The position numbers were made by a program, and so were the translations under genes. Source: Pseudomonas fulva (lineage in GTDB: Bacteria; Pseudomonadota; Gammaproteobacteria; Pseudomonadales; Pseudomonadaceae). From it: DNA of 64,000 nt. The notes beneath the pieces are model-generated. The model was not told where the DNA came from, searched no databases, and saw nothing but the letters and a program-made list of their open reading frames with translations. How positions within the stretch are numbered: position 1 is the stretch's first letter; the number at the start of each line of letters is the position of its first letter. This document shows positions 1-64,000 of the stretch, piece after piece. The DNA is taken from the NCBI RefSeq assembly GCF_015680705.1, contig NZ_JADNYP010000008.1, positions 124,001 to 188,000 of the forward strand, read 5' to 3'.

Positions 1-780
1 TCGCCGGTAGCCGAAGCGCTGAATGTCGGCAGCCTCGATATCGGTCTGCTGGGCGATGCGCCGCCGCTGTTCCTCGGCGCGCTGGGCGCGCCGATCAAGG
101 TGATTGCCGTGAGCCGGCAGAACTTGCAAGGCGTGGCCATCCTCGTGCGCAAGGATGCCTCCATACACAGCCTCGAAGACCTGCGCGGCAAGCGCGCGGC
201 CATCTGGAAAGGCTCCTGGAGCCAGCAGTTGCTGTTCACCGCCCTGGATCAGGCCGGGGTGGCGCGTGATTCGCTTGAGCTGCGTTACCTCAGCGCGCTG
301 GACGCTTCGCACGCCCTCGATGGCGGCTCGGTGGACGTCATCTCTACCTGGGAGCCCTACGTCACCCAGCAGGAGCGTCAGGGAGCACGGGTGCTGGCCA
401 CTGCCGAGGGGCTGATACCGGCGCAGAGTTTCGTGGTCGCCAATGCCAAGGCCGTTCAGGCCAAGCGCGCCCAGATTGCCGATTTCCTGCAGCGCCTGAA
501 GCAGGCGCGTGCATGGACCCTGAGCGATCCGGCGCACACCGAGGCCTACGCCGATGCGTGGGCCAGACGCACCCGTGCCGATCGCGACATCGCTCGGGCC
601 TGGTTCGCCCGGGCGCGGACCGACGTGGCGGCGATCGACGACCCGGTCATCACCCAGGCACAGAAGACCGTCGATTTCTTCGCCGGTCTTGGATTGATCC
701 AAAGCTATCCGGCCGCCAGCTTGTTCGACGAGAGCTTTGCAGCGGCGCTGCAGCCGGCCACGGCGCCGGTCCGGCCATGA
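1..780 (+). CDS. ABC transporter substrate-binding protein, SsuA-like (5' end cut by window)
   Basis: The reading frame is open from base 1, so the N-terminus and signal peptide lie outside the window; 259 residues are visible. The segment LDIGLLGDAPPLF and the later DVISTWEPYVTQQE resemble aliphatic sulfonate/nitrate/taurine periplasmic binding proteins (SsuA/TauA type), which deliver ligand to an ABC permease. The ligand cannot be read from the sequence. The stop codon overlaps the start of the next gene (ATGA), so it is translationally coupled to a TctB-type membrane protein. That is unusual, because SsuA-like proteins normally pair with SsuBC and not with a tripartite tricarboxylate transporter. 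Any ssuBC partners would have to lie upstream. Confidence 0.8.
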   Translation, partial: SPVAEALNVGSLDIGLLGDAPPLFLGALGAPIKVIAVSRQNLQGVAILVRKDASIHSLEDLRGKRAAIWKGSWSQQLLFTALDQAGVARDSLELRYLSALDASHALDGGSVDVISTWEPYVTQQERQGARVLATAEGLIPAQSFVVANAKAVQAKRAQIADFLQRLKQARAWTLSDPAHTEAYADAWARRTRADRDIARAWFARARTDVAAIDDPVITQAQKTVDFFAGLGLIQSYPAASLFDESFAAALQPATAPVRP

Positions 781-1289
781 GCGGCTTGGGAGTGCTGCCA
801 GGGGTAGCTCCGAGGGTAGTCGACACAGGCGAAGTGATCGGCGGCGGGCTGTTCATGGCATTTGCGGCCCTAGGCATGGGACTGGCCAGCCAATACCCGT
901 TGGGTACGGCCATGCGCATGGGCGCCGGCTATTTCCCGCTGCTGGTATCGGGGTTGCTCGGTCTGTTGGGGGTGCTGCTGCTCTGGCGCGGCCTGGCCCG
1001 CCCGCAAGCTGCCCAGCTCGCGCCCGAGCATGAAGGCGCCGCGCCGGATCAGCCGCAGCCGCGCTGGCGGCCGGTGCTGATGGTCGGCGCCGGCGTGCTG
1101 GCCTTCGCCTGGTTGTTGCCAAGCCTGGGTCTGGCGCTGGCGACCGTGCTGCTGACCTTGCTCAGCGGCCTGGCCAGACGCCGCGCGCGCCTCGGCGAGC
1201 TGGCCTTGCTTGGCAGCGCGCTTGGCGCCTTCAGCGTGCTGGTATTCGCCTACGGCCTGGGCCTCAACCTGCCTGTGCTACCCGCCTGA
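777..1289 (+). CDS. tctB: Tripartite tricarboxylate transporter small membrane subunit, TctB family
   Basis: 170 residues with about four hydrophobic segments, the size and topology of the TctB family. The stretch containing GTAMRMGAGYFPLLVSGLL matches the conserved TctB signature (G-x-GYFP near the end of the first third). TctB forms the small inner-membrane part of the secondary transporter together with TctA, fed by a Bug-type binding protein (TctC). I chose the ATG at 777 because it overlaps the upstream stop codon. A longer upstream extension of the frame would lie inside the previous gene and has no coding character. tctA follows after nine bases. Confidence 0.85.
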   Translation: MSGLGVLPGVAPRVVDTGEVIGGGLFMAFAALGMGLASQYPLGTAMRMGAGYFPLLVSGLLGLLGVLLLWRGLARPQAAQLAPEHEGAAPDQPQPRWRPVLMVGAGVLAFAWLLPSLGLALATVLLTLLSGLARRRARLGELALLGSALGAFSVLVFAYGLGLNLPVLPA

Positions 1290-1298
1290 GGAGGCAAG

Positions 1299-2801
1299 AT
1301 GGAGTTGCTCGATCATCTGGGCCTGGGCCTGGAAACCGCCTTTACCTTCGACAATTTGCTGTACTGCCTGATCGGCGTGACCTTGGGCACCCTGGTAGGG
1401 GTGCTGCCCGGTCTTGGCCCGGTGGCCACCATCGCCATGCTGTTGCCGCTCACCTATGGACTGCAGCCGAACGCGGCGCTGATCATGCTGGCCGGGATCT
1501 ATTACGGTGCCCAGTACGGCGGCTCGACCACCGCGATCCTGGTCAACCTGCCTGGTGAATCCTCCTCGCTGGTCACCTGCCTGGACGGCCATGCGATGGC
1601 GCGCCAGGGCAGGGCGGGGACAGCGCTGGCGATCGCCGCCATCGGCTCGTTCGTCGCCGGTAGCCTGGCGATTCTTCTGCTGGCGGCCGCGGCCACGCCG
1701 CTGGCGGCGTTCGCCCTGAAGTTCGGGCCGGCCGAATACTGCTCGCTGATGCTGCTTGGCCTGGTGGCCGCCATCGTGCTGGCGCAGGGCGATTTGCTCA
1801 AGGCGCTGGCCATGACGGTGCTCGGGCTGTTGTTAGGACTGGTCGGTACCGACGTCCATTCAGGCGCAGAGCGCTTCACCTTCGGCCTGCCCCAACTGTC
1901 CGACGGCGTCAGCTTCGTGGTGATCTCGATGGGGCTGTTCGGGATCGCCGAGATCATCGTCAACCTCGAACGCGAGCAGGCTGCCCCAGCTCAGGTCGCG
2001 CCGATCGGCCGCCTGCTGCCCACGCGCGATGACTATCGAGGCGCCTGGAAGCCGATCCTGCGTGGCGGCAGCCTGGGTGGATTGCTGGGGATCCTGCCCG
2101 GTGGCGGTGCCATGCTCGGCGCCTTCGCCGCGTACATGGTGGAAAAGCGCCTGGCCAAGGACCCTTCGCGCTTTGGCAAGGGCGCCATTGAGGGAGTGGC
2201 TGCGCCTGAAGCAGCCAACAATGCCGGGGCGCAGACTTCGTTCATCCCGATGCTGGTGATGGGGCTGCCATCCAATGCGGTCATGGCGCTGATGGCCGGC
2301 GCCATGATGATCCATGGCATCGTGCCGGGGCCGCAGGTGATCGAAGAGCGCCCCGAGCTGTTCTGGGGCCTGGTGGTGAGCATGTGGATCGGCAACCTGC
2401 TGTTGCTGGCGTTGAACCTGCCCCTGGTGGGCCTGTGGGTGCGCCTGCTGTCGGTGCCTTATCGCCTCCTGTATCCAGCGATCCTGCTGTTCTGCTGCAT
2501 CGGCGTATACAGCCTCAACAACAGTCTGTTCGACGTCGGGCTGAGCATGGCTTTCGGTGTGCTTGGCTACCTGTTCATCAAGCTGCGCTGCGAGCCGGCG
2601 CCGCTGTTGCTCGGGTACGTCCTCGGCCCCTTGCTCGAAGAAAACCTGCGCCGGGCGATGCTGCTGTCGCGCGGCGATCCGAGCGTGTTCCTGACCCGTC
2701 CCATGAGCCTCACTCTGCTGCTGTTCGCAGCGCTGATGGTCTTCCTGCTGTTGTCGCCGCGACTGCGCAAGAGCCGTCAGGCCGCCTTCCGCGAAGACTA
2801 G
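1299..2801 (+). CDS. tctA: Tripartite tricarboxylate transporter large permease, TctA family
   Basis: 500 residues, the usual length for TctA, and almost entirely hydrophobic with about 12 predicted membrane segments. Family hallmarks are visible: GVLPGLGPVATIAMLLPLT near residue 35, YYGAQYGGSTTAILVNLPG near residue 70, and the second-half repeat GILPGGGAMLGAF followed by GVAAPEAANNAG. TctA is the channel-forming subunit that moves carboxylate-type substrates with a cation. A strong ribosome binding site (GAGGAGG) precedes the ATG. The gene lies between tctB and tctC in one operon; the substrate is unknown. Confidence 0.93.
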   Translation: MELLDHLGLGLETAFTFDNLLYCLIGVTLGTLVGVLPGLGPVATIAMLLPLTYGLQPNAALIMLAGIYYGAQYGGSTTAILVNLPGESSSLVTCLDGHAMARQGRAGTALAIAAIGSFVAGSLAILLLAAAATPLAAFALKFGPAEYCSLMLLGLVAAIVLAQGDLLKALAMTVLGLLLGLVGTDVHSGAERFTFGLPQLSDGVSFVVISMGLFGIAEIIVNLEREQAAPAQVAPIGRLLPTRDDYRGAWKPILRGGSLGGLLGILPGGGAMLGAFAAYMVEKRLAKDPSRFGKGAIEGVAAPEAANNAGAQTSFIPMLVMGLPSNAVMALMAGAMMIHGIVPGPQVIEERPELFWGLVVSMWIGNLLLLALNLPLVGLWVRLLSVPYRLLYPAILLFCCIGVYSLNNSLFDVGLSMAFGVLGYLFIKLRCEPAPLLLGYVLGPLLEENLRRAMLLSRGDPSVFLTRPMSLTLLLFAALMVFLLLSPRLRKSRQAAFRED

Positions 2802-2884
2802 GCCTGTACGAAAAGCCGCGCAGGCGCTTGCCGTACGCCGCCTGCAACGGTGCCACCCAACGATCATTCCTAGCGAGCCCGAGC

Positions 2885-3859
2885 ATGAAACCAGTGCATC
2901 GTCTTACCCTTGCCATCGCCACCTTGACACTGAGCGTCTGCGCCTTGGCCCAGGCCGACAACTACCCCAGCCGCCCCGTCACGCTGATCGTCCCGTTCCC
3001 GCCTGGCGGCGCCGCTGATACCGTTGGCCGCTACTACGCCGAGCACTTGTCAGTCTCGCTCGGCCAGCCAGTGATCATCGACAACAAGCCCGGTGCCGGC
3101 ACGGCCATCGCCGCCGAAGCTGCCGCCAAGGCCAGGCCGGACGGCTACACCCTGTCGCTGGCCACGGTCGGCCAGCTGGCGATCCTGCCCAACCTGCAGG
3201 CTGACTTGCGCTACGACCCGGTGCGGGACTTCACCCCGGTCGCCTTGCTCGCCTCGGTGCCCAACGTGGTCGCCGTCGGCGCCGCCTCCACGGCGGACAC
3301 CCTGCAGACGCTGATCCAACAGGCCAAGCGCAGGCCAGGCGAACTGAGCTACTCCTCCTGCGGCAACGGCACGCTTTGCCATCTCTCGGGCGAGCTGTTG
3401 AAGAAGCTGGCCGGGATCGACCTGCTGCATGTGCCTTTCAAGGGCAGTGCGCCGGCGGTCACTGGTCTGCTCGGCGGCGAGGTGGATGTCGCAGTGGATA
3501 CCCTCACCGTCCTGGCGCCACAGATCCAGGCCGGCAAGCTCAAGGGGCTGGTGCTGACCAGTGCCGACCGTTCGCCACTGTTGCCTGACGTGCCCAGCGC
3601 CCCGCAAGCCGGCCTGCCAGACTTCGTCGCTTCCGGCTGGTTCGGCGTGGTGCTGCCCAAGGGCGCCGATCCAGCCCTGGTGCAGCGTCTGGCCGGCGAG
3701 ATCGAAACCATCGCCGCCAGACCAGAGACCATCGAGCGCTTCGGCCAACAGGGCATCAGCGTCGAACACAGCACACCAGAGAGCTTCGCCAGGACCATCG
3801 ATCAGGACAGGGCGCGCTGGGGCGAGGTGACCAAGGCCGCTCAAGTACGAATCGAGTGA
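2885..3859 (+). CDS. tctC: Bug-family tripartite tricarboxylate transporter substrate-binding protein (TctC)
   Basis: 324 residues starting with a classical signal peptide (MKPVHRLTLAIATLTL, cleavage likely after AQA). The mature protein begins DNYPSRPVTLIVPFPPGGAADT, the diagnostic Bug/TctC start, in which the PFPPGG loop binds the carboxylate of the ligand. PFKGSAPAVTGLLGGEVD and the LPDVPSAPQAGLPDF segment are further family marks. It captures the ligand in the periplasm for TctAB. The ATG at 2885 is the only start giving a signal peptide; the frame is open far upstream, but that part overlaps tctA. The gene lies 83 bases after tctA and about 90 bases before the monooxygenase gene. Confidence 0.92.
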   Translation: MKPVHRLTLAIATLTLSVCALAQADNYPSRPVTLIVPFPPGGAADTVGRYYAEHLSVSLGQPVIIDNKPGAGTAIAAEAAAKARPDGYTLSLATVGQLAILPNLQADLRYDPVRDFTPVALLASVPNVVAVGAASTADTLQTLIQQAKRRPGELSYSSCGNGTLCHLSGELLKKLAGIDLLHVPFKGSAPAVTGLLGGEVDVAVDTLTVLAPQIQAGKLKGLVLTSADRSPLLPDVPSAPQAGLPDFVASGWFGVVLPKGADPALVQRLAGEIETIAARPETIERFGQQGISVEHSTPESFARTIDQDRARWGEVTKAAQVRIE

Positions 3860-3952
3860 CGGACCAGCCACGAATCATTCGCAACCTGAACCGCGGCGGG
3901 CACTGCGGCGCGCCCGCCCGTTGGCCCGTAAGTAGAACGATCGGAGAGTGAC

Positions 3953-5278
3953 ATGAGCGAGAGAAAGATCAAATTAGGCGCCTTGCCCATGGGCTGTGGT
4001 GGCCCTGGCCAACACAACCTGTGGCTGGACCCGCAGTTGCCGGCAGACGCCAGCGTCAACATCGACTGGTACATCGACATCGCCCGCCAGGCCGAGGCGG
4101 CGCTGTTCGACCTGATGTTCATCGTCGACAGCCAGTTCATCACCCCCGGTTCGCCCTCGCACTACCTCAACCGCCTGGAGCCGTTGACCCTGCTTTCGGC
4201 GCTGGCGGTGAGCACGCGACAGATCGGCCTGGTCGGCACCCTGACCACCTCCTACCACGAACCCTATGACGTGGCCCGCCGGCTGGCCTCGCTGGATCTG
4301 ATCAGCAAGGGCCGTGCCGGCTGGAACGTGGTCACCAGCGGTGATGCCGGGACCGCTGGCAACTATGGTCGCGACGAGCACTACGACTACGATACCCGCC
4401 ATGCCCGCGCGCTTGAGCATGTCCAGGTGGTACAAGGACTTTGGCATTCCTACGAAGACGATGCGTTCGTGCGCGACCGTGCCACTGGCAGCTTCCTCGA
4501 TACGTCGAAGATGCACGCTCTGCATCACAAGGGCGAATATTTCTCGGTAGTCGGGCCGCTGAACATCCAGCGTTCGCCGCAAGGCCAGCCGGTGATCTTC
4601 CAGGCTGGCGACTCGGAGCAAGGGCGCGACCTCGGTGCGCGCACCGCCGACGTGGTCTTCACCCATGCCGCGAGCGTGGAGCAAGGGCAGGCGTTCTATC
4701 GCGACATCAAGACTCGCGCGGCCCGGCTCGGGCGTGACCCCGAGCAACTGCTGATTCTGCCTGGCGCGCAGATTCATATCGGCGACAACGATGCCCATGC
4801 ACGGGAGATCGAACGGCACTACCACCATCTGGACCATAGCTTCGAGCAGGCGCTCAAGGAGTTCGGCCGCAATTTCGGCTGGCATGATTTCAGCCAGTAC
4901 GATCTGGACGCGCCGTTCCCTCAGCACAGCCTCGAGCATGCCCGCAGCAGCTTTTTCACCGCGGCCAAGCGCATCGCCGATCAGGCACGCGAGCAGGGCT
5001 TGAGCTTGCGCCAGGCCGTGGAGTTCGGGCGCCTGTTGCGTCCCGGTGCCTTCGTCGGCTCGGCGCAAACCGTGGCGGCACGCATGACCGAATGGTTCCA
5101 GGCGCGAGCGCTGGATGGGTTCAACATCTACATAGGCCATCCCGAGCAGTTCCGGCGCTTTACCCGGGAGGTGGTACCACTGTTGCAGGAACGCGGGGTG
5201 TATCGGACGGCTTACGAAGGTTCAACCTTGCGTGAGAGCCTGGGCCTGGCCATCCCGCGCTTCGCGAGTCTTTCGTGA
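3953..5278 (+). CDS. FMN-dependent monooxygenase, NtaA/SnaA/DszA/SoxA family
   Basis: 441 residues, the normal length for this branch of bacterial luciferase-like monooxygenases, which use FMNH2 supplied by a separate reductase to oxidise compounds such as nitrilotriacetate, EDTA or organosulfur molecules. The segments GWNVVTSGDAGTAGNYG (about residue 120) and RYDYD-like DEHYDYDTRHARALEH are typical of the family, as is the C-terminal GFNIYIGHPEQFRRFTREVVPLLQERG. GGAG stands before the ATG. Its position directly after a tct transporter and an SsuA-like protein suggests that the imported compound is its substrate. No flavin reductase is seen nearby. The substrate is unknown. Confidence 0.88.
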   Translation: MSERKIKLGALPMGCGGPGQHNLWLDPQLPADASVNIDWYIDIARQAEAALFDLMFIVDSQFITPGSPSHYLNRLEPLTLLSALAVSTRQIGLVGTLTTSYHEPYDVARRLASLDLISKGRAGWNVVTSGDAGTAGNYGRDEHYDYDTRHARALEHVQVVQGLWHSYEDDAFVRDRATGSFLDTSKMHALHHKGEYFSVVGPLNIQRSPQGQPVIFQAGDSEQGRDLGARTADVVFTHAASVEQGQAFYRDIKTRAARLGRDPEQLLILPGAQIHIGDNDAHAREIERHYHHLDHSFEQALKEFGRNFGWHDFSQYDLDAPFPQHSLEHARSSFFTAAKRIADQAREQGLSLRQAVEFGRLLRPGAFVGSAQTVAARMTEWFQARALDGFNIYIGHPEQFRRFTREVVPLLQERGVYRTAYEGSTLRESLGLAIPRFASLS

Positions 5279-5305
5279 GCAGCGCAGCACAGCCCGTCGC
5301 TGCGC

Positions 5306-6379
5306 TCATGCAGGAGCAGGGCCTAGGCCAGGCCCCGTGGCATCGGCCGTATCCCCAGACCGCAGGTACTGTTGGTAGAACGCTTCGGCGGCAAGGTTCT
5401 TGTGCTTGGCCTCGAACATCAGGTCGAAGCGATCCAGAAAACACAAGGCATAGCGGTTGGTCCAGTCGTTCCACATCCGTTCGCTGTGCAGGTAGAGGTC
5501 GCGCTTGTTGACCTGTTGCAGCAGCGCCGGGATCTCCAGCTTGTGCTGGGCATCGAAGCCCAGCGCCTGCAGGCGCTCCGGCGGTTGCGAGTAGTGCATC
5601 ACCGGCCGTACGCCGCGCCAGCTGTCGACGATCCTGGCCACCCGTGGGTCCTGGGGATCGATGTAGTCGCCCTCGTGGATCCAGCAGTGGTGAATGTCCA
5701 GCACCACCGGTGCCAGGTCCGCCATCTGCAGGCAGTCATCCACTCCATAGGTCTTCTCGTCGTTCTCCAGGGTGATGGTGTTGCGGGCCACCTGAGACAG
5801 ACGTGGCCAGACCGCCCGCATGCCAGCGACGCCCAGGCGGCCGGCGATGTGCACATTGCACTTGAAGTCTTGGAAACGCTGGCCGTAGCCCATCATGCGG
5901 ATCATGTCGGCGTGATACTCGAATTCGGCCAGGCTGTTCTCCACCACCTCGGGGCGATCCGAGCCCAGCACGCAATACTGGCCGGGGTGAAAGGACAGAC
6001 GGATGTCGAACTGGCGGGCCCGCTCGCCGATGCGCGCGAAGCGTCGCTGCAATTGGGCCTGCACGTCGGGCGCCTGGTAGAAGGAAGCGACCTGTGGATG
6101 GCTGTACAACGGCAGCAGGTCGCTGCTCAGGCGCACCATGCGCAACATCGCCGGAAGCGTGGCGACATGATCGAGCAGCCGCAGCTGGGCCTCAAGGTTG
6201 TGTTCCATCAGCTCCAGCAGCTTGCCGCGGGCGGCCTCCAGGCCCGCGCCGTTGATCCAGCGCAGAGTGGTCGTGCGCGGGTTGAAGGTGCGCTCGATGG
6301 CTTCGAGTTCCTTGGCCGACAGGCTGCGGTGCGGATGACGATACTGGCAGGCAAAGCCCAGACGGGCGGTGACGGACAT
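5306..6379 (-). CDS. uvsE: UV damage endonuclease UvsE/UvdE
   Basis: 357 residues. The N-terminus ARLGFACQYRHP, the central RLSFHPGQYCVLGSDRPEVVENSLAEF and the ITLENDEKTYGVDDCL and LDIHHCWIHEGD blocks match the UvdE TIM-barrel endonucleases, which nick DNA 5' of UV photoproducts using metal ions held by His, Glu and Asp residues in these motifs. The ATG at 6379 is preceded by AGGA at seven-base spacing, whereas the in-frame GTG six codons upstream has no ribosome binding site. It is convergent with the monooxygenase gene and separated from it by a short 7-bp stem (5281-5306). It acts alone as an alternative excision repair entry enzyme. Confidence 0.92.
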   Translation of the reverse strand: MSVTARLGFACQYRHPHRSLSAKELEAIERTFNPRTTTLRWINGAGLEAARGKLLELMEHNLEAQLRLLDHVATLPAMLRMVRLSSDLLPLYSHPQVASFYQAPDVQAQLQRRFARIGERARQFDIRLSFHPGQYCVLGSDRPEVVENSLAEFEYHADMIRMMGYGQRFQDFKCNVHIAGRLGVAGMRAVWPRLSQVARNTITLENDEKTYGVDDCLQMADLAPVVLDIHHCWIHEGDYIDPQDPRVARIVDSWRGVRPVMHYSQPPERLQALGFDAQHKLEIPALLQQVNKRDLYLHSERMWNDWTNRYALCFLDRFDLMFEAKHKNLAAEAFYQQYLRSGDTADATGPGLGPAPA

Positions 6380-6587
6380 GAGCGATTCCTGGTTCACGAG
6401 CGTTTCAGGTAGACCGCCGGATGCAGGCTTATGATCCCTGGGGCTGGCCTAATACCAGGATCCGGCGCGGACATGCCGCACCTGCGCCTGCCGGAAGAAA
6501 ACATGAAAGTGGCCATTTATGCTGCGTTGTCTGCGGGCTGCCGTGCCAACCGGGTGGGCAGGCTCATTTGTGACCGGGCGCACCGTC

Positions 6588-8159
6588 CTATGCCTGCTCG
6601 ACCCGGTTGCGCCCGCGTTGCTTGGCCAGGTAAAGGGCGCGGTCCGCCTCGCTGATGGTCTGGGCCGGTTGCGTCTGCTGCTCGGGACTCCAATGCGCCA
6701 CGCCCAGGGAAAGGGTGATCGCTCCGACCGGTTCGATCGGCGTCCCTTCGACGCAGGCGCGCAGCCGTTCGGCCACGCCCGCGGCGACTGCCAGGCTGGC
6801 GCCGGGTAGCAGCATCAGGAATTCCTCGCCGCCGGTACGGCATGACAAGTCGCCTTCCCGGCAGCCACTGCGCATCAGCTCGGCGAGCTTGCGCAGCACG
6901 CTGTCGCCGACGTCGTGCCCATGGCCATCGTTGACCCGCTTGAAATGATCGATATCCAGCAGGATGACCGAGAACTGCCGTGCCTCGGCCTGCAGCAGCG
7001 CCAGGCTCTGCTCCAGGCCACGACGGTTGACCAGCCCGGTCAGCGGGTCGGTCTGGGCGTCGCGGTTGAGCCGGCCGATGCGCTCTTGCAGCAGGTTGAG
7101 GCCGAACAGCAAGGCGCGCTTGAGTTCGGCGACCTCGAAGTACCAGGCACGCACACCGTGGATCTGCTCGCGGGTTTGCGCTTCGTCCATCTCCCGCGCG
7201 CCGGCGGCCAGCTGCCAGAGCGGCCTGGCGATGGTCAGCGCCAGCCACCAGAGGATCAGGCTGCCGAGCAGCACCAGCGGGGCGGAGACGCCGATCACGC
7301 TGAGGATCAGGCTGCGCAGGGGGGCGATGGTCTTTTCCAGGGGCTGCTGGGCGACCACGCCCCAGCCCGTGCTCGGCACGATGGCGAAGCCAGCGAGCAT
7401 GTCCACCCCGTAGCTGTTGGTCACCCGTCGCGTGCCGCTGGATTGTTTGGCCAGGTCGTCGAGCATCGGATTGCCGACCACTCGCGTGCCGACCCGCTGC
7501 GGATCGGGGTGGTAGAGCAGGCGCAGGTTACGGTCGACCACGTAGAGATACGAGCCGTCCTTGTAGAAATGCTGGCCAAGCAAGGTATTGAGGATGTTGT
7601 GCTCACGCAGGTAGAGGCTGCCGCCGACATACCCCTGGTAGTTGCCCTGTGCGTCGTAGATGGGGTGGGACAGCACCACCACCAGGTTGTTGGCCACCGA
7701 CAGGTAGGGCGCCGAGACGATCGGCCGCCGCTCGTGCAAGGCTTCGCGCGCGCCGGGGTTCTGCAGCTGCTTGCCGATGGTGGTGTGCATGGCGGCAGGC
7801 GAGATGGCGCGCATGACGCCACGTGCATCGACCACGAAGGTCGAATTGAAGGCACTGCTTTGCTGCAACAGGCGGTCGGTTTCTTCCAGCAAGGCGCCTG
7901 GGTCGTCCAGCTGACGAGCCTGGACCGTGGCACTGACGGCCAGCTGCTTCATGGCGCTGCCGATGAAGGCCTCGCTGATCGAAGCGAGCTTGGCGGCATA
8001 CACGCGATTGGACTCGAGCGCGTGGTCGATCAGCAGCTGGCGCTGCACCCGATAGCTGGCGAAATAGCTGGTAAACAGCATGACCAGCGCGGTAAGCGCC
8101 GACAGGACCAGGATCAGCGTGCGCAGATCCAGCCGCAGTCCTTGCTTGGCGTGTGGCAC
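6588..8159 (-). CDS. Membrane-anchored diguanylate cyclase with periplasmic Cache-type sensor
   Basis: 523 residues: an N-terminal membrane segment (about 10-35), a periplasmic sensor of about 240 residues resembling dCache domains, a second membrane segment, a HAMP-like linker, and a C-terminal GGDEF domain. The active-site motif is GGEEF (443-447), which is competent for c-di-GMP synthesis. The inhibitory I-site RxxD is present as REGD (434-437), so product feedback is expected. No EAL domain follows. I prefer the GTG at 8159 because GAGG lies at good spacing; a TTG eight codons upstream is less supported. The signal sensed is unknown. The likely output is attachment or biofilm control. Confidence 0.92.
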   Translation of the reverse strand: MPHAKQGLRLDLRTLILVLSALTALVMLFTSYFASYRVQRQLLIDHALESNRVYAAKLASISEAFIGSAMKQLAVSATVQARQLDDPGALLEETDRLLQQSSAFNSTFVVDARGVMRAISPAAMHTTIGKQLQNPGAREALHERRPIVSAPYLSVANNLVVVLSHPIYDAQGNYQGYVGGSLYLREHNILNTLLGQHFYKDGSYLYVVDRNLRLLYHPDPQRVGTRVVGNPMLDDLAKQSSGTRRVTNSYGVDMLAGFAIVPSTGWGVVAQQPLEKTIAPLRSLILSVIGVSAPLVLLGSLILWWLALTIARPLWQLAAGAREMDEAQTREQIHGVRAWYFEVAELKRALLFGLNLLQERIGRLNRDAQTDPLTGLVNRRGLEQSLALLQAEARQFSVILLDIDHFKRVNDGHGHDVGDSVLRKLAELMRSGCREGDLSCRTGGEEFLMLLPGASLAVAAGVAERLRACVEGTPIEPVGAITLSLGVAHWSPEQQTQPAQTISEADRALYLAKQRGRNRVEQA

Positions 8160-8253
8160 GGCTGACCTCGGGCGTAGTGGCAAAGCGCGCTACCTTAACG
8201 GTTTCTCGAGACGCAGGCCATGCTGCGAGGGAGGCGATCGCGGCGGAATCGAT

Positions 8254-8730
8254 TCACTGCCTGGCCGCTTCCAGGCTGTCCAGTTCCGTCTCGACCTGCT
8301 GCATCCTGGCCTTGGCTCGGGCCTGCGCCTGACGGTCCTGCGCGCGCTGCTCCATCAGGCGCGTCAGTTTCTGGCTGACCTGGCGACCTTCGTCGGTCTG
8401 GTTCAGCGCTCGGGCCCGGGCGGGGTCGCCGGTGGCGGCGACGATGATGGCGAACTCGGCATCGGAGAAATTGGCCTCGCTATACAGCTCGAGCAAGTCC
8501 TGGCGCTGGTCCTCGACCGTCAGGTTGCGACGCAGCACCTGCTCGATATCGGCCAGGGCCAGATCAGGGTGGCTGGGCGAGAGCAGCTCGGCCATCTTGT
8601 CGATGTTGTGTTCGTAGGCGTCCTGCAAGGGCAGCTCGGCGAGGATCTTCTCGTCCCGGCTCTGCTGCGGTTCGCAGGCGGCCAGCAGGCCAAGGAGCAA
8701 CCACAACGACAGCTTCGTCAGCTTGGACAT
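8254..8730 (-). CDS. Small lipoprotein of unknown function
   Basis: 158 residues. The start at 8730 gives a short lipoprotein signal peptide ending in the lipobox LLAAC, so the mature protein should be lipidated on Cys18 or thereabouts and anchored in the membrane. The rest is charged and largely helical, rich in Glu, Gln, Arg and Ala, with a possible coiled coil at the C-terminus (RLMEQRAQDRQAQARAKARM). I do not recognise a named family. An in-frame upstream start would place charged residues before the signal peptide and is unlikely. It stands alone between the diguanylate cyclase and a divergent GNAT gene. Confidence 0.75.
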   Translation of the reverse strand: MSKLTKLSLWLLLGLLAACEPQQSRDEKILAELPLQDAYEHNIDKMAELLSPSHPDLALADIEQVLRRNLTVEDQRQDLLELYSEANFSDAEFAIIVAATGDPARARALNQTDEGRQVSQKLTRLMEQRAQDRQAQARAKARMQQVETELDSLEAARQ

Positions 8731-8861
8731 GCAACGATCTCGACAACGCACGGAGCCATGAGTGTAACCCAAGCCAGCGTCCAGGACGGGCCTGCAGCGA
8801 TTGCGGCGAGGCGCGCGCTCAGGTAGAACCCTTGGGGTCTTCCTCGCCTGGCCATCTGCCC

Positions 8862-9368
8862 ATGTCGATTGCTGCCTGTACCTTCCATGACGTCACGCCA
8901 GAAGCCAGTGGCGAAGTCGTGTCCTTCGTCGACGCGGCGCGCCGCGAGCTGTTCCCTATGCTCGCCGACGCGCCCCTGCCGCCGGACCTGGCGCGTTTCG
9001 AGCAGACCTACCTCGAGGGCCGGGGACGCTTCCTGGTGGCGCGTGACCAGGGACGCCTGGTCGCCGCCATCGGCTACCTGCCCTACGATCATCGCTTCGC
9101 TCAGCTCGATTATCGGAGCCGACGCACCGTCGAAGTGGTGCGCCTGTTCGTGGCGCCCGGTTACCGAAGGGGCGGCCTGGCCGGCCGGCTGTTCAACACG
9201 CTGCGCGACGGGGCCAGGGCTGACGGGGTAGAGTGCCTGTACCTGCATACGCATCCTTTCTTGCCTGGCGCGATCGACTTTTGGAAAAAGCAGGGCTTCG
9301 AGGTGGTCGACATCGAAGACGATCCGCTGTGGCAAACCACGCACATGCACCAGCAGCTGGTGGCCTAG
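8862..9368 (+). CDS. GNAT family N-acetyltransferase
   Basis: 168 residues with one GNAT fold. The acetyl-CoA binding segment VAPGYRRGGLAGRLFNTLRD (about residues 97-116) carries the R-x-x-G-x-[GA] pattern. It is followed by ECLYLHTHPFLPGAIDFWKKQGFEVVD, the usual beta-strand and final helix of the family. Such enzymes move an acetyl group from acetyl-CoA to an amine, but the acceptor is not predictable here. The ATG at 8862 is the first ATG in frame; no clear ribosome binding site precedes it. The gene is convergent with the oprD-like gene. Confidence 0.85.
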   Translation: MSIAACTFHDVTPEASGEVVSFVDAARRELFPMLADAPLPPDLARFEQTYLEGRGRFLVARDQGRLVAAIGYLPYDHRFAQLDYRSRRTVEVVRLFVAPGYRRGGLAGRLFNTLRDGARADGVECLYLHTHPFLPGAIDFWKKQGFEVVDIEDDPLWQTTHMHQQLVA

Positions 9369-9394
9369 CCGGTCGGCGCGGATCGTCCTGCCTG

Positions 9395-10744
9395 TCACAG
9401 GCCGCCGCTGAGCGGGTACTCGATCGCCAGGCGAATCTGGTCGCCGTCCAGCTCGGCCTGGGCCGTGTCACCCCTGTGCACGTTGTGCCGCAGCGAGAAG
9501 GCCAGGCCCTTGGCCTTGCCAGCCTGCACCACGTAGCGCGCCTCCAGGTCCCGTTCCCAGTGCTTGCCATCCTTGCCATAGCCGAGGTAGGCATAGCCGC
9601 CAGTGGGATCGACGTGGCTGCCATCGATGTCGAAACCGCGTACGTACAGCGCGGTAAGGTTCAGCCCAGGCAGGCCGAAGGCGCCCATGTTCAGGTCGTA
9701 GCGCGCCTGCCAGGACTTTTCGTTGGGAGCATTGAAGTCCGACATCTGCACGGCGTTGCCAATGAAGATCGCCCCGCGAGTAACGTAGTCGAACGGCGTG
9801 TCGCCATCGACGTGCTGGTAGCTCAGGCTGAAGGCATGCGGGCCTTGGCTGTAGCGCGAGAGCAGGCTCCAGGTGGTGTTGTCGATGCGTCCGGACAGCG
9901 CCTTGCCTGTATCGGTGGTGCGATACAGGTTCAGGTCCAGGCTCAGGCTGCGCAGATCGTCCAGCGGGTACACGAAGGTGCCGCCCAGGTAGTGCTGGTT
10001 CCAGCTGTCCTGGTAGCGCGAAGTGTAGAGGCTGGCGTTGACGCTGCTCGAGGGGCTGTACACCGCGCCAGCCAGGTCGAAGCTGTCGCCCTTGCGGCCG
10101 TTGGAATAATTGACCACGAAGCCTTGGTCATGACTGCTGGCGTTGCGGTCGGTGCTTTCGGTGAAGTGGCCGGCGACCAGCTTGAGCTTGTCGATCTCGT
10201 TGCTGACCAGGAACAGGCCGGTGGCGGTCTCGGGCAGCAGGCGGCTGTCGGACGAGCTGAACACCGGGGTCTTGACCCGTTGCTCGCCATAGGACAGCAC
10301 AGTGTCGGATAGCCGCAGCTTCAACGCCGCGCCACCACGGCCATACTGGCTCTTTGGATGGCCTTCGTTATCCAGGCCAAGCAGGCGGGCCTTGCCGGCA
10401 CGGCCACCACCGCTGTCGAGCTGCATGCCCAGGTAGGCATGAGCATCGACGCCCACGCCGACCAGGCCCTGGGTGAATCCGGACTGGAAAGTACCCATCA
10501 GGCCATAGGCCCATTCCTCGGCCTTGCCGTTACGATCGGCGCGCGGCTTGTAGGCATTGCGCGCGCCACTGTTGCGGCCACCGTGGCGGTAGTCGCGCTG
10601 GTCGAACACCGTGCGATTGAGCAGGTTCCAGCTGCTGTCCTCGAGCAGGCCGCGCGCCTGGGATTGCGCCGAATCGGCCACGGCCAGGGGGGTGAGGCCC
10701 AGCAATGGCAACGCCCAGGCAAAGCGGTGACAGAGTGCGCTCAT
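9395..10744 (-). CDS. OprD family outer membrane porin
   Basis: 449 residues with a signal peptide (cleavage after AVADS region, about residue 23) and the alternating pattern of an 18-strand OprD barrel. Family features include LLNRTVFDQRDYRHGG near the mature start, EEWAYGLMGTFQSGFTQGLVGVG, and a C-terminal IRLAIEYPLSGGL strand. OprD proteins allow specific uptake of small amino acids, peptides or carboxylates. The start overlaps the pseudoazurin stop (ATGA at 10741-10744). It is therefore the last gene of the cobalamin-riboswitch operon, which makes a cobalamin- or cobalt-related or otherwise B12-responsive uptake role plausible. That role is inference. Confidence 0.9.
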   Translation of the reverse strand: MSALCHRFAWALPLLGLTPLAVADSAQSQARGLLEDSSWNLLNRTVFDQRDYRHGGRNSGARNAYKPRADRNGKAEEWAYGLMGTFQSGFTQGLVGVGVDAHAYLGMQLDSGGGRAGKARLLGLDNEGHPKSQYGRGGAALKLRLSDTVLSYGEQRVKTPVFSSSDSRLLPETATGLFLVSNEIDKLKLVAGHFTESTDRNASSHDQGFVVNYSNGRKGDSFDLAGAVYSPSSSVNASLYTSRYQDSWNQHYLGGTFVYPLDDLRSLSLDLNLYRTTDTGKALSGRIDNTTWSLLSRYSQGPHAFSLSYQHVDGDTPFDYVTRGAIFIGNAVQMSDFNAPNEKSWQARYDLNMGAFGLPGLNLTALYVRGFDIDGSHVDPTGGYAYLGYGKDGKHWERDLEARYVVQAGKAKGLAFSLRHNVHRGDTAQAELDGDQIRLAIEYPLSGGL

Positions 10745-11181
10745 CGGCCGGTCTCCAGTCGCTGCAGTTGCGCGGCCAGGCGGGCCTTGGCCCGCGCTGG
10801 CAAGCTGCTCGGCACTGCGCCAGTGGAAGGTCCTGGCTGGCCGACCTGGATCAGCATGACCATGCCCATGGCCAGGTGCGGGATGCACTGGATGCCATAC
10901 AGTCCGGGCGTGGCGAAGCGGTATTCGGCGGGCTGGTTGATGTTGCTCTTGAACGTTGGCGCCGCTTCGGGCCAGAGGCCTGGCAGGCTCGCTGCGTTAT
11001 GCCCGCTCTGGGTCGGCACGAAGCGCACGCTGTCGCCTGGCTCGATACGCAGGTGATCCGGTTCGTAGACCATGGCACCGTCGGCGCCGCGGTTGAGCAT
11101 CTTCACTTCATGGACGTCGCCCAGCGCCAGCGGCGCGAGCAGCGAACAGGACAACAGCAGGGCAAGGCGATGCAGGCGCAT
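10741..11181 (-). CDS. Pseudoazurin (periplasmic type I blue copper protein)
   Basis: 146 residues with an N-terminal signal peptide (MRLHRLALLLSCSLL, cleavage around LALG). The cupredoxin domain keeps all four type I copper ligands: His61 (SGHNA), Cys99 and His102 (CIPH), and Met107, with the C-x2-H-x4-M spacing of pseudoazurin. These proteins shuttle electrons in the periplasm, classically to denitrification enzymes. An ATG three codons upstream (11190) is an alternative start. It lies 16 bases behind the ABC ATPase gene and overlaps oprD. A copper electron carrier inside a riboswitch-controlled ABC operon is unexpected, and its electron partner is not in view. Confidence 0.9.
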   Translation of the reverse strand: MRLHRLALLLSCSLLAPLALGDVHEVKMLNRGADGAMVYEPDHLRIEPGDSVRFVPTQSGHNAASLPGLWPEAAPTFKSNINQPAEYRFATPGLYGIQCIPHLAMGMVMLIQVGQPGPSTGAVPSSLPARAKARLAAQLQRLETGR

Positions 11182-11197
11182 GTCTTCCATTCCAGGT

Positions 11198-11989
11198 TCA
11201 AGGGGCGCGGAAACGCAGGATGCGCGCGCCGTCATAAGGGTCGGTCAGATAGTGGGCGTGGACACCGAAGGTGCTCAGCAGCCGCTCCGGCGTGAGGACG
11301 TCGTGTGGCTTGCCGAGCGCGACCAGGCGGCCCTTGTCGAGTACCGCGAGGCGGTCGCAGGTCAGCGCCTGGTTGAGATCGTGCAAGGCGATCAGCGTCG
11401 TCACCCGCAGGGCCTGGATGCGTTGCAACAGGCTCAGCTGGTGCTGGATGTCCAGATGATTGGTCGGCTCGTCGAGCAACAGCACCTTGGGGCGCTGGGC
11501 CAGCGCCCTGGCGATGTGCACACGTTGGCGTTCGCCACCAGACAGGCTGCTCCAGGTTCGCTGGCGCAGGTGCAAGGCATCCAGGTCGGCCAGGGCCTGG
11601 TCGACGATCGCGGCGTCCTCGGCGGTGAACGGCGCCAGCGCCGATAGCCAGGGGGTGCGCCCGAGCGCCACTGCATCGTGAACGTTCACCGCATCATGGG
11701 TGTCGGCCTGCTGCTCCACCAGGGCCAGCGCCTGGGCGATCTGGCGGCGCGGCAGGCGCGCCAGCGGCTGGCCCAGCAGCTGCACCTGGCCACCATCGGG
11801 CTGGCGCAGGCCGGCCAGCAGCTTGAGCAGGGTCGACTTGCCCGATCCATTGGGGCCGACGATGCCTAGGGTCTCGCCTGCCTGCACGGACAGTTCGATC
11901 CCGTAGAGCAACTGGGTGCCACGCACTCGATAGCCCAGCCCCTGGCAAGCGAGTGGCGCGGTCGGGGTCGCGGGCATCATGGCAGTCAT
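11198..11989 (-). CDS. ABC transporter ATP-binding protein, FecE/BtuD type
   Basis: 263 residues with Walker A GPNGSGKST (about 44-52), the signature LSGGERQRVHIARAL, Walker B KVLLLDEPTNHLD and the switch histidine in LIALHDLNQ. This arrangement is that of iron-siderophore, haem or cobalamin importers, in which the ATPase drives a FecCD-type permease. The start overlaps the permease stop by four bases. The cobalamin riboswitch in front of the operon favours a corrinoid or cobalt-complex ligand over a ferric siderophore, but the sequence of the ATPase itself does not discriminate. Confidence 0.92.
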   Translation of the reverse strand: MTAMMPATPTAPLACQGLGYRVRGTQLLYGIELSVQAGETLGIVGPNGSGKSTLLKLLAGLRQPDGGQVQLLGQPLARLPRRQIAQALALVEQQADTHDAVNVHDAVALGRTPWLSALAPFTAEDAAIVDQALADLDALHLRQRTWSSLSGGERQRVHIARALAQRPKVLLLDEPTNHLDIQHQLSLLQRIQALRVTTLIALHDLNQALTCDRLAVLDKGRLVALGKPHDVLTPERLLSTFGVHAHYLTDPYDGARILRFRAP

Positions 11990-13002
11990 CGCGGACTCCT
12001 GCGGCTGACCAGGATCAGGGCGAAGACGGGCGCGCCGATCAGCGCCGTCACCACGCCCACCGGAATCACCTGGCCGGGAATCAAGGTTCGGGAAAGCACG
12101 TCGGCGGCGATCAGAAACAGCGCGCCGCCCAGCGCGCTGGCCGGCAGCAGGCGACTGTGGCCGGGGCCCAGCAGCAGGCGCAGGGCATGGGGGATCACCA
12201 GCCCGACGAAGCCGATCGCACCGACGATCGACACCATCACCGCGGTGACCAGCGCGGCGCAGGTGATCAGCAGCAGCTGCACCCGGCGTACGGCAATGCC
12301 CAGCGAAGCGGCCGAATCGCTACCGAAGGTGAACGCATCCAGCGCGCGTCGGTGCCATAGGCACATGGCCAGGCCGGCGCCGGCCACCGGCACGGCCAGC
12401 CATACCGATGGCCAGCGCACGCCACTGAGATTGCCCAGCAGCCAGAACAGGATTCCGCGCGCTTGCTCGGCGCTGGCCGACTTGGTCACCAAGAACGCGG
12501 TCAAGGCATTGAACAGTTGCGAGCCGGCGATCCCGGCGAGGATCACCTGGGCATTGCCGTTGGCTGGGCCGCTGGCACGGGCCAGCAGCAGGACCAGGGC
12601 AAAAGCGGCCAGCGCGCCGAGGAACGCGCCGCCTGATAGCGACAGCGCGCCGGCGCCCAGACCCAGCAAGGCGACCAGCACCGCGCCGGTCGACGCGCCA
12701 GCGGACAGGCCCAGCAGGTACGGCTCGGCCAGCGGATTACGCAGCAGCGCCTGCAGGATCACGCCGCAGGTCGCAAGGCCCGCGCCGCAGGCGGCAGCCA
12801 CCAGGGTCCGGGTCAGCCGGTAGTTCCAGACGATGCCTTGGTCGATCGGATCGACCAGGTAGCCGGCATGCCACAGCTGGTTGGCCAGCACCTGGTAGAT
12901 GACCGTGGGCGTCATGCGGGTTTCACCGATGCCGATGCCCGCCAGCAAGGCCAGCGACAGGGCACCGAGGACCAAGGCGGCACGAATGAACAGGCGCATC
13001 AT
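11986..13002 (-). CDS. FecCD/BtuC family ABC transporter permease
   Basis: 338 residues with about ten membrane segments. Typical FecCD blocks are visible: RLTRTLVAAACGAGLATCGVILQALLRNPLAEPYLLGLSAGASTGAV in pieces around residues 65-110, and the C-terminal GFVGLVIPHALRLLLGPGHSRLLPASALGGA, which contacts the ATPase. It forms the homodimeric channel of a type II importer such as BtuCD. It overlaps both neighbouring genes by four bases, so the three ABC genes are translationally coupled. Confidence 0.93.
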   Translation of the reverse strand: MMRLFIRAALVLGALSLALLAGIGIGETRMTPTVIYQVLANQLWHAGYLVDPIDQGIVWNYRLTRTLVAAACGAGLATCGVILQALLRNPLAEPYLLGLSAGASTGAVLVALLGLGAGALSLSGGAFLGALAAFALVLLLARASGPANGNAQVILAGIAGSQLFNALTAFLVTKSASAEQARGILFWLLGNLSGVRWPSVWLAVPVAGAGLAMCLWHRRALDAFTFGSDSAASLGIAVRRVQLLLITCAALVTAVMVSIVGAIGFVGLVIPHALRLLLGPGHSRLLPASALGGALFLIAADVLSRTLIPGQVIPVGVVTALIGAPVFALILVSRRSPR

Positions 13003-14012
13003 GGCTGTGGCGCTTTACCCGAGGAAAATGCCGCGGCGAGCGTCTCCAGGCCGCTGAACAGACGCAGGCTGGCCTGCATGGCATGGGCGTCGAGCACGAT
13101 GATGCGGTCGTGTTTCACCGCGTCCATGTTGCGTGTCACCGGATCGTTGCGCAGGAATTGCAGTTTTTTCTGGAAGTCATCGGCAGGGAAGCGGCGACGG
13201 TCCATGCGCGCGATCACCAGCCAGGTAGGGTTGGCCTTGGCCAGGGTTTCCCAGCCGACGGTAGGCCATTCCTCATCCGACTCGACGACATTGCGCACCC
13301 CAAGACTCTGCAGCATGAAGTCGGGAATACCCTTGCGTCCCGCGACATAGGGGTCGATATCCAGGTCGGCGCTGGAGAACCAGAACAAGGCAGTGGTGTG
13401 GGACAGGTCCTTGCCGGCGAGGCTGGCCTTGGCCTTGGCGAGCCTGGCCTGCAGCGCCTGGTTGAGCGCCTCGCCACGATCCTGCACGTCGAAGATCCGT
13501 GCCAGCTGGCTGATGCTGCGGTACACGGTCTCGATCTGGAACGGTTGCAGGCGGGTGCCGTCGGCGCCGACCAGGTTGTCCTTGCCCTCGCAGTCGGAAG
13601 GCATGAGGTAGGTCGGGATATTCAGCTCATGGAATTGTTCACGGGTGCCGACCACTCCCTGCGCACCGACCATCCATTCCAGCTGCACCGCCAGTAATTG
13701 CGGGCGCTTGCCGATCACCGCCTCGAAACTCGGATCGTTGTCGGCCAGGCGTTCGACCTTGGCATCCTGGGCCTTGTACTGCGGCAGCACATCGTTGAAC
13801 CACAGCGAGGTACCGACCAGCTTGTCGCCTTGGCCCAGGGCGTAGAGCATCTCGGTGCCAGCCTGGCCGATCGTGACGACACGCTGCGGCGCCTGCTGGA
13901 AGGTCAACGACATGCCGCAGTTATCGAGGGTCAACGGATAATGGGTACTGGCCGCCTGGGCCAGGCCGGTGGCGCCAAGCGCGGCGAGCAGGGTGACGAA
14001 ACGGGGCAGCAT
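12999..14012 (-). CDS. Periplasmic binding protein of a cobalamin/iron-complex type ABC importer (BtuF/FepB-like)
   Basis: 337 residues with a signal peptide (MLPRFVTLLAALGATGLAQA). The mature protein has the class III binding-protein layout: APQRVVTIGQAGTEMLYALGQGDKLVG near the start, a long linking helix (LNQALQARLAKAKASL), and a second lobe ending VLDAHAMQASLRLFSGLETLA. It is longer than E. coli BtuF. The ligand is not obvious, but it is the first gene downstream of the cobalamin riboswitch. AGGAG lies ten bases before the ATG. It overlaps the permease gene by four bases. No TonB-dependent receptor accompanies it. Confidence 0.88.
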   Translation of the reverse strand: MLPRFVTLLAALGATGLAQAASTHYPLTLDNCGMSLTFQQAPQRVVTIGQAGTEMLYALGQGDKLVGTSLWFNDVLPQYKAQDAKVERLADNDPSFEAVIGKRPQLLAVQLEWMVGAQGVVGTREQFHELNIPTYLMPSDCEGKDNLVGADGTRLQPFQIETVYRSISQLARIFDVQDRGEALNQALQARLAKAKASLAGKDLSHTTALFWFSSADLDIDPYVAGRKGIPDFMLQSLGVRNVVESDEEWPTVGWETLAKANPTWLVIARMDRRRFPADDFQKKLQFLRNDPVTRNMDAVKHDRIIVLDAHAMQASLRLFSGLETLAAAFSSGKAPQP

Positions 14013-14066
14013 GTGGGGCGATCTCCTATCGTGGGTGCACGGGACAGACGCACGGACAGGCATCGC

Positions 14067-14093
14067 CAGCCACACGCCCATGACGTGTGGCTG
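14067..14093 (-). promoter_or_regulatory. Hairpin in the leader between riboswitch and first gene
   Basis: A perfect 10-bp stem (14067-14076 with 14084-14093) and a seven-base loop lies between the cobalamin aptamer and the binding-protein ATG, about 55 bases upstream of that start. No U-run follows it on the minus strand, so it is not a standard terminator. It may belong to the expression platform; the mechanism is not decidable by eye. Confidence 0.5.
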
Positions 14094-14129
14094 CACCCTG
14101 GACGGGTGGAGATGGCCATCCCGGACACC

Positions 14130-14318
14130 CCGCCGGTTGGTGAATGCGTGCCGGCAGGTCTCCTGACTGATGCGTCATGGCCCGACTTCGCCTTCCCGGG
14201 AATTGACCCAGTGGCATCGCTGAAGTGGGCTCGGCACCTACAGTTGCGGGGGCAGTTCCGTTTCGCTGCATACAGGCAGCCACGGATTCCCTGTTAGTTC
14301 CTTGACGGAAACCGGCGG
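14130..14318 (-). ncRNA. Cobalamin (B12) riboswitch
   Basis: Read on the minus strand, the conserved landmarks occur in the correct order. A 9-bp closing P1 stem pairs 14310-14318 with 14130-14138. The CTGCCCCCGCAACTG core lies at 14241-14255, the B12 box GCCACTG at 14209-14215, then GGGAAGGC, and GTCAGGAGACCTGCC at 14153-14167. This is the AdoCbl-type consensus. Binding of the cofactor normally switches off the gene downstream, here the ABC importer operon that starts at 14012 and runs through pseudoazurin and oprD. Confidence 0.96.
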
Positions 14319-14393
14319 CGGCATCTTAGACGGGCCAGGCGCATCGCGACAAGCCAAATGCACCTGTCCCAGCCCGTGGCACGCCGCCAGGGT

Positions 14394-15563
14394 TCAGAAA
14401 TACTTCAGCCAGGCGATGTCGCGCCGGCGCGCCTTCAGCCGGGCAAACCAGCGCACGGGCAGGTACAGGACCACCGCCAGCGACACCGCGCCCAACCAGA
14501 CCGCACCTACACTGTCGAAGCCGTAATAGTCGCCCTGGTCGAGACCGAACAGCGCGACACACACCAGGTAGAGCAGCTTGAGCACATACAGATGCAGCAG
14601 GTAGAAGAACATCGGCGCGGCCCCGAAGACCGCCAGGATGCTGATCCAACGCGTTTGCCCGCATCGCTCGAAGGCCCATAGCAGGAGCAGGCCGCAACCG
14701 AGGGTCAAGGCCAGGAACAGCAGCGAAGGCGGGTACTTGGTGATGTTGAGCAAGCTCATCAGCGTCTGCATGGTGTCGGCATGGACCTGCCAAGGTGCTT
14801 CGCCGTAGCCGTTGAGCAGACGCAGGAACAGAAACCCGGCCAAGGCGGCGGTGCCGGCCAGCAGCAGCCGCTTCTGGCGAAGGCCAGCCTGGCCGAACCA
14901 GGGGCCAAGGCAATAGCCCAGGGCGATCACTCCGATCCATGGCAGGACCGGATAGGAAGTACGCAGGCGCAAGCTCTCGGAAACTTCGAGCCAGCCACGG
15001 TCATGCAGGATGGCCCATGGCACATGCATGGCCGAGCCGGACGGGAAGTGCAGTCCGTCGAGCAGGTTATGGCCGGCGACGATGGCCACGCCGAGCGCCA
15101 GCAGCCACCCGCGAGGCAGCCAGACCAGCGCGGACAGGGCGATCATGCTCAGGCCGATGGCCCAGATCACCTGCATGTAGATCACGCTCGGCGGCAACTG
15201 GAAGGTCCATGCGAAGTTCACCAAGGTGAATTCCAGCAACACCAGAACCAGGCCACGCTTGAACAGGAAGGCCGAGACATCCCCACGGCCCTGGTGCTTC
15301 TCGCCGTACAGCCAGGCCGACAGGCCGGTGAGCAGGACGAAGACCGGTGCGCAGAGGTGCGACAATGTCCGGCTGAAGAACAGCGAAGGCTCGGTGACGT
15401 CCACGGCCATCGGATCGCTGACCTGGCGATGCAGGAAGAAAGTCTCCCGGACATGGTCGAGCAGCATGAACACGATCACCAGGCCGCGCAGGGCATCGAT
15501 GCTTTGCAGGCGGTGGGTGACGAGGGTCGAGGTAGGTGGGGGAGTGGCGCTTAGGCTTGTCAT
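14394..15563 (-). CDS. DUF1624 family multispanning membrane protein
   Basis: 389 residues with about ten membrane helices. RLQSIDALRGLVIVFMLLDHVRETFF at residues 18-43 is the typical start of DUF1624/YeiB-like and heparan-N-acetyltransferase-like membrane proteins, with an Arg-Gly turn and a conserved Asp-His pair. LSHLCAPVFVLLTGLSAWLYGEKH is the second family block. Relatives are thought to move acyl groups across the membrane; the substrate here is unknown. It stands alone on the minus strand. Confident as a gene and family, not as to function. Confidence 0.82.
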   Translation of the reverse strand: MTSLSATPPPTSTLVTHRLQSIDALRGLVIVFMLLDHVRETFFLHRQVSDPMAVDVTEPSLFFSRTLSHLCAPVFVLLTGLSAWLYGEKHQGRGDVSAFLFKRGLVLVLLEFTLVNFAWTFQLPPSVIYMQVIWAIGLSMIALSALVWLPRGWLLALGVAIVAGHNLLDGLHFPSGSAMHVPWAILHDRGWLEVSESLRLRTSYPVLPWIGVIALGYCLGPWFGQAGLRQKRLLLAGTAALAGFLFLRLLNGYGEAPWQVHADTMQTLMSLLNITKYPPSLLFLALTLGCGLLLLWAFERCGQTRWISILAVFGAAPMFFYLLHLYVLKLLYLVCVALFGLDQGDYYGFDSVGAVWLGAVSLAVVLYLPVRWFARLKARRRDIAWLKYF

Positions 15564-15870
15564 TGGAAGATCGCGGGCAAGAATGGAGATAATTGAAACG
15601 TTATCTTATAACTAATTTCATTTGACGGATAGACCCTGACGGGGTTGGGCTGCAATGTGGCCGTGTCGGAGCCGCCGCAGCATCGGATCGGCCGCGATAG
15701 GGCGCGCAGCGACCCAGGGGCGGGCAAGCGACAGAGTCTTGAACCGGGATATTCGCAGGGTTTGAGGGGGCCGCATCGCGGGCTATCGCGGCCGCTCCGG
15801 CGCGGACGAAGCGGTACGGTGGCCGTTCACCACCCAGCGTCGCGGATCGGCGCCCCGGCTATGGTCGCGC
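15564..15870. other. Intergenic stretch with a REP-like inverted repeat
   Basis: The first 60 bases are AT-rich and may hold the promoter of the minus-strand DUF1624 gene. The remainder is GC-rich and non-coding. A small inverted repeat, GGCCGC at 15769-15774 with GCGGCC at 15788-15793, lies in sequence resembling degenerate Pseudomonas REP elements (GCCGC...GCGGCCGCTCC). Nothing else was recognised. Confidence 0.45.
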
Positions 15871-16440
15871 CTACACACCGCGCCGGCGCGAAACGCGCGC
15901 TTCGATGTTCCTGCGGCCAATCAGCAGTGGAGGTTTCTCCACCACCGGATCCTCGGCCAGCCACTTGTACATCACCAGGCAATCCACCAGGCCGAGGGTG
16001 GCATGACGATAGGCACGCGGCAAACGCCCGACGGTCTCGAACCCCAGCTTGCACCACAAGGCCACGGCCACTTCGTTGCTGGCGACCACGCTGTTGAACT
16101 GCAGGGCCAGGAAACCTTCCTGGCGGGCGAGCTTCTGCGAATGCTCGCAGAGCAGGCGCGCCACGCCATGGCCACGCGCCTGCTCGCAGACCATGTAGCC
16201 GCAATTGCCGACATGCGCGCCAGGGCCGGCGGCGTTTGCCTTGAGGTAGTAGCTGCCGAGCAGTTCGCCGTCCTGCTCGGCGACGAGGGTCCGCAAGGGC
16301 ACGTCCAGCCATAACTGCCGCGCCTGGTCGAAAGTCATGGCAGGATCCAGCGCATAGGTTTCCCGGGCGCGCACGACAGCCTCGAAGGTCGGCCAGAACA
16401 GCTCGAAATCGGCTGCGGTCATGGGACGGATGTGAATCAT
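15871..16440 (-). CDS. GNAT family N-acetyltransferase (RimI-like)
   Basis: 189 residues. It begins MIHIRPMTAADFELFWPTFE, the usual first strand and helix of a GNAT domain. The acetyl-CoA motif is CEQARGHGVARLLCEHSQKLARQ (Q/R-x-x-G-x-[GA] form), followed by FLALQFNSVVASNEVAVALWCKLGFETVGRLP. The protein closely follows the layout of single-domain acetyltransferases acting on small amines or protein N-termini. GGAG precedes the ATG by five bases. The acceptor is unknown. It may share a transcript with the CMD gene upstream (78 bases away). Confidence 0.85.
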   Translation of the reverse strand: MIHIRPMTAADFELFWPTFEAVVRARETYALDPAMTFDQARQLWLDVPLRTLVAEQDGELLGSYYLKANAAGPGAHVGNCGYMVCEQARGHGVARLLCEHSQKLARQEGFLALQFNSVVASNEVAVALWCKLGFETVGRLPRAYRHATLGLVDCLVMYKWLAEDPVVEKPPLLIGRRNIEARVSRRRGV

Positions 16441-16518
16441 GGTGGCTCCGATCGAACAGGGGGCGCCAGTCTGTGCGGCCCAGCGCCCGCCTGCAAGAGG
16501 GCAGGCGCCGACGCTCGC

Positions 16519-16863
16519 TCAGCCTTCGCGCTTGTCGATGGCATCCAGGGCGCGGGTGGAATAGACGAGGGCAGCCCCAGCGTTGAGCGCGACGGCCACG
16601 CCCAGCGCCTCGGCGATCTCCTCGCGTGTGGCACCCTGTTTCACCGCCTGCTGCGAATGTACCGCGATGCATCCATCGCAACGGGTGGTCACCGCCACCG
16701 CGATGGCGATCAGCTCGCGCGTCTTGGCGTCCAGGTGGCCGGTCTTGGCCCCCGCGCCGCTGGCGGTCACATAGCCGGCGACAGTGTCCGCAGACAGCTG
16801 CCCGAGTTGTTCGACGCCGGTCATCAACTGCCTGCGGTAGGTGTCCCAATCCATCATGCTCAT
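16519..16863 (-). CDS. Carboxymuconolactone decarboxylase/AhpD-like protein
   Basis: 114 residues, all one CMD domain. The redox motif C62-D-G-C65 with His69 (CDGCIAVHSQQAVKQG) and the upstream Glu50 are the catalytic set of AhpD-like alkylhydroperoxidases. The C-terminal part, EEIAEALGVAVALNAGAALVYSTRALDA, is typical of the family. It probably reduces peroxides or acts as a thiol redox partner; a true decarboxylase role is unlikely given the CxxC pair. I set the start at 16863 because GAGG lies at eight-base spacing; an ATG eight codons upstream has no such site. Confidence 0.87.
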   Translation of the reverse strand: MSMMDWDTYRRQLMTGVEQLGQLSADTVAGYVTASGAGAKTGHLDAKTRELIAIAVAVTTRCDGCIAVHSQQAVKQGATREEIAEALGVAVALNAGAALVYSTRALDAIDKREG

Positions 16864-16982
16864 CGTCTGTGCCTCGAAATCGACCATTGGAGCTTTCAGG
16901 CTAGCTCACGCACCGGACGTTGCAGGGCTGCGATGGAAGGGGGCAACTACTACCTTGGCAGCACGACCTGCTCGGAAACGCA

Positions 16983-17882
16983 TCAGATGTAGATGAACAG
17001 CAGGACCAAGGCGGCCACCACGATCCATTTTTCCAGGTAGTAGCGCAGGCGGTTGCGCTTCTTCAGCGCCTTGCCCCGGGCGCGGATCTTGTAGATCCGG
17101 GTGAACAGGCGATTGATGGCGCCCGTCTTGTCGTTGGCGTCGTTCGGCGCGGCGGCGGCCGCCATCACGTTGCGGCTGAACCAGCGGTTGAACGCCGTTG
17201 CCCAGCGGTACCTGAGCGGCCGCTCGACGTCGCAGAACAGGATGATTCGATTGTGTTCGGTGGTATTGGCGGCGTAGTGAATGTAGGTCTCGTCGAAGAT
17301 CACCGCCTCGCCATCGCGCCAGGCATAGCGTTCGCCGTCCACATCGATGTAGCAGCCGTCGTCGTTGGGCGTATCGAGGCCCAGGTGGTAGCGATACGAT
17401 CCGGCATACGGGTCGCGGTGGCGCACCAGCTTGGCGCCGGGGGGCAACGTGGCGAACATGGCTGCCTTCACCGAGCCGATGCCCTGCAACAGCTCGGTGG
17501 TCCGCGGACACAGGGTCATCGCCGATGGGTGGCTTTCGCCATACCACTTCAGGTAGAAGCGCTTCCAGCCACTCTTGAAGAACGAATTGAAACCGACATC
17601 GTCATGGTTGTCGGACTTCTTGATCTGTCCGACCTGTAGCAACCGTTGCGCCTCGTCCCGGATTTCAGGCCAGTGGTCCTTGAGCGGCTGGAGTTCCGGA
17701 AACGCCTCTACCGGCAGGTAAGGCTTGGCGGGATGGCGGGAGAACAGGTACAGGAAGGTGTTCACCGGCGCCAGGAAACTGGAGTGGTCGCCGAGCTGAC
17801 GGGTCAGCTTGTGCCTGACCCGACCGCGCAGGTGGACATGGGCGATGGAAAGGACGAAGAGCAGTACGAATGCGATTTTCAT
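16983..17882 (-). CDS. lpxO: Lipid A hydroxylase LpxO (aspartyl/asparaginyl beta-hydroxylase family)
   Basis: 299 residues. An N-terminal membrane anchor (MKIAFVLLFVLSIAHVH) and a C-terminal hydrophobic end flank a Fe(II)/2-oxoglutarate dioxygenase domain. The iron ligands are His155 and Asp157 (VRHRDPYAGSYRYHLGL) and His202 (ETYIHYAANTTEHNR), with Arg212 positioned to bind 2-oxoglutarate. LpxO adds a 2-hydroxyl to the secondary laurate of lipid A at the cytoplasmic face. Pseudomonads often carry two copies. The ATG at 17882 is chosen; a GTG three codons upstream is possible. It is divergent from thpR. Confidence 0.9.
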   Translation of the reverse strand: MKIAFVLLFVLSIAHVHLRGRVRHKLTRQLGDHSSFLAPVNTFLYLFSRHPAKPYLPVEAFPELQPLKDHWPEIRDEAQRLLQVGQIKKSDNHDDVGFNSFFKSGWKRFYLKWYGESHPSAMTLCPRTTELLQGIGSVKAAMFATLPPGAKLVRHRDPYAGSYRYHLGLDTPNDDGCYIDVDGERYAWRDGEAVIFDETYIHYAANTTEHNRIILFCDVERPLRYRWATAFNRWFSRNVMAAAAAPNDANDKTGAINRLFTRIYKIRARGKALKKRNRLRYYLEKWIVVAALVLLFIYI

Positions 17883-18044
17883 GAGGGACACTAAGCCAAC
17901 AGGGATGACGCGCCAGCGCTTAAGCGTGTCAGCATAAACAAATGCAGGCAGGCTTTGTACAAATTGTTACCTTGGGAAAGAAAGCTGAATCGAATGCTTG
18001 GGCTGTGCCACGGTCCATCGAGGTTCGGCTGAAGGAGAAGCGCC

Positions 18045-18617
18045 ATGGAGACACGTGAAGCAGGCCAGCCTTTCAAGCGGTTGTTCTTCGCCCTGGACTG
18101 CCCCGAACCGCAGCGCCGCGCCATCGCGCAATGGCGACGCGAACTGGGCCTGCGAAGCGGCAAGCCGGTCGCGGCGGAAAATTTCCACCTCACGCTGCTG
18201 TTTCTCGGCGATGTCGATACTGCCCGGCTCGCAGACATCTGCACCGCCGTGGATGAGCTGGCCAAACCGAGCATGCCGGTGCGGCTGTCACTCGACCGGC
18301 TCCAGGCCTGGCAACGCGCCAGGGTACTGGTGCTGGAGCCCGGACAGACCCCGCCGGTGCTGCGCCGACTGGTCTACGACCTGCAGCAGACGCTCTTGCC
18401 ACTGGGTTTCCAGGAGCAGTCGCGCGAATATCGACCGCACCTGACCCTGGCAAGGGATTTTCATGGCCAGGCGCCCGAGGCGACCAGCGCGCCGGCATTT
18501 CACCTCAACGCAAGAGGCTTCGCCTTGTATGAATCGCGCAAGGGTCGTTACTGGCCGCTCGCGCACTGGACGATGGCCGAGCAGTTGCCGGACACTCACA
18601 CCGGCAGGCCCTGGTAG
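18045..18617 (+). CDS. thpR: RNA 2',3'-cyclic phosphodiesterase ThpR (LigT)
   Basis: 190 residues with the two HxT signatures of the 2H phosphoesterase superfamily: His48-Leu-Thr50 (NFHLTLLFLG) and His132-Leu-Thr134 (RPHLTLARD). The spacing and overall length fit ThpR/LigT, which opens 2',3'-cyclic phosphate ends of RNA and was first described as a 2'-5' RNA ligase. AAGGAG stands seven bases before the ATG. The 3' end overlaps the convergent AraC gene by 22 bases. Confidence 0.92.
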   Translation: METREAGQPFKRLFFALDCPEPQRRAIAQWRRELGLRSGKPVAAENFHLTLLFLGDVDTARLADICTAVDELAKPSMPVRLSLDRLQAWQRARVLVLEPGQTPPVLRRLVYDLQQTLLPLGFQEQSREYRPHLTLARDFHGQAPEATSAPAFHLNARGFALYESRKGRYWPLAHWTMAEQLPDTHTGRPW

Positions 18618-19501
18618 GGTCGCTCCTGGCCCGGGCTGCGAGCGAACTGGCGCTTGTACTCCCGGCTGAATTGCGAGGCGCTCTGGTAGCCGACCCGATG
18701 AGCCGCCTGGGCAACGCTCAGGCCTTCGCCGATGAGGACTTGCTGGGCCTTGAGCAGGCGCAGCCGCTTGAGATACTGCATCGGAGCCAGTTCGGTACAG
18801 CGCTTGAAGTGTTCGTGAAAGGTCGAGACGCTCATGTTGGCCAGGCTGGCCAATTCCTCCACGGTCAGCGCAGCGGCATAGTGTTCGCGCAGGTGATTCA
18901 GGGCCGTGCCGATCCGTGCGAAGTGGCCTTGCTGTTCCACCAGGGCGCGCAGCGCGCCGGTCTGAGGGCCGCGCAAGGCGGTGTAAAGCACCTCGCGCAC
19001 CCGCGAGGGGCCCAGCACGCGGGCATCGAGCGGGTCATGCAGACATTCGAGCAAACGCTCGACAGCGGCGCGCATCGGAGCGTCCAGCGCGGCCGAGGTC
19101 ATCGATTGTGGCGTCTGCGCCTGCACGGTCGGATCCGGAGCCAGGCCCATGTCCTGCACCAGTTCGCCGAGCACGCCACGGTCTATATCCACGGCGATAC
19201 CCAGCAGCGGGACTTGTGCGGTGGCGAAGGTTTCGCACATGAAAGGCACCGATAGCGCCTGAACCAGGTAGTGCCCGGCACCGTACTCCAGGGTGCGGGG
19301 GCCCAGGCGCGCCAGTTTGCTGCCTTGGGCGAGGATCATCAGGCTCGGTTCGTAGATCTGTGGGCTGCTGGCCACATAGTGATCCCAGCTCAGGACCTTG
19401 ACCTGGGGCAGGTGGGTGGGGACGAAGCCGGGGCGACTGGCCAACGCTTTTATCGAGGTGCAGAGCGACGCATTGGCATCGACGTGACGAGTGAGCTGCA
19501 T
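18596..19501 (-). CDS. AraC family transcriptional regulator (AraC_N type)
   Basis: 301 residues. The N-terminal half (about 20-180) is the AraC_N domain, with YEPSLMILAQGSKLARLG and YLVQALSVPFMCETFATAQVPLLGIAVDID. The C-terminal half carries two helix-turn-helix motifs, including TVEELASLANMSVSTFHEHFKRCT and VAQAAHRVGYQSASQFSREYKRQF. It is divergent from the zinc alcohol dehydrogenase at 19674 with a 172-base shared upstream region. Regulators of this group often control adjacent aldehyde/alcohol dehydrogenase genes, so that gene is its likely target; this is inference from position. Confidence 0.92.
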   Translation of the reverse strand: MQLTRHVDANASLCTSIKALASRPGFVPTHLPQVKVLSWDHYVASSPQIYEPSLMILAQGSKLARLGPRTLEYGAGHYLVQALSVPFMCETFATAQVPLLGIAVDIDRGVLGELVQDMGLAPDPTVQAQTPQSMTSAALDAPMRAAVERLLECLHDPLDARVLGPSRVREVLYTALRGPQTGALRALVEQQGHFARIGTALNHLREHYAAALTVEELASLANMSVSTFHEHFKRCTELAPMQYLKRLRLLKAQQVLIGEGLSVAQAAHRVGYQSASQFSREYKRQFARSPGQERPYQGLPV

Positions 19502-19673
19502 AAGGTCCGGGACAGAGGATCAGATACCTTAATCTTCGCAGAATGAACCCCGCGCACCAATGGTTGGCGGCGATTCCGGAGAATCAGGCACGCACGCTGG
19601 AGGATCTGCCGTGGGCCGGAAGCCGCCAGGCGCGCAGAATGGGCAGCTGTAACGTTTCATTGCGAGGTTCGTC

Positions 19674-20732
19674 ATGTATACCGCCATCGGCTATGCCGCC
19701 CAGACTCCCACCAGCCCCCTGGCGCCCATGAAGTTCGAGCGACGCAGCCCGCGTCCGGACGACGTGGTCATCGAGATCCTCTACTGCGGCGTATGCCATT
19801 CCGACATCCACCAGGCACGCAACGAGTGGGGCATCGCGGTCTACCCGTTGATGCCCGGTCACGAAATCGTCGGTCGGGTGACGGCCGTTGGCGACCAGAT
19901 CACCCGATACCAGGTTGGCGATCTGGTCGGGGTGGGCTGCATGGTCGACTCGTGCCGCCACTGCGAAGCGTGCCAGGCGGATCTGGAGCAGTACTGCCTG
20001 GAAGGTCCGACCATGACCTATGCCACGCCTGATCGCGTGGACGGCAGCAACACCATGGGCGGCTACTCCAGCAGCATCGTGGTCAGCGAGCATTTCGTCG
20101 TGCGCATTCCCGCCGGCCTCGAGCTGGCCAGTGCGGCGCCGATTCTCTGCGCGGGCATTACTACCTATTCACCGCTCAAGCACCATGGCGTGGGGCCAGG
20201 GCACAAGGTCGGGGTGCTTGGCATGGGTGGCCTCGGCCACATGGGCATCAAATTCGCCAAGGCGCTTGGCGCGCATGTGACCTTGTTCACCCGTTCCGCG
20301 GCCAAGGCCGAGGAAGCCCGGCGCCAGGGAGCCGACGAAGTGATCGTGTCCAGCGATGCCGAGCAGATGCGCGCTGCGGCTGGACGTTTCGACTTCCTGC
20401 TCGACACCATTCCGGTCCAGCACGACCTCAACCCGTATCTGGAAACCTTGAAGTTCGGCGGCGTGCATATCCTGGTGGGTCTGATCGAGCCCGTCGAGCC
20501 GCCGGTCCACGCGGCCAACCTGGTGATCAAGCGCCGAGTGCTGGCCGGTTCGCTGATCGGCGGCATCGCACAGACCCAGGAAGTCCTGGACTTCTGCGCC
20601 GAGCACCAGATCAGCTGCGACATCGAGATGCTGGACATCCGCAACATCAACGAAGCCTATGAGCGGATGATCGCTGGCGACGTGAAGTACCGCTTCGTCA
20701 TCGACATGCAGACCCTGGCAGCCGTGCGGTAA
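19674..20732 (+). CDS. Zinc-dependent NAD(P)-linked alcohol/aldehyde reductase (YahK-like MDR)
   Basis: 352 residues of the medium-chain dehydrogenase family. The catalytic zinc site is seen as CGVCHSD near residue 39 and GHE near residue 62. The structural zinc lobe shows the four-Cys cluster CRHCEACQADLEQYC, and the nucleotide fold has GVLGMGGLGHMGIKFAKALG. This layout matches the cinnamyl-alcohol-dehydrogenase-like enzymes such as YahK, NADPH-dependent reducers of many aldehydes. GAGG precedes the ATG. It is divergent from the AraC regulator. Confidence 0.93.
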   Translation: MYTAIGYAAQTPTSPLAPMKFERRSPRPDDVVIEILYCGVCHSDIHQARNEWGIAVYPLMPGHEIVGRVTAVGDQITRYQVGDLVGVGCMVDSCRHCEACQADLEQYCLEGPTMTYATPDRVDGSNTMGGYSSSIVVSEHFVVRIPAGLELASAAPILCAGITTYSPLKHHGVGPGHKVGVLGMGGLGHMGIKFAKALGAHVTLFTRSAAKAEEARRQGADEVIVSSDAEQMRAAAGRFDFLLDTIPVQHDLNPYLETLKFGGVHILVGLIEPVEPPVHAANLVIKRRVLAGSLIGGIAQTQEVLDFCAEHQISCDIEMLDIRNINEAYERMIAGDVKYRFVIDMQTLAAVR

Positions 20733-20749
20733 GCCACAGGCTTGCAGGG

Positions 20750-20909
20750 GCCAGCGGCAAGCAAGGCGCAGGACGGCGACTGATCTGATCTGGCGTGCTT
20801 GGCTCTTCAAGACGTAACCGTAAGGCTTTAGACTGACAAAAAAACAGGAGCGGAACGTGTTGCTCGCAACACGTTCCGCTTTTGCTTGCCGCATCTGCTT
20901 GCCGCTGGC
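20750..20909. repeat. Intergenic inverted repeat of the GGCAAGC family
   Basis: Perfect 14-bp inverted arms, GCCAGCGGCAAGCA at 20750-20763 and its complement at 20896-20909, bracket the terminator-like palindrome between the alcohol dehydrogenase and sotB. Related GGCAAGC/GCTTGCC arms occur in five other gaps in this window. Confidence 0.6.
20850..20883 (+). terminator. Strong hairpin with T-run (intrinsic terminator or leader attenuator)
   Basis: A perfect 13-bp stem (20850-20862 with 20867-20879) with a four-base loop CTCG is followed by TTTT and preceded by an A-run. It lies 118 bases after the alcohol dehydrogenase stop and 69 bases before sotB, so it could end the first gene or act in the sotB leader. 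Confidence 0.75.
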
Positions 20910-20951
20910 AGCCCGCAGCCCTCCCATCCCCAAGGAGTCTCTTCCTCGTCC

Positions 20952-22151
20952 ATGAACAGTCCCACCCCGACAGCAGCCGGTGGCAGCTGGTTGAGCGTCA
21001 TCGCCCTGGCTCTGGCTGCCTTCATCTTCAACACGACCGAATTCGTGCCGGTGGCGCTGCTCAGTGACATTGGTCGCAGCTTCGACATGACCACGGCGCA
21101 GGTCGGCCTGATGCTGACCATCTACGCCTGGGTCGTCGCGGTCGCTTCGCTGCCGATGATGTTGCTCACGCGCAACGTCGAGCGGCGCAGGCTGCTGACG
21201 ATCGTGTTCCTGGTCTTCATCGCCAGTCACGTGTTGTCGTGGCTAGCGCAAAGCTTCGCCATGCTGTTGGTGAGCCGTATCGGGATCGCTCTGGCGCACG
21301 CGGTGTTCTGGGCCATCACGGCTTCGCTGGCGGTGCGTGTGGCGCCGCCGGGGCAGCAGGCCAAGGCGCTCGGCTTGCTGGCCACCGGGACGACCTTGGC
21401 CATGGTCATGGGGATTCCGCTGGGGCGTGTGGTGGGAGAGGCACTGGGCTGGCGGGTGACCTTCCTGTCCATCGCCTGCGTGGCGTTGGCCACCTTGCTG
21501 TGCCTGATGAAGTCGCTGCCGCTGTTGCCAAGCCAGAATTCCGGGTCGCTGCGCAGCTTGCCGGTGCTGTTCAAGCGTCCGGCGCTGGTCGTCGTCTATG
21601 TGCTGGTGACGCTGGTCATCACGGCACAATTCACCGCCTACAGCTACATCGAACCGTTTGCCTTGCACGTGGCGCAGATCGGCGGCGAGCGAACCACGTT
21701 GCTGCTGTTGCTGTTCGGCGGCGCCGGGGTGGTCGGCTCGGTCTTGTTCAGCCGCTACAGCGATCGGTTCCCGCAGGGTTTCTTGGTCGCCTCGATAGCC
21801 AGCCTCGCCTCGTGCCTGTTGCTGCTGTTGCCGCTGTCGGGCATGTTCCCGGTGTTTGCCGGGTTGAGCATGCTCTGGGGCATCTCGATCCTCAGTTTCA
21901 GCCTGTCCTTGCAGTCCAGGACATTGAAGCTGGCCTCGGACGCTACGGATGTGGCCATGGCGCTGTTTTCCGGCATCTACAACATCGGGATCGGTGGCGG
22001 CGCCCTGCTGGGCAGCATCGTCAGCAGCCAGCTGGGAGTGGCCAACATCGGTCTGGTGGGTGGCAGCGTCGCGCTGGTCGGGCTGGTTTTGGCGATCGTC
22101 AATACCCGCAGGTTCAGCCAGGCATCGCTGACCGCTCCCGAGAGCCGATGA
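20952..22151 (+). CDS. sotB: Sugar efflux MFS transporter SotB/YdeA
   Basis: 399 residues with 12 membrane segments. The N-terminal part [19 protein letters not shown], followed by [18 protein letters not shown] and the loop NVERRRLL, closely follows E. coli YdeA (SotB). That protein exports arabinose and other sugars or related compounds. [15 protein letters not shown] and [19 protein letters not shown] are further matching blocks. AAGGAG lies upstream, though 14 bases from the ATG, which is longer than ideal. It is convergent with the LysE gene. Confidence 0.88.
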
Positions 22152-22195
22152 TGGCCGCAAGCGACCGTCTGGTTACCTGCGCGGTCGTTGCAGGG

Positions 22196-22792
22196 TCAGA
22201 GCAGCAAGGTCGACCAGGCCGATATCAGCAACAATGCTGCCAGCAGTCGATTGAAGCGCCGAAAGCCTGCTGGGGCCTGGAGTAGCCGTGTGCTGCTAGC
22301 GCCCAGCACCGCCCAGGCGCCCATGCAGGGCAGGGCGATCAGCAGGAACACCGTCGACAGCAGCAACAGGCCGCCAAGGGTCTGGCCCGCAGGGCCGGCG
22401 AACACGCTGATCACGGCCGTGGCCATCAGCCATACCTTGGGATTGACCAGTTGCAGCATCGCCACGCCCCAGGCAGTGATGCCTTGCTTGCCGGATGGCT
22501 CCAACGCGCGGTCGGCGGCTCGCCACATCTGCCAGGCGAGCCTGCTCAGCCAGGCCACGCCCAGCCAGGCTAGCGCTTGTTGCAACCACGCAAGGCTGGC
22601 CAACAGCTCACCCAGCCCAAGGCCGACCAATAGCACGACCAGGGCAGCCGACACGCAGGCCGTGAAGACCAGCGCAACGGTGGCGCGCAAGCCGTGCTGG
22701 GCGCCTATGGCCAGGATCAGCAGGTTGGTCGGGCCAGGGCTCAGACTGGCGACGAGAGCGAACAGCGAAAACGGCAGCAGTGATTGCGGCAT
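22196..22792 (-). CDS. LysE/RhtB family amino acid exporter
   Basis: 198 residues, the family size, with about six membrane helices. The N-terminal LVASLSPGPTNLLILAIGAQHGLR carries the conserved SPGP turn. MLQLVNPKVWLMATAVI carries the conserved NPK motif of the fourth segment. These proteins export amino acids or their analogues. AGGAG lies eight bases before the ATG. The AraC regulator gene ends 47 bases upstream on the same strand, so the two are probably one regulator-exporter unit. Confidence 0.92.
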   Translation of the reverse strand: MPQSLLPFSLFALVASLSPGPTNLLILAIGAQHGLRATVALVFTACVSAALVVLLVGLGLGELLASLAWLQQALAWLGVAWLSRLAWQMWRAADRALEPSGKQGITAWGVAMLQLVNPKVWLMATAVISVFAGPAGQTLGGLLLLSTVFLLIALPCMGAWAVLGASSTRLLQAPAGFRRFNRLLAALLLISAWSTLLL

Positions 22793-22839
22793 GGGGTTTC
22801 TCCTTGAGGACGGAGCCCATGCTCGCCGGTGCGGGCGCT

Positions 22840-23670
22840 TCAGTCTGGAAGCTTTGAGCAGCGTCGCCGATAGTCCGCGGGTGTCAGCCGATAGGCTCGC
22901 CGGAACCAGCGCCCCAGGTGGCTTTGATCGGCAAAGCCCAGCGCGCTGGCGACCTGGGCCGGCGTTTCGCCACGCGCCAGGCTTCGCCTGGCCGCGACCA
23001 GGCGCAGCTGGACCAGATAGGCGTGGGGCGGCAACCCGTAGGCCGCGCGGAAGGCACGATTGAGGCGAAACCGGTCGACCTCGCAGGCCTTGGCCAGATC
23101 CTCCAGCCCCAGATCTTGCTCCAGATGCGCATGCAGGTAGTCCCGCGCCCGCTGCGCCACCCGTGGCAGCCGCGGATCCGGAACGGCCAGCCGGCGCCAC
23201 TGCAGGTGGCGAGTCAGGCTGGCCAGCAGGTCGTCCAGCGCGGCCTGGCGAACGATGCGCAGCTCGCGACCATGGACTGTCTGAAACGCTCGAAACGTCG
23301 AAGCGGCCAGCGGCACGTCGCCACTGAGCGTGTCGGCAAAGCCTGGCAGGCAGTCGTCGGGGGCGTGTTCGAACAGCTCGCGCAGCTCGCGTTCCAGCCA
23401 CCGCGGCTGAAGGTACAACATCGAGTAGGTGAAGCCTTCCGCGCTAGGCGCATCCCCATCGTGCAACTCGCCAGGCTCGAGCATGAACACCTTTCCAGGC
23501 GTGCTGTGATGCCGCTTGCGGCGACAGTTGAACTGCTGCACGCCTTGTTCGGTGATGCCGATGAGGAAACTGTCATGCCAGTGCGGGTCATAGGCGTGAC
23601 CCTTGAAATGCGCACGCACTGATTCGATACCGCTGTCCGGGTCCAGTGTGAGGTCGATCCAGTCGCTCAT
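22840..23670 (-). CDS. AraC family regulator with cupin-like sensor domain
   Basis: 276 residues. The N-terminal arm carries the cupin pattern YDPHWHDSFLIGITEQGVQQF and GKVFMLEPGELHDGD, typical of AraC_binding domains. The C-terminal DNA-binding domain includes LEDLAKACEVDRFRLNRAFRAAYG and PAQVASALGFADQSHLGRWFRRAY. The ATG at 23670 (MSDWIDL) is preferred over an upstream start because the extra 25 residues have no family counterpart. Being just upstream of a LysE exporter on the same strand suggests that it activates that exporter in response to an amino acid. Confidence 0.9.
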   Translation of the reverse strand: MSDWIDLTLDPDSGIESVRAHFKGHAYDPHWHDSFLIGITEQGVQQFNCRRKRHHSTPGKVFMLEPGELHDGDAPSAEGFTYSMLYLQPRWLERELRELFEHAPDDCLPGFADTLSGDVPLAASTFRAFQTVHGRELRIVRQAALDDLLASLTRHLQWRRLAVPDPRLPRVAQRARDYLHAHLEQDLGLEDLAKACEVDRFRLNRAFRAAYGLPPHAYLVQLRLVAARRSLARGETPAQVASALGFADQSHLGRWFRRAYRLTPADYRRRCSKLPD

Positions 23671-23876
23671 GTCATATCCAGTGACCGAGGTTTGGATGGG
23701 CACTGTACTCCAGGCGTGTCTTGATCGTCTGGAAGATTCGTGCAACCGGGACGAGCGCCAAGGGCATGCGTTTGCTCATGCTGTTTCTCTGAATCAACGC
23801 TAACCGATTGATTTACTGATGCGCATTACTTCAGGTCAGTTATGGATGAGTTATCTAAACGCTTGAATCCGGTGTG

Positions 23877-24200
23877 TTATCGCCTGGAAATGGCGTGCTG
23901 GGCACACTGCTCCTGATAGGTCTGACGGATTGCCGTCGGAGCAAGCCGGGATTGACTGTTATAGGTCTGCTCGGTAATGCCGAAGGCGGTCATGCGCATC
24001 CAGGATTTGGGAAACTTCTGATTCTGCAGTCGCTTTCGAGCGGTATACAGCGACACACCAGAGAGCTTCGCCTGTTGGGCCTGCGCGGCGATTCCCGCGC
24101 CCCAGTCGCAGACTCGCTTGTCCTGCTGGCTCAACGGCTTGGCCTGGGCACCCAGGCTGACGAACAGACAGGAGGCGACCAAAACTGGAATTCTGCGCAT
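23877..24200 (-). CDS. Small secreted protein of unknown function
   Basis: 107 residues. The N-terminus MRRIPVLVASCLFVSLGAQA is a good signal peptide, with cleavage after AQA. The mature part is about 87 residues, basic, and holds two cysteines (KRVCDWG and EQCAQH) that could form a disulfide in the periplasm. I do not recognise a family. It stands alone; the flanking gaps are about 200 and 70 bases. Confidence 0.7.
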   Translation of the reverse strand: MRRIPVLVASCLFVSLGAQAKPLSQQDKRVCDWGAGIAAQAQQAKLSGVSLYTARKRLQNQKFPKSWMRMTAFGITEQTYNSQSRLAPTAIRQTYQEQCAQHAISRR

Positions 24201-24273
24201 GAGGTTGTCCTAACCAGTTGAAAAGCCGGAAGTTTGACTTGCGCGATAACAGCCGGGGGCCAGCAAAATGCCG

Positions 24274-24921
24274 TCAGGCTCCCGAGCCAGGCGTGCCGTC
24301 ATCCACCCGCCTGAGCGAAATCAGGGCCAGTCCGGCGGTCCAGGCCACTGACACGCCGTAGTTCAGACGCTGGTAGAAACCGAACAGGTGGCCGCTCTCC
24401 ACGGCGCTGGCCATGAAGCCTGCGGTGAGCACGGCAAAGCCTGTGCAAGCCAGGGAAAACCACGAGAAGCCCCGGGAGCGCGCCACCCGCACACCCAGCC
24501 AGACCCACAAGGCACTGGCCAACGTCAGGGACACGAACATGACCAGCCCGGAAAGGTTGTGCAACCGCTGCGCGGTCGATGGATCGGCTGGCGCGCAGCC
24601 CTGGTCGCACGGAAAAAACCCGGTACCCAGGCTGCCCAGCCCGTGTAGCAGGATCAGCAGCGCACTGAGGCGGGCCAGCATGGAACCGCGCCAGCAGCGC
24701 CAGATGCCGAGCGCGAACAGGCCAAAAAGCAAGGCGAGCGGGAAATTGTTCACCCAGGCAGAGAAAGCGTGCGTGGGCGCGCCCAGCGCACCGAGTTGGC
24801 TCATCGCCTGGTCGGAATGGCTATAGCCAGGAAACGCCTTGGCGGTTAGCCAGACGCCAACGGACAGCCAGAACGGTATGAGCAAGCCGGCGCCTAGCAG
24901 GCGCCGAGTCGTTGAGTTCAT
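24274..24921 (-). CDS. DUF998 family membrane protein
   Basis: 215 residues with about six membrane segments. The opening LLGAGLLIPFWLSVGVWLTAKAFPGYSHSDQAMSQLGA, taken in pieces, has the YSHxxQxxSxLGA pattern of DUF998 proteins, followed by GTGFFPCDQGC, another conserved part of that family. No function is established for it. AAGGAG lies seven bases before the ATG. Confidence 0.82.
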   Translation of the reverse strand: MNSTTRRLLGAGLLIPFWLSVGVWLTAKAFPGYSHSDQAMSQLGALGAPTHAFSAWVNNFPLALLFGLFALGIWRCWRGSMLARLSALLILLHGLGSLGTGFFPCDQGCAPADPSTAQRLHNLSGLVMFVSLTLASALWVWLGVRVARSRGFSWFSLACTGFAVLTAGFMASAVESGHLFGFYQRLNYGVSVAWTAGLALISLRRVDDGTPGSGA

Positions 24922-25129
24922 GCATGATCTCCTTCCATGGGTAAGCCTGGCCGAGTCATCGCGCGACGCAGGGAGCCTTGCTTGTAGCCGAGCCCTTTCG
25001 GCATTGCAAGCCGCCTAGGCTATCGAGCGCCGACAAAGTCACCGACGGGCATCTGACCGACGGAAGCATTGTTCTTTATAATCAGCAGGATAGACGTGAT
25101 ACCTCATGTTAGTATTGCGGGTTTCTAGC

Positions 25130-25894
25130 ATGAATGCGCACAGCATGACGAAGCAGCTACAGGCATCACGGCGGCGCAGGCCTCGCAGTCTCGCCGAACA
25201 ATTGGTCGGCGAACTCACCCGGCGCATTCGCGATGGCAAGCTCAAGCCTGGCGACAAGCTGCCGACCGAATCCCAGTTGATGGATCAGGAAGGGGTCAGT
25301 CGCACGGTCGTGCGCGAAGCATTGTCTCGACTGCAAGCTGCCGGCGAAGTCCAGACCCGTCATGGCATCGGGACGTTCGTGCTCGCTTCGCCGCCTGATC
25401 GCGCGCTACGGATCGCTCCGCCAGGTGCGGCGACACTGGACCAGGCGCTGGCCGTGCTGGAGTTGCGCATGGCCGTGGAGATCGAATCCGCTGGCCTGGC
25501 CGCCGAGCGCCGTGGCGCGCCCCACCTGGCGGCGTTGCGCAGCGCGGTGGATCGGATCGTCGCCGGGACGAGCCGTGCCGATACCCTGGAGGCAGATCTG
25601 CAGTTTCACCTGCAAGTGGCCGAAGCCAGCGGCAACCCCTATTTCGCCCAGATCATCGGCCAGCTCGGTGCCGTGCTCGTCCCATCGGCCCGCCTGGACG
25701 ACCCGGATCTGGCCAACGCCGAACCTGGCCTCTACCTGGGGCGGCTGGGCTACGAGCACGAAGCGATCTACGAGGCGATTGCCAGGCGCGACAGCGAGGG
25801 CGCGAAACTGGCCATGCGCATGCATCTTTTCAACAGTCGCGAGCGCTTGCGCCGAACCAGCGAGGCAGCTGGCTCGGGGCCAAGCACGGCATGA
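25130..25894 (+). CDS. GntR family regulator, FadR subgroup (FCD domain)
   Basis: About 254 residues. The N-terminal winged helix shows SLAEQLVGELTRRIRDGKL and KLPTESQLMDQEGVSRTVVREALSRLQAAG. The C-terminal FCD domain keeps likely metal ligands in DLQFHLQVAEASGNPYF and HEAIYEAIARRDSEGAKLAMRMHL. Such proteins repress carboxylate or sugar-acid catabolic genes until the ligand binds. The start is uncertain: ATGs at 25106, 25130 and 25145 are in frame and none has a convincing ribosome binding site. The target is unknown; the neighbouring hydrolase gene is convergent. Confidence 0.88.
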   Translation: MNAHSMTKQLQASRRRRPRSLAEQLVGELTRRIRDGKLKPGDKLPTESQLMDQEGVSRTVVREALSRLQAAGEVQTRHGIGTFVLASPPDRALRIAPPGAATLDQALAVLELRMAVEIESAGLAAERRGAPHLAALRSAVDRIVAGTSRADTLEADLQFHLQVAEASGNPYFAQIIGQLGAVLVPSARLDDPDLANAEPGLYLGRLGYEHEAIYEAIARRDSEGAKLAMRMHLFNSRERLRRTSEAAGSGPSTA

Positions 25895-25987
25895 GCGGGA
25901 ATGTCTGCCCAGGCGCCAGAGGCGCCTGAGTCAGGGAGAGACTGCCTCGCACCGATCGGGCGAGGCCGCTGCTCGGCGCCGCAGAAA

Positions 25988-26800
25988 TCAGGCCACCTGC
26001 TGACGCCGGCTTTCCTGGGCTTTGCGTACCTGTGCTCGACAGGCCTGGCCGAAAGCCTCGAACAGGCGGATCGAGTCGGGGTTCTTCGCCGCTTGCCACT
26101 CGGGATGCCACTGTACGGCGAACAGGAAGGGCGAAATGCCTGGCCCATGAATGGCTTCGACCAATCCATCTTCGGCCTTGGCGATCGGCTCCAGCCCTTC
26201 GCCAAGGGTGCGCAAGCCTTGGCCATGTAGCGAATTGACCCGAATCGAGTCGCTACCGAGCACGTCGCGCAGCCAGCTGCCCGGCTCGATCGTCACGCTA
26301 TGCACGGCCTGGTACTGCACATCTACCGGATCTTCAGGGTTTTCCCGGTGATCGTTGAAGCCGGGCTCGGCATAGACTTTCTGGTAGATGTCTCCGCCCA
26401 GGGCCACGTTGATCTCCTGCATGCCGCGGCAGATGCCAAAGATCGGCAGGCCACGGGCAATGGCCCGTTGCACCAGCGGGATGTCGAAGAGGTCGCGGTT
26501 GCGGTCCTGGGCCTTGCCCGGGGTTTGGTTTTCCTGGCCGTACAGGGCCGGGTCGATATTGCTGCCTGCGCCGGTCAGGTATACGCCATCGGCCATGTCC
26601 AGGTAGGCTTCGAGGTCGTCGATGCCGCAGCAGGTCGGCACCAGCACTGGCACGCAATCGGCGAACTCCACCAGTGGCGTGATGTACTTGTGGGTCATGA
26701 CCTGGTAATCGTGGCCCTTGCGCTCGTGGGTACCCATGGTCATGAGGACGACCGGTTTGCGCAGGGGTTGAATCTTCTTGCCAATGTTGCTGTTGGACAT
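25988..26800 (-). CDS. Peptidase C26 / gamma-glutamyl-gamma-aminobutyrate hydrolase-like protein
   Basis: 270 residues of the class I glutamine amidotransferase fold. The nucleophile is in PIFGICRGMQEINVALGGD, and the partner residues are in QWHPEWQ. NPEDPVDVQYQAVHSVTIEPGS resembles PuuD-type hydrolases, which split gamma-glutamyl bonds, for example in the putrescine pathway. The actual gamma-glutamyl substrate is not predictable. AAGGTG lies upstream of the ATG. It stands apart from any puu operon genes in this window. Confidence 0.87.
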   Translation of the reverse strand: MSNSNIGKKIQPLRKPVVLMTMGTHERKGHDYQVMTHKYITPLVEFADCVPVLVPTCCGIDDLEAYLDMADGVYLTGAGSNIDPALYGQENQTPGKAQDRNRDLFDIPLVQRAIARGLPIFGICRGMQEINVALGGDIYQKVYAEPGFNDHRENPEDPVDVQYQAVHSVTIEPGSWLRDVLGSDSIRVNSLHGQGLRTLGEGLEPIAKAEDGLVEAIHGPGISPFLFAVQWHPEWQAAKNPDSIRLFEAFGQACRAQVRKAQESRRQQVA

Positions 26801-27341
26801 AAGTCACCTTGGGACAGGGTTGCCCTGTCGTTGTTGTGCAGGCCAGCGCCATGAATCGGCGCGCCGCCTGAAATCCCGAGCACTGCCAGCAGGGCGCCGG
26901 GTAGTGCCTCGTGCTGGTCGGGACTTGTCGGATAGCTTGCCAGAGCCGTTCGATATGTCAAACGACGGTGCTGGGAGGGATTAGCCCTTCCATGCTGTAA
27001 AACGGTGGCGAGAAACGCCTCCGAGCCTTTGGCTGCAAGGGTTTTTCAGGGACAAGGGTCAATTATATTTAACGATGCAGTTGGCTCTTTGCAGTGGCGC
27101 AATGAAGCGCCGTCGACACTGCGACGGTGCTCCGCAGCCGAGATGAAAGAACAAGATCTTTTGTTTTGGAATCAGCTGGATATGCCGAAAAGTTCACTTG
27201 CTACATCAATCATGTTCATTGGGTTTCGCCGAGCTGTTCCGGCAAGCGCTGTGGTGGTCCCTTTGACAGCCGGTCGGATTCGGCCGACAGTCTCGAGCCA
27301 GGCCGCGATTCTGGCCAACGCCATCGAGACGAGGAGCCCCT
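26801..27341. other. 540-base intergenic region, divergent promoters expected
   Basis: This gap separates the minus-strand C26 hydrolase and plus-strand dpkA. It contains an AT-rich block near 27057-27075 and 27150-27185 where promoters could lie. Reading frames in it lack codon bias, a clear start or any recognisable family. I see no protein, tRNA or riboswitch signature in it. Confidence 0.5.
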
Positions 27342-28388
27342 ATGTCCGCAGCTGCCGATGCCTGCCCAGTGCATCTTCCCTTCAAGGAGCTGGAAGTCCT
27401 GCTCAAGCGAATTTTCCAGCGCCACGGCTGCAGCCCCAAGGTCGCCGCGGTGCTTGCCGGCAATTGCGCCAGTGCGCAGCGCGACGGTGCCGACAGCCAT
27501 GGGGTATTCCGCATTCCAGGGTATGTATCGACCCTGGCCAGCGGCTGGGTCGATGCCCAGGCCGAGCCCAAGGTAGAGGATCTGGCTGCCGGCTTCCTGC
27601 GTGTGGATGCTGCTGGAGGTTTCGCCCAGCCAGCCCTGGAAGCGGCCCGTGAGGCGCTGGTCGACAAGGCCCGTACGGCCGGGGTCGCCGTGCTCGCCAT
27701 CCACAACTCGCATCACTTCGGTGCGCTCTGGCCGGATGTCGAGCCGTTCGCCGAGCAGGGGCTGGTGGCGTTGAGCGTGGTCAACAGCATGACCTGCGTG
27801 GTGCCACATGGAGCCCGCCAGCCGGTGTTCGGCACCAACCCCATCGCCTTCGCCGCGCCTTGCGCAGGAGGCGACCCCCTGGTCTTCGACATGGCTACCA
27901 GTGCGATGGCGCATGGCGATGTGCAGCTTGCAGCGCGCGATGGGCGCCAGCTACCCCCTGGCATCGGTGTCGACAGCGAAGGCCGGCCCACCCTGGATCC
28001 GCAGATGGTGCTGGAGGGCGGTGCCTTGCTGCCGTTCGGCGGGCACAAGGGCTCGGCCCTGTCGATGATGGTCGAGCTGCTGGCGGCAGCGCTGACCGGC
28101 GGGCACTTTTCCTGGGAGTTCGACTGGTCTTCGCATCCCGGAGCCAAGACGCCGTGGACCGGCCAGCTGTTGATCGTCATCGACCCGAGCAAGGCCGAAG
28201 GCAACCGCTTCGCCGAGCGCTGCCGGACGCTGGTCGAGCAGATGCGCGCCGCCGGCATCGATCGCCTGCCGGGCGAGCGGCGCCACCAGCGGCGGGCCGC
28301 GGCCGAGCGTGAAGGAGTCCGCATCGGCCGCGACGAATTGAGCGTGCTGCAAGCGCTGGCCGATCCTGCCGCCGGGCAGCAAGGCTGA
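27342..28388 (+). CDS. dpkA: Delta1-piperideine-2-carboxylate reductase (malate/L-lactate dehydrogenase family)
   Basis: 348 residues of the Ldh_2 family of NAD(P)H oxidoreductases with a non-Rossmann fold. GADSHGVFRIPGYVSTLASGW, AIHNSHHFGALWPDVEP and LLPFGGHKGSALSMMVELLAAALTG closely resemble P. putida DpkA as I recall it. That enzyme reduces Delta1-piperideine-2-carboxylate to L-pipecolate in D-lysine breakdown and also acts on Delta1-pyrroline-2-carboxylate. GAGGAG lies before the ATG. An aminotransferase gene follows 119 bases downstream, the same pairing known for dpkA and amaC. Confidence 0.88.
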   Translation: MSAAADACPVHLPFKELEVLLKRIFQRHGCSPKVAAVLAGNCASAQRDGADSHGVFRIPGYVSTLASGWVDAQAEPKVEDLAAGFLRVDAAGGFAQPALEAAREALVDKARTAGVAVLAIHNSHHFGALWPDVEPFAEQGLVALSVVNSMTCVVPHGARQPVFGTNPIAFAAPCAGGDPLVFDMATSAMAHGDVQLAARDGRQLPPGIGVDSEGRPTLDPQMVLEGGALLPFGGHKGSALSMMVELLAAALTGGHFSWEFDWSSHPGAKTPWTGQLLIVIDPSKAEGNRFAERCRTLVEQMRAAGIDRLPGERRHQRRAAAEREGVRIGRDELSVLQALADPAAGQQG

Positions 28389-28507
28389 GCGGCGGCGTGC
28401 GTGATCGCATGCGACAGCTTGCCAGCAGGTGATGTTCCTTTGCTGTCGCTGCAGGTATGCTCGCGACAGCCTTTTCCGAACTGTCCTGATCCAAGGAGCT
28501 GTGCGCT

Positions 28508-29698
28508 GTGTTCAAACATGTCGATGCCTATGCCGGCGATCCGATTCTTTCGCTGATGGAGACTTTCAAGGCGGACCCTCGTGCCGACAAGGTCAACCTG
28601 AGCATCGGACTCTATTACGACGCCGCCGGCGTGGTGCCGCAGATGGCGGCGGTGGGCGAGGCCGAACGGCAACTGGCCGACCAGCCTCACCAGGCCTCGC
28701 TGTACCTGCCCATGGAGGGCCTGGCCGTCTATCGCCAGGCCATCCAGGCGTTGCTGTTCGGTGCCGACCATCCTGCGGTGAGCGATGGCCGCATCGCCAC
28801 CGTGCAGACCGTCGGCGGCTCCGGCGCGCTCAAGGTGGGCGCGGACTTCCTCAAGCGCTACTTCCCCGAATCCGAAGTTTGGGTGAGCAATCCTACCTGG
28901 GACAACCATCGGGCGATCTTCGAGGGTGCCGGCTTCCAGGTACATGCCTATCCGTACTTCGATCCGGCCACTCGTGGCCTGGACTTCCCGGGTATGCTGG
29001 CCACCCTGCAGGGCCTGCCGGCGCGCAGTGTCGTGCTGCTCCATCCTTGCTGCCACAACCCGACCGGGGTGGACCTGCAGCGTGACCAGTGGCAGCAGGT
29101 GATCGAGGTGGTCAAGGCGCGCGAGCTGATTCCGTTCCTCGACATTGCCTACCAGGGGTTCGGCGAAGGCCTGATCGAGGATGCCTACGCCATTCGCGAG
29201 ATGGCCCGGGCTGGCTTGCCATGCCTGGTGAGCAATTCGTTCTCGAAGATCTTCTCCCTGTATGGCGAACGGGTAGGGGGGCTGTCGGTGGTCAGCGATG
29301 ATGCCGCCACCGCGCAAAGCGTGCTCGGCCAACTCAAGGCGACGGTCCGCCGCAACTATTCCAGCCCGCCCAGCCACGGCGCCCAGCTGGTCGCCGCGGT
29401 GCTGTCCGACGGTGCGCTCGCGGCCCAGTGGCAGGCGGAGGTGGAAGGCATGCGCAAGCGCATCCTGGAGATGCGTCAAGGCCTGGTCGAGGCCCTGGCC
29501 CAGCTGTTGCCCGGCGAGGATTTCCAGTACCTGCTGCGCCAACGCGGCATGTTCAGCTACACCGGCTTTAGCGTCGAACAGGTGCGGCGCCTGCGCGACG
29601 AGTTCGGTGTCTACCTGATCGACAGTGGCCGGGTCTGCATGGCCGGCCTGCGCCCGGACAACCTGCAGCGCGTCGCCCAGGCCTTCGCTGCTGTCTGA
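28508..29698 (+). CDS. amaC: Aromatic/D-lysine aminotransferase, class I PLP enzyme (AmaC/TyrB-like)
   Basis: 396 residues. The PLP lysine is Lys247 in [20 protein letters not shown], with the usual [11 protein letters not shown] and [11 protein letters not shown] blocks of aspartate/aromatic aminotransferases. In P. putida the homologous gene next to dpkA is reported to transaminate D-lysine to the keto acid that cyclises to Delta1-piperideine-2-carboxylate, DpkA's substrate. The GTG at 28508 is preceded by AAGGAG at nine bases. The enzyme may also serve as a general aromatic aminotransferase (TyrB-like); sequence alone does not separate the two roles. Confidence 0.87.
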
Positions 29699-29774
29699 AA
29701 GCCGCGAGCGGCAAGCTGAACCGTGTTGTCGCAAGACTGCCGCAACGTCACGATCAGCTTGTAGCTTGCGGCTT
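29699..29774. repeat. Intergenic inverted repeat of the GGCAAGC family
   Basis: 21-bp arms (29699-29719 and 29754-29774) match at 18 of 21 positions when folded. They begin at the aminotransferase stop codon, so they may form a transcript-end hairpin. Similar arms occur in other gaps of this window. Confidence 0.65.
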
Positions 29775-29879
29775 CGAGCTGTCGAGCGCACAATCGCGCC
29801 CCTCTTTTTTGGTTGGGGTGCGTGTCGCTTGCCGGGCGCCCTCGACGTGATGCGAACTTGCGAGCGGAGTTGCACCTGG

Positions 29880-31169
29880 ATGAACGAGCGGGCCCCTGGC
29901 GTCGAAGGACGCCTCGAATCGAACCCAGTCGCCCTTGGCAGCTGGAGTCGCCATGACACCACCTGGATGCTGGGGCTGTTCGGCACGGCCATTGGCGCCG
30001 GAACGCTGTTCCTGCCCATCAATGCCGGCCTGGGTGGTTTCTGGCCCCTGCTGATCCTCGCGATGCTGGCGTTCCCGATGACCTACTACGCCCACCGTGG
30101 GTTGACCCGTTTCGTGCTGTCCGGCCGTGAGGCAGGCGATATCACCGAGGTGGTCGAGGAACACTTCGGCCTCAAGGCCGGCGCGCTGATCACGGTCCTG
30201 TACTTCTTCGCGATCTTTCCGATCCTGCTGATCTACAGCGTCGCGCTGACCAACACGGTGAGCAGCTTCATGGAGCATCAGCTGCACATGGCTGCGCCAC
30301 CCCGGGTCGCGTTGTCGTTCGTGCTGATCCTCGGCCTGCTGGCGATCGTTCGTTGCGGTGAACAGGCCACGGTGAAAGTCATGAGCCTGCTGGTCTACCC
30401 CTTCATCGTCGCCTTGGCCTTGCTCGCCCTGTACCTGATCCCACATTGGAACGGCGGTATCCTCGACAGCGCGGGCCAGCTGCCATCGGGGACGGCATTC
30501 CTGCATACCCTGTGGCTGGCGATCCCGGTCATGGTCTTCTCGTTCAACCACTCGCCGATCATTTCCGCCTTCGCGGTCGACCAGAAGCGCCGGCATGGCC
30601 AGCACGCCGACGAGCGCAGCGGACAGATCCTCGCCCGCGCCCATTTGCTGATGGTCGCCATGGTGATGTTCTTCGTGTTCAGCTGCGTGCTGACCCTCGA
30701 CAGCGCACAGCTGGCCGAGGCCAAGGCGCAGAACCTGTCGATCCTGTCCTACCTGGCCAACCATTTCAGCAATCCGAGCATCGCCTTCGCGGCCCCGCTG
30801 ATCGCCTTCGTGGCCATCGCCAAGTCGTTCCTCGGCCATTACATCGGCGCCAGCGAAGGCCTCAAGGGCATCATCGCCAAGACGGGGCTGCGCCCAGGCG
30901 CCAAGGCACTCGATCGCACGGTGGCAGCGTTGATGCTGGTGGTCTGCTGGATCGTCGCCACGCTCAACCCGAGCATCCTGTCGATGATCGAGTCCTTCGG
31001 CGGCCCGATCATCGCGGCGCTGCTGTTCCTGATGCCGATGTATGCCATCCGTCGCGTGCCATCGATGCGCAAGTACAGCGGCGCCTTGTCGAACCTGTTC
31101 GTCGTGGTGGTCGGCCTGGTGGCGATGTCCTCGGTGCTCTATTCGGTCATCGGCGGCCTGCTTGGCTGA
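29880..31169 (+). CDS. Amino acid permease, hydroxy/aromatic amino acid (HAAAP/SdaC) family
   Basis: 429 residues with about 11 membrane segments. WMLGLFGTAIGAGTLFLPI at the first helix, MVFSFNHSPIISAFAVDQK in the middle and KSFLGHYIGASEG later are marks of the HAAAP family (serine, threonine or aromatic amino acid:proton symporters). The ATG at 29880 has GGAG ten bases upstream; an in-frame ATG ten codons earlier lacks one. It follows dpkA and amaC with a repeat between, so a role in lysine or aromatic amino acid uptake is possible but unproven. Confidence 0.88.
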   Translation: MNERAPGVEGRLESNPVALGSWSRHDTTWMLGLFGTAIGAGTLFLPINAGLGGFWPLLILAMLAFPMTYYAHRGLTRFVLSGREAGDITEVVEEHFGLKAGALITVLYFFAIFPILLIYSVALTNTVSSFMEHQLHMAAPPRVALSFVLILGLLAIVRCGEQATVKVMSLLVYPFIVALALLALYLIPHWNGGILDSAGQLPSGTAFLHTLWLAIPVMVFSFNHSPIISAFAVDQKRRHGQHADERSGQILARAHLLMVAMVMFFVFSCVLTLDSAQLAEAKAQNLSILSYLANHFSNPSIAFAAPLIAFVAIAKSFLGHYIGASEGLKGIIAKTGLRPGAKALDRTVAALMLVVCWIVATLNPSILSMIESFGGPIIAALLFLMPMYAIRRVPSMRKYSGALSNLFVVVVGLVAMSSVLYSVIGGLLG

Positions 31170-31343
31170 GTCGCCGCGCCGGCCGTGCACGCCTCGTGCT
31201 CAGGACGGGCATGTCTGCGCCGGTGGCAAGGCAAGTTGCGCGCCGAAGCGCCTGGCTACAAAGAATTCCTGCCCAAGGCATGGGCACTCGGTGCCCTTCA
31301 TGCTTAACTTTCGCTCCTTTCCACTGCATACAAGGATCCGCTC

Positions 31344-31844
31344 ATGACTCAAGTGACTCTCAAAGGCAATCCAGTCCAGGTCAACGGGCAACTGCCTCAA
31401 GTCGGCGCCCAGGCCCCCGGGTTCACCCTGGTTGGCGAAGGCCTTGCCAACAAGTCGCTGCAGGACTTTGCCGGCAAGTTCAAGGTGTTGAACATCTTCC
31501 CGAGCGTCGACACCCCGACCTGCGCGACCTCGGTTCGCACGTTCAATGCCCAGGCCAACGAGCTGGCCGATACCGTGGTGCTGTGCATCTCCGCCGACCT
31601 GCCGTTCGCCCAGGCGCGCTTCTGCGGCGCCGAAGGGCTGGACAGGGTCCAGAGCCTGTCGACCTTCCGTGATCGCCAGTTCCTGGAAAACTACGGCGTG
31701 GCGATTGCCGACGGTCCGCTGGCCGGCCTGGCTGCTCGCGCGGTCGTTGTACTGGATAAGCAGGACAAGGTCCTCTATAGCGAGCTGGTTGGCGAGATCG
31801 CCAACGAACCGAACTATGAGGCCGCGCTGAAGGTCCTCAAGTAG
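31344..31844 (+). CDS. tpx: Thiol peroxidase (2-Cys peroxiredoxin Tpx)
   Basis: 166 residues. The peroxidatic cysteine is Cys60 in [16 protein letters not shown] and the resolving cysteine is Cys94 in ARFCGAEG, matching the Cys61/Cys95 arrangement of E. coli Tpx. The protein reduces hydrogen and alkyl peroxides using thioredoxin. AAGGA precedes the ATG by seven bases. A clear terminator follows 55 bases after the stop, so it is a single-gene unit. Confidence 0.96.
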
Positions 31845-31899
31845 CCCACCGGGCGGCTTCTGGCGTATCGCTTCGGCACCTCGACGCATCGAAAGCGGC

Positions 31900-31933
31900 A
31901 ACGGCCTGGCTCTAGTCCAGGCCGTTTTCGTTT
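31900..31933 (+). terminator. Intrinsic terminator after tpx
   Basis: A perfect 10-bp GC-rich stem (31900-31909 with 31917-31926) and a seven-base loop are followed by TTCGTTT. Confidence 0.85.
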
Positions 31934-32059
31934 GAGGCTCATCGTCTTGCCGGCGCAGGCCAAGGTAAAACCAGCGTAAAGGCGCTTTGCTAATGCGCCA
32001 CGAGTGCTTATCGTTCAGCCACTTCCTGTCGTCATCCTCGAACAAGGTTCGTTCAATCC

Positions 32060-33322
32060 ATGCAATCCTCCGTTTCCCGCTCTCCTCGTCGCTGGCTGTT
32101 CGGCCTGCTGATCCTCCTGCTGGTCGTCGTGCTGGCCTGGTGGCTGTGGCCGGCTTCGTCGGCACGCCAGGATGCCGGCGCGGCGGGAGGTGGCCGGCCA
32201 GGCTTCGGTGCTTCCACCGACCCGGTCCCGGTGCGCGTCGAGCCGGCCAAGATCGCTGACTTCCCGCTCTACTACAAGGCGCTGGGCACGGTCACCGCGA
32301 CCAATACGGTCAATGTGCGTAGCCGCGTATCCGGGGAGCTGGTCAAGGTGCATTTCAAGGAGGGGCAGCGGGTCAAGGCGGGCGACCTGCTTGCGGAAAT
32401 CGATCCACGCTCCTATCGCATCGCCTTGCAGCAGGCCGAGGGCACCCTGGCGCAGAACCAGGCCCAGCTGAAGAACGCCCAGGTCGACCTGGCCCGCTAC
32501 AAGGGCTTGTATGCCGAGGACAGCATCGCCAAGCAGACCCTGGACACGGCCGAGGCGCTGGTGGCCCAGTACCGAGGCACGGTGATGACCAACCAGGCCG
32601 CCGTCAACGATGCTCGCCTGAACCTGGAGTTCACCCAGATTCGCGCGCCTATCAGCGGTCGCGTCGGCTTGCGCCAGCTGGACCTTGGCAACCTGGTCTC
32701 GGCCAATGACACCACAGCCCTGGCCGTGATCACCCAGACCGAGCCGATCAGCGTCGCCTTCACCTTGCCCGAAACCGAGCTGGCCACCGTGCTGGAGCGT
32801 TACCGCGGCGGGGCGGCGCTGTCCGTCGAAGCCTGGGACCGCGGCGACCGCCAGCTACAGGCCACCGGTGTGCTTGCCAGCCTCGACAACCAGATCGACA
32901 CCACCACCGGCACGCTCAAGTTCAAGGCGCGCTTCGAGAACCAGGACGAAGCGCTGTTCCCTAACCAATTCGTCAACGTCCGCTTGCTCGCCGATACCCT
33001 CAAGCAGGTGGTGACCGCCCCGGCCGCCGCCATCCAGTTCGGCAACGAGGGTACCTTCGCCTATGTGGTGACCGCCGAGAACAAGGTCGGCATCCGCAAG
33101 CTCAAGGTCGGACCGAGCGACGGCGAGCGCAGCGTCATTCTCGAAGGCCTGGCCGCTGGCGATCGCCTGGTGCTCGAAGGCACCGACCGCTTGCGCGAGG
33201 GCTCGCTGGTCGAAGTGGTCGAAGACAGCTCGCAGGTACCGACCACGCCCGGACAGCACCTGCAAGGCCAGGACGGCAAGGGCGGCACTGACACCGGTAC
33301 GGCAGGCAAGGCGGGCGCATGA
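32060..33322 (+). CDS. muxA: RND efflux periplasmic adaptor MuxA (MdtA-like)
   Basis: 420 residues. A single N-terminal membrane anchor ([20 protein letters not shown]) precedes a membrane-fusion protein: lipoyl-like half motif [36 protein letters not shown] in pieces, a coiled-coil hairpin around [18 protein letters not shown], the second half lipoyl motif [20 protein letters not shown], and a beta-barrel. It links inner-membrane MuxBC to OpmB. It overlaps muxB by four bases. Pumps of this kind export antibiotics such as novobiocin and aztreonam in P. aeruginosa. Confidence 0.93.
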
Positions 33323-36300
33323 ACCTGTCACGACTGTTCATCCTTCGCCCGGTCGCTACCACGCTGAGCATGCTGGCGATCGTCCTCGCCGGGCTGATCG
33401 CCTACAAGCTGCTGCCAGTATCGGCGCTGCCGCAGGTCGACTATCCGACCATCCGGGTCATGACCCTCTATCCTGGCGCCAGCCCTGAGGTGATGACCAG
33501 CGCTGTCACCGCGCCGCTGGAGCGCCAATTCGGCCAGATGCCCGGGCTCACCCAGATGGCCTCGACCAGCTCCGGCGGGGCCTCGGTGCTGACCTTGCGG
33601 TTCAGTCTGGACATGAACATGGACGTGGCCGAGCAGCAGGTACAGGCGGCGATCAACGCGGCCAGCAACCTGCTGCCAAGCGACCTGCCGGCGCCCCCGG
33701 TGTACAACAAGGTCAATCCCGCCGATACGCCTGTGCTGACCCTCGCCATTTCCTCCAGGACCATGCCGTTGCCCAAGCTCAACGACCTGGTCGATACGCG
33801 CGTGGCGCAGAGGATCGCCCAGATCAGCGGTGTCGGCATGGTCAGCATCGCCGGCGGGCAGCGCCAGGCCGTGCGGATCAAGGTCAACGTCGACGCGCTG
33901 GCCGCGGCGGGGCTCAACCTGGAGGACGTGCGCACGCTGATCGGTGCCTCCAACGTCAACCAGCCCAAGGGCAACTTCGACGGCCCGACCCGGGTCTCGA
34001 TGCTCGATGCCAACGACCAGCTGCGTTCTCCCGAGGAATATGCCAATCTCATCCTCGCCTACAACGAAGGCGCGCCGCTGCGCCTGAAGGACGTCGCCGA
34101 GATCGTCGACGGCGCCGAAAACGAGCGCCTGGCCGCCTGGGCCAACGAGAACCAGGCCGTGCTGCTGAACATCCAGCGCCAGCCTGGCGCTAACGTGATC
34201 GAAGTGGTCGACCTGATCAAGCGGATGCTGCCGTCGATCACCGACAACCTGCCGGCCGGCCTCGACGTCATGGTCCTGACCGACCGTACCCAGACCATCC
34301 GTGCCGCGGTCAAGGACGTCCAGCACGAGTTGCTGATCGCCATCGCGCTGGTGGTGATGGTGACCTTCCTGTTCCTCCGGCGCCTGAGCGCCACGCTCAT
34401 TCCGTCGATCGCGGTACCGTTGTCGCTGATCGGCACCTTCGGCGTGATGTACCTGGCGGGCTTCTCCATCAACAACCTCACCCTGATGGCCCTGACCATC
34501 GCCACCGGCTTCGTGGTCGACGATGCCATCGTCATGCTGGAGAACATTTCCCGGCACATCGAGGAGGGCGAGACGCCCTTGCAGGCCGCGCTCAAGGGCG
34601 CCAGGCAGATCGGCTTCACCCTGATCTCGCTGACCTTCTCGCTGATCGCCGTGCTCATCCCGCTGCTGTTCATGGCCGACGTGGTGGGGCGGCTGTTCCG
34701 CGAGTTCGCCATCACCCTGGCGGTGGCGATCCTCATATCGCTGGTGGTCTCGCTGACCTTGACGCCGATGATGTGCGCGCGCCTGCTCAAGCGTGAACCG
34801 AGGGAGGAGCAGCAGGGGCGTTTCTACCGCGCCAGCGGGGCCTGGATCGACTGGCTCGTCCACCACTACGGTCGTGGCCTGACCTGGGTGCTGCGCCACC
34901 AGCCGCTGACCCTGCTGGTCGCGGTGGGCAGTCTGGTACTGACGGTGTTTCTCTACCTGGTCGTGCCCAAGGGGTTCTTCCCGGTGCAGGACACCGGCGT
35001 GATCCAGGGGATTTCCGAGGCGCCCCAGGCAACCTCGTTCGCCGCCATGAGCGAGCGTCAGCAGGCCTTGACCAAGGTGATCCTGCAGGACCCGGCGGTG
35101 CAGAGCCTGTCATCGTACATCGGCGTGGATGGCGACAACGCCACGCTCAACAGCGGCCGCCTGCTGATCAACCTCAAGCCGCACGGCGAGCGGGACGTCA
35201 CTGCCAGCGAAGTGATCGCCCGGCTGCAACCGCAGCTCGATCGCCTGCTGGGGATCCGCCTGTTCATGCAACCCGTGCAGGATCTGAGCATCGAGGACCG
35301 GGTCAGTCGGACCCAGTACCAGTTCAGCCTGTCCTCGCCTGACGCCGACCTGCTGGCCCAGTGGAGCGGCAAGCTGGTCCAGGCCCTGCAGCAGCGTCCT
35401 GAGCTGACCGACGTCGCCAGCGATTTACAGGACAAGGGCCTGCAGGTCTACCTGGTGATCGACCGGGACGCAGCCAGTCGCCTGGGCATCAACGTCTCGC
35501 AGATCACCAACGCGCTCTACGACGGTTTCGGCCAGCGGCAGATCTCGACCATCTACACCCAGGCCAGCCAATACCGTGTAGTGCTGCAGTCGCGCGATGG
35601 CGGTAGCATCGGGCCACAGGCGCTGGAGCAGATCCACGTCAAGGCCAGCGACGGTGGCCAAGTGCGTCTGTCGGCCTTGGCCCGCGTCGAGCAGCGCCAG
35701 GCGCAACTGGCGATTTCCCACATCGGCCAGTTCCCGGCGGTGATGATGTCGTTCAACCTGGCGTCCGGGGTGTCGCTGGGCGAAGCGGTCAAGGTGATCG
35801 AGCAGGTGCAGCAGCAGATCGGCATGCCGCTTGGCGTGCAGACACGCTTCCAGGGCGCCGCCGAAGCCTTCCAGGCGTCGCTGTCGAGCACCTTGCTGCT
35901 GATCCTTGCCGCCGTGGTGACCATGTACATCGTGCTCGGCGTGCTCTACGAGAGCTACATCCATCCGGTGACCATCCTCTCGACGCTGCCTTCGGCTGCC
36001 GTCGGCGCCTTGCTGGCGCTGATCCTCAGTGGCAACGACCTTGGCATGATCGCCATCATCGGCATCATCCTGCTGATCGGCATCGTCAAGAAGAACGCCA
36101 TCATGATGATCGACTTCGCCCTGGAGGCCGAACGCAACCAGGGCATGGCGCCGGAGGCGGCGATCTTCCAGGCTGCGCTGCTGCGCTTCCGGCCGATCCT
36201 GATGACCACCCTGGCTGCCCTGTTCGGTGCCGTGCCGCTGATGCTGGCTACAGGCTCGGGCGCCGAGCTGCGCCAGCCACTGGGGCTGGTGATGGTTGGC

Positions 36301-36414
36301 GGGTTGCTGGTCAGCCAGGTGCTGACGCTGTTCACCACGCCGGTCATCTATCTGTATTTCGATCGCCTTTCACGGCGTTTCGGCAAGCAGCGCTTGGCGC
36401 AGGAGCCGCTATGA
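33319..36414 (+). CDS. muxB: RND efflux inner membrane transporter MuxB (MdtB-like)
   Basis: 1031 residues, normal for HAE1-family RND pumps. It starts [23 protein letters not shown]. The proton-relay segment in the fourth helix shows [22 protein letters not shown] with paired Asp residues, and a repeat of the domain begins near residue 520. The pump cycles protons inward and drugs outward. Two different RND subunits (MuxB and MuxC) work together in this subclass, as in MdtBC. A 139-base gap with an inverted repeat separates it from muxC. Confidence 0.95.
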
Positions 36415-36423
36415 GCCGGACCT

Positions 36424-36546
36424 CGAGCGGCAAGCTGCAAGCGGCACGCTGCCGGTGGCGCAGTGGGGGGCGCGGGGCGGGGCGGCGGTGGGCCGTGGTG
36501 TGCCGCCATCCAGCTGTCGCTGGCAGTTCGCCGCTTGCCGCGGGGA
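36424..36546. repeat. Intergenic inverted repeat between muxB and muxC
   Basis: The left part (36424-36446) has GAGCGGCAAGCTGCAAGCGG and the right part (36528-36546) has GCCGCTTGCCGC. They share an 11-base complementary core and belong to the GGCAAGC repeat family. The position inside an otherwise overlapping operon is unusual. The high-GC middle is not coding. Confidence 0.5.
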
Positions 36547-36553
36547 GCTGCTC

Positions 36554-39500
36554 ATGAATCTGTCGGCACCCTTCATCCGCCGGCCAGTGGCGACCCTGTT
36601 GCTGAGCATCGCGATCATGCTGCTGGGCGGCGTCAGCTTTGGCCTGCTACCAGTGGCCCCGTTGCCGGCACTGGACTTCCCGGTCATCGTGGTCCAGGCC
36701 AACCTGCCTGGCGCGAGCCCCGAAGTCATGGCTTCGAGCGTGGCCACGCCGCTGGAGCGCAAGCTGGGCAGTATCGCCGGGGTCACTACCCTCACCAGCA
36801 GTTCGAACCAGGGCTCGACCCGGGTCATCATCGGGTTCGAGCAGGGACGCGACGTCAATGCCGCCGCGCGCGAGGTGCAAGCCGCCATCAACGCCGCGCG
36901 CAACCTGTTGCCCAGCGGCATGCGCAGCATGCCCACCTACAAGAAGATCGACCCTTCCCAGGCGCCGATCATGGTGTTGTCGCTGACTTCGACGATCTTG
37001 CAGAAAGGCCAGCTCTACGACCTGGCCGACACCATCCTGTCCCAGAGCCTGGCTCAGGTTTCGGGGGTAGGGGAGGTGCAGATCGGTGGCAGCTCGTTGC
37101 CAGCGGTACGCATCGCCGTGGAGCCACAGCTGCTCAACCAGTACGGCCTGGCGCTGGATGAGGTTCGGGCGGCCGTGGCCAACGCCAACCAGCGCCGACC
37201 GATGGGCTTCGTCGAGGATGCCGAGCGCAACTGGCAGGTACGCGCCAACGACCAGCTGGAAAAGGCCGCAGACTACGAGCCGCTGGTGATTCGCCAGGAG
37301 AACGGCGCGATCCTGCGCCTGAGCGACGTGGCCAGGATCACCGACGGCGTGGAGAACCGCTACAACAGTGGCTTCTTCAATGACCAGGACGCCGTGCTGC
37401 TGGTGATCAACCGCCAGACCGGAGCCAACATCATCGAGACGGTCAGGCAGATCAAGGAACAGCTGCCGGCCTTGCAGTCGCTGCTGCCGGCCAGCGTCAA
37501 GCTGGACATCGCCATGGACCGTTCGCCGGTGATCCAGGCGACCTTGGCCGAAGCCGAGCATACCTTGCTCATCGCGGTCGGCCTGGTGATCCTGGTGGTC
37601 TACCTGTTCCTCGGCAACCTGCGCGCCTCGCTGATTCCCAGCCTGGCGGTGCCGGTCTCGCTGGTCGGCACGTTCGCGGTGATGTACCTGTGCGGCTTCT
37701 CGCTCAACAACCTGTCGCTGATGGCGCTGATCCTGGCCACCGGCCTTGTGGTCGATGATGCCATCGTGGTGCTGGAAAACATTTCGCGGCACATCGAGAA
37801 CGGCCAGTCGCCCTTGCGCGCCGCCTACCTGGGTGCCCAGGAAGTGGGCTTCACCCTGCTGTCGATGAACGTGTCGCTGGTGGCCGTGTTCGTCTCGATC
37901 CTGTTCATGGGCGGCATCGTGCGCGGTCTGTTCATGGAATTCTCGGTCACGCTGGCCGCGGCCATACTCGTTTCCCTGTTGGTCTCGCTGACCCTGACGC
38001 CGATGCTCTGCGCACGCTGGCTGACGCCGCAGCAGCAAACTCGCGAACAGAACCGTCTGCAGCGCTGGAGCGAACACCTGCACCAGCGCATGATTGCCGG
38101 CTACGATCGCAGCCTCGGCTGGGCCCTGCGGCATCGCCGGCTGACGCTGCTCAGCCTGCTGGCGACCATCGTGCTCAATGTCGTGCTCTATGTGGTCGTG
38201 CCCAAGACCTTGATGCCGCAGCAGGACACCGGCCAGCTGATAGGCTTCATCCGCGGCGATGACGGACTGTCGTTCACCGTGATGCAGCCGAAGATGGAGA
38301 TCTATCGCCGGGCCTTGCTCGCCGATCCCGCGGTCCAGAGCGTCGCTGGCTTCATTGGCGGCAACAGCGGCACCAACAACGCCATGGTGCTGGTGCGTCT
38401 CAAACCGATCAAGCAGCGCGAGGATTCAGCGCAACAGGTCATCGAACGGCTGCGCAGGGACCTGCCCAAGGTTCCGGGCGGGCGGTTGTTCCTGATGGCC
38501 GACCAGGACCTTCAGCTCGGAGGCGGAGGTCGTGACCAGAGTACCTCGCAGTACCTCTACACCTTGCAGAGCGGCGACCTGGCGGCCCTGCGCGAATGGT
38601 ATCCGAAGGTCACCGCGGCGCTGCGCGCACTGCCGGAGCTGACGGCCATCGACGCCAACGATGGCAGCGGCACGCAGCAGGTCACCCTGGTGATCGACCG
38701 CGACCAGGCCAAGCGCCTGGGGATCGACATGCAGATGGTGACCACGGTGCTCAACAACGCCTACAGCCAACGGCAGATCTCGACCATCTACGACAGCCTC
38801 AACCAGTACCAGGTGGTCCTGGAGATCAATCCCAGGTACGCCTGGGACCCGAGCACGCTGGAACAGGTGCAGGTGATCACCAGCGACGGCGCGCGGGTGC
38901 CGCTGTCGGCGTTCGCTCACTATGAGAACAGCCTGGCCAACGACCGGGTCAGCCATGAAGGGCAGTTCGCTTCCGAAGACATCGCCTTCGATGTCGCCGA
39001 GGGCTACAGCCCCGACCAGGCCCTGGCCGCCGTGGAGCGCGCCGTGGCCCGGGTCGGCCTGCCCGAGGCGGTGATCGCCAAGCTCGGCGGCACCGCCGAT
39101 GCCTTCGCCAAGACCCAGCAGGGCCAACCCCTGATGATCCTCGGCGCGCTGGTGCTGGTCTACCTGGTACTGGGCATTCTCTACGAAAGCTACATCCATC
39201 CGCTGACCATCCTGTCGACCTTGCCCTCGGCCGGGGTCGGCGCCTTGCTGGCGCTGTACGTCACTGGCGGGCAGTTCAGCCTGATCTCCATGCTCGGCCT
39301 GTTCCTGCTGATCGGGGTGGTCAAAAAGAACGCCATCCTGATGATCGACCTGGCCCTGCAGCTCGAGCGCAACCAGGGCCTGGCACCCGAGGAATCGATT
39401 CGCCAGGCCTGCCTGCTGCGCTTGCGACCGATCCTGATGACCACCCTGGCCGCGATCCTCGGTGCGCTGCCGTTGCTGCTGAGCACCGCCGAGGGCGCGG

Positions 39501-39667
39501 AAATGCGCCAGCCGCTGGGCCTGACCATCATCGGTGGCCTGGTGTTCAGCCAGGTCCTGACCTTGTATACGACGCCGGTGGTCTATTTGTACTTCGATCG
39601 CCTGCGTCACCGTTTCAACCGCTGGCGTGGCGTGCGCACCGACGCAGCCCTGGAAAATCCGCTATGA
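36554..39667 (+). CDS. muxC: RND efflux inner membrane transporter MuxC (MdtC-like)
   Basis: 1037 residues. It begins MNLSAPFIRRPVATLLLSIAIMLL and carries the fourth-helix segment [22 protein letters not shown], the same proton-relay signature as MuxB. The late block VKKNAILMIDLALQLERNQGLAPEESI is typical of RND pumps. I place the start at 36554, since the in-frame extension upstream is repeat DNA. It overlaps opmB by four bases. Together with MuxB it forms the heteromeric pump. Confidence 0.95.
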   Translation: MNLSAPFIRRPVATLLLSIAIMLLGGVSFGLLPVAPLPALDFPVIVVQANLPGASPEVMASSVATPLERKLGSIAGVTTLTSSSNQGSTRVIIGFEQGRDVNAAAREVQAAINAARNLLPSGMRSMPTYKKIDPSQAPIMVLSLTSTILQKGQLYDLADTILSQSLAQVSGVGEVQIGGSSLPAVRIAVEPQLLNQYGLALDEVRAAVANANQRRPMGFVEDAERNWQVRANDQLEKAADYEPLVIRQENGAILRLSDVARITDGVENRYNSGFFNDQDAVLLVINRQTGANIIETVRQIKEQLPALQSLLPASVKLDIAMDRSPVIQATLAEAEHTLLIAVGLVILVVYLFLGNLRASLIPSLAVPVSLVGTFAVMYLCGFSLNNLSLMALILATGLVVDDAIVVLENISRHIENGQSPLRAAYLGAQEVGFTLLSMNVSLVAVFVSILFMGGIVRGLFMEFSVTLAAAILVSLLVSLTLTPMLCARWLTPQQQTREQNRLQRWSEHLHQRMIAGYDRSLGWALRHRRLTLLSLLATIVLNVVLYVVVPKTLMPQQDTGQLIGFIRGDDGLSFTVMQPKMEIYRRALLADPAVQSVAGFIGGNSGTNNAMVLVRLKPIKQREDSAQQVIERLRRDLPKVPGGRLFLMADQDLQLGGGGRDQSTSQYLYTLQSGDLAALREWYPKVTAALRALPELTAIDANDGSGTQQVTLVIDRDQAKRLGIDMQMVTTVLNNAYSQRQISTIYDSLNQYQVVLEINPRYAWDPSTLEQVQVITSDGARVPLSAFAHYENSLANDRVSHEGQFASEDIAFDVAEGYSPDQALAAVERAVARVGLPEAVIAKLGGTADAFAKTQQGQPLMILGALVLVYLVLGILYESYIHPLTILSTLPSAGVGALLALYVTGGQFSLISMLGLFLLIGVVKKNAILMIDLALQLERNQGLAPEESIRQACLLRLRPILMTTLAAILGALPLLLSTAEGAEMRQPLGLTIIGGLVFSQVLTLYTTPVVYLYFDRLRHRFNRWRGVRTDAALENPL

Positions 39668-41163
39668 CCTTTGCCCAGACCTCAATTCACCAAGCCCTGC
39701 GCCATCTCGCCGCAAAGCGTGGCTCGCGCCTGCTTGGCACCGGCCTGTGCCTGGTGCTGCTCAGTGCCTGCACCCTCAGCCCGGACTACCACCGCCCCGA
39801 GCTGACCAGCTCGGCACAGTTCAAGCAGGCCGAGGGCTGGACCCAGGCCAAACCGTCGGATGCCATGGCCCGTGGCGCCTGGTGGGAGCTGTACGGTGAT
39901 GCGCAGCTCAACGCGCTGATCGAGGAACTCAACCGCGGCAACCAGACCATCGCCCAGTACGAGGCGCAGTATCGCCAGGCCCAGGCGCTGGTACGCAGCA
40001 GCAGGGGGGCGTTGTTCCCCAGCCTCGACCTGAGCGTGGCCAAGACCCGTTCCGCCCAGGGCGCCGGCAGCAGCAGCTCGAGCCTGAGCAACAACAGCAG
40101 TGGCATTCGCAACACGTACAATGCCCAGCTGGGGGTCAACTGGGAGCTCGATCTGTGGGGCAAGCTGCGCGATACCCTGGCCTCCAGCGAGGCCAGCGCC
40201 GAGGCCAGCATCGCCGACCTGGCGGCGATCCGTCTGAGCCTGCAGTCGGAGCTGGCCCAGAACTACCTGCAACTGCGCGTCATCGATGCGCAGAAGCGCT
40301 TGCTCGAAGCCACCGTGGCCGCCTACCAGCGCTCCTTGAGGATGACCGAGAACCAGTACCGCGCCGGAGTGTCCGGGCCAGATGCGGTGGCCCAGGCACG
40401 TACCCAGCTCAAGAGCACCGAGGCGGATCTGATCGACCTGGCCTGGCAAAGGGCGCAGTTCGAGAATGCCATCGCCGTGCTGCTGGGCAGGGCGCCGGCC
40501 GACTTCGCCCTGGCCGCCCGCGACGACATCCCAAGCCTGCCGGCGATTCCCCTGGCATTGCCTTCGCAGCTGCTTGAACGCCGGCCGGACATCGCTTCGG
40601 CCGAACGTCAGGTCATGGCCGCCAACGCCAACATCGGCGTAGCCCGCGCCGCCTATTTCCCAGACCTGACCCTGAGCATGAGCGGCGGCTACAGCAGTAG
40701 CAGCTTCAGTGACTGGATCAGCCTGCCGAACCGTTTCTGGTCGGTCGGGCCACAACTGGCCATGACCTTGTTCGACGGCGGACGGCGCAGCGCCGAGGTC
40801 GACCGGACGGTAGCGGTCTACGACCAGACCGTGGCCCAATATCGCCAGACGGTGCTCGACAGCTTCCGGGAGGTGGAAAACTACCTGGCGCAGCTGAAGG
40901 TCTATGGCGAGGAGGCCGTGGTCCGCGACGAAGCGCTCGCCGCCGCGCGTGAATCCTTGCGCCTGACCGAGAACCAGTACAAGGCCGGCCTGATCGGTTA
41001 CCTGGACGTGGTCAACGTGCAGGCTACTGCCTTGAGCAACGAGCGCAGCACCTTGAATCTGCTCGAAGGCCGACTGGTCGCCAGCGTGCAGCTGATCGCC
41101 GCGCTAGGTGGGGGCTGGGAAGCCCGGGCGGCGTTTGCCCAGGCGCAGGAAGAGAGCGAGTAG
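39664..41163 (+). CDS. opmB: Outer membrane efflux lipoprotein OpmB (TolC/OprM type)
   Basis: 499 residues. A long N-terminus ends in a lipobox (VLLSAC, Cys near residue 37), so the mature protein is lipidated in the outer membrane. Two OEP repeats follow; RSLRMTENQYRAGVSGPDAVAQA and ESLRLTENQYKAGLIGYLDVVNVQA are the paired equivalent helices of the channel. ERRPDIASAERQVMAANANIGVARAAYFPDL is a family hallmark. It completes the MuxABC-OpmB pump and is the last gene of the operon. Confidence 0.94.
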   Translation: MTFAQTSIHQALRHLAAKRGSRLLGTGLCLVLLSACTLSPDYHRPELTSSAQFKQAEGWTQAKPSDAMARGAWWELYGDAQLNALIEELNRGNQTIAQYEAQYRQAQALVRSSRGALFPSLDLSVAKTRSAQGAGSSSSSLSNNSSGIRNTYNAQLGVNWELDLWGKLRDTLASSEASAEASIADLAAIRLSLQSELAQNYLQLRVIDAQKRLLEATVAAYQRSLRMTENQYRAGVSGPDAVAQARTQLKSTEADLIDLAWQRAQFENAIAVLLGRAPADFALAARDDIPSLPAIPLALPSQLLERRPDIASAERQVMAANANIGVARAAYFPDLTLSMSGGYSSSSFSDWISLPNRFWSVGPQLAMTLFDGGRRSAEVDRTVAVYDQTVAQYRQTVLDSFREVENYLAQLKVYGEEAVVRDEALAAARESLRLTENQYKAGLIGYLDVVNVQATALSNERSTLNLLEGRLVASVQLIAALGGGWEARAAFAQAQEESE

Positions 41164-41294
41164 GCTGGCGCGGCAGAGCGGCATCATCCACGGAACGGGA
41201 ACCGGCTCCTGGCAGTGGCCCCTGCGAGCTGGTCGGGAAGAGCGTGGAGCTGTCCATCGACGACTTCCCCTGATCGAAGCCACGGCCGTGTGCT

Positions 41295-41555
41295 TCAACC
41301 TGCATTGCGCAACGTGCGAGAAGGCACGAACGCCTCCATTTCGGCCTCGACGGCCTCTATGATCCGCTCGACCTCGGCGGCCGACATGATCGCGGTGCAG
41401 GGTATGCCCGCGATGGCCAGCAGTGTTTCGCCACTGGCACGATCGAAGACGCGTGCCACCATGCTGCGCGGGGCATCCATCGTGGCTTCGAAGCCAAGCG
41501 GATGGAAATGCCAGCGCATCACCTGGCAGGCGTTGGGGAACGTCATCTTGTTCAT
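41295..41555 (-). CDS. DUF1652 family small protein
   Basis: 86 residues, predicted cytoplasmic. The core MRWHFHPLGFEATMDAPRSMVARVFDRASGETLLAIAGIP resembles, in pieces, the small Pseudomonas DUF1652 proteins, whose role is unknown. The ATG at 41555 has a near-perfect Shine-Dalgarno site (AAGGAGG), which decides against the ATG six codons upstream. It stands alone on the minus strand facing the opmB end. Confidence 0.75.
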   Translation of the reverse strand: MNKMTFPNACQVMRWHFHPLGFEATMDAPRSMVARVFDRASGETLLAIAGIPCTAIMSAAEVERIIEAVEAEMEAFVPSRTLRNAG

Positions 41556-41942
41556 GCCAGCCTCCTTGTCCATGATCCTGAATGCGGTGATCGTATGGCC
41601 GTTCCTCGGCCGGGTGGGAATGGTAACGATAGCATCACCGTTGGCAGTTTCTCCTGCTGAACATGACAGTTATGCCACCGTACGAGGCAGTCGCCAGGTA
41701 GCCGATCGCTGTCGAAACTGGCTCATGCCTGATACAGGTGTCTAGCACGGGCCTGTCGGGGACTCCGACGATAAACGTGTTGCTCCCGTGGGGCGTCATT
41801 TTTCCGACCAACGGTTTTCTGTCGCATTGACTGCTGCCGCTTTGCCATCGATCGAACCGGCCCATGCAATGGAGTACCATCTACAGTCAGCTGCGCCTGT
41901 CCCACGCGCATGCCCGTCCCAGGCTACCCATAGGACCCTGTT
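41556..41942. other. 387-base intergenic region upstream of the orphan recombinase
   Basis: This region lies between two divergent genes. I see no coding frame, no convincing attachment-site repeat and no terminator. The integrase ribosome binding site AGGA is at 41932-41935. The DUF1652 promoter must lie at the left end. Confidence 0.4.
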
Positions 41943-42857
41943 TTGCCCGTGCTTCCAAGCAACCCTCTCTTGCAATACCTGGCCCGGCTGGCACCCTCCA
42001 GCCAGCTGACCATGCGTTACATCCTGCAGGATGCCGCCGACCGCCTAGGTTTCGAAGACTGCGACATCCATGACGTGCCTTGGCACGACCTTCAGCCGGG
42101 GCAGGTGATCGGCCTGGTCGCCGCGCTACGCACCGACGGCTTCGCGCCCAACACCTCGTCGCTGTATGTGAACGCGATTCGTGGTGTCATGAACGAAGCC
42201 TGGCGCCTGGAGCTGATCAGCCACGAACACTTGCTGCGCATCCGCGAGGTCAAACCAGCCGGTGGCAGCCGCTTGCCGCCGGGACGTAACCTGCGCCGCA
42301 GCCTGATCCGCGAACTGATGGACGTCTGCGCCGCCGACCCGCGTCCCCAGGGCATCAGGGACGCAGCGATCATCGCCTTGCTGTACGGCACCGGCATGCG
42401 CAAGTCGGAGTCGGTCAATATCGACATCAGCCAGGTCGATTTTCAGGAACGCAGCGTGCAGGTGCTCGGCAAGGGCAACCGGCAACTGCTCAAGTACGCG
42501 CCCCCATGGGTGTTCGAAAAGCTCGACGCGTGGCTCGAGTATCGGCGGCAGAACCTGCCCGAGGGGGTTGCGGACGATCCGTTCCTGTTCAACCGCATCC
42601 GTCGCGGCAACCACATCACTCGCGCGCGCATCACCAAGCATGCGATCTACTACATCGCGCGCCAGCGCGGTGCGCAGGTCGGCGTGAAGATCATGCCGCA
42701 CGATTTTCGCCGCGCGTTCATCACCCGGGTCATCGAGGAACACGACTTGTCGATCGCCCAGAAGCTGGCGCATCACGCCAACATCCAGACCACCGCCGGC
42801 TACGACCGTCGCGACGACAACGAGCGCCGGCGCGCGGTGGATCGGTTCGATTACTGA
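41943..42857 (+). CDS. Orphan tyrosine recombinase (phage integrase family)
   Basis: 304 residues. The catalytic set is complete: Arg153 (GTGMRKSES), Lys177 (GKGNRQ), His253 and Arg256 (MPHDFRRAF), His277 (KLAHHANIQTT) and Tyr287 (AGYDRRDD). An N-terminal SAM-like core-binding domain precedes it. Size is close to XerC/XerD and integron or transposon recombinases. The TTG at 41943 has AGGA at seven-base spacing; a stop codon just upstream excludes an earlier start. No excisionase, phage genes, insertion sequence or obvious att site accompanies it. Its DNA target is unknown. Confidence 0.9.
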   Translation: MPVLPSNPLLQYLARLAPSSQLTMRYILQDAADRLGFEDCDIHDVPWHDLQPGQVIGLVAALRTDGFAPNTSSLYVNAIRGVMNEAWRLELISHEHLLRIREVKPAGGSRLPPGRNLRRSLIRELMDVCAADPRPQGIRDAAIIALLYGTGMRKSESVNIDISQVDFQERSVQVLGKGNRQLLKYAPPWVFEKLDAWLEYRRQNLPEGVADDPFLFNRIRRGNHITRARITKHAIYYIARQRGAQVGVKIMPHDFRRAFITRVIEEHDLSIAQKLAHHANIQTTAGYDRRDDNERRRAVDRFDY

Positions 42858-42932
42858 AGCCCGTGACCTTGCATTGGCTGCCTGGGCCAGCCCGAGTTCA
42901 GCGGTGCCGGCTGGCGCGACGACCTGGGCGAC

Positions 42933-43793
42933 TCACGATTGGGGCGCACCGAACATCGCGGTCCAGTAGATCCCGGCGTCGCTCTTGGGGTCCACCGCGT
43001 AGGCAGCGCCCAGTTCCTTGAACCCGGGGTTCATCAATGTCGCGCAGTGTCCGGGGCTGGCCAGCCAGCCGTCCACCACTTTCCTTGGCGTATCGCGGCC
43101 GGCGGCGATGTTCTCGCCAAGCTGCTGGTACAGGTAGCCTGCCAGTTCCGCACGGTCGCCTGGGGTCCGGCCGTCGCGGTCGATATGGTCGAAGTAGTTG
43201 TGATTGGCCATCGAACGGGTATGGCTGGCAGCGACGGATGCCAGGGTGGTGCTCCAGTGCAGCGGCCCGGTCTCGCCGAATGGCTGGCCGCCGCACTGAC
43301 GGGGCAGGGCGCGCGCGGCGTTGATCTCCTGCAGCAGCTTCTGTCCTTCGACCTGCCAGTCTCCCAGCCGCCCGCTGAGCAGCGGTCTGGCCAGCACGAT
43401 GCGCCAGTCGCGACCCTCCTGGCTGACCCCGATGTCGACGAATTGCGGATCGAGCACTACCTGGCAGAAGCTTTCCTCGATCACGCCCATGGCCGCTTGC
43501 GCATTGCGTGGGCCGGAAAGGCTGATCGCCTGGACATTGACCATCGGGTACGCCGCGCGCGTCATGGCCTGCTGCAGGTCGCGGGTCCCCTCTGGCGAGA
43601 GCGCCAGTCGCGTGTCGCTGTTGAGCGGTGGCAGCTCGAGCGACGCTTCGCCGCCGCAGCGCTGAGCCTGGCTGCGATAGCTGTTGATCGACTCGATCAG
43701 CTGCGCTTCCTCGCCGGTGGCTGCCTGGGCCGCAGCTGAGCCCAGTACCAGTGCCGAGCCGACAAGGCACGCAACGGATGACAGGACGCGCAT
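42933..43793 (-). CDS. Secreted CAP/SCP-domain protein
   Basis: 286 residues with a signal peptide (MRVLSSVACLVGSALVLGSAAAQA). The C-terminal half is a CAP domain: LASVAASHTRSMANHNYFDHIDRDGRTPGDRAELAGY, then GENIAAGRDTPRKVVDGWLASPGHCATLMNPGFKELGAAYA, quoted here as separate blocks, which keep the cavity His and Glu residues of the family. The N-terminal 130 residues are a separate region with paired cysteines. Bacterial CAP proteins are exported; most have no assigned reaction. It is convergent with the recombinase gene. Confidence 0.88.
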   Translation of the reverse strand: MRVLSSVACLVGSALVLGSAAAQAATGEEAQLIESINSYRSQAQRCGGEASLELPPLNSDTRLALSPEGTRDLQQAMTRAAYPMVNVQAISLSGPRNAQAAMGVIEESFCQVVLDPQFVDIGVSQEGRDWRIVLARPLLSGRLGDWQVEGQKLLQEINAARALPRQCGGQPFGETGPLHWSTTLASVAASHTRSMANHNYFDHIDRDGRTPGDRAELAGYLYQQLGENIAAGRDTPRKVVDGWLASPGHCATLMNPGFKELGAAYAVDPKSDAGIYWTAMFGAPQS

Positions 43794-43948
43794 GAATAAT
43801 CTCCCTATGACTGGCAGCGGCCTCGAACTGCGCTGACCATCCTACACAAGCGCTCGACGTTTGGCCCAGACGGCGCGTACAGGCCAAACGGGCAAAAGGA
43901 GCATATGGACAAGCGGTCAGCCAAAAAGTGCGGGACGCGAACGGCACG

Positions 43949-44042
43949 AGCTGCAAGCCGCTAGCCACAAGCGGCAAGCTCCAGGCCCACGAGCTGAACG
44001 TGCTGGCTGAACCCACCACGATCTGCTTGCAGCTTGCAGCTT
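43949..44042. repeat. Intergenic inverted repeat of the GGCAAGC family
   Basis: The left arm AGCTGCAAGCCGCTAGC (43949-43965) pairs imperfectly with GCTTGCAGCTTGCAGCTT (44025-44042). It ends at the stop codon of the ProW-like gene and may act as its transcript end. Confidence 0.55.
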
Positions 44043-44893
44043 CACGCCTGGCGGGGACGCCCGTAGGCCTGACTGATGCGATCGATGACCATGGCCAGGG
44101 CGACGATGGCCAGGCCAGCCTCCAGGCCGCGTCCCACATCGAGCGTCTGGATACCGGCCAGCACATCCTCGCCAAGACCGCGTGCGCCGATCATCGAAGC
44201 CACCACCACCATCGACAGCGCCATCATCACCGACTGGTTGAGGCCGGCCATGATGCTCGGCAAGGCCAGCGGCAGGGCGATGCGCCGCAGCGCTTGCCAG
44301 CGGCCGGCGCCCAGGCCGCGCGCGGCGCGCAGCAGCGAGGGGTCGATCTGGCTCAACCCCAGCTCGGTCAGCCGCACCAGCGGCGGCAGGGCATAGACCA
44401 GGGTGGCGAACACCGCCGGAACCTTGCCCAGGCCGAACAGCATCAGTACCGGGATCAGATAGACGAATGCCGGCAGGGTCTGCATCACGTCCAGCACCGG
44501 TAGCAGGAGACGGCGGGCTAGCGGTCGGCTGGCCAGCAGGATCCCCAGGGGCACGCCGAACAACAGGCACAGGCTGGTGCTGATCAGCACCAGCGCCAGG
44601 GTCTGCAACAGCTGGTCCCAGAGGCCGAGCATGCCGATCAGCAGCACCAGCGCCATCATGGCCAGGGTCTTGGAAAGCTGGCGAGTCGCGTGCCAGGCCA
44701 GCAGGCCAACCGCAGCCAGCAGCAGCCACCAAGGTGTGAGGCGAAGCAGGTTCTCCAGGCCGACCAACAGCTGCAACAGCTGGTCGGAAACGGCGCGCAA
44801 TGCATCGCCGTAATGCACCACCAGCCAGTCGACGAAGGCGTTGACCTGCGCCGCGAATGAAAACTGCAAGGTTTCGGGAAAGCCGCCGCTCAT
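44042..44893 (-). CDS. Glycine betaine/proline-type ABC permease (ProW/OpuAB-like)
   Basis: 283 residues with about six membrane segments. GVPLGILLASRPLARRLLLPVLDVMQTLPAFVYLIPVLMLFGLGKVPAVFAT shows, in blocks, the ProW-type core. RAARGLGAGRWQALRRIALPLALPSIMAGLNQ is the EAA loop that docks to the ATPase. It overlaps the binding-protein gene by four bases. No ATP-binding (ProV-like) gene lies on either side in this window, so an ATPase must come from elsewhere in the genome or the system is incomplete. Confidence 0.9.
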   Translation of the reverse strand: MSGGFPETLQFSFAAQVNAFVDWLVVHYGDALRAVSDQLLQLLVGLENLLRLTPWWLLLAAVGLLAWHATRQLSKTLAMMALVLLIGMLGLWDQLLQTLALVLISTSLCLLFGVPLGILLASRPLARRLLLPVLDVMQTLPAFVYLIPVLMLFGLGKVPAVFATLVYALPPLVRLTELGLSQIDPSLLRAARGLGAGRWQALRRIALPLALPSIMAGLNQSVMMALSMVVVASMIGARGLGEDVLAGIQTLDVGRGLEAGLAIVALAMVIDRISQAYGRPRQA

Positions 44894-45903
44894 CGTGCGG
44901 CCTCTACCTTGGCAGCGACCTGATCAGGCAACCACGCCTTCCACACCTCGGGGTGCTGGCGCAGGAAATGTCGCGCGGCTTCGCTGGCCGGTTGACGTTT
45001 CTCGCTCATCTGGGCAAGGGCCTGGTTCATCAACCCGATGGGAATATCGACCTTTTCGAAAAAAGCCACCAGCTCGGGGTACTGCCGATGGAATGGCGCG
45101 GAAACGCCGATCGACAGCTTGGCTGGCAAAGAGCGGCTGCCACGCGGGTTGGGGTTGTTCGGGTCGCTCAGGCTCGCCCAGGCCGTGGCATCGAAGGGAG
45201 GCTCCTCGAGCTGCACCAGGTCGAGCCGACCCATCAGCGGGGTCGGGCTCCAGTAATAGAACAGCACCGGTTGGCCACGCCGCACGGCCGAGGTGATCTC
45301 GGCGTCCAGGGCCGCGCCGGTGCCACTGCGGAAGTTGCTGTACAGGCCGTCCAGGCCATAGGCCTTGAGCTTCTGGCTGTTGACGATTTCCGACGTCCAG
45401 CCGCTGGGGCTGTTGAGAAAACGCCCCTTGCCAGGCGACTCCGGGTCGCGAAACACGTGTGCGTAGCGTTTGAGGTCTTCGACGCTGCGCAGGTCCGGTG
45501 CCATCGGCTCGATGTTGCGAGTCGGGTCGCCCTTTGTCACGTAAGCCGGCACCCACCAGCCTTCCTTGGCCTCCCTGACCGTGTCGCCCAAGGCGAATAC
45601 CTGCCCGGCCTGCTCGGCCTTGACCCAGGCAGGGCTGCGCCCAGCCCACTCTTCGGCGATCACTTGCAGGTCATTGCGCGCCAGTGCCACTTCCATGCTT
45701 ACCGTGCTGCCGGGAAGCGTGTCGGTGGGATAGCCGTAGCCGTTCTCGACGATATGACGCAGCAACTCGGTGGTGAAAGCGCCACTTTCCCAGGTAAGGC
45801 TGCCGAACAGGATCGGTTTCTGCGCGTCGGCGGCAGTCGCCACCCCAGGCGCCAATCCCATCAGCAGCAACAGACTGGCCAGAAACCAGGACTTGGTCTT
45901 CAT
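44890..45903 (-). CDS. Glycine betaine/proline-type ABC substrate-binding protein (OpuAC-like)
   Basis: 337 residues with a signal peptide (MKTKSWFLASLLLLMGLAPGVATA). The mature part shows LTWESGAFTTELLRHIVENGYGYPTD and LARNDLQVIAEEWAGRSPAW, matching OpuAC/ProX-like proteins that bind quaternary amines between aromatic side chains. VLFYYWSPTPLMGRLDLVQLEEP supplies a conserved aromatic pocket. It is translationally coupled to the permease. A betaine, carnitine or related methylated amine is the likely ligand, which is of interest beside the methylamine-type gene cluster. Confidence 0.9.
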   Translation of the reverse strand: MKTKSWFLASLLLLMGLAPGVATAADAQKPILFGSLTWESGAFTTELLRHIVENGYGYPTDTLPGSTVSMEVALARNDLQVIAEEWAGRSPAWVKAEQAGQVFALGDTVREAKEGWWVPAYVTKGDPTRNIEPMAPDLRSVEDLKRYAHVFRDPESPGKGRFLNSPSGWTSEIVNSQKLKAYGLDGLYSNFRSGTGAALDAEITSAVRRGQPVLFYYWSPTPLMGRLDLVQLEEPPFDATAWASLSDPNNPNPRGSRSLPAKLSIGVSAPFHRQYPELVAFFEKVDIPIGLMNQALAQMSEKRQPASEAARHFLRQHPEVWKAWLPDQVAAKVEAAR

Positions 45904-45973
45904 CGCACGCCTCGCAGGTTGCGGGAACATGTTGGCACAGTGTAGCGGCAACTCGCGCAGCTCAAACGGCAAA

Positions 45974-46031
45974 CGGCAAGCTTCAAGCCGACCAAGGTAT
46001 CTGAAGGGCTCGGTCAGCTTGTAGCTTGCCG
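45974..46031. repeat. Intergenic inverted repeat of the GGCAAGC family
   Basis: 20-bp arms (45974-45993 and 46012-46031) with two mismatches and an 18-base loop. The repeat lies between the aldo-keto reductase stop and the binding-protein start, both on the minus strand, and could terminate the former. Confidence 0.65.
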
Positions 46032-46046
46032 CTGGCGGCCGGCATG

Positions 46047-47084
46047 TCAGGGAGCAGGGTTAGGCTGCTGGACATGGATGCCCTCGAGCGCGGCCAGCAG
46101 TTCGTCATCCATTTGCAGCTCGACGCTGGCCAGGTTGGCGCGCAGTTGCTCGAGGGTGGTCGCGCCGATGATGTTGCTGGTCACGAATGGCCGGCTGGTC
46201 ACGAACGCCAGGGCCATCTGCGCCGGATCCAGGCCACGTTCGCGGGCCAATGCCACGTACTGGCGTGCCGCGCGCTCGGCCTGCGGGTTGGTGTAGCGCT
46301 GGAAGCGCTCGAACAGGGTCAGGCGACCCTTGGCCGGCCGGGCACCGTCCAGGTACTTGCCACTGAGCACGCCGAAGGCCAGCGGCGAATAGGCCAGCAG
46401 GCCGATATCCTCACGCACGGCAATCTCGGCAAGGCCGACCTCGAAGCTGCGATTGAGCAGGTTGTACGGGTTCTGGATCGACACCGCCCGTGGCCAGCCA
46501 CGGCTTTGCGCCAGCTCCAGGAAGCGCATGGTGCCCCAGGGCGTCTCGTTGGACAGGCCGATATGCCGGATCTTGCCTGCCCTGACCAGTTCGTCCAGCA
46601 CTTCCAGGGTGTCTTCGATGGCGACGAACTGATCGTCTGGATCGTGGGTGAACCCCAGCTGGCCGAAGAAGTTGGTCTTGCGGTCCGGCCAGTGCAGTTG
46701 GTACAGGTCCAGGTAGTCGGTGTGCAGGCGTTCGAGGCTGGCGTCCAGCGCCTTCACGATATTGGTCCGATCCAGGCGTGGATTGCCATCACGGATGTGC
46801 GCCATCCGGCCCGGGCCGGCTACCTTGCTGGCCAGGACCCAGTCGCCACGGTCGCCGAACCTGCGCAGGTATTCACCGATGATGCGCTCGGTACTGCCAT
46901 AGGTGTCACCGTTGGGAGGGACCGGGTACATCTCGGCGGTATCGAGGAAATTGACGCCGGCATCCTTGGCCAGGCGAATCTGTTCGAAGGCTTCGTCCTG
47001 GGTGTTCTGTTCGCCCCAGGTCATGGTGCCGAGGGCGATGACGCTGACCGAGAGATCGGTGCGTCCGAGGGTACGTCTTTGCAT
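46047..47084 (-). CDS. Aldo/keto reductase (Tas-like)
   Basis: 345 residues of the NADPH-dependent aldo-keto reductase TIM barrel. The catalytic set is visible: Asp-Thr-Ala-Glu-Met-Tyr in NFLDTAEMYPVPP, Lys in VLASKVAG, and His in YQLHWPDR. The insertion DRKTNFFGQLGF is characteristic of the Tas/YghZ branch. GATTLEQLRANLASVEL closes the nucleotide site. The physiological carbonyl is unknown. The ATG at 47084 begins at the family's usual MQRRTLGRT; upstream codons in frame are not conserved-looking. Confidence 0.9.
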   Translation of the reverse strand: MQRRTLGRTDLSVSVIALGTMTWGEQNTQDEAFEQIRLAKDAGVNFLDTAEMYPVPPNGDTYGSTERIIGEYLRRFGDRGDWVLASKVAGPGRMAHIRDGNPRLDRTNIVKALDASLERLHTDYLDLYQLHWPDRKTNFFGQLGFTHDPDDQFVAIEDTLEVLDELVRAGKIRHIGLSNETPWGTMRFLELAQSRGWPRAVSIQNPYNLLNRSFEVGLAEIAVREDIGLLAYSPLAFGVLSGKYLDGARPAKGRLTLFERFQRYTNPQAERAARQYVALARERGLDPAQMALAFVTSRPFVTSNIIGATTLEQLRANLASVELQMDDELLAALEGIHVQQPNPAP

Positions 47085-47412
47085 GCGAGGGTCTCCGAGA
47101 CAGAGGTTCTTCAAGCCAGGCGGCAGTGTTGGCAGCCGCTGGCGGTGGTATCGCCTGATCCTTGTGATCTCAGGCACATGCTGACCGGCATCGGGAGGGC
47201 TGACAAGGCTCTGGCACGGTCAGCCCGTTTCGGCAGGCTATCACCTCAGGCCGCCACGTGGCCTGAGGGCTTGGCGGGTTTGAAAAGGGATTCCTGTGCG
47301 AGCCGTGCCAGCGCGGTAGAGCGGTGGTCGCCTGGCCGCTCCTACGCGGGCCGGCAAATACCTACCGAGGGCGCGAGGCTCGGCTCACCAACCTGTGGCA
47401 GCGGCCCTGTCT
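47085..47412. other. 328-base intergenic region with hairpin and REP-like sequence
   Basis: Between two minus-strand genes. A perfect 9-bp hairpin (47244-47252 with 47260-47268) lies downstream of the iclR gene but has no T-run. From about 47300 to 47355 the sequence (GCCAGCGCGG..., CTGGCCGCTCCTACGCGGG) resembles a Pseudomonas REP element. No coding frame is supported. Confidence 0.5.
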
Positions 47413-48165
47413 CTACACCATCTCTGCCGCGATCGCGCCAGCCGCGCCGCGCAGCAGCTCCAGATAGCGCCGCTCGGCGTCGGGGCTGGCCAGCACTGCT
47501 TCCGGCCCGGACAGGTTGATCGCCGCTACCACTTTGCCGGTGCGGTCGACGACCCCGGCGGCAATCGCGGTCGAGTAGTCGGAGCGGTGCAGCACCCAAC
47601 CGCGCTGGCGGTCAGTGGCGATGGTGTGCTGCAGTTCGAGCAAGGTACGTGGTGCTGGCGCCGGATGGTCATCCAGGCGCACCTGGTGGTAGAGCTGGGC
47701 CAGCTGGTCTTCGTCGAGGGCGGTCAGCAGCACCCGGCCGAGCGCGGTGACATGGCAGGGCAGACGTGTACCGACCGGAATGTTGACGGTCAGCCGTTGT
47801 GGGGCGAAGGCGCGGTAGAGGTACAGGACTTCGGTCTGTTCGCGGATCCCCAGGTGGCAGGACAGCGAGGTGCTGTCGCGCAGGGCATTGAGATGGGGCA
47901 AGGCGATTTCGACGATGTCGCGGCTGCACAGGTAGGCGAACCCGTCGGAGATGACGCGAGCCCCTAGCTCGTACTGGTTGCGCTCGCGCTTGTTGAGATA
48001 GCCCATGTCCTGCAGCGTCTGGACGATCCGGTAGAGAGCCGAGGGGCTGACGCCCAGGCGCTCGGCCATGTCGGTGATGCCCAGGCTGCGCTGACGGGCA
48101 TTGAACAGGCCGAGCAGGTTCAGTCCTCGTTCCAGGGCAGGGACACGGTAGTCGCTGTCTTGCAT
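47413..48165 (-). CDS. IclR family transcriptional regulator
   Basis: 250 residues. The N-terminal winged helix shows RGLNLLGLFNARQRSLGITDMAERLGVSPSALYRIVQTLQDMGYL in two blocks. The C-terminal effector domain shows LGRVLLTALDEDQLAQLY and RSDYSTAIAAGVVDRTGKVVAAINLSG, the usual ligand pocket. GGAGG lies before the ATG. It begins 41 bases after the stop of the mgdD-like gene on the same strand, so it is probably the last gene of the purU-folD-mgd operon and may report a pathway intermediate. The ligand is unknown. Confidence 0.9.
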   Translation of the reverse strand: MQDSDYRVPALERGLNLLGLFNARQRSLGITDMAERLGVSPSALYRIVQTLQDMGYLNKRERNQYELGARVISDGFAYLCSRDIVEIALPHLNALRDSTSLSCHLGIREQTEVLYLYRAFAPQRLTVNIPVGTRLPCHVTALGRVLLTALDEDQLAQLYHQVRLDDHPAPAPRTLLELQHTIATDRQRGWVLHRSDYSTAIAAGVVDRTGKVVAAINLSGPEAVLASPDAERRYLELLRGAAGAIAAEMV

Positions 48166-48206
48166 GGGGCCTCCGATGCGGCGCCCGTGTCGGGCGCCGC
48201 CAGTGG

Positions 48207-48887
48207 TCAGTCGAGCAGCGCGGCGATGCCCACCGGGCCGCCATCGAACTCTTCCATGGCATCGAGCAGGGCGCCCCAGAAATAATGCACCGAGGCGCGG
48301 TCACAAAGGATCTGCAGCGAAGACTGTTGGTCGCTGCCGGCGTTGATCACGATCACGTTGATCCGCGCCGCCGAGGTCTGGGCCACCGCCCCTGGCGGGA
48401 ATGCCTTTGCCCGCAGGTCGACGCCACACAGCTTGGCCATTACCGCGCCGACGTGGCGGCCGCACAGCTGGAGCCAGGCATGGCTGTCCTGGCGCGGCAG
48501 CAGGTAGTTGCGTTGGTCGTCGAGGGTCCACCCGCGTTCTTCAGCGGCGATCCGTGCACCCAGGTCGCCCAGGCTTGCGAGTAACAAGTACTCGGTCTGG
48601 GACAGACGCGCCACCAGGCTGCCATCTTCCTGGCGCACGGCCAGGTTGGGTTGTCCTGGCAGACGGTAGCCGCGCGCTTGCAGCCAGGCCGCGCTGTCGC
48701 TACCGCGAAACCCCAGGCGTGGCAGATTGCTTAGGTCGACCAGTGCGCAGTGCTCGAGCAGGGCCGCCTCGCGCTCGCCATAACGGGCGACGATGGCGCT
48801 GTCGGCCAAGGTGGCCAGCTCGGCACCCAGCTGCAAGGCATACAGCGGGCTGCGTTCGATGAAGTCTTCGGCGTTCAGACTGGACAT
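48207..48887 (-). CDS. mgdD: N-methylglutamate dehydrogenase / sarcosine oxidase gamma subunit (MgdD/SoxG-like)
   Basis: 226 residues of the SoxG family, a truncated version of the aminomethyltransferase fold. ERSPLYALQLGAELATLADS, LVDLSNLPRLGFRGSDSAAWLQARGYRLP and QDSHAWLQLCGRHVGAVMAKLCGVDLR are typical blocks. In the heterotetramer this subunit packs on the beta subunit and has no cofactor of its own. It follows the alpha subunit gene by three bases. The gene order beta-delta-alpha-gamma is shared by soxBDAG and mgdABCD; the Mgd assignment comes from the neighbouring gmaS and mgsABC-like genes. Confidence 0.85.
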   Translation of the reverse strand: MSSLNAEDFIERSPLYALQLGAELATLADSAIVARYGEREAALLEHCALVDLSNLPRLGFRGSDSAAWLQARGYRLPGQPNLAVRQEDGSLVARLSQTEYLLLASLGDLGARIAAEERGWTLDDQRNYLLPRQDSHAWLQLCGRHVGAVMAKLCGVDLRAKAFPPGAVAQTSAARINVIVINAGSDQQSSLQILCDRASVHYFWGALLDAMEEFDGGPVGIAALLD

Positions 48888-48890
48888 GGG

Positions 48891-51794
48891 TCAAAGCTCC
48901 TGGCGCAGGTTGTCGGGGTCATGGAAGGGCAAGGCAACCACCTTGGCCAGGACGTGCTCGCCACCCTCCACGCGAATGGGGATGTGCATGCCCGGCTCGG
49001 CCTGATGGGGGGCGGCGTAGGCCAGCCCGATGATTTGGTCGAGGGTGGCGGAGTATTCACAGGACGTGACGTTGCCGCTGATATCGGCCCCGTCGAGCAC
49101 CAGGTGCCCCTCCAGCGGCCTCGAAGCGCTGCTGGGCAAGGTGAACCCGACCAGCTTGCGCCTGAGCGGCTGCGCCTCGAGAATTTCGATCGAGCGCTTG
49201 CCGACGAAGAACGGCTTCTTGCGACCGATCGCCCACTGCATGTCGATTTCCGCGGGATGGGTCATGCCGTCGGTGTCCTGGCTGATGATCACATGGCCTT
49301 TTTCCAGCCGCAGCAACCGTTGGGCCTCCACGCCGAACGGGCGAATGTCCGAGCCGGCGCCAGCCTCCATCAGCGCGTCCCAGAGACGCTCGGCGTAGCG
49401 CGCCGGCACGTGGATCTCGTAGCCCAGTTCGCCGACGAAACCGACGCGCAGGATTCGCGCGGCGATCCCGGCCACCGTGCCCAGGCGCACGCCCAGGTAG
49501 GGGAACGCTTCGGCCGACAAGTCCAGGTCGTTGCACACCTGCGCCAGGACCTGGCGTGAAAGCGGGCCGGCCAGGTTGACCGCTGCCAAGGCCGTCGTGA
49601 CCTGGGTGACGTCGACGTCCAGGCGCCATTGAGCGTTCCACTTGAGCATCTGCTGGTAGATTCGCTCGACGCCACTGGTGGTGGCGGTGACGTAGAAGTG
49701 TCGCTCGCCCAGCCGGGCGCAGACCCCGTCGTCGATCACCACGCCGTGTTCGTTGGTCATCAGCGCATAGCGGGTGCGGCCGACGGCCAGCTTGGCGAAG
49801 CCGAAGGTGTACAGGCGCTCGAGCAACTCGGCGGCGTCCGGCCCACGCACGTCCAGGCCGCCGAGCGTCGAGACGTCGATCAGGCCGACTTTTTCCCGCA
49901 CATGCCGGGCTTCTTCTTGGATGCAACGCTCACGCGAGTGCGGCTGGCCATAGAACGCCGGGCGCTGCCAGAGGCCGGCGGGCATCATGGTCGCGCCGGC
50001 CTGCACATGACGGCGATGCATCGGCGTCTGCCGATAGGGGTCGAAGGCGCGGCCCGCGACATGGGCCAGCTTTTCCGCCTGGAACGGCGGACGCGCCGTG
50101 GTGATGCCGGTTTCGCCAACGCTACGGCCGGTCGCCCGGGCGACCAGGCGTGCAGTAGGCAAGGCCGAATGGCGCCCTTGCGACGGGCCCATGCCCACGG
50201 TCGAGAAGCGCTTGACCAGTTGCACATCGCGGTAACCGCTACGTGTGGCGTTGACGATGTCGCGCACTTGCAGGTCTTCGTCGAAATCGACGAAATCCTT
50301 GCCCTTGGGATGGGGAAAGATCGGCCAGGAAAAGTTGACCTGGCTTTCTGCGCCGAACGCCGGGACCTTCGGCACGGGCAGGCCGAGCGCCTCGAGCGCC
50401 TGCGCCGCGCCGCGGGTGCCATCGGCCAGCACGTTGTCGAGACTGTGCCGGCCATTCACCGAGCCGGCGACATCCAGGCCAGCGGGAAGACCGCTGATCG
50501 CGAACTCGGCGCGCGACTCGTCGTAGGCCAGCTTGCCGCCGGCCTGGCACAACAGCTGATAGACCGGCATGTAGCCGGCGGACATGCACAACAGGTCACA
50601 GGCGATGACCTGGCCGTGCTCGCCCACCTTGTCCTGGCCGACGATGGGACGCACATCGACTGCCTTGACATGGCGCATGCCGGCTTCGGGCAGCGCTTCG
50701 TAGACCGTGCTGCCCAGGTGCACCACGATCGCGCGACGCCTCAGTTCGTCGGCCAGCGCAAGGTCCGCTGGCGCGGCCCGCATGTCCACCACGGCGGCCA
50801 CGGTCACGCCTTGCTCCTGGAGGTCGAGGGCGGCGAGGTAGCCGTCGTCATGGCCGGTCAGGACCACGGCGCGCTGGCCAGGCTTCACCGCGTAGAGTTT
50901 CATCAGGCGCTGGGCTGCGCTGGTCAGCACGATGCCGGGCAGGTCATTGTTGCGAAACACCACCGGCTGGTCGAACGAGCCGGCGGCGACCAGGCAGCGG
51001 GTAGCACGTACCTTGTACATGCGGTTGCCCTGGATCACTGGCAGGTAGTTGTCGGTGAACCAGCCGTTGCAGGTCGCCTGCAGCAGCACCTGGATGTTCT
51101 CGTGGCCTTCGACCGCGGCCAGCAGTTCCCGGCGCAGGGTGCCGGCGCGCGTGCCGGCCATGTCGAAGCGCGCATAGTTGAGCGAGCCGCCGAGCACGGC
51201 CTGCTGCTCGACCAGCAGCACCTTGGCGCCGGCATTGGCGGCGTCGAGCGCCGCTCGCAGGCCAGCGGGCCCCGCTCCGATCACCGCCATGTCGACGAAC
51301 AGGTAGGCCTTGTCGTGGTATCGCGGAGTGAAGCTCAAGTCGAGTACGCCCAGCCCCGCCTTCTTGCGAATCAGCGGCTCCCAGATCTTCCACATGCCCT
51401 TGGGCTTGTAGAAGGCGCGGTAGTAGAAACCAACCGGCATGAAACGCGAGAACTTGCCCAGGTAGGCGTCACGGTCGTTGTCCAGACTGCCGGCATAGTT
51501 CTGTCCCTCGACCGCCAGGCCTTCGCGGACCGGCTCCAGGTCGGCCAGCACGTTGGGTTCGTCAGGCAACTGCACCAGGGTGTTGGCATCCTGGCCCGCC
51601 ATGCTGAGCGGGCCGCGCGGACGGTGGTACTTGAACGAACGCGACTGCAGCCAGCGGCCACTGCCGAGCAGGGCGCTGGCGATGCTGTCCCCGGCATAGC
51701 CCTGGCAGGGTTGGCCTTCGAAGGTGAAACGGACCGGACGTTCACGGTCGATCAGCATGCCCATGGGCGAGGGCAGACGAGTAGGCTTGTTCAT
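48891..51794 (-). CDS. mgdC: N-methylglutamate dehydrogenase / sarcosine oxidase alpha subunit (MgdC/SoxA-like)
   Basis: 967 residues. The N-terminal domain shows RPVRFTFEGQPCQGYAGDS and LQSRSFKYHRPRGPLSMAG. A dinucleotide fold follows (VIGAGPAGLRAALDAANAGAKVLLVEQ). The C-terminal third is a GcvT-like tetrahydrofolate domain: GELGYEIHVPARYAERLWDALMEAG and EKGHVIISQDTDGMTHPAE. The alpha subunit passes the one-carbon group to tetrahydrofolate. The start at 51794 overlaps the delta stop (ATGA). The open frame runs on upstream, but that part lies over the delta and beta genes and is not coding. The immediate presence of folD and purU fits one-carbon transfer to folate. Confidence 0.88.
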   Translation of the reverse strand: MNKPTRLPSPMGMLIDRERPVRFTFEGQPCQGYAGDSIASALLGSGRWLQSRSFKYHRPRGPLSMAGQDANTLVQLPDEPNVLADLEPVREGLAVEGQNYAGSLDNDRDAYLGKFSRFMPVGFYYRAFYKPKGMWKIWEPLIRKKAGLGVLDLSFTPRYHDKAYLFVDMAVIGAGPAGLRAALDAANAGAKVLLVEQQAVLGGSLNYARFDMAGTRAGTLRRELLAAVEGHENIQVLLQATCNGWFTDNYLPVIQGNRMYKVRATRCLVAAGSFDQPVVFRNNDLPGIVLTSAAQRLMKLYAVKPGQRAVVLTGHDDGYLAALDLQEQGVTVAAVVDMRAAPADLALADELRRRAIVVHLGSTVYEALPEAGMRHVKAVDVRPIVGQDKVGEHGQVIACDLLCMSAGYMPVYQLLCQAGGKLAYDESRAEFAISGLPAGLDVAGSVNGRHSLDNVLADGTRGAAQALEALGLPVPKVPAFGAESQVNFSWPIFPHPKGKDFVDFDEDLQVRDIVNATRSGYRDVQLVKRFSTVGMGPSQGRHSALPTARLVARATGRSVGETGITTARPPFQAEKLAHVAGRAFDPYRQTPMHRRHVQAGATMMPAGLWQRPAFYGQPHSRERCIQEEARHVREKVGLIDVSTLGGLDVRGPDAAELLERLYTFGFAKLAVGRTRYALMTNEHGVVIDDGVCARLGERHFYVTATTSGVERIYQQMLKWNAQWRLDVDVTQVTTALAAVNLAGPLSRQVLAQVCNDLDLSAEAFPYLGVRLGTVAGIAARILRVGFVGELGYEIHVPARYAERLWDALMEAGAGSDIRPFGVEAQRLLRLEKGHVIISQDTDGMTHPAEIDMQWAIGRKKPFFVGKRSIEILEAQPLRRKLVGFTLPSSASRPLEGHLVLDGADISGNVTSCEYSATLDQIIGLAYAAPHQAEPGMHIPIRVEGGEHVLAKVVALPFHDPDNLRQEL

Positions 51795-52099
51795 CCGGCG
51801 ATCTCCGGGGGGATGGCGGGAGCGGCGAAATCGATGCGTCGGGCGAAACGTTCGCTGGGGTCGAAGGTGCGCAGCACCTGATCGCTGACGGTGTGGCGCT
51901 CGGCCAGGAACCAGTAGCTGGAGGCGTTGTGCAGCCACCACTCGAGCACCACGCCGGCGCGGTTGTCGCAGTTGAACACATGGTCGGCCCACTCGGCGTC
52001 GCTGCAACTGGCCGGGTCTGGCATGGGCTTGAATTCGCCGCCGTAGGTGAATTCGCTGATGTTGCGCGGCCCGTTCAAGGGGCAGGTGAGGATCTTCAT
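51791..52099 (-). CDS. mgdB: N-methylglutamate dehydrogenase delta subunit (MgdB/SoxD-like)
   Basis: 102 residues of the SoxD family (FTYGGEFKPMPDP, EWWLHNASSYWFLAERHTVSD). In true sarcosine oxidase delta subunits a zinc is held by two Cys in CPxCG, one His and a further Cys. Here the first pair reads CPLNGPR, so the second Cys (position 9) is Asn, and the Cys expected shortly after His57 is absent. That zinc site therefore looks lost. I recall the CPxNGPR form in MgdB-like relatives, so this supports the N-methylglutamate rather than the sarcosine assignment. It overlaps the alpha start and lies nine bases from the beta stop. Confidence 0.85.
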   Translation of the reverse strand: MKILTCPLNGPRNISEFTYGGEFKPMPDPASCSDAEWADHVFNCDNRAGVVLEWWLHNASSYWFLAERHTVSDQVLRTFDPSERFARRIDFAAPAIPPEIAG

Positions 52100-52108
52100 G
52101 GCTTGCTC

Positions 52109-53350
52109 CTAGTGGCTGGCTGCGGTGGCGCCCATTTCGTTGACTTGCTGGAAGCGGCTGAAGCGCTCCAGGGCGAACGGCGCAATGAGCTCGGGGACCT
52201 TGCCGCCGCTGGCGACCAGCTCGGCCATGGTCTTGCCGCAGATCGGCGTGGACTTGAAGCCCCAAGTGCCCCAGCCGGCATCCAGGTAGTAGTTGTCGAC
52301 CGGCGACAGGCCCATGATCGGGCTGTAGTCCGGGGTCATGTCGGTGATGCCCGCCCACTGGCGCATCAGCTTGGCGTTGGCCATGAACGGGAACATTTCG
52401 ATCGCGTGGGCCAGCAGGCTCTCCTTGAGGTCCAGGGTCGAGCGGGTGTTGTACAGCGGGTAAGGGTCCGACCCTCCACCGAAGACGATTTCGCCTCGGC
52501 TGGTCTGCTGCACGTAGCAGTGCAGCGCCGAGGAACTCACCAGCGGATCGAGGAAAGGCTTGAACGGCTGGGTGACCATCGCCTGCAAGGGGTAGGTGTG
52601 GATCGGTGCACGGATGCCAGCCTTGGCCATCAGCAGCGAGCTGGACCCTGCCACTGCCTGCACCACGCACCCGCACTGGATGCTGCCGCGATTGGTCTTG
52701 AGCGCTTCTATGCGGCCGTTGCGCACCACCAGCTCCTGCACCTCGGTCAGCTGGTGGATCTGCACGCCGCGCTTGGCGGCCTGCTTGGCGTAGCCCCAGG
52801 CGACCGCGTCGTGGCGCGCAGTGGCACCATCGAGATGCCAGAGCCCGGCGATGACCGGTAAGTGGCCTGGGTCCAGGTTGAGCGTCGGTACCAGCTCGCG
52901 GATCTGCTGGCGATCGATCAGCTCGGTACGGCCACCGAAATGCTTGTTCACTTCGGCGCGCTGGCGGAAGGCGCGCACCGTCGCATCGGTGTGTGCCAGA
53001 GTCAACTGGCCACGTTCGGAATACATGATGTTGAAGTCGAATTCGTTCGACAGGTTCTGGAACATCCGTACCGATTCAGCGTAGAAACGCACCCCTTCGG
53101 ACGTCAGGTAGTTAGAGCGGATGACGGCGGTGTTGCGCGCGGTATTGCCCCCGCCCAGGTAGGCTTTTTCCAGCACGGCGATGTTGCTGATCCCATGGTA
53201 GCGGGACAGGTAGTAGGCGATCGCCAGTCCATGACCACCGGCACCGATGATCACCACGTCATAGCGAGGCTTGAGATCGCACGGCGGCGGCAGGTCGACC
53301 TCGACCGGATAATCGGCGCTCAGACCGTGTTTCAGCAGGGCGAAGGGCAT
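52109..53350 (-). CDS. mgdA: N-methylglutamate dehydrogenase / sarcosine oxidase beta subunit (MgdA/SoxB-like)
   Basis: 413 residues of the DAO flavoprotein family. The FAD fold is at residues 31-50 ([19 protein letters not shown]). [18 protein letters not shown] is the SoxB mark. ARHDAVAWG with His180 lies about where the covalent FMN histidine of the family is expected, but I cannot confirm the alignment by eye. It oxidises the secondary amine of N-methylglutamate (or sarcosine). AAGGAG stands eight bases before the ATG at 53350, which overlaps the folD end by 19 bases. Substrate choice rests on context. Confidence 0.87.
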
Positions 53351-54243
53351 GGCATGGGCTCCTTGTGGGCGGCCTGGCGTTGCAGGTTGAGGGCCAGCAA
53401 CGTGTTCTTCATCAGGTAGGCGATGGTCATCGGCCCGACGCCTCCGGGCACCGGGGTAAGCGCGGCCACCTGTGGCAGGGCCGCCGCGAAATCGACGTCG
53501 CCAACCAGGCGGCTGCGCCCGTGTTCCTCGATTCGGTTGATGCCGACATCGATCACCACCGCGCCGGGCTTGAGCCAGTCGGCGCCGACCAGGCGGGGCC
53601 TGCCGACCGCGGCTACCAGGATGTCGGCCTGGCGGCACAGCGCAGGCAGGTCGCGACTGCGAGAATGCACCACGGTCACGGTGCAGTCGGCCTGCAGCAG
53701 GAGCGCTGCCATGGGTTTGCCGACGATGTTCGAACGGCCCACCACCACGGCGTGCTTGCCGCGCAGGTCGCCACAGGTATCGCGCAGCAGCCGCATGCAA
53801 CCAGCGGGCGTGCAGGGCGTCAGGGCCACGCGGCCTTGCGCCAGGCCGCCGACGTTCTCGCTATGGAAGCCGTCCACATCTTTCAACGGGTCGATTGCCT
53901 GCAGGACCTGGTGCTCGTCGATATGCGCCGGCAGCGGCAGTTGAACCAGGATGCCATTGACGCTCGGGTCGACGTTGAGCTGGTCGATCAATGCCAGCAA
54001 CGCCTCTTGGCAGGTCTCGGGGTCCAGACGATGTTCGATCGAGCGAATGCCGACCTCGCCGGCGCGCAGGATCTTGTTGCGCACGTAGACCTGGCTGGCT
54101 GCGTCGTTGCCGACCAGGACCACCGCCAGCCCCGGCTGGATACCGTGCTCGCGCAGGTTGCGTACCTGTTCGGCGACTTCGGCCAGCACGCGTGTGGCGG
54201 TGGCCTTGCCGTCGATGAGCTTGACGCTGGGATAGGCACTCAT
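53332..54243 (-). CDS. folD: Bifunctional methylenetetrahydrofolate dehydrogenase / cyclohydrolase FolD
   Basis: 303 residues. The catalytic Tyr53 and Lys57 lie in [30 protein letters not shown] holds the conserved Gln, and [14 protein letters not shown] and [19 protein letters not shown] are the FolD signatures. It converts 5,10-methylene-THF through methenyl-THF to 10-formyl-THF. The C-terminal 15 residues overlap the next gene and exceed the usual length. It is translationally coupled to purU. As a second, operon-specific FolD it would draw off the one-carbon unit from MgdABCD. Confidence 0.94.
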
Positions 54244-55106
54244 CTGAAGATCACCGTCCGGTCATGATTGAGGAACACGCGGTGCTCGAGGTGGTATTTG
54301 ACGGCGCGGGACAGCGCGATCGTTTCGGTATCGCGGCCGATGGCGACCAGGTCATCCGGCTTGTAGGCATGGTCGACACGCTGGACCTCCTGCTCGATGA
54401 TCGGCCCTTCGTCCAGGTCGGATGTCACATAGTGAGCGGTGGCGCCGATCAGCTTGACGCCGCGTTGGTAGGCTTGGTGATAGGGCTTGGCGCCCTTGAA
54501 CCCTGGCAGGAAGGAGTGATGGATGTTGATCGCCCGGCCAGACAGCTGCTGACACAACTCATCGGAAAGGATCTGCATGTAGCGCGCCAGCACCACCAGC
54601 TCGGTGGCGGTCTCCTCGACGATACGCATCAGCGCATGTTCCTGCTCGGCCTTGGTTTCACGCGTTACCGGCAGATAGACGAAGCGGATGCCTTCGCGTT
54701 CGGCCATGGGCCGCAGGTCCAGGTGATTGGAAACGATGGCGGTGATGTGCATGTGCAGCTCACCCTTGGCATGCCGGTAAAGCAGGTCGGCCAGGCAATG
54801 ATCGAACTTGCTGACCATCAGCAGCACGCGCACGGGCTTGGCGCTGCTGTGCAGGCTCCATTGCATGGTGAATTGCCGGGCCACGTCGGCAAAGCCTGCT
54901 TCGATCTCGTCGATGTCGCCAGCCAGGCCGTCATTGAAGCGGAAGACGGCCCGCATGAAGAACCGCCCGCTGTCTTCGTCGTCGAACTGCGCCATTTCAC
55001 TGATGTAGCAACCGTGCTCGGCCAGGTAGGTCGTCACCGCGGCGACGATGCCGGAGACGGCCGGACAACTGACGCGCAGGATGAAGGGGTCGGGAGCTTG
55101 TCGCAT
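54240..55106 (-). CDS. purU: Formyltetrahydrofolate deformylase PurU
   Basis: 288 residues: an N-terminal ACT-like domain ([28 protein letters not shown]) and a C-terminal formyltransferase-fold domain. Catalytic Asn and His are in [21 protein letters not shown], and the Asp lies in [14 protein letters not shown]. It releases formate and free tetrahydrofolate from 10-formyl-THF. It is the first gene of the minus-strand operon and overlaps folD. In glycine betaine loci a purU lies beside soxBDAG too, but there it comes with glyA and sdaB, which are absent here. Confidence 0.94.
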
Positions 55107-55628
55107 GTCGGGTCCTCGTGATGAATGGGGCAGGTCGGGCACAAGGGCGAAAGGTTTCACCGGTGCGAAGGAAATTCGCGAGTGAAAGATGGTTTCTTTG
55201 TGGGAATATAAATTTCCTTTTGCGGTTTTATAGGCGAAGTCGCTCGGCAGGTCCATAAATTTATGAAAATTTTTATCCTGCCAGGAAAGTTTTGTGGTGT
55301 GAGGGGCGAATCCAGGCAATCAGTTTTCCATGGCCGGTGCCCCTACGGCGGGCGCACCTACGCTGCCCCTGCAAACTCCCGCCATGGGGCTGGAAGCACG
55401 GCCACAAGCCGTAGGCGGCCGCAGTGCCTCGATAGGGCGCGCAGCCTGAGGATCTGGCGCGCTTGAACGGGAGCGCGAGCCACGCCAGCAGAATGCAGCG
55501 GTGGTGGCTTGGCGAGGGGGGGCTGGGGCCGCTGTGCGGTCCATCGCAGCCGGTCCGACGCCCGGGAGCGGCCGCTCCGATTGAGCCAGCGGGCGTCTGA
55601 GGCGGGCGCGGATGGTCTGGGCGCTAGA
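55107..55628. other. 522-base intergenic region: operator-like AT-rich part and REP-like GC-rich part
   Basis: The first 200 bases are AT-rich, with repeated TTTCC motifs and a perfect 12-base palindrome CATAAATTTATG (55254-55265), likely the purU promoter region. From about 55320 to 55628 the sequence is GC-rich and non-coding, and contains a block (GGCCGCTGTGCGGTCCATCGC near 55528) resembling Pseudomonas REP elements. No supported gene. Confidence 0.55.
55162..55225. promoter_or_regulatory. Three candidate operators upstream of purU
   Basis: TTTCCTTCGCACC (minus strand, 55162-55174), TTTCTTTGTGGG (plus, 55193-55204) and TTTCCTTTTGCGG (plus, 55213-55225) resemble one motif, which recurs upstream of gmaS on the other side of the XRE-cupin gene. 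They lie 56-119 bases upstream of purU. Confidence 0.5.
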
Positions 55629-56222
55629 TCATTCTGCTCCGTAGTTCATGACCGACAGCATCCTGATCGGCACTTTCACCAGTTGCTCGGGTCCATGCGG
55701 CGTCTCACCGTCGAACGTGAGGCTGTCGCCCGCTTGCAGGGCGTACAACTGATTTCCGTGGCGGTAGACCAGTTCACCTTCGAGCAGGTGCAGGAACTCG
55801 GTACCAGGATGGGAGAAGGTAGGGAACTCTTCGCTGGCGTCATCCATGCTGACCATGTAGGCCTCGAAACTTTTCTTCGGCCCACGCGTGTGATTGAGCA
55901 AGTGGTAGGTATGACCTTTCTCGGTCCCCCGGCGAACCACCTCCAGACCTTCGCCCGCCTTGATCAGCAAGGCGCTGCCATCCGGCTGGTCGTACTGGCT
56001 GAAAAGCTTGGACATGGGCAGGCCGAGCACGTCGCACAAACGACTCAGGGTGTCCAGGCTGGTGGAAACCTGGGCGTTCTCGATCTTGCTCAGCATGCCC
56101 TGGCTGATCCCGGCGATGCGGGCCACATCTGCGAGTTTCAGCGACTGGGCCTGGCGCTGGCGCTTGATCTGCAGGCCCAGGTATTGCTCCAGGCGCAGGC
56201 GCGGTTGGGTTTCGGTCGACAT
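55629..56222 (-). CDS. XRE-cupin transcriptional regulator
   Basis: 197 residues. The helix-turn-helix (about 15-72) shows LGLQIKRQRQAQSLKLADVARIAGISQGMLSKIENAQVSTSLDTLSRLCDVL in blocks. A cupin_2 sensor follows: FSHPGTEFLHLLEGELVYRHGNQLYALQAGDSLTFDGETPHGPE, likewise in blocks. Such PuuR-like proteins repress amine or amino acid catabolic operons and respond to a small amine or gamma-glutamyl compound. The gene lies between the two arms of the methylamine-type cluster, so it is the likely local regulator of both. The ATG at 56222 (MSTETQ) is used; an upstream start nine codons earlier is less likely. Confidence 0.9.
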   Translation of the reverse strand: MSTETQPRLRLEQYLGLQIKRQRQAQSLKLADVARIAGISQGMLSKIENAQVSTSLDTLSRLCDVLGLPMSKLFSQYDQPDGSALLIKAGEGLEVVRRGTEKGHTYHLLNHTRGPKKSFEAYMVSMDDASEEFPTFSHPGTEFLHLLEGELVYRHGNQLYALQAGDSLTFDGETPHGPEQLVKVPIRMLSVMNYGAE

Positions 56223-56261
56223 GCGTATTCCTGCACGGTTTCGGTTCAACTTCCGGGCCTT

Positions 56262-56278
56262 CGCACTGAGGCAGTGCG
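56262..56278. promoter_or_regulatory. Candidate NtrC binding site (upstream activator)
   Basis: A perfect palindrome, CGCACTG-AGG-CAGTGCG, has the GCAC-N7-GTGC spacing of NtrC sites (consensus TGCACCA-N3-TGGTGCA). It lies about 105 bases before the sigma-54 promoter, a usual enhancer distance. Confidence 0.55.
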
Positions 56279-56350
56279 GGCAGGCCTTCCGGCGCGGCCG
56301 GTTTCCTATGGCGAAAAGCAGTTTCCCATATATACGGCAGGAAAACGTAT

Positions 56351-56428
56351 TTTCCTTCGTGCCTGGCCGTCACGAGCAAGTTGGCAAGCTCGTTGCATTC
56401 CTGTGGTGAAAGTAAATTTCCTTTGTGG
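56351..56428 (+). promoter_or_regulatory. Two candidate operators upstream of gmaS
   Basis: TTTCCTTCGTGCC (56351-56363) and TTTCCTTTGTGG (56417-56428) match the motif found upstream of purU. The first lies just upstream of the -24 element and the second just after the expected transcription start, a layout suited to repression. Confidence 0.5.
56382..56397 (+). promoter_or_regulatory. Sigma-54 (RpoN) promoter of the gmaS operon
   Basis: TGGCAAG-CTCG-TTGCA matches the -24/-12 consensus TGGCACG-N4-TTGCW with one mismatch, and the GG and GC pairs have exactly ten bases between them. It is 78 bases before the gmaS ATG, predicting transcription from near 56408. Confidence 0.8.
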
Positions 56429-56475
56429 AATTTCAGCCAACCGCCCATGCATGCCTCATCCAGGAGTGATCACCC

Positions 56476-57810
56476 ATGTTGCCAGCAGAGACACAACGCA
56501 TCATCGACCAGCACGGGATCAAGTATGTGCTGGCCCAGTTCGTGGATATCCATGGGGCGGCCAAGACCAAGTCGGTGCCGGTGACGGGGCTCAGAGCCGT
56601 CGCCGAAGAGGGCGCTGGCTTCGCCGGGTTCGCCATCTGCGGCATGGGCATGGAGCCGCATGGTCCGGACTTCATGGCGCGCGGCGATCTGTCGACCCTC
56701 ATCCCGGTACCCTGGCAAGCCGGTTATGGGCGGGTCGTCTGCGTGGGTCACGTCAATGGTCAGCCATGGCCGTTCGACAGTCGCCATGTGCTGCAGAAGC
56801 AAGTACAGCGTCTCGCCGACAAGGGCTGGACACTCAACACCGGGCTCGAACCGGAATTCAGCCTTTTTCGCCGGGACGAGGCCGGCAAGCTGCAACTGGT
56901 GGATGCGTCCGATAATCTGGACAAGCCTTGCTATGACTACAAAGGGCTGTCACGTTCGCGGTTGTTCCTCGAGCGTCTGACCGAAGCCCTGCAGCCGGTC
57001 GGTTTCGACATCTACCAGATCGACCATGAAGACGCCAACGGCCAGTTCGAAATCAACTACACCTACAGCGAAGCGCTGGAGTCAGCCGATCGTTTCACCT
57101 TCTTCCGCATGGCCGCTGGCGAAATCGCCAACGATCTGGGCATGATCTGCTCCTTCATGCCCAAGCCCGACCCCAAGCGCGCCGGCAATGGCATGCATTT
57201 CCACCTGTCGCTGGCCAGCGCCGAGAACCGCAACCTGTTCCATGATGCCAGCGATACCAGTGGCATGGGCCTGTCGAAGCTGGCTTACCATTTTGCCGCC
57301 GGCCTGCTGGCCCACGGTCCGGCGCTGTGCGCCTTCGCCGCTCCGACGGTCAACTCCTACAAGCGCCTGGTGGTCGGCCGTTCGCTGTCCGGCGCTACCT
57401 GGGCACCGGCCTTCGTTGCCTATGGCGCCAACAACCGTTCGGCCATGGTGCGAATCCCCTATGGCCGTCTCGAATTCCGCCTGCCGGATGCGGGCTGCAA
57501 TCCTTATCTGGTGACGGCGGCCATCATCGCCGCCGGCCTGGATGGCATCGATCGCCAGCTCGATCCAGGGCAGATGTGCAACGAGAACCTCTACACCCTT
57601 AGCCTGGAAGAAATCGCCGCACGCGGCATCCGCACCCTGCCGCAATCGCTCAAGGAAGCCACCGACGCGCTCGATGCCGACCCGCTGTTCCGGGAAGTGC
57701 TGGGCAGCGAGATCGTCGACGAGTTCATCAAGCTCAAGCGCATGGAGTGGGTGGAGTACTGCCGTCACGTCTCCGACTGGGAGATCCAGCGCTACACCGA
57801 ATTTTTCTGA
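56476..57810 (+). CDS. gmaS: Gamma-glutamylmethylamide synthetase-like, type III glutamine synthetase family (GmaS/GlnT)
   Basis: 444 residues. The glutamine synthetase catalytic domain is clear: LEPEFSLF (metal Glu residues), [10 protein letters not shown] (metal His), [14 protein letters not shown] and [20 protein letters not shown] (ATP and glutamate contacts). The short N-terminal beta-grasp begins [22 protein letters not shown]. This branch includes GlnT and GmaS, which joins methylamine to glutamate with ATP. The cluster with mgsABC-like and mgdABCD-like genes favours GmaS. A sigma-54 promoter and NtrC-like site precede it. Plain glutamine synthesis cannot be excluded from sequence alone. 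Confidence 0.88.
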
Positions 57811-57827
57811 GTGCCGGGCCGCGAGCC

Positions 57828-57968
57828 GCCGCGAGCTGCGACCAGCAGGTCCTGGGTCGAGCGCAAATGTCCCAGCCAGCACGCACCGCTTCGCTTGTAG
57901 CTTGCGGCTTGGAGCTCGACCAACCCAATACCCGTTCAACACGGACAACTTGCAGCTTGCTGCTCGGG
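57828..57968. repeat. Intergenic inverted repeats of the GGCAAGC family
   Basis: GCCGCGAGCTGCGA (57828-57841) pairs 11 of 14 with TTGTAGCTTGCGGC (57895-57908). A third related unit, AACTTGCAGCTTGCTGCT, follows at 57947-57964. They fill the gap between gmaS and mgsA inside the operon. Confidence 0.5.
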
Positions 57969-58013
57969 CTCGACGCTCGGAGCCTGCGGCTGCTGACGAG
58001 AGTGAGGCCATTT

Positions 58014-58919
58014 ATGTGTGGAATCGTAGGTCTGTACCTGAAAAACCCGGCTCTGGAGAGCCAGCTCGGCAAGCTTTTCGAGCCCATGCTCCAAGCCATG
58101 ACCGACCGTGGCCCGGACAGCGCGGGTTTTGCCATCTATGGCGATGAGGTTCCCGACGGCTGGGTCAAGCTGACCTTGCAGGCCGCTGAAAGCACTTATC
58201 CCTGGGCGACGCTGATGGGGCAACTGGAAGGACGCCTGGGCTGTTCGCTGGACTGGTTCCAGAATGCCAGCGCAGCCGTGGTCAAGCTGCATGCCGACGA
58301 GGCCGCGGCCCGTGAGGCCCTGGCCGAGCTGGATCCGCAGGTGCGCATCATGAGTGCCGGGCAGAGCATCGAGATCCTCAAGGGCATGGGCCTGCCAGCG
58401 GAGATTTCCAATCGTTTCGGCCTGGCCAGCATGCAAGGCAGTCACATCATCGGCCATACCCGCATGGCCACCGAAAGCGCGGTGACCATGGAAGGCAGCC
58501 ACCCGTTCTCTACCGGCGCGGACTTGTGCCTGGTGCACAACGGCTCGTTGTCCAACCACTTCCGCCTGCGTCAGGCGCTCAGGCGCGAAGGAATCGTCTT
58601 CGAAACCGACAACGATACCGAGGTGGCCGCTGGCTACCTGACCTGGCGCCTGCGGCAGGGAGCCAGCCTGGCCCAGGCGCTGGACGGCGCCCTGGAAGAC
58701 CTCGACGGCTTCTTCACCTTTGCCATTGGCACCCGCGACGGTTTCGCCGTGATCCGCGACCCGATCGCCTGCAAGCCAGCGGTGCTGGCCGAAACCGACG
58801 ACTACGTGGCCATGGCCTCCGAGTACCAGGCCCTGGCCAGCCTGCCGGGCATCGAGCAGGCCAAGGTCTGGGAGCCGGCGCCGGCAACCTTGTATGTCTG
58901 GGAACGCGAAAGCGCCTGA
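58014..58919 (+). CDS. mgsA: Class II glutamine amidotransferase-like subunit of N-methylglutamate synthase (MgsA/GlxB)
   Basis: 301 residues starting MCGIVGLYL, so the N-terminal nucleophile Cys2 is intact once Met1 is removed. RGPDSAGFAIYG, GHTRMATESAVTMEGSHPF and LVHNGSLSNHFRLRQALRREG are the amidotransferase blocks (Ntn-hydrolase fold), as in the first domain of glutamate synthase. In MgsABC this subunit would take the amide from gamma-glutamylmethylamide and release methylamine for the synthase centre. GAGG precedes the ATG by seven bases. The alternative name is GlxB, as annotated in rhizobia and Pseudomonas. Confidence 0.88.
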   Translation: MCGIVGLYLKNPALESQLGKLFEPMLQAMTDRGPDSAGFAIYGDEVPDGWVKLTLQAAESTYPWATLMGQLEGRLGCSLDWFQNASAAVVKLHADEAAAREALAELDPQVRIMSAGQSIEILKGMGLPAEISNRFGLASMQGSHIIGHTRMATESAVTMEGSHPFSTGADLCLVHNGSLSNHFRLRQALRREGIVFETDNDTEVAAGYLTWRLRQGASLAQALDGALEDLDGFFTFAIGTRDGFAVIRDPIACKPAVLAETDDYVAMASEYQALASLPGIEQAKVWEPAPATLYVWERESA

Positions 58920-58946
58920 CCCGTCAGCGAATCACTGGAGAAACTC

Positions 58947-59621
58947 ATGCACACGATCGATCTTTCCAGCGCCTCGGTGCGCGAACTCAACCAGGCCCTG
59001 CATGGCGACGTGCAAGACCAGCAATGGCAAGTTACCCATCCTGACGGCAAGCACAACCTGGCCGTGGGGCTCGACGCTGCCGTGGCCGTGAATATCCAAG
59101 GCCACGCCGGCTACTACTGCGCCGGCATGAACCAGCGGGCCAGCGTCACGGTGCATGGCAACGTCGGTGTCGGCGTGGCCGAGAACATGATGTCCGGCAC
59201 CGTCCGGGTCAAGGGCAGCGCCTCCCAGGCGGCCGGCGCCACCGCCCATGGCGGGCTGCTGGTGATCGAGGGCGACGCCGGGGCCCGTTGCGGCATCTCG
59301 ATGAAAGGCGTCGACATCGTGGTCGGCGGCAGCATCGGTCACATGAGCTGCTTCATGGGCCAGGCCGGGCGCTTGGTGGTTTGTGGCGACGCCGGCGATG
59401 CACTGGGTGATTCGCTTTATGAAGTGCGGATCTACGTCAAGGGCTCGGTCAAGTCGCTCGGCTCGGACTGCATCGAGAAAGAAATGCGCGCCGAGCACCT
59501 GGACGAACTCAAGGCGCTGCTGCAGCGCGCCGGCTTCGACGAGGACCCAACCTGCTTCAAGCGCTACGGCTCGGCCCGCCAGCTCTACAACTTCAAGGTC
59601 GACAACGCCTCGGCGTACTGA
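58947..59621 (+). CDS. mgsB: Glutamate synthase C-terminal-like subunit of N-methylglutamate synthase (MgsB/GlxC)
   Basis: 224 residues corresponding to the GXGXG beta-helix domain of the glutamate synthase large subunit. The glycine-rich helical turns are visible in VTVHGNVGVGVAENMMSGTVRVKGSASQAAG and MSCFMGQAGRLVVCGDAGDALGDSLYEVRIYVKG, quoted here only as locations near residues 65-95 and 130-165. The domain is structural and forms part of the tunnel between amidotransferase and synthase sites. It follows mgsA by 27 bases and precedes mgsC by 53. Confidence 0.88.
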   Translation: MHTIDLSSASVRELNQALHGDVQDQQWQVTHPDGKHNLAVGLDAAVAVNIQGHAGYYCAGMNQRASVTVHGNVGVGVAENMMSGTVRVKGSASQAAGATAHGGLLVIEGDAGARCGISMKGVDIVVGGSIGHMSCFMGQAGRLVVCGDAGDALGDSLYEVRIYVKGSVKSLGSDCIEKEMRAEHLDELKALLQRAGFDEDPTCFKRYGSARQLYNFKVDNASAY

Positions 59622-59674
59622 ACCGCACTGTCGGCGCGGCATGCCTGCGCCATTGCCATTTCGAGGAGCTTCAC

Positions 59675-61000
59675 ATGAGCGAGAAAGCCCAACCTGTGCT
59701 GCGCGAGTCGGCCACCTTCGATCGCCTGACCATCCAGGAAATCCAGCGCGCCGCCGAGACCGGCATCTATGACATCCGTGGTGGCGGCACCAAGCGTCGC
59801 GTGCCGCATTTCGACGACTTGCTGCTGCTCGGCGCCAGTGTGTCGCGCTACCCGCTGGAAGGCTATCGGGAAAAATGCGGCACCGACGTGGTGCTTGGGA
59901 CTCGCTTTGCCAAGAAGCCCATCCACCTGAAAATTCCTGTGACCATCGCCGGCATGAGCTTCGGCGCGCTGTCGGCCAATGCCAAGGAAGCCCTGGGGCG
60001 TGGCGCGACCATCGCCGGTACCAGCACCACCACCGGCGACGGTGGCATGACCCCGGAGGAGCGCGGGCAGTCGCAGCACCTGGTGTACCAGTACCTGCCA
60101 TCGCGCTACGGCATGAATCCGGACGACTTGCGCAAGGCCGACGCCATCGAGGTGGTACTGGGGCAGGGCGCCAAGCCAGGTGGTGGCGGCATGTTGCTAG
60201 GCATGAAGGTCACCGAGCGCGTGGCCGGCATGCGCACGCTGCCGGTGGGGGTCGACCAGCGCAGCGCCTGCCGCCATCCGGACTGGACCGGTCCGGACGA
60301 CCTGGCGATCAAGATCGCCGAGCTGCGCGAGATCACCGACTGGGAAAAGCCGATCTATGTGAAGATCGGCGCCAGCCGCCCGTATTACGACGTCAAGCTG
60401 GCGGTGAAGGCCGGCGCCGACGTGATCGTGCTCGACGGCATGCAGGGCGGCACGGCCGCGACCCAGGAAGTGTTCATCGAGCACGTCGGTATCCCGATCC
60501 TGCCAGCCATCCCGCAAGCCGTGCAGGCGCTGCAGGAGATGGGCATGCACCGCCAGGTGCAGTTGATCGTCTCGGGTGGTATCCGCAACGGTGCCGACGT
60601 GGCCAAGGCCATGGCCCTGGGCGCCGATGCGGTGGCCATCGGCACCGCAGCGCTGATCGCCCTGGGCGACAACCACCCGCGCCTGGACCAGGAACTGAAG
60701 AAGATCGGCTCGGCCGCCGGCTATTACGATGACTGGCAGAACGGCCGTGATCCGGCGGGTATCACGACCCAGGACCCGGACCTGGCCAAGCGCCTGGATC
60801 CGCAGGAAGCCGGGCGCCGTCTGGCCAACTACCTGCGGGTACTGGTGCTCGAGGCGCAGACCATGGCGCGTGCCTGTGGCAAGTCGCACCTGCACAACCT
60901 CGATCCGGAAGACCTGGTCGCCCTGACGGTCGAGGCGGCGGCCATGGCCCGAGTGCCGCTGGCCGGGACCTGCTGGGTGCCTGGGCAGGCCCAGTACTGA
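59675..61000 (+). CDS. mgsC: FMN-binding glutamate synthase-like subunit of N-methylglutamate synthase (MgsC/GlxD)
   Basis: 441 residues of the glutamate synthase central/FMN domain. PVTIAGMSFGALSANAKEALGRGATIAGTSTTTGDGG marks the start of the barrel, GQGAKPGGGGMLLG and VIVLDGMQGGTAATQEVF the middle, and LIVSGGIRNGADVAKAMALGADAVAIGTAALIALG the FMN phosphate site, each a separate block. The cysteine triad that binds a 3Fe-4S cluster in standard GltB (CHxxxCP region) is not seen; the matching stretch reads DPAGITTQ. The enzyme would join released methylamine to 2-oxoglutarate. A terminator follows six bases after the stop. Confidence 0.9.
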   Translation: MSEKAQPVLRESATFDRLTIQEIQRAAETGIYDIRGGGTKRRVPHFDDLLLLGASVSRYPLEGYREKCGTDVVLGTRFAKKPIHLKIPVTIAGMSFGALSANAKEALGRGATIAGTSTTTGDGGMTPEERGQSQHLVYQYLPSRYGMNPDDLRKADAIEVVLGQGAKPGGGGMLLGMKVTERVAGMRTLPVGVDQRSACRHPDWTGPDDLAIKIAELREITDWEKPIYVKIGASRPYYDVKLAVKAGADVIVLDGMQGGTAATQEVFIEHVGIPILPAIPQAVQALQEMGMHRQVQLIVSGGIRNGADVAKAMALGADAVAIGTAALIALGDNHPRLDQELKKIGSAAGYYDDWQNGRDPAGITTQDPDLAKRLDPQEAGRRLANYLRVLVLEAQTMARACGKSHLHNLDPEDLVALTVEAAAMARVPLAGTCWVPGQAQY

Positions 61001-61006
61001 CCCCGC

Positions 61007-61033
61007 ACCGCCGGCCTTCGTGCCGGCGGTTTT
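61007..61033 (+). terminator. Intrinsic terminator after mgsC
   Basis: A perfect 9-bp stem (61007-61015 with 61022-61030), a six-base loop and a TTTT tail. amt begins only 35 bases further on, so amt is transcribed by read-through or from a promoter within this short gap. Confidence 0.85.
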
Positions 61034-61067
61034 GCTTGTCGTGTCCATCATTGTCTGGAGAGCCGCC

Positions 61068-62375
61068 ATGAAGCCTCATGTTGCCTTCGCCCTACCATCG
61101 TTCATCCTGGCTCCGCTGGCTGGCGCTGCCGAACCGGGGCTCGATAGCGGCGACACTGCCTGGATGATCTGTGCAGCGATGTTCGTGCTGATGATGTGCA
61201 TACCCGGGCTTGCCCTGTTCTATGGCGGTATGGTGCGCGCCAAGAACCTGCTGTCGATATTTACCCAGCTGTTCGCCATCGCCGGTGTGATCGGTATTCT
61301 CTGGGTGCTCTATGGCTACAGCCTGGTGGTGGACGACACTGGCATGATCGAAGGGCAACTGACCTTCAACAGCTTCGTCGGCGGGCTGGACAAGGCGCTG
61401 ATGCATGGGGTGACGCCGGCCAGCCTGGTCGGCTCGATACCCGAAGGCGTGTTCAGCGTCTTTCAGCTGACCTTCGCCATCATCACGCCAGCGCTGATCG
61501 TCGGTGGGTTCGCCGAACGCATGAAGTTCGAGGCGGTCCTGCTGTTCATGGCCGCCTGGTTCACCCTGGTCTATGCACCGATTGCCCACATGGTCTGGGG
61601 TGGGCCCGGTGCGCTGATGGTGAACTGGGGCGTGCTGGATTACGCAGGCGGCACGGCGGTGCATATCAATTCGGGCGTGGCAGCGTTGGCCGCGGCAGTG
61701 ATGCTCGGACGACGCAAGGGCTACCCGCAGACTGCCATGCCACCGCACAACCTGGCCTTGACCTTGGTCGGGGCGGGCCTGTTGTGGGTGGGCTGGTTCG
61801 GCTTCAACCTGGGCTCAGGGCTTGCGGCCAACAGCGGGGCCGGAGCGGTGATGCTCGCCACCATGGTTGCCGCCTGTGCCGGCATCGTCGGCTGGTTGCT
61901 CGGCGAGACATTCTCAGGCAAGCGTCCCAGCGCGCTGGGCGCTGCTTCAGGCGCCTTGGCGGGGCTGGTGGGCATCACCCCGGCGTGTGCCTATGTCTCG
62001 CCCCTGGGAGCCCTGGCCATAGGCCTGGTGACGGCCCTGGCCTGCCTGCTGGCCGTGACCCGGCTCAAGCGGGCGCTGGGGTACGACGACAGCCTCGATG
62101 TGTTCGGCTTGCATGGGGTCGGGGGGATGGTCGGGGCACTGCTTACCGGGCCATTCGCTTCGCCGTCGCTGGGCGGCTATGTGGACGGCGTCGATCCGTT
62201 GGCACAGGCCTGGATCCAGTTGCAGGGGGTCGCGTTCACCTTCGTCTATTGCCTGCTGGTCAGCGGCGCGATTCTCGGCTTGATCAAGCTGTCGATCGGC
62301 TTGCGCACCAGCGTGGAAAACGAACAGCAGGGCCTGGACCTGGCGGAGCACGACGAGCGAGCGTACAACAGCTGA
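61068..62375 (+). CDS. amt: Ammonium transporter (Amt), possible methylammonium uptake
   Basis: 435 residues with about 11 membrane segments and a probable N-terminal signal peptide or first helix. The paired pore histidines are His199 (GGTAVHINSGVAAL) and His349 (DVFGLHGVGGMVG), and IPGLALFYGGMVRAKNLLS is the family mark. Amt proteins admit ammonium and usually methylammonium. Its place right after gmaS-mgsABC suggests supply of the pathway. No glnK gene lies next to it, unlike the usual glnK-amtB pair. GGAG precedes the ATG. Confidence 0.93.
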   Translation: MKPHVAFALPSFILAPLAGAAEPGLDSGDTAWMICAAMFVLMMCIPGLALFYGGMVRAKNLLSIFTQLFAIAGVIGILWVLYGYSLVVDDTGMIEGQLTFNSFVGGLDKALMHGVTPASLVGSIPEGVFSVFQLTFAIITPALIVGGFAERMKFEAVLLFMAAWFTLVYAPIAHMVWGGPGALMVNWGVLDYAGGTAVHINSGVAALAAAVMLGRRKGYPQTAMPPHNLALTLVGAGLLWVGWFGFNLGSGLAANSGAGAVMLATMVAACAGIVGWLLGETFSGKRPSALGAASGALAGLVGITPACAYVSPLGALAIGLVTALACLLAVTRLKRALGYDDSLDVFGLHGVGGMVGALLTGPFASPSLGGYVDGVDPLAQAWIQLQGVAFTFVYCLLVSGAILGLIKLSIGLRTSVENEQQGLDLAEHDERAYNS

Positions 62376-62452
62376 GCCGCTGGCGCAGCCAGGCGCATGC
62401 CCAATATGGCGCCCAGGTCCGCGAGCGGCGGGCCTGGGCGCGATCGCTGCCG

Positions 62453-63778
62453 CTAGCGCACCTGTGGCGCCAGCGTGCCGGCGCGGCTGGCCCGCAGCGC
62501 CACCAGGCTGCCGACCACGATCAGCGCAGCCAGTGAATACAGCGCCGCATCGGTCGAGCCAGTCTGGTCCTTGATGAAGCCGACCAGGTAAGGGCTGAGA
62601 AAGCCAGCCATCTGCCCCACCGAGTTGATGATGGCCAGCCCGGCCACCGCTGCGCTGGCGCTGAGCAGGGCAGTGGGCATCGGCCAGAACATCGGCAGGC
62701 CGGTCAGCGCGCCCATGGTCGCGATCGACAGGCCGAGAATGGCGATCGCCGGCGTCTGGGCAAAGTTGACGGCGATCAGCAGGCCGATGGCGCCCATCAG
62801 CATCGGCACCACCAGGTGCCAGCGGCGTTCGTTGCGCAGGTCCGCCGAGCGGCCGACCAGGATCATGAACACGCCGGCCAGCAGGTAGGGAATCGCGCTG
62901 AGCCAGCCGATCAGCAGGGCACTGTCGAAGCCCATGTTCTTGATGATCGATGGCAGCCAGAAGTTGATCGCATAGACCCCGCTCTGAATGCAGAAGTAGA
63001 CGAAGCCGAACGTCCAGACCAGTGGATTGGTCAGCACGGCGGTCACGTTGTCACCGGTGGTCGACGGCTTGCGCGCGGCATCGGCCTGCAGGTCCGCCTC
63101 GATCAGCTGGCGCTGGGCCGGGGTCAACCAGCGCGCGCTCTGGTAGCCATCGCTGAGCAGGACGATGGCCAGCACTCCCAGCGCCACGGTCGGCAGGCCC
63201 TGGATCAGGAACATCCATTGCCAGCCGGCCAGGCCGTGCTGACCTGCGGCGAAGTGCTCGAGAATCCAGCCGGAGAACGGGCCACCGAGCAGGCCGGACA
63301 CCGGAATCGCCGACATGAACAGGGCCATGATGCGTCCGCGACGATCCGCCGGAAACCAGCGCGAAAGGTACAGCACCACGCCGGGGAAGAAACCGGCCTC
63401 GGCGGCGCCGGTCAACAGGCGCAGCGCGTAGAACTCGGTGGGCGTGGTGACGAACAGCAGGCAGGTCGAGAGGCTGCCCCAGACGATCATCATCAGCGCG
63501 ATCCAGCGCCGTGGCCCGAAGCGATTGAGCGCCAGGTTGCTCGGCAGGCCGCAAAGCACATAGCCGATGAAGAAGATTCCGGCGCCGAGGCCATAGACCG
63601 TCTCGCTGAATTTCAGCGCATCGAGCATCTGCAGCTTGGCGAAGCCGACATTGACCCGATCTAGGTAGTTGAACAGATAGCAGATGAAAATGAACGGAAT
63701 CAGCCGCACGGTGATGCGCCGGTAGAGCGCGTCGCGGGTGAGGTCTTTGCCTTGGTGGCCGGCAGGGCTGTGTGCCAT
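62453..63778 (-). CDS. MFS transporter, anion:cation symporter family (GudP/TtuB-like)
   Basis: 441 residues with 12 membrane segments. RLIPFIFICYLFNYLDRVNVGFAKLQM in the first helix and GAAEAGFFPGVVLYLSRWFPADRRGRIMALFMSAIPVSG later are characteristic of the ACS family, quoted here as two separate blocks; it carries organic anions such as glucarate, galactarate, tartrate or phthalate. The start at 63778 is supported by the family N-terminus. It is divergent from a probable cdaR gene, which points to a sugar diacid. It is convergent with amt; a 9-bp stem lies between. Confidence 0.87.
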   Translation of the reverse strand: MAHSPAGHQGKDLTRDALYRRITVRLIPFIFICYLFNYLDRVNVGFAKLQMLDALKFSETVYGLGAGIFFIGYVLCGLPSNLALNRFGPRRWIALMMIVWGSLSTCLLFVTTPTEFYALRLLTGAAEAGFFPGVVLYLSRWFPADRRGRIMALFMSAIPVSGLLGGPFSGWILEHFAAGQHGLAGWQWMFLIQGLPTVALGVLAIVLLSDGYQSARWLTPAQRQLIEADLQADAARKPSTTGDNVTAVLTNPLVWTFGFVYFCIQSGVYAINFWLPSIIKNMGFDSALLIGWLSAIPYLLAGVFMILVGRSADLRNERRWHLVVPMLMGAIGLLIAVNFAQTPAIAILGLSIATMGALTGLPMFWPMPTALLSASAAVAGLAIINSVGQMAGFLSPYLVGFIKDQTGSTDAALYSLAALIVVGSLVALRASRAGTLAPQVR

Positions 63779-63953
63779 GATGGACTCTCTGTTGTTATGG
63801 AATTGCCGCGGCGCCTGTGGAGGCTCGCCCTGACGAGTCTCTGGCAGTGGCTCGCGGCTGTCTTTGTGCTTTTGCACAGCAATCGGCGCGGCTGGCTGTG
63901 CCGCGAGACGACAAGCCCGAGCGCCACCTGACTCAGCATACCAAGGACCTTGC

Positions 63954-64000
63954 ATGTTCGAACTGGACCATGAGTTGGCACAGGACATCGTCGAGCGCGC
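63954..64000 (+). CDS. cdaR: Probable CdaR-type sugar diacid regulator, N-terminus only
   Basis: Only 15 codons are present before the window ends. The opening MFELDHELAQDIVERA-like stretch (15 residues) matches the start of the diacid_rec domain of CdaR proteins, which activate glucarate, galactarate and glycerate genes. AAGGA lies six bases before the ATG. It is divergent from an ACS-family MFS transporter, as expected for such a locus. Identification rests on a short segment. Confidence 0.6.
   Translation, partial: MFELDHELAQDIVER

Follow-up and report, generated by a model that had tools for sequence, protein, structure and literature searches.

A cobalamin riboswitch precedes a five-gene operon for a CbtJKL-like importer, a pseudoazurin and an OprD-family channel in Pseudomonas fulva

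The riboswitch and the operon

The window is the whole 64 kb stretch of Pseudomonas fulva DNA that was analysed. It contains a cobalamin riboswitch followed by five genes on the reverse (minus) strand. The features are listed below.

14136..14331, minus strand: cobalamin riboswitch aptamer RF00174 (cmscan 103.4 bits; model 1-189, complete)
14013..14135, minus strand: leader, or expression platform, with a predicted hairpin (RNAfold of 13995-14150)
14012-12999, minus strand: SBP, a CbtJ-like periplasmic binding protein of 337 aa, signal peptide expected (PF01497, 142.7 bits)
13002-11986, minus strand: CbtK-like FecCD permease, 338 aa (PF01032, 283.9 bits)
11989-11198, minus strand: CbtL-like ABC ATPase, 263 aa (PF00005, 126.8 bits)
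11181-10741, minus strand: pseudoazurin, 146 aa from the ATG at 11181 (TIGR02375, 121.3 bits; cut-off 109.85)
10744-9395, minus strand: OccD-like outer-membrane channel of the OprD/Occ family, 449 aa (PF03573, 451.7 bits)

The riboswitch and the five-gene operon are real. RF00174 (gathering score 31.5 bits) is the sole Rfam match in the window to score above gathering level. An earlier note on this DNA described the riboswitch as textbook; the aptamer matches the whole model and reaches 14331, not 14318. The same note described genes joined by four-base overlaps or tiny gaps. The sequence agrees: 4-base overlaps are found at the SBP/permease, permease/ATPase and pseudoazurin/OprD junctions, and 16 bases separate the ATPase gene from the pseudoazurin ATG at 11181 (an alternative ATG is at 11190). 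Between 8800 and 15800 neither promoter-like sites (1 found, 1.1 expected) nor terminator-like sites (2 found, 3.1 expected) rose above chance. A terminator-like site on the operon strand, at 12139-12118, falls within the permease gene.

In the predicted leader hairpin, AUCUCC (14113-14108) pairs with the Shine-Dalgarno sequence GGAGAU (14026-14021). This pairing suggests that the riboswitch acts by translational control, via a sequestered Shine-Dalgarno sequence; the z-score of the hairpin is only -1.2. RF00174 was also found upstream of the SBP gene in 26 of the 27 scanned relatives that have both pseudoazurin and SBP.

Pseudoazurins of the operon type occur in 35 of 298 drawn genus genomes. 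The SBP gene lies 3-1,898 bases before the pseudoazurin gene in 32 of these; one pair is split by a contig end and two genomes lack the SBP. The arrangement pointed out in the earlier note is therefore beyond chance. SBP orthologues are more widespread (143 of the 298 genomes), and pseudoazurin stands beside them in 32 cases, or 33 counting the split contig. In an even draw across the phylum, pseudoazurin adjoined the SBP in only 1 of 19 CbtJ-positive genomes. Hence, pseudoazurin is an accessory and not essential. Among the matches listed, 75 of 80 related pseudoazurin loci have an SBP gene at most 4.5 kb away, and the ATPase-to-pseudoazurin gap, taken to the nearest in-frame start, is at most 60 bases in 61 of 63 measured loci. 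TIGR02375 matches above the cut-off number 38, in 35 of 398 phylum genomes. Thirty phylum loci were taken, leaving out eight such matches, and only the window and L217 have pseudoazurin next to a FecCD transporter.

Comamonas endophytica has the identical five-gene order near cobW-cobN, with RF00174 ahead of each. The neighbours of the Pseudosulfitobacter operon are also cob genes. Six fetched loci (L076, L077, L115, L138, L141 and L148) keep pseudoazurin with OprD and have no adjoining SBP orthologue; L076 and L138 are one locus, so the six hold a duplicate. In the P. fragi group, such a pseudoazurin-OprD remnant has a PCuAC-like and an SCO-like gene as neighbours, both identified by eye. A copper-chaperone link drawn from these neighbours was rejected: full operons in the group adjoin the same two genes, so that their presence reflects conserved position and is not evidence. 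SBP-pseudoazurin pairs without a permease occur in genomes G009 and G149, and also in Halomonas and Vreelandella. A separate function for the G009 and G149 pairs was discarded; both are split systems, because each genome encodes an orthologous permease at another site (73% and 77%).

The ABC importer and its candidate cargo

The SBP, permease and ATPase are 51, 67 and 52% identical to proteins of an operon on Sinorhizobium meliloti pSymB (L184), which is the single place on pSymB similar to the window SBP. There, RF00174 (116.3 bits) is followed by the SBP, permease and ATPase genes. In the available text of PMC7689651 and PMC12239276, CbtJKL is the Co(II) importer of S. meliloti, borne on pSymB and controlled by a riboswitch. 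The riboswitched L184 operon is almost certainly CbtJKL. Because genes are unnamed in the pSymB record, this assignment is made from the replicon, the riboswitch and the single match. In a tree of 78 SBP rows, 75 or so of them picked from 162 extracted SBP sequences, the window and S. meliloti proteins share one 59-row clade (support 98/87). BtuF, and the Eit proteins of E. coli and their Rhizobium relatives, fall outside it. The first alternative in the earlier note, import of a cobalt compound, is thus well supported for the transporter through its relationship to CbtJKL.

The operon lacks a BtuB-like receptor gene, as the earlier note had said. The genome does not: genes for a BtuB-like receptor and a BtuF-like protein lie 25 kb outside the window, behind a separate B12 riboswitch, with no permease or ATPase gene adjoining. 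This leaves room for corrinoid import via the window permease and ATPase, which would then be the genome's BtuCD, served by their own SBP and by the BtuF-like protein near BtuB. The genome has eight PF01032 matches, of which only two, that of the window and C57:12941, are strong and unpaired; two BtuC models give the window permease 217.7 and 209.9 bits. However, the C57 permease scores higher with these models (282.8 and 278.2 bits), though a heme model recognises its ATPase above the cut-off. The window proteins also miss the NCBIfam cut-offs for BtuC (209.9 of 334), BtuD (129.6 of 281) and BtuF (28.4 of 234); these discriminate only E. coli-type BtuCDF, because the pSymB permease and binding protein miss those for BtuC and BtuF too. 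Furthermore, the closest relative that has been studied imports Co(II), and the SBP is missing from all 17 genus genomes that lack a good CobN match, where salvage would be most needed; those 17 may be close relatives. Corrinoid import by the window transporter is possible but less likely; we regard this reading, with its two binding proteins, as quite unlikely.

The genome carries CobN, CobW, CobM, CobQ and CbiB genes, and searches of it returned no match for CbtA or NiCoT. We considered whether the importer replaces CbtAB and rejected this. Of the 143 SBP-positive genus genomes, 142 have CbtA, and of the 38 CbtA-negative ones (20 named directly, 18 by elimination from a list of 260), 37 lack the SBP. 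Given this co-occurrence, CbtA and the SBP importer are companions, not substitutes, and the importer is usually not the sole cobalt route.

An AlphaFold2 model of the SBP (pLDDT 92.1) has 4mlz as its top fold match (Z 33.8). A solved binding protein with bound Ni-histidine, 4ls3, has the same fold (Z 22.6). The neighbours include siderophore, heme and unassigned binders, the named ones being mostly siderophore or heme binders; the modelled fold does not decide the ligand. These neighbours, and Eit relatives named as siderophore importers, would fit a B12-sparing operon whose importer brings something else, such as an iron chelate. Against this, the Eit proteins are outside the CbtJ clade, no B12 riboswitch was found in the 10.9-kb stretch examined for Eit (L188), and cob genes adjoin the operon in Comamonas and Pseudosulfitobacter. 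The window proteins miss the EitA and EitC cut-offs (265.6 of 640 and 263.2 of 485); with the Eit siderophore model the pSymB SBP, at 336.8 bits, exceeds the window SBP and is likewise below 640. We consider an iron-chelate importer of this kind very improbable. The second alternative of the earlier note, in which the copper protein would serve to spare B12, finds no support, because the copper protein adjoins an importer and not a B12-independent isoenzyme; the genome has no NirK above the cut-off and no NosZ match.

The pseudoazurin and the outer-membrane channel

The window pseudoazurin has the type 1 copper ligands H61, C99, H102 and M107. Every one of 119 aligned rows, which include second copies of some loci, has these His, Cys, His and Met ligands. 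In a tree of 73 pseudoazurins, one 42-row clade (support 100/97) unites the 37 chosen copies that are linked to an importer, which come from alpha-, beta- and gammaproteobacteria, with five OprD-only copies. Met16 and Met84, which we take to flank the exposed copper ligand histidine, are invariant in all 83 rows of operon-type pseudoazurins, and Arg10, Ala43 and Met88 are nearly fixed. Conversely, only 2 of the 83 rows retain Lys38, presumably part of the docking patch for NirK, compared with 22 of 28 other pseudoazurins. This special pseudoazurin branch is the unusual part of the operon. The copy in genome G297 has an in-frame TGA.

Could the protein be an ordinary denitrification electron donor caught in the operon? 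According to the available text of PMC5987163, a pool of cytochrome c550 or pseudoazurin supplies the denitrification reductases of Paracoccus, B12 is inactivated by N2O, and N2O rises when copper is limiting. In a denitrifier it would be reasonable for B12 to control a donor to NosZ. However, NirK scores 27.1 of 296.3 bits in the genome, below the cut-off, and NosZ has no match there, so that a donor role to either enzyme hardly applies. In addition, the operon copies form a separate clade that has mostly lost Lys38, and this clade, with its ligands kept, is present in a non-denitrifier, namely this genome as judged by NirK and NosZ. We consider a denitrification role very improbable.

Alternatively, the pseudoazurin may be a copper buffer, binding copper in the periplasm and so protecting the cobalt-binding protein from mis-metallation. 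Copper outranks cobalt in the Irving-Williams series, and its availability is suggested to be higher in the periplasm than in the cytosol (PMC7689651, available text). Every copper ligand is kept, and the copper protein travels with the importer in three classes. Yet conserved methionines around the exposed histidine are not required of a buffer, and a 1:1 cupredoxin would be a costly one. Buffering is also less obvious in a second type of cassette with a pseudoazurin, found in Thauera (L153) and genome G395 (L231), whose SBP is closest to a ferrichrome/ferrioxamine model but under its cut-off. We regard a copper buffer as unlikely.

The PF03573 match of the OprD protein spans residues 32-446, i.e. 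the whole barrel. Its best PDB match is Porin D (OprD; 349.8 bits), followed by the histidine porin OpdC (268). OccD1 requires a carboxyl group and takes basic amino acids, and its arginine uptake falls to 12% with histidine, according to the available text of PMC3260308. No clear TonB receptor gene follows pseudoazurin in 30 non-Pseudomonas loci, as judged by eye from ORF translations, about one third of the loci being without an ORF.

A proposed cobalt uptake route and its known counterparts

We consider it likely that the operon serves B12-repressed cobalt uptake by a CbtJKL-type importer that has an outer-membrane channel and a blue copper protein of its own. The cobalt would probably be imported for B12 synthesis, in the form of a chelate. 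When adenosylcobalamin is low, the riboswitch would no longer mask the ribosome-binding site, and the five genes would all be expressed. The OccD-type channel could then pass a small carboxylate cobalt chelate, e.g. a cobalt-histidine complex, across the outer membrane. The CbtJ-like protein would bind the chelate, CbtKL would import it and CobN/CobW would insert cobalt into the corrin ring. The substrate, the channel cargo and the pseudoazurin role are inferred.

For pseudoazurin, we tentatively propose a periplasmic redox step in which inert Co(III) chelates are reduced, so that cobalt stays or becomes labile Co(II); this is a minority possibility, with copper buffering to protect the cobalt site as our second choice. 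More broadly, it is conceivable, if doubtful, that pseudoazurin is a fourth working component of a class of FecCD-type importers, in which periplasmic electron transfer from or to it would form or break metal(III) chelates and import would be redox-coupled. For the cassettes of the second type (Thauera, G395), the redox-coupled cargo would probably be a ferric-siderophore-like chelate. To our knowledge, no ABC importer for metals is known that is redox-coupled and has a cupredoxin as partner.

How Gram-negative bacteria move scarce cobalt across two membranes without the more competitive copper is an open question. According to the available text of a 2021 review, confirmation of an outer-membrane receptor specific for cobalt is still lacking (PMC7689651). 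In P. putida group pseudomonads, the operon supplies candidates for both a channel and a helper in the periplasm, each under B12 control. If the role of pseudoazurin is direct, a blue copper protein would have a job outside respiration and denitrification. We found no description of the riboswitch-importer-pseudoazurin-OprD operon in the open-licence literature, and other papers may mention it. It was not found in the accessible portions of PMC5987163, PMC8531726 and PMC9240420, and 'azurin' is absent from the main texts, as available, of two surveys of riboswitch and cobalt genes (PMC3766115, PMC2667541).

Several known systems resemble parts of the operon. BtuFCD shares the ABC importer class and B12 control, but the window proteins are under the BtuF, BtuC and BtuD model cut-offs. 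EitABC(D) of E. coli plasmids has the same gene order and 36, 56 and 44% identity; it differs in clade and in lacking a B12 riboswitch in the stretch examined. An MFS gene comes after it, as one also does after pseudoazurin in L070. PA2911-PA2914 of Pseudomonas aeruginosa is likened to the window system by its description in the available text of PMC8531726, as an ABC importer whose permease is termed a cobalamin permease homologue, and is set apart there by a TonB receptor and Zur regulation. OprD (OccD1) of P. aeruginosa is the best solved match to the window channel (350 bits), which, unlike OccD1, is under a B12 riboswitch and has a gene overlapping that for pseudoazurin. The window pseudoazurin matches the whole chain of pseudoazurin 1bqk (115 bits) and shares its type 1 copper ligands; from ordinary pseudoazurins it is separated by its clade, by nearly fixed Arg10, Ala43 and Met88 and by the frequent loss of Lys38. 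CbtJKL of S. meliloti matches the window in order, with the riboswitch followed by a PF01497-type binding protein, a FecCD permease and an ATPase. In place of the pseudoazurin and OprD genes, a methyltransferase gene comes next.

The riboswitch-led operon and its host

A complete cobalamin riboswitch leads an operon that runs towards an OprD-family channel. The features are as follows.

14394-15563, minus strand: acyltransferase-like gene (PF07786), the next gene upstream of the riboswitch
14331-14136, minus strand: complete cobalamin aptamer (RF00174, 103.4 bits)
Operon ending at 9395, minus strand: genes in order for a PF01497 binding protein, a FecCD permease, an ABC ATPase, pseudoazurin and the OprD-family channel
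8832-9368, convergent with the operon and beyond its end: GNAT gene

The riboswitch-led operon ending in pseudoazurin and OprD, described in the earlier note, is real and conserved; three of its junctions are 4-base overlaps and the fourth is a 16-base gap. Scans of the operon region found no promoters or terminators above chance. Folding of the leader is predicted to pair the Shine-Dalgarno sequence, though weakly (z -1.2). The acyltransferase-like gene adjoins the operon in many Pseudomonas loci, and read-through from it into the riboswitch leader is possible.

The host assembly (4.5 Mb) contains five RF00174 sites, among them the following.

L036 (contig C58:92000-107000), 7014-10938: riboswitch, BtuB-like receptor, ferredoxin-like protein and BtuF-like protein, in overlapping frames
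C1:216381-216909: divergent pair of cobalamin riboswitches with about 115 bases between them, one before cobW-cobN and one before cobM

A further site precedes a run containing cbiB and cobQ. The BtuB-like TonB receptor (TIGR01779, 144.6 bits, under the cut-off) lies 25 kb outside the window. The middle protein of its run is weakly 2Fe-2S-ferredoxin-like, without a Pfam match, and the last is a PF01497 BtuF-like protein; no BtuCD genes stand beside the BtuB-like and BtuF-like genes. Hence, with riboswitched cob genes and the BtuB-like run, de novo synthesis genes and a BtuB-type route are both present. Searches of this genome for two cobalt carriers, CbtA and NiCoT, gave no match for either.

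Relation of the transporter to CbtJKL

Only one place on S. meliloti pSymB (locus L184) is similar to the window binding protein. The gene there has RF00174 in front (116.3 bits), with permease and ATPase genes behind. The review PMC7689651 describes CbtJKL as a riboswitch-controlled Co(II) importer of pSymB that was initially believed to carry cobalamin. The L184 record carries no gene names; we equate it with CbtJKL ourselves, with high confidence. A maximum-likelihood tree was built from 78 binding-protein rows (74 different), chosen from 162 extracted plus the window. The pSymB and window proteins share a 59-row clade (support 98/87), the placement of very long rows being unsure. BtuF falls outside it, as do Eit (L188), a relative from Rhizobium (L187) and a group of nine rows that includes Pantoea and some Pseudomonas. 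Thus, cobalt import, one option in the earlier note, is well supported for the transporter by this single clade and by identities to the pSymB proteins of 51% (binding protein), 67% (permease) and 52% (ATPase). The B12-sparing function also proposed there is, in our judgement, not supported.

L184, 8816-9610: methyltransferase gene after the importer genes

The best model for this methyltransferase is a corrinoid-protein-associated one, with a score under the cut-off. Proteins after pseudoazurin in Microvirga and Tianweitania (L163, L165) resemble it by eye.

Of 298 genus genomes drawn, 143 carry a binding-protein orthologue (at least about 45% identity), counting G068 and G176, whose copies are interrupted by stop codons. 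As raw genome counts, ignoring kinship, CobN matches strongly in every one of the 143 (in G162 as two pieces), and the 17 genomes that lack a good CobN match all lack the binding protein; six of these 17 have weak matches (about 1e-64 to 1e-68) scored as absent. CbtA occurs in 260 of the 298 and in 142 of the 143, the host (G000) being the sole exception; G169 has CbtA and lacks CobN.

Occurrence and descent of the pseudoazurin

Pseudoazurin was found in 36 of the 298 genus genomes, or 35 after dropping G143, whose match is weak and holds stops. In 32 of these 35, the binding-protein gene comes first and pseudoazurin follows at a distance of 3-1,898 bases. A contig end separates the two in G076, where the end of the ATPase gene precedes pseudoazurin; G196 and G244 have pseudoazurin without the binding protein. 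The G297 pseudoazurin carries an in-frame TGA.

A scan of named genomes confirmed at least 87 pseudoazurins, from which 80 loci were taken. Hosts include Pseudomonas, Thauera, Comamonas, Diaphorobacter, Lautropia, Halomonas, Vreelandella, Paracoccus, Roseomonas and Microvirga, among others. Among the matches listed, 75 of 80 had the binding protein within 4.5 kb (L115, L138, L141 and L148 did not, and L155 meets a contig end), and 42 of 80 had an OprD of >45% identity within 6 kb after pseudoazurin. Among the same matches, 61 of the 63 loci measured have at most 60 bases between the ATPase gene and the nearest in-frame pseudoazurin start, and in 27 of 37 a 4-base overlap joins pseudoazurin to OprD. 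At L070, an MFS gene (5049-6443, minus strand; PF07690, 98.2 bits) sits between these two; L081 has a gap of similar size. RF00174 stood before the binding-protein gene at 26 of 27 scanned loci having both genes (by batch 5/5, 1/1, 9/9, 10/11 and 1/1), the exception being L152 from Lautropia. It was missing at some binding-protein loci without pseudoazurin, such as L069, L071 and L187-L189.

Counted from the binding protein, pseudoazurin is adjacent in 32 or 33 of 143 genus genomes. An even draw of 398 genomes across the phylum held 19 with a binding protein of at least about 47% identity; of these, the host alone had pseudoazurin beside it, as judged by coordinates. Hence, pseudoazurin is an accessory. 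In a tree of 73 rows and few columns, for which importer-linked rows were chosen, 37 importer-linked and five pseudoazurin-OprD-only rows form one clade (support 100/97), and 28 pseudoazurins from other settings fall apart from it. Because the importer-linked proteins form one clade, the tree suggests a single gain, then spread or loss.

Some loci of the P. fragi/psychrophila group (L076, L077, L115, L138, L141, L148) retain pseudoazurin and OprD but lack the importer genes that would stand between the acyltransferase gene and pseudoazurin. Reading frames and ligands are intact at these loci, and no riboswitch was found at the two scanned, L076 and L077. Since the pair persists here, it can act without the importer, or else is decaying.

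Possible redox role and cargo, and known systems

With the operon read as a cobalt importer, the copper protein is its unusual part. Neither of two partners sought in the host genome was found (no NirK over the cut-off, no NosZ match), and so the usual pseudoazurin customers are missing. Copper ligands are intact in 119 of 119 aligned rows. Among 83 clade rows, at least three of them second copies of a locus, residues that mark the clade against other pseudoazurins are Arg10 (82), Ala43 (80) and Met88 (83); Lys38 occurs in two, versus 22 of 28 other pseudoazurins. Met16 and Met84, the methionines that flank the exposed copper ligand, are conserved. Retention of these methionines, without Lys38, is consistent with the protein passing its electrons to some other partner.

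A second cassette type was found at two loci.

L153 (Thauera sp. Sel9), 7450-12411: second binding protein-permease-ATPase-pseudoazurin set, directly after the first and before OprD
L231 (genome G395), 2936-6492: binding protein-permease-ATPase-pseudoazurin set of the second type

Their copper proteins score 96.2 bits (L153, under the pseudoazurin cut-off) and 128.7 bits (L231, over it). Thus, in two cases, a blue copper protein recurs as the fourth gene of such importers. The best model for their binding proteins is ferrichrome/ferrioxamine, under the cut-off (136.3 and 184.2 of 374). Metal(III) chelates would be the substrate common to both cassette types, from which we infer that pseudoazurin may reduce a Co(III) or Fe(III) chelate that is otherwise inert. 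The main rival, that pseudoazurin is a copper buffer, is plausible because copper outcompetes cobalt, according to excerpts of PMC7689651.

Among 40 aligned binding proteins, invariant residues include W71, R88, W211, W249, W254, R272-R274 and cysteines 32 and 141; a chelate with negative charge would be a suitable ligand for the arginine cluster. The window channel most resembles OprD (OccD1) and, after it, the histidine channel OpdC. OccD1 requires a carboxyl group and accepts basic amino acids, as stated in excerpts of PMC3260308. H. pylori CeuE, which shares the fold of the window binding protein, was solved with Ni-histidine. From these likenesses we infer, as a best guess, a metal-amino-acid chelate as cargo. 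The best reading of the operon as a whole is that of a cobalt importer of the CbtJKL type, accompanied by two accessory parts.
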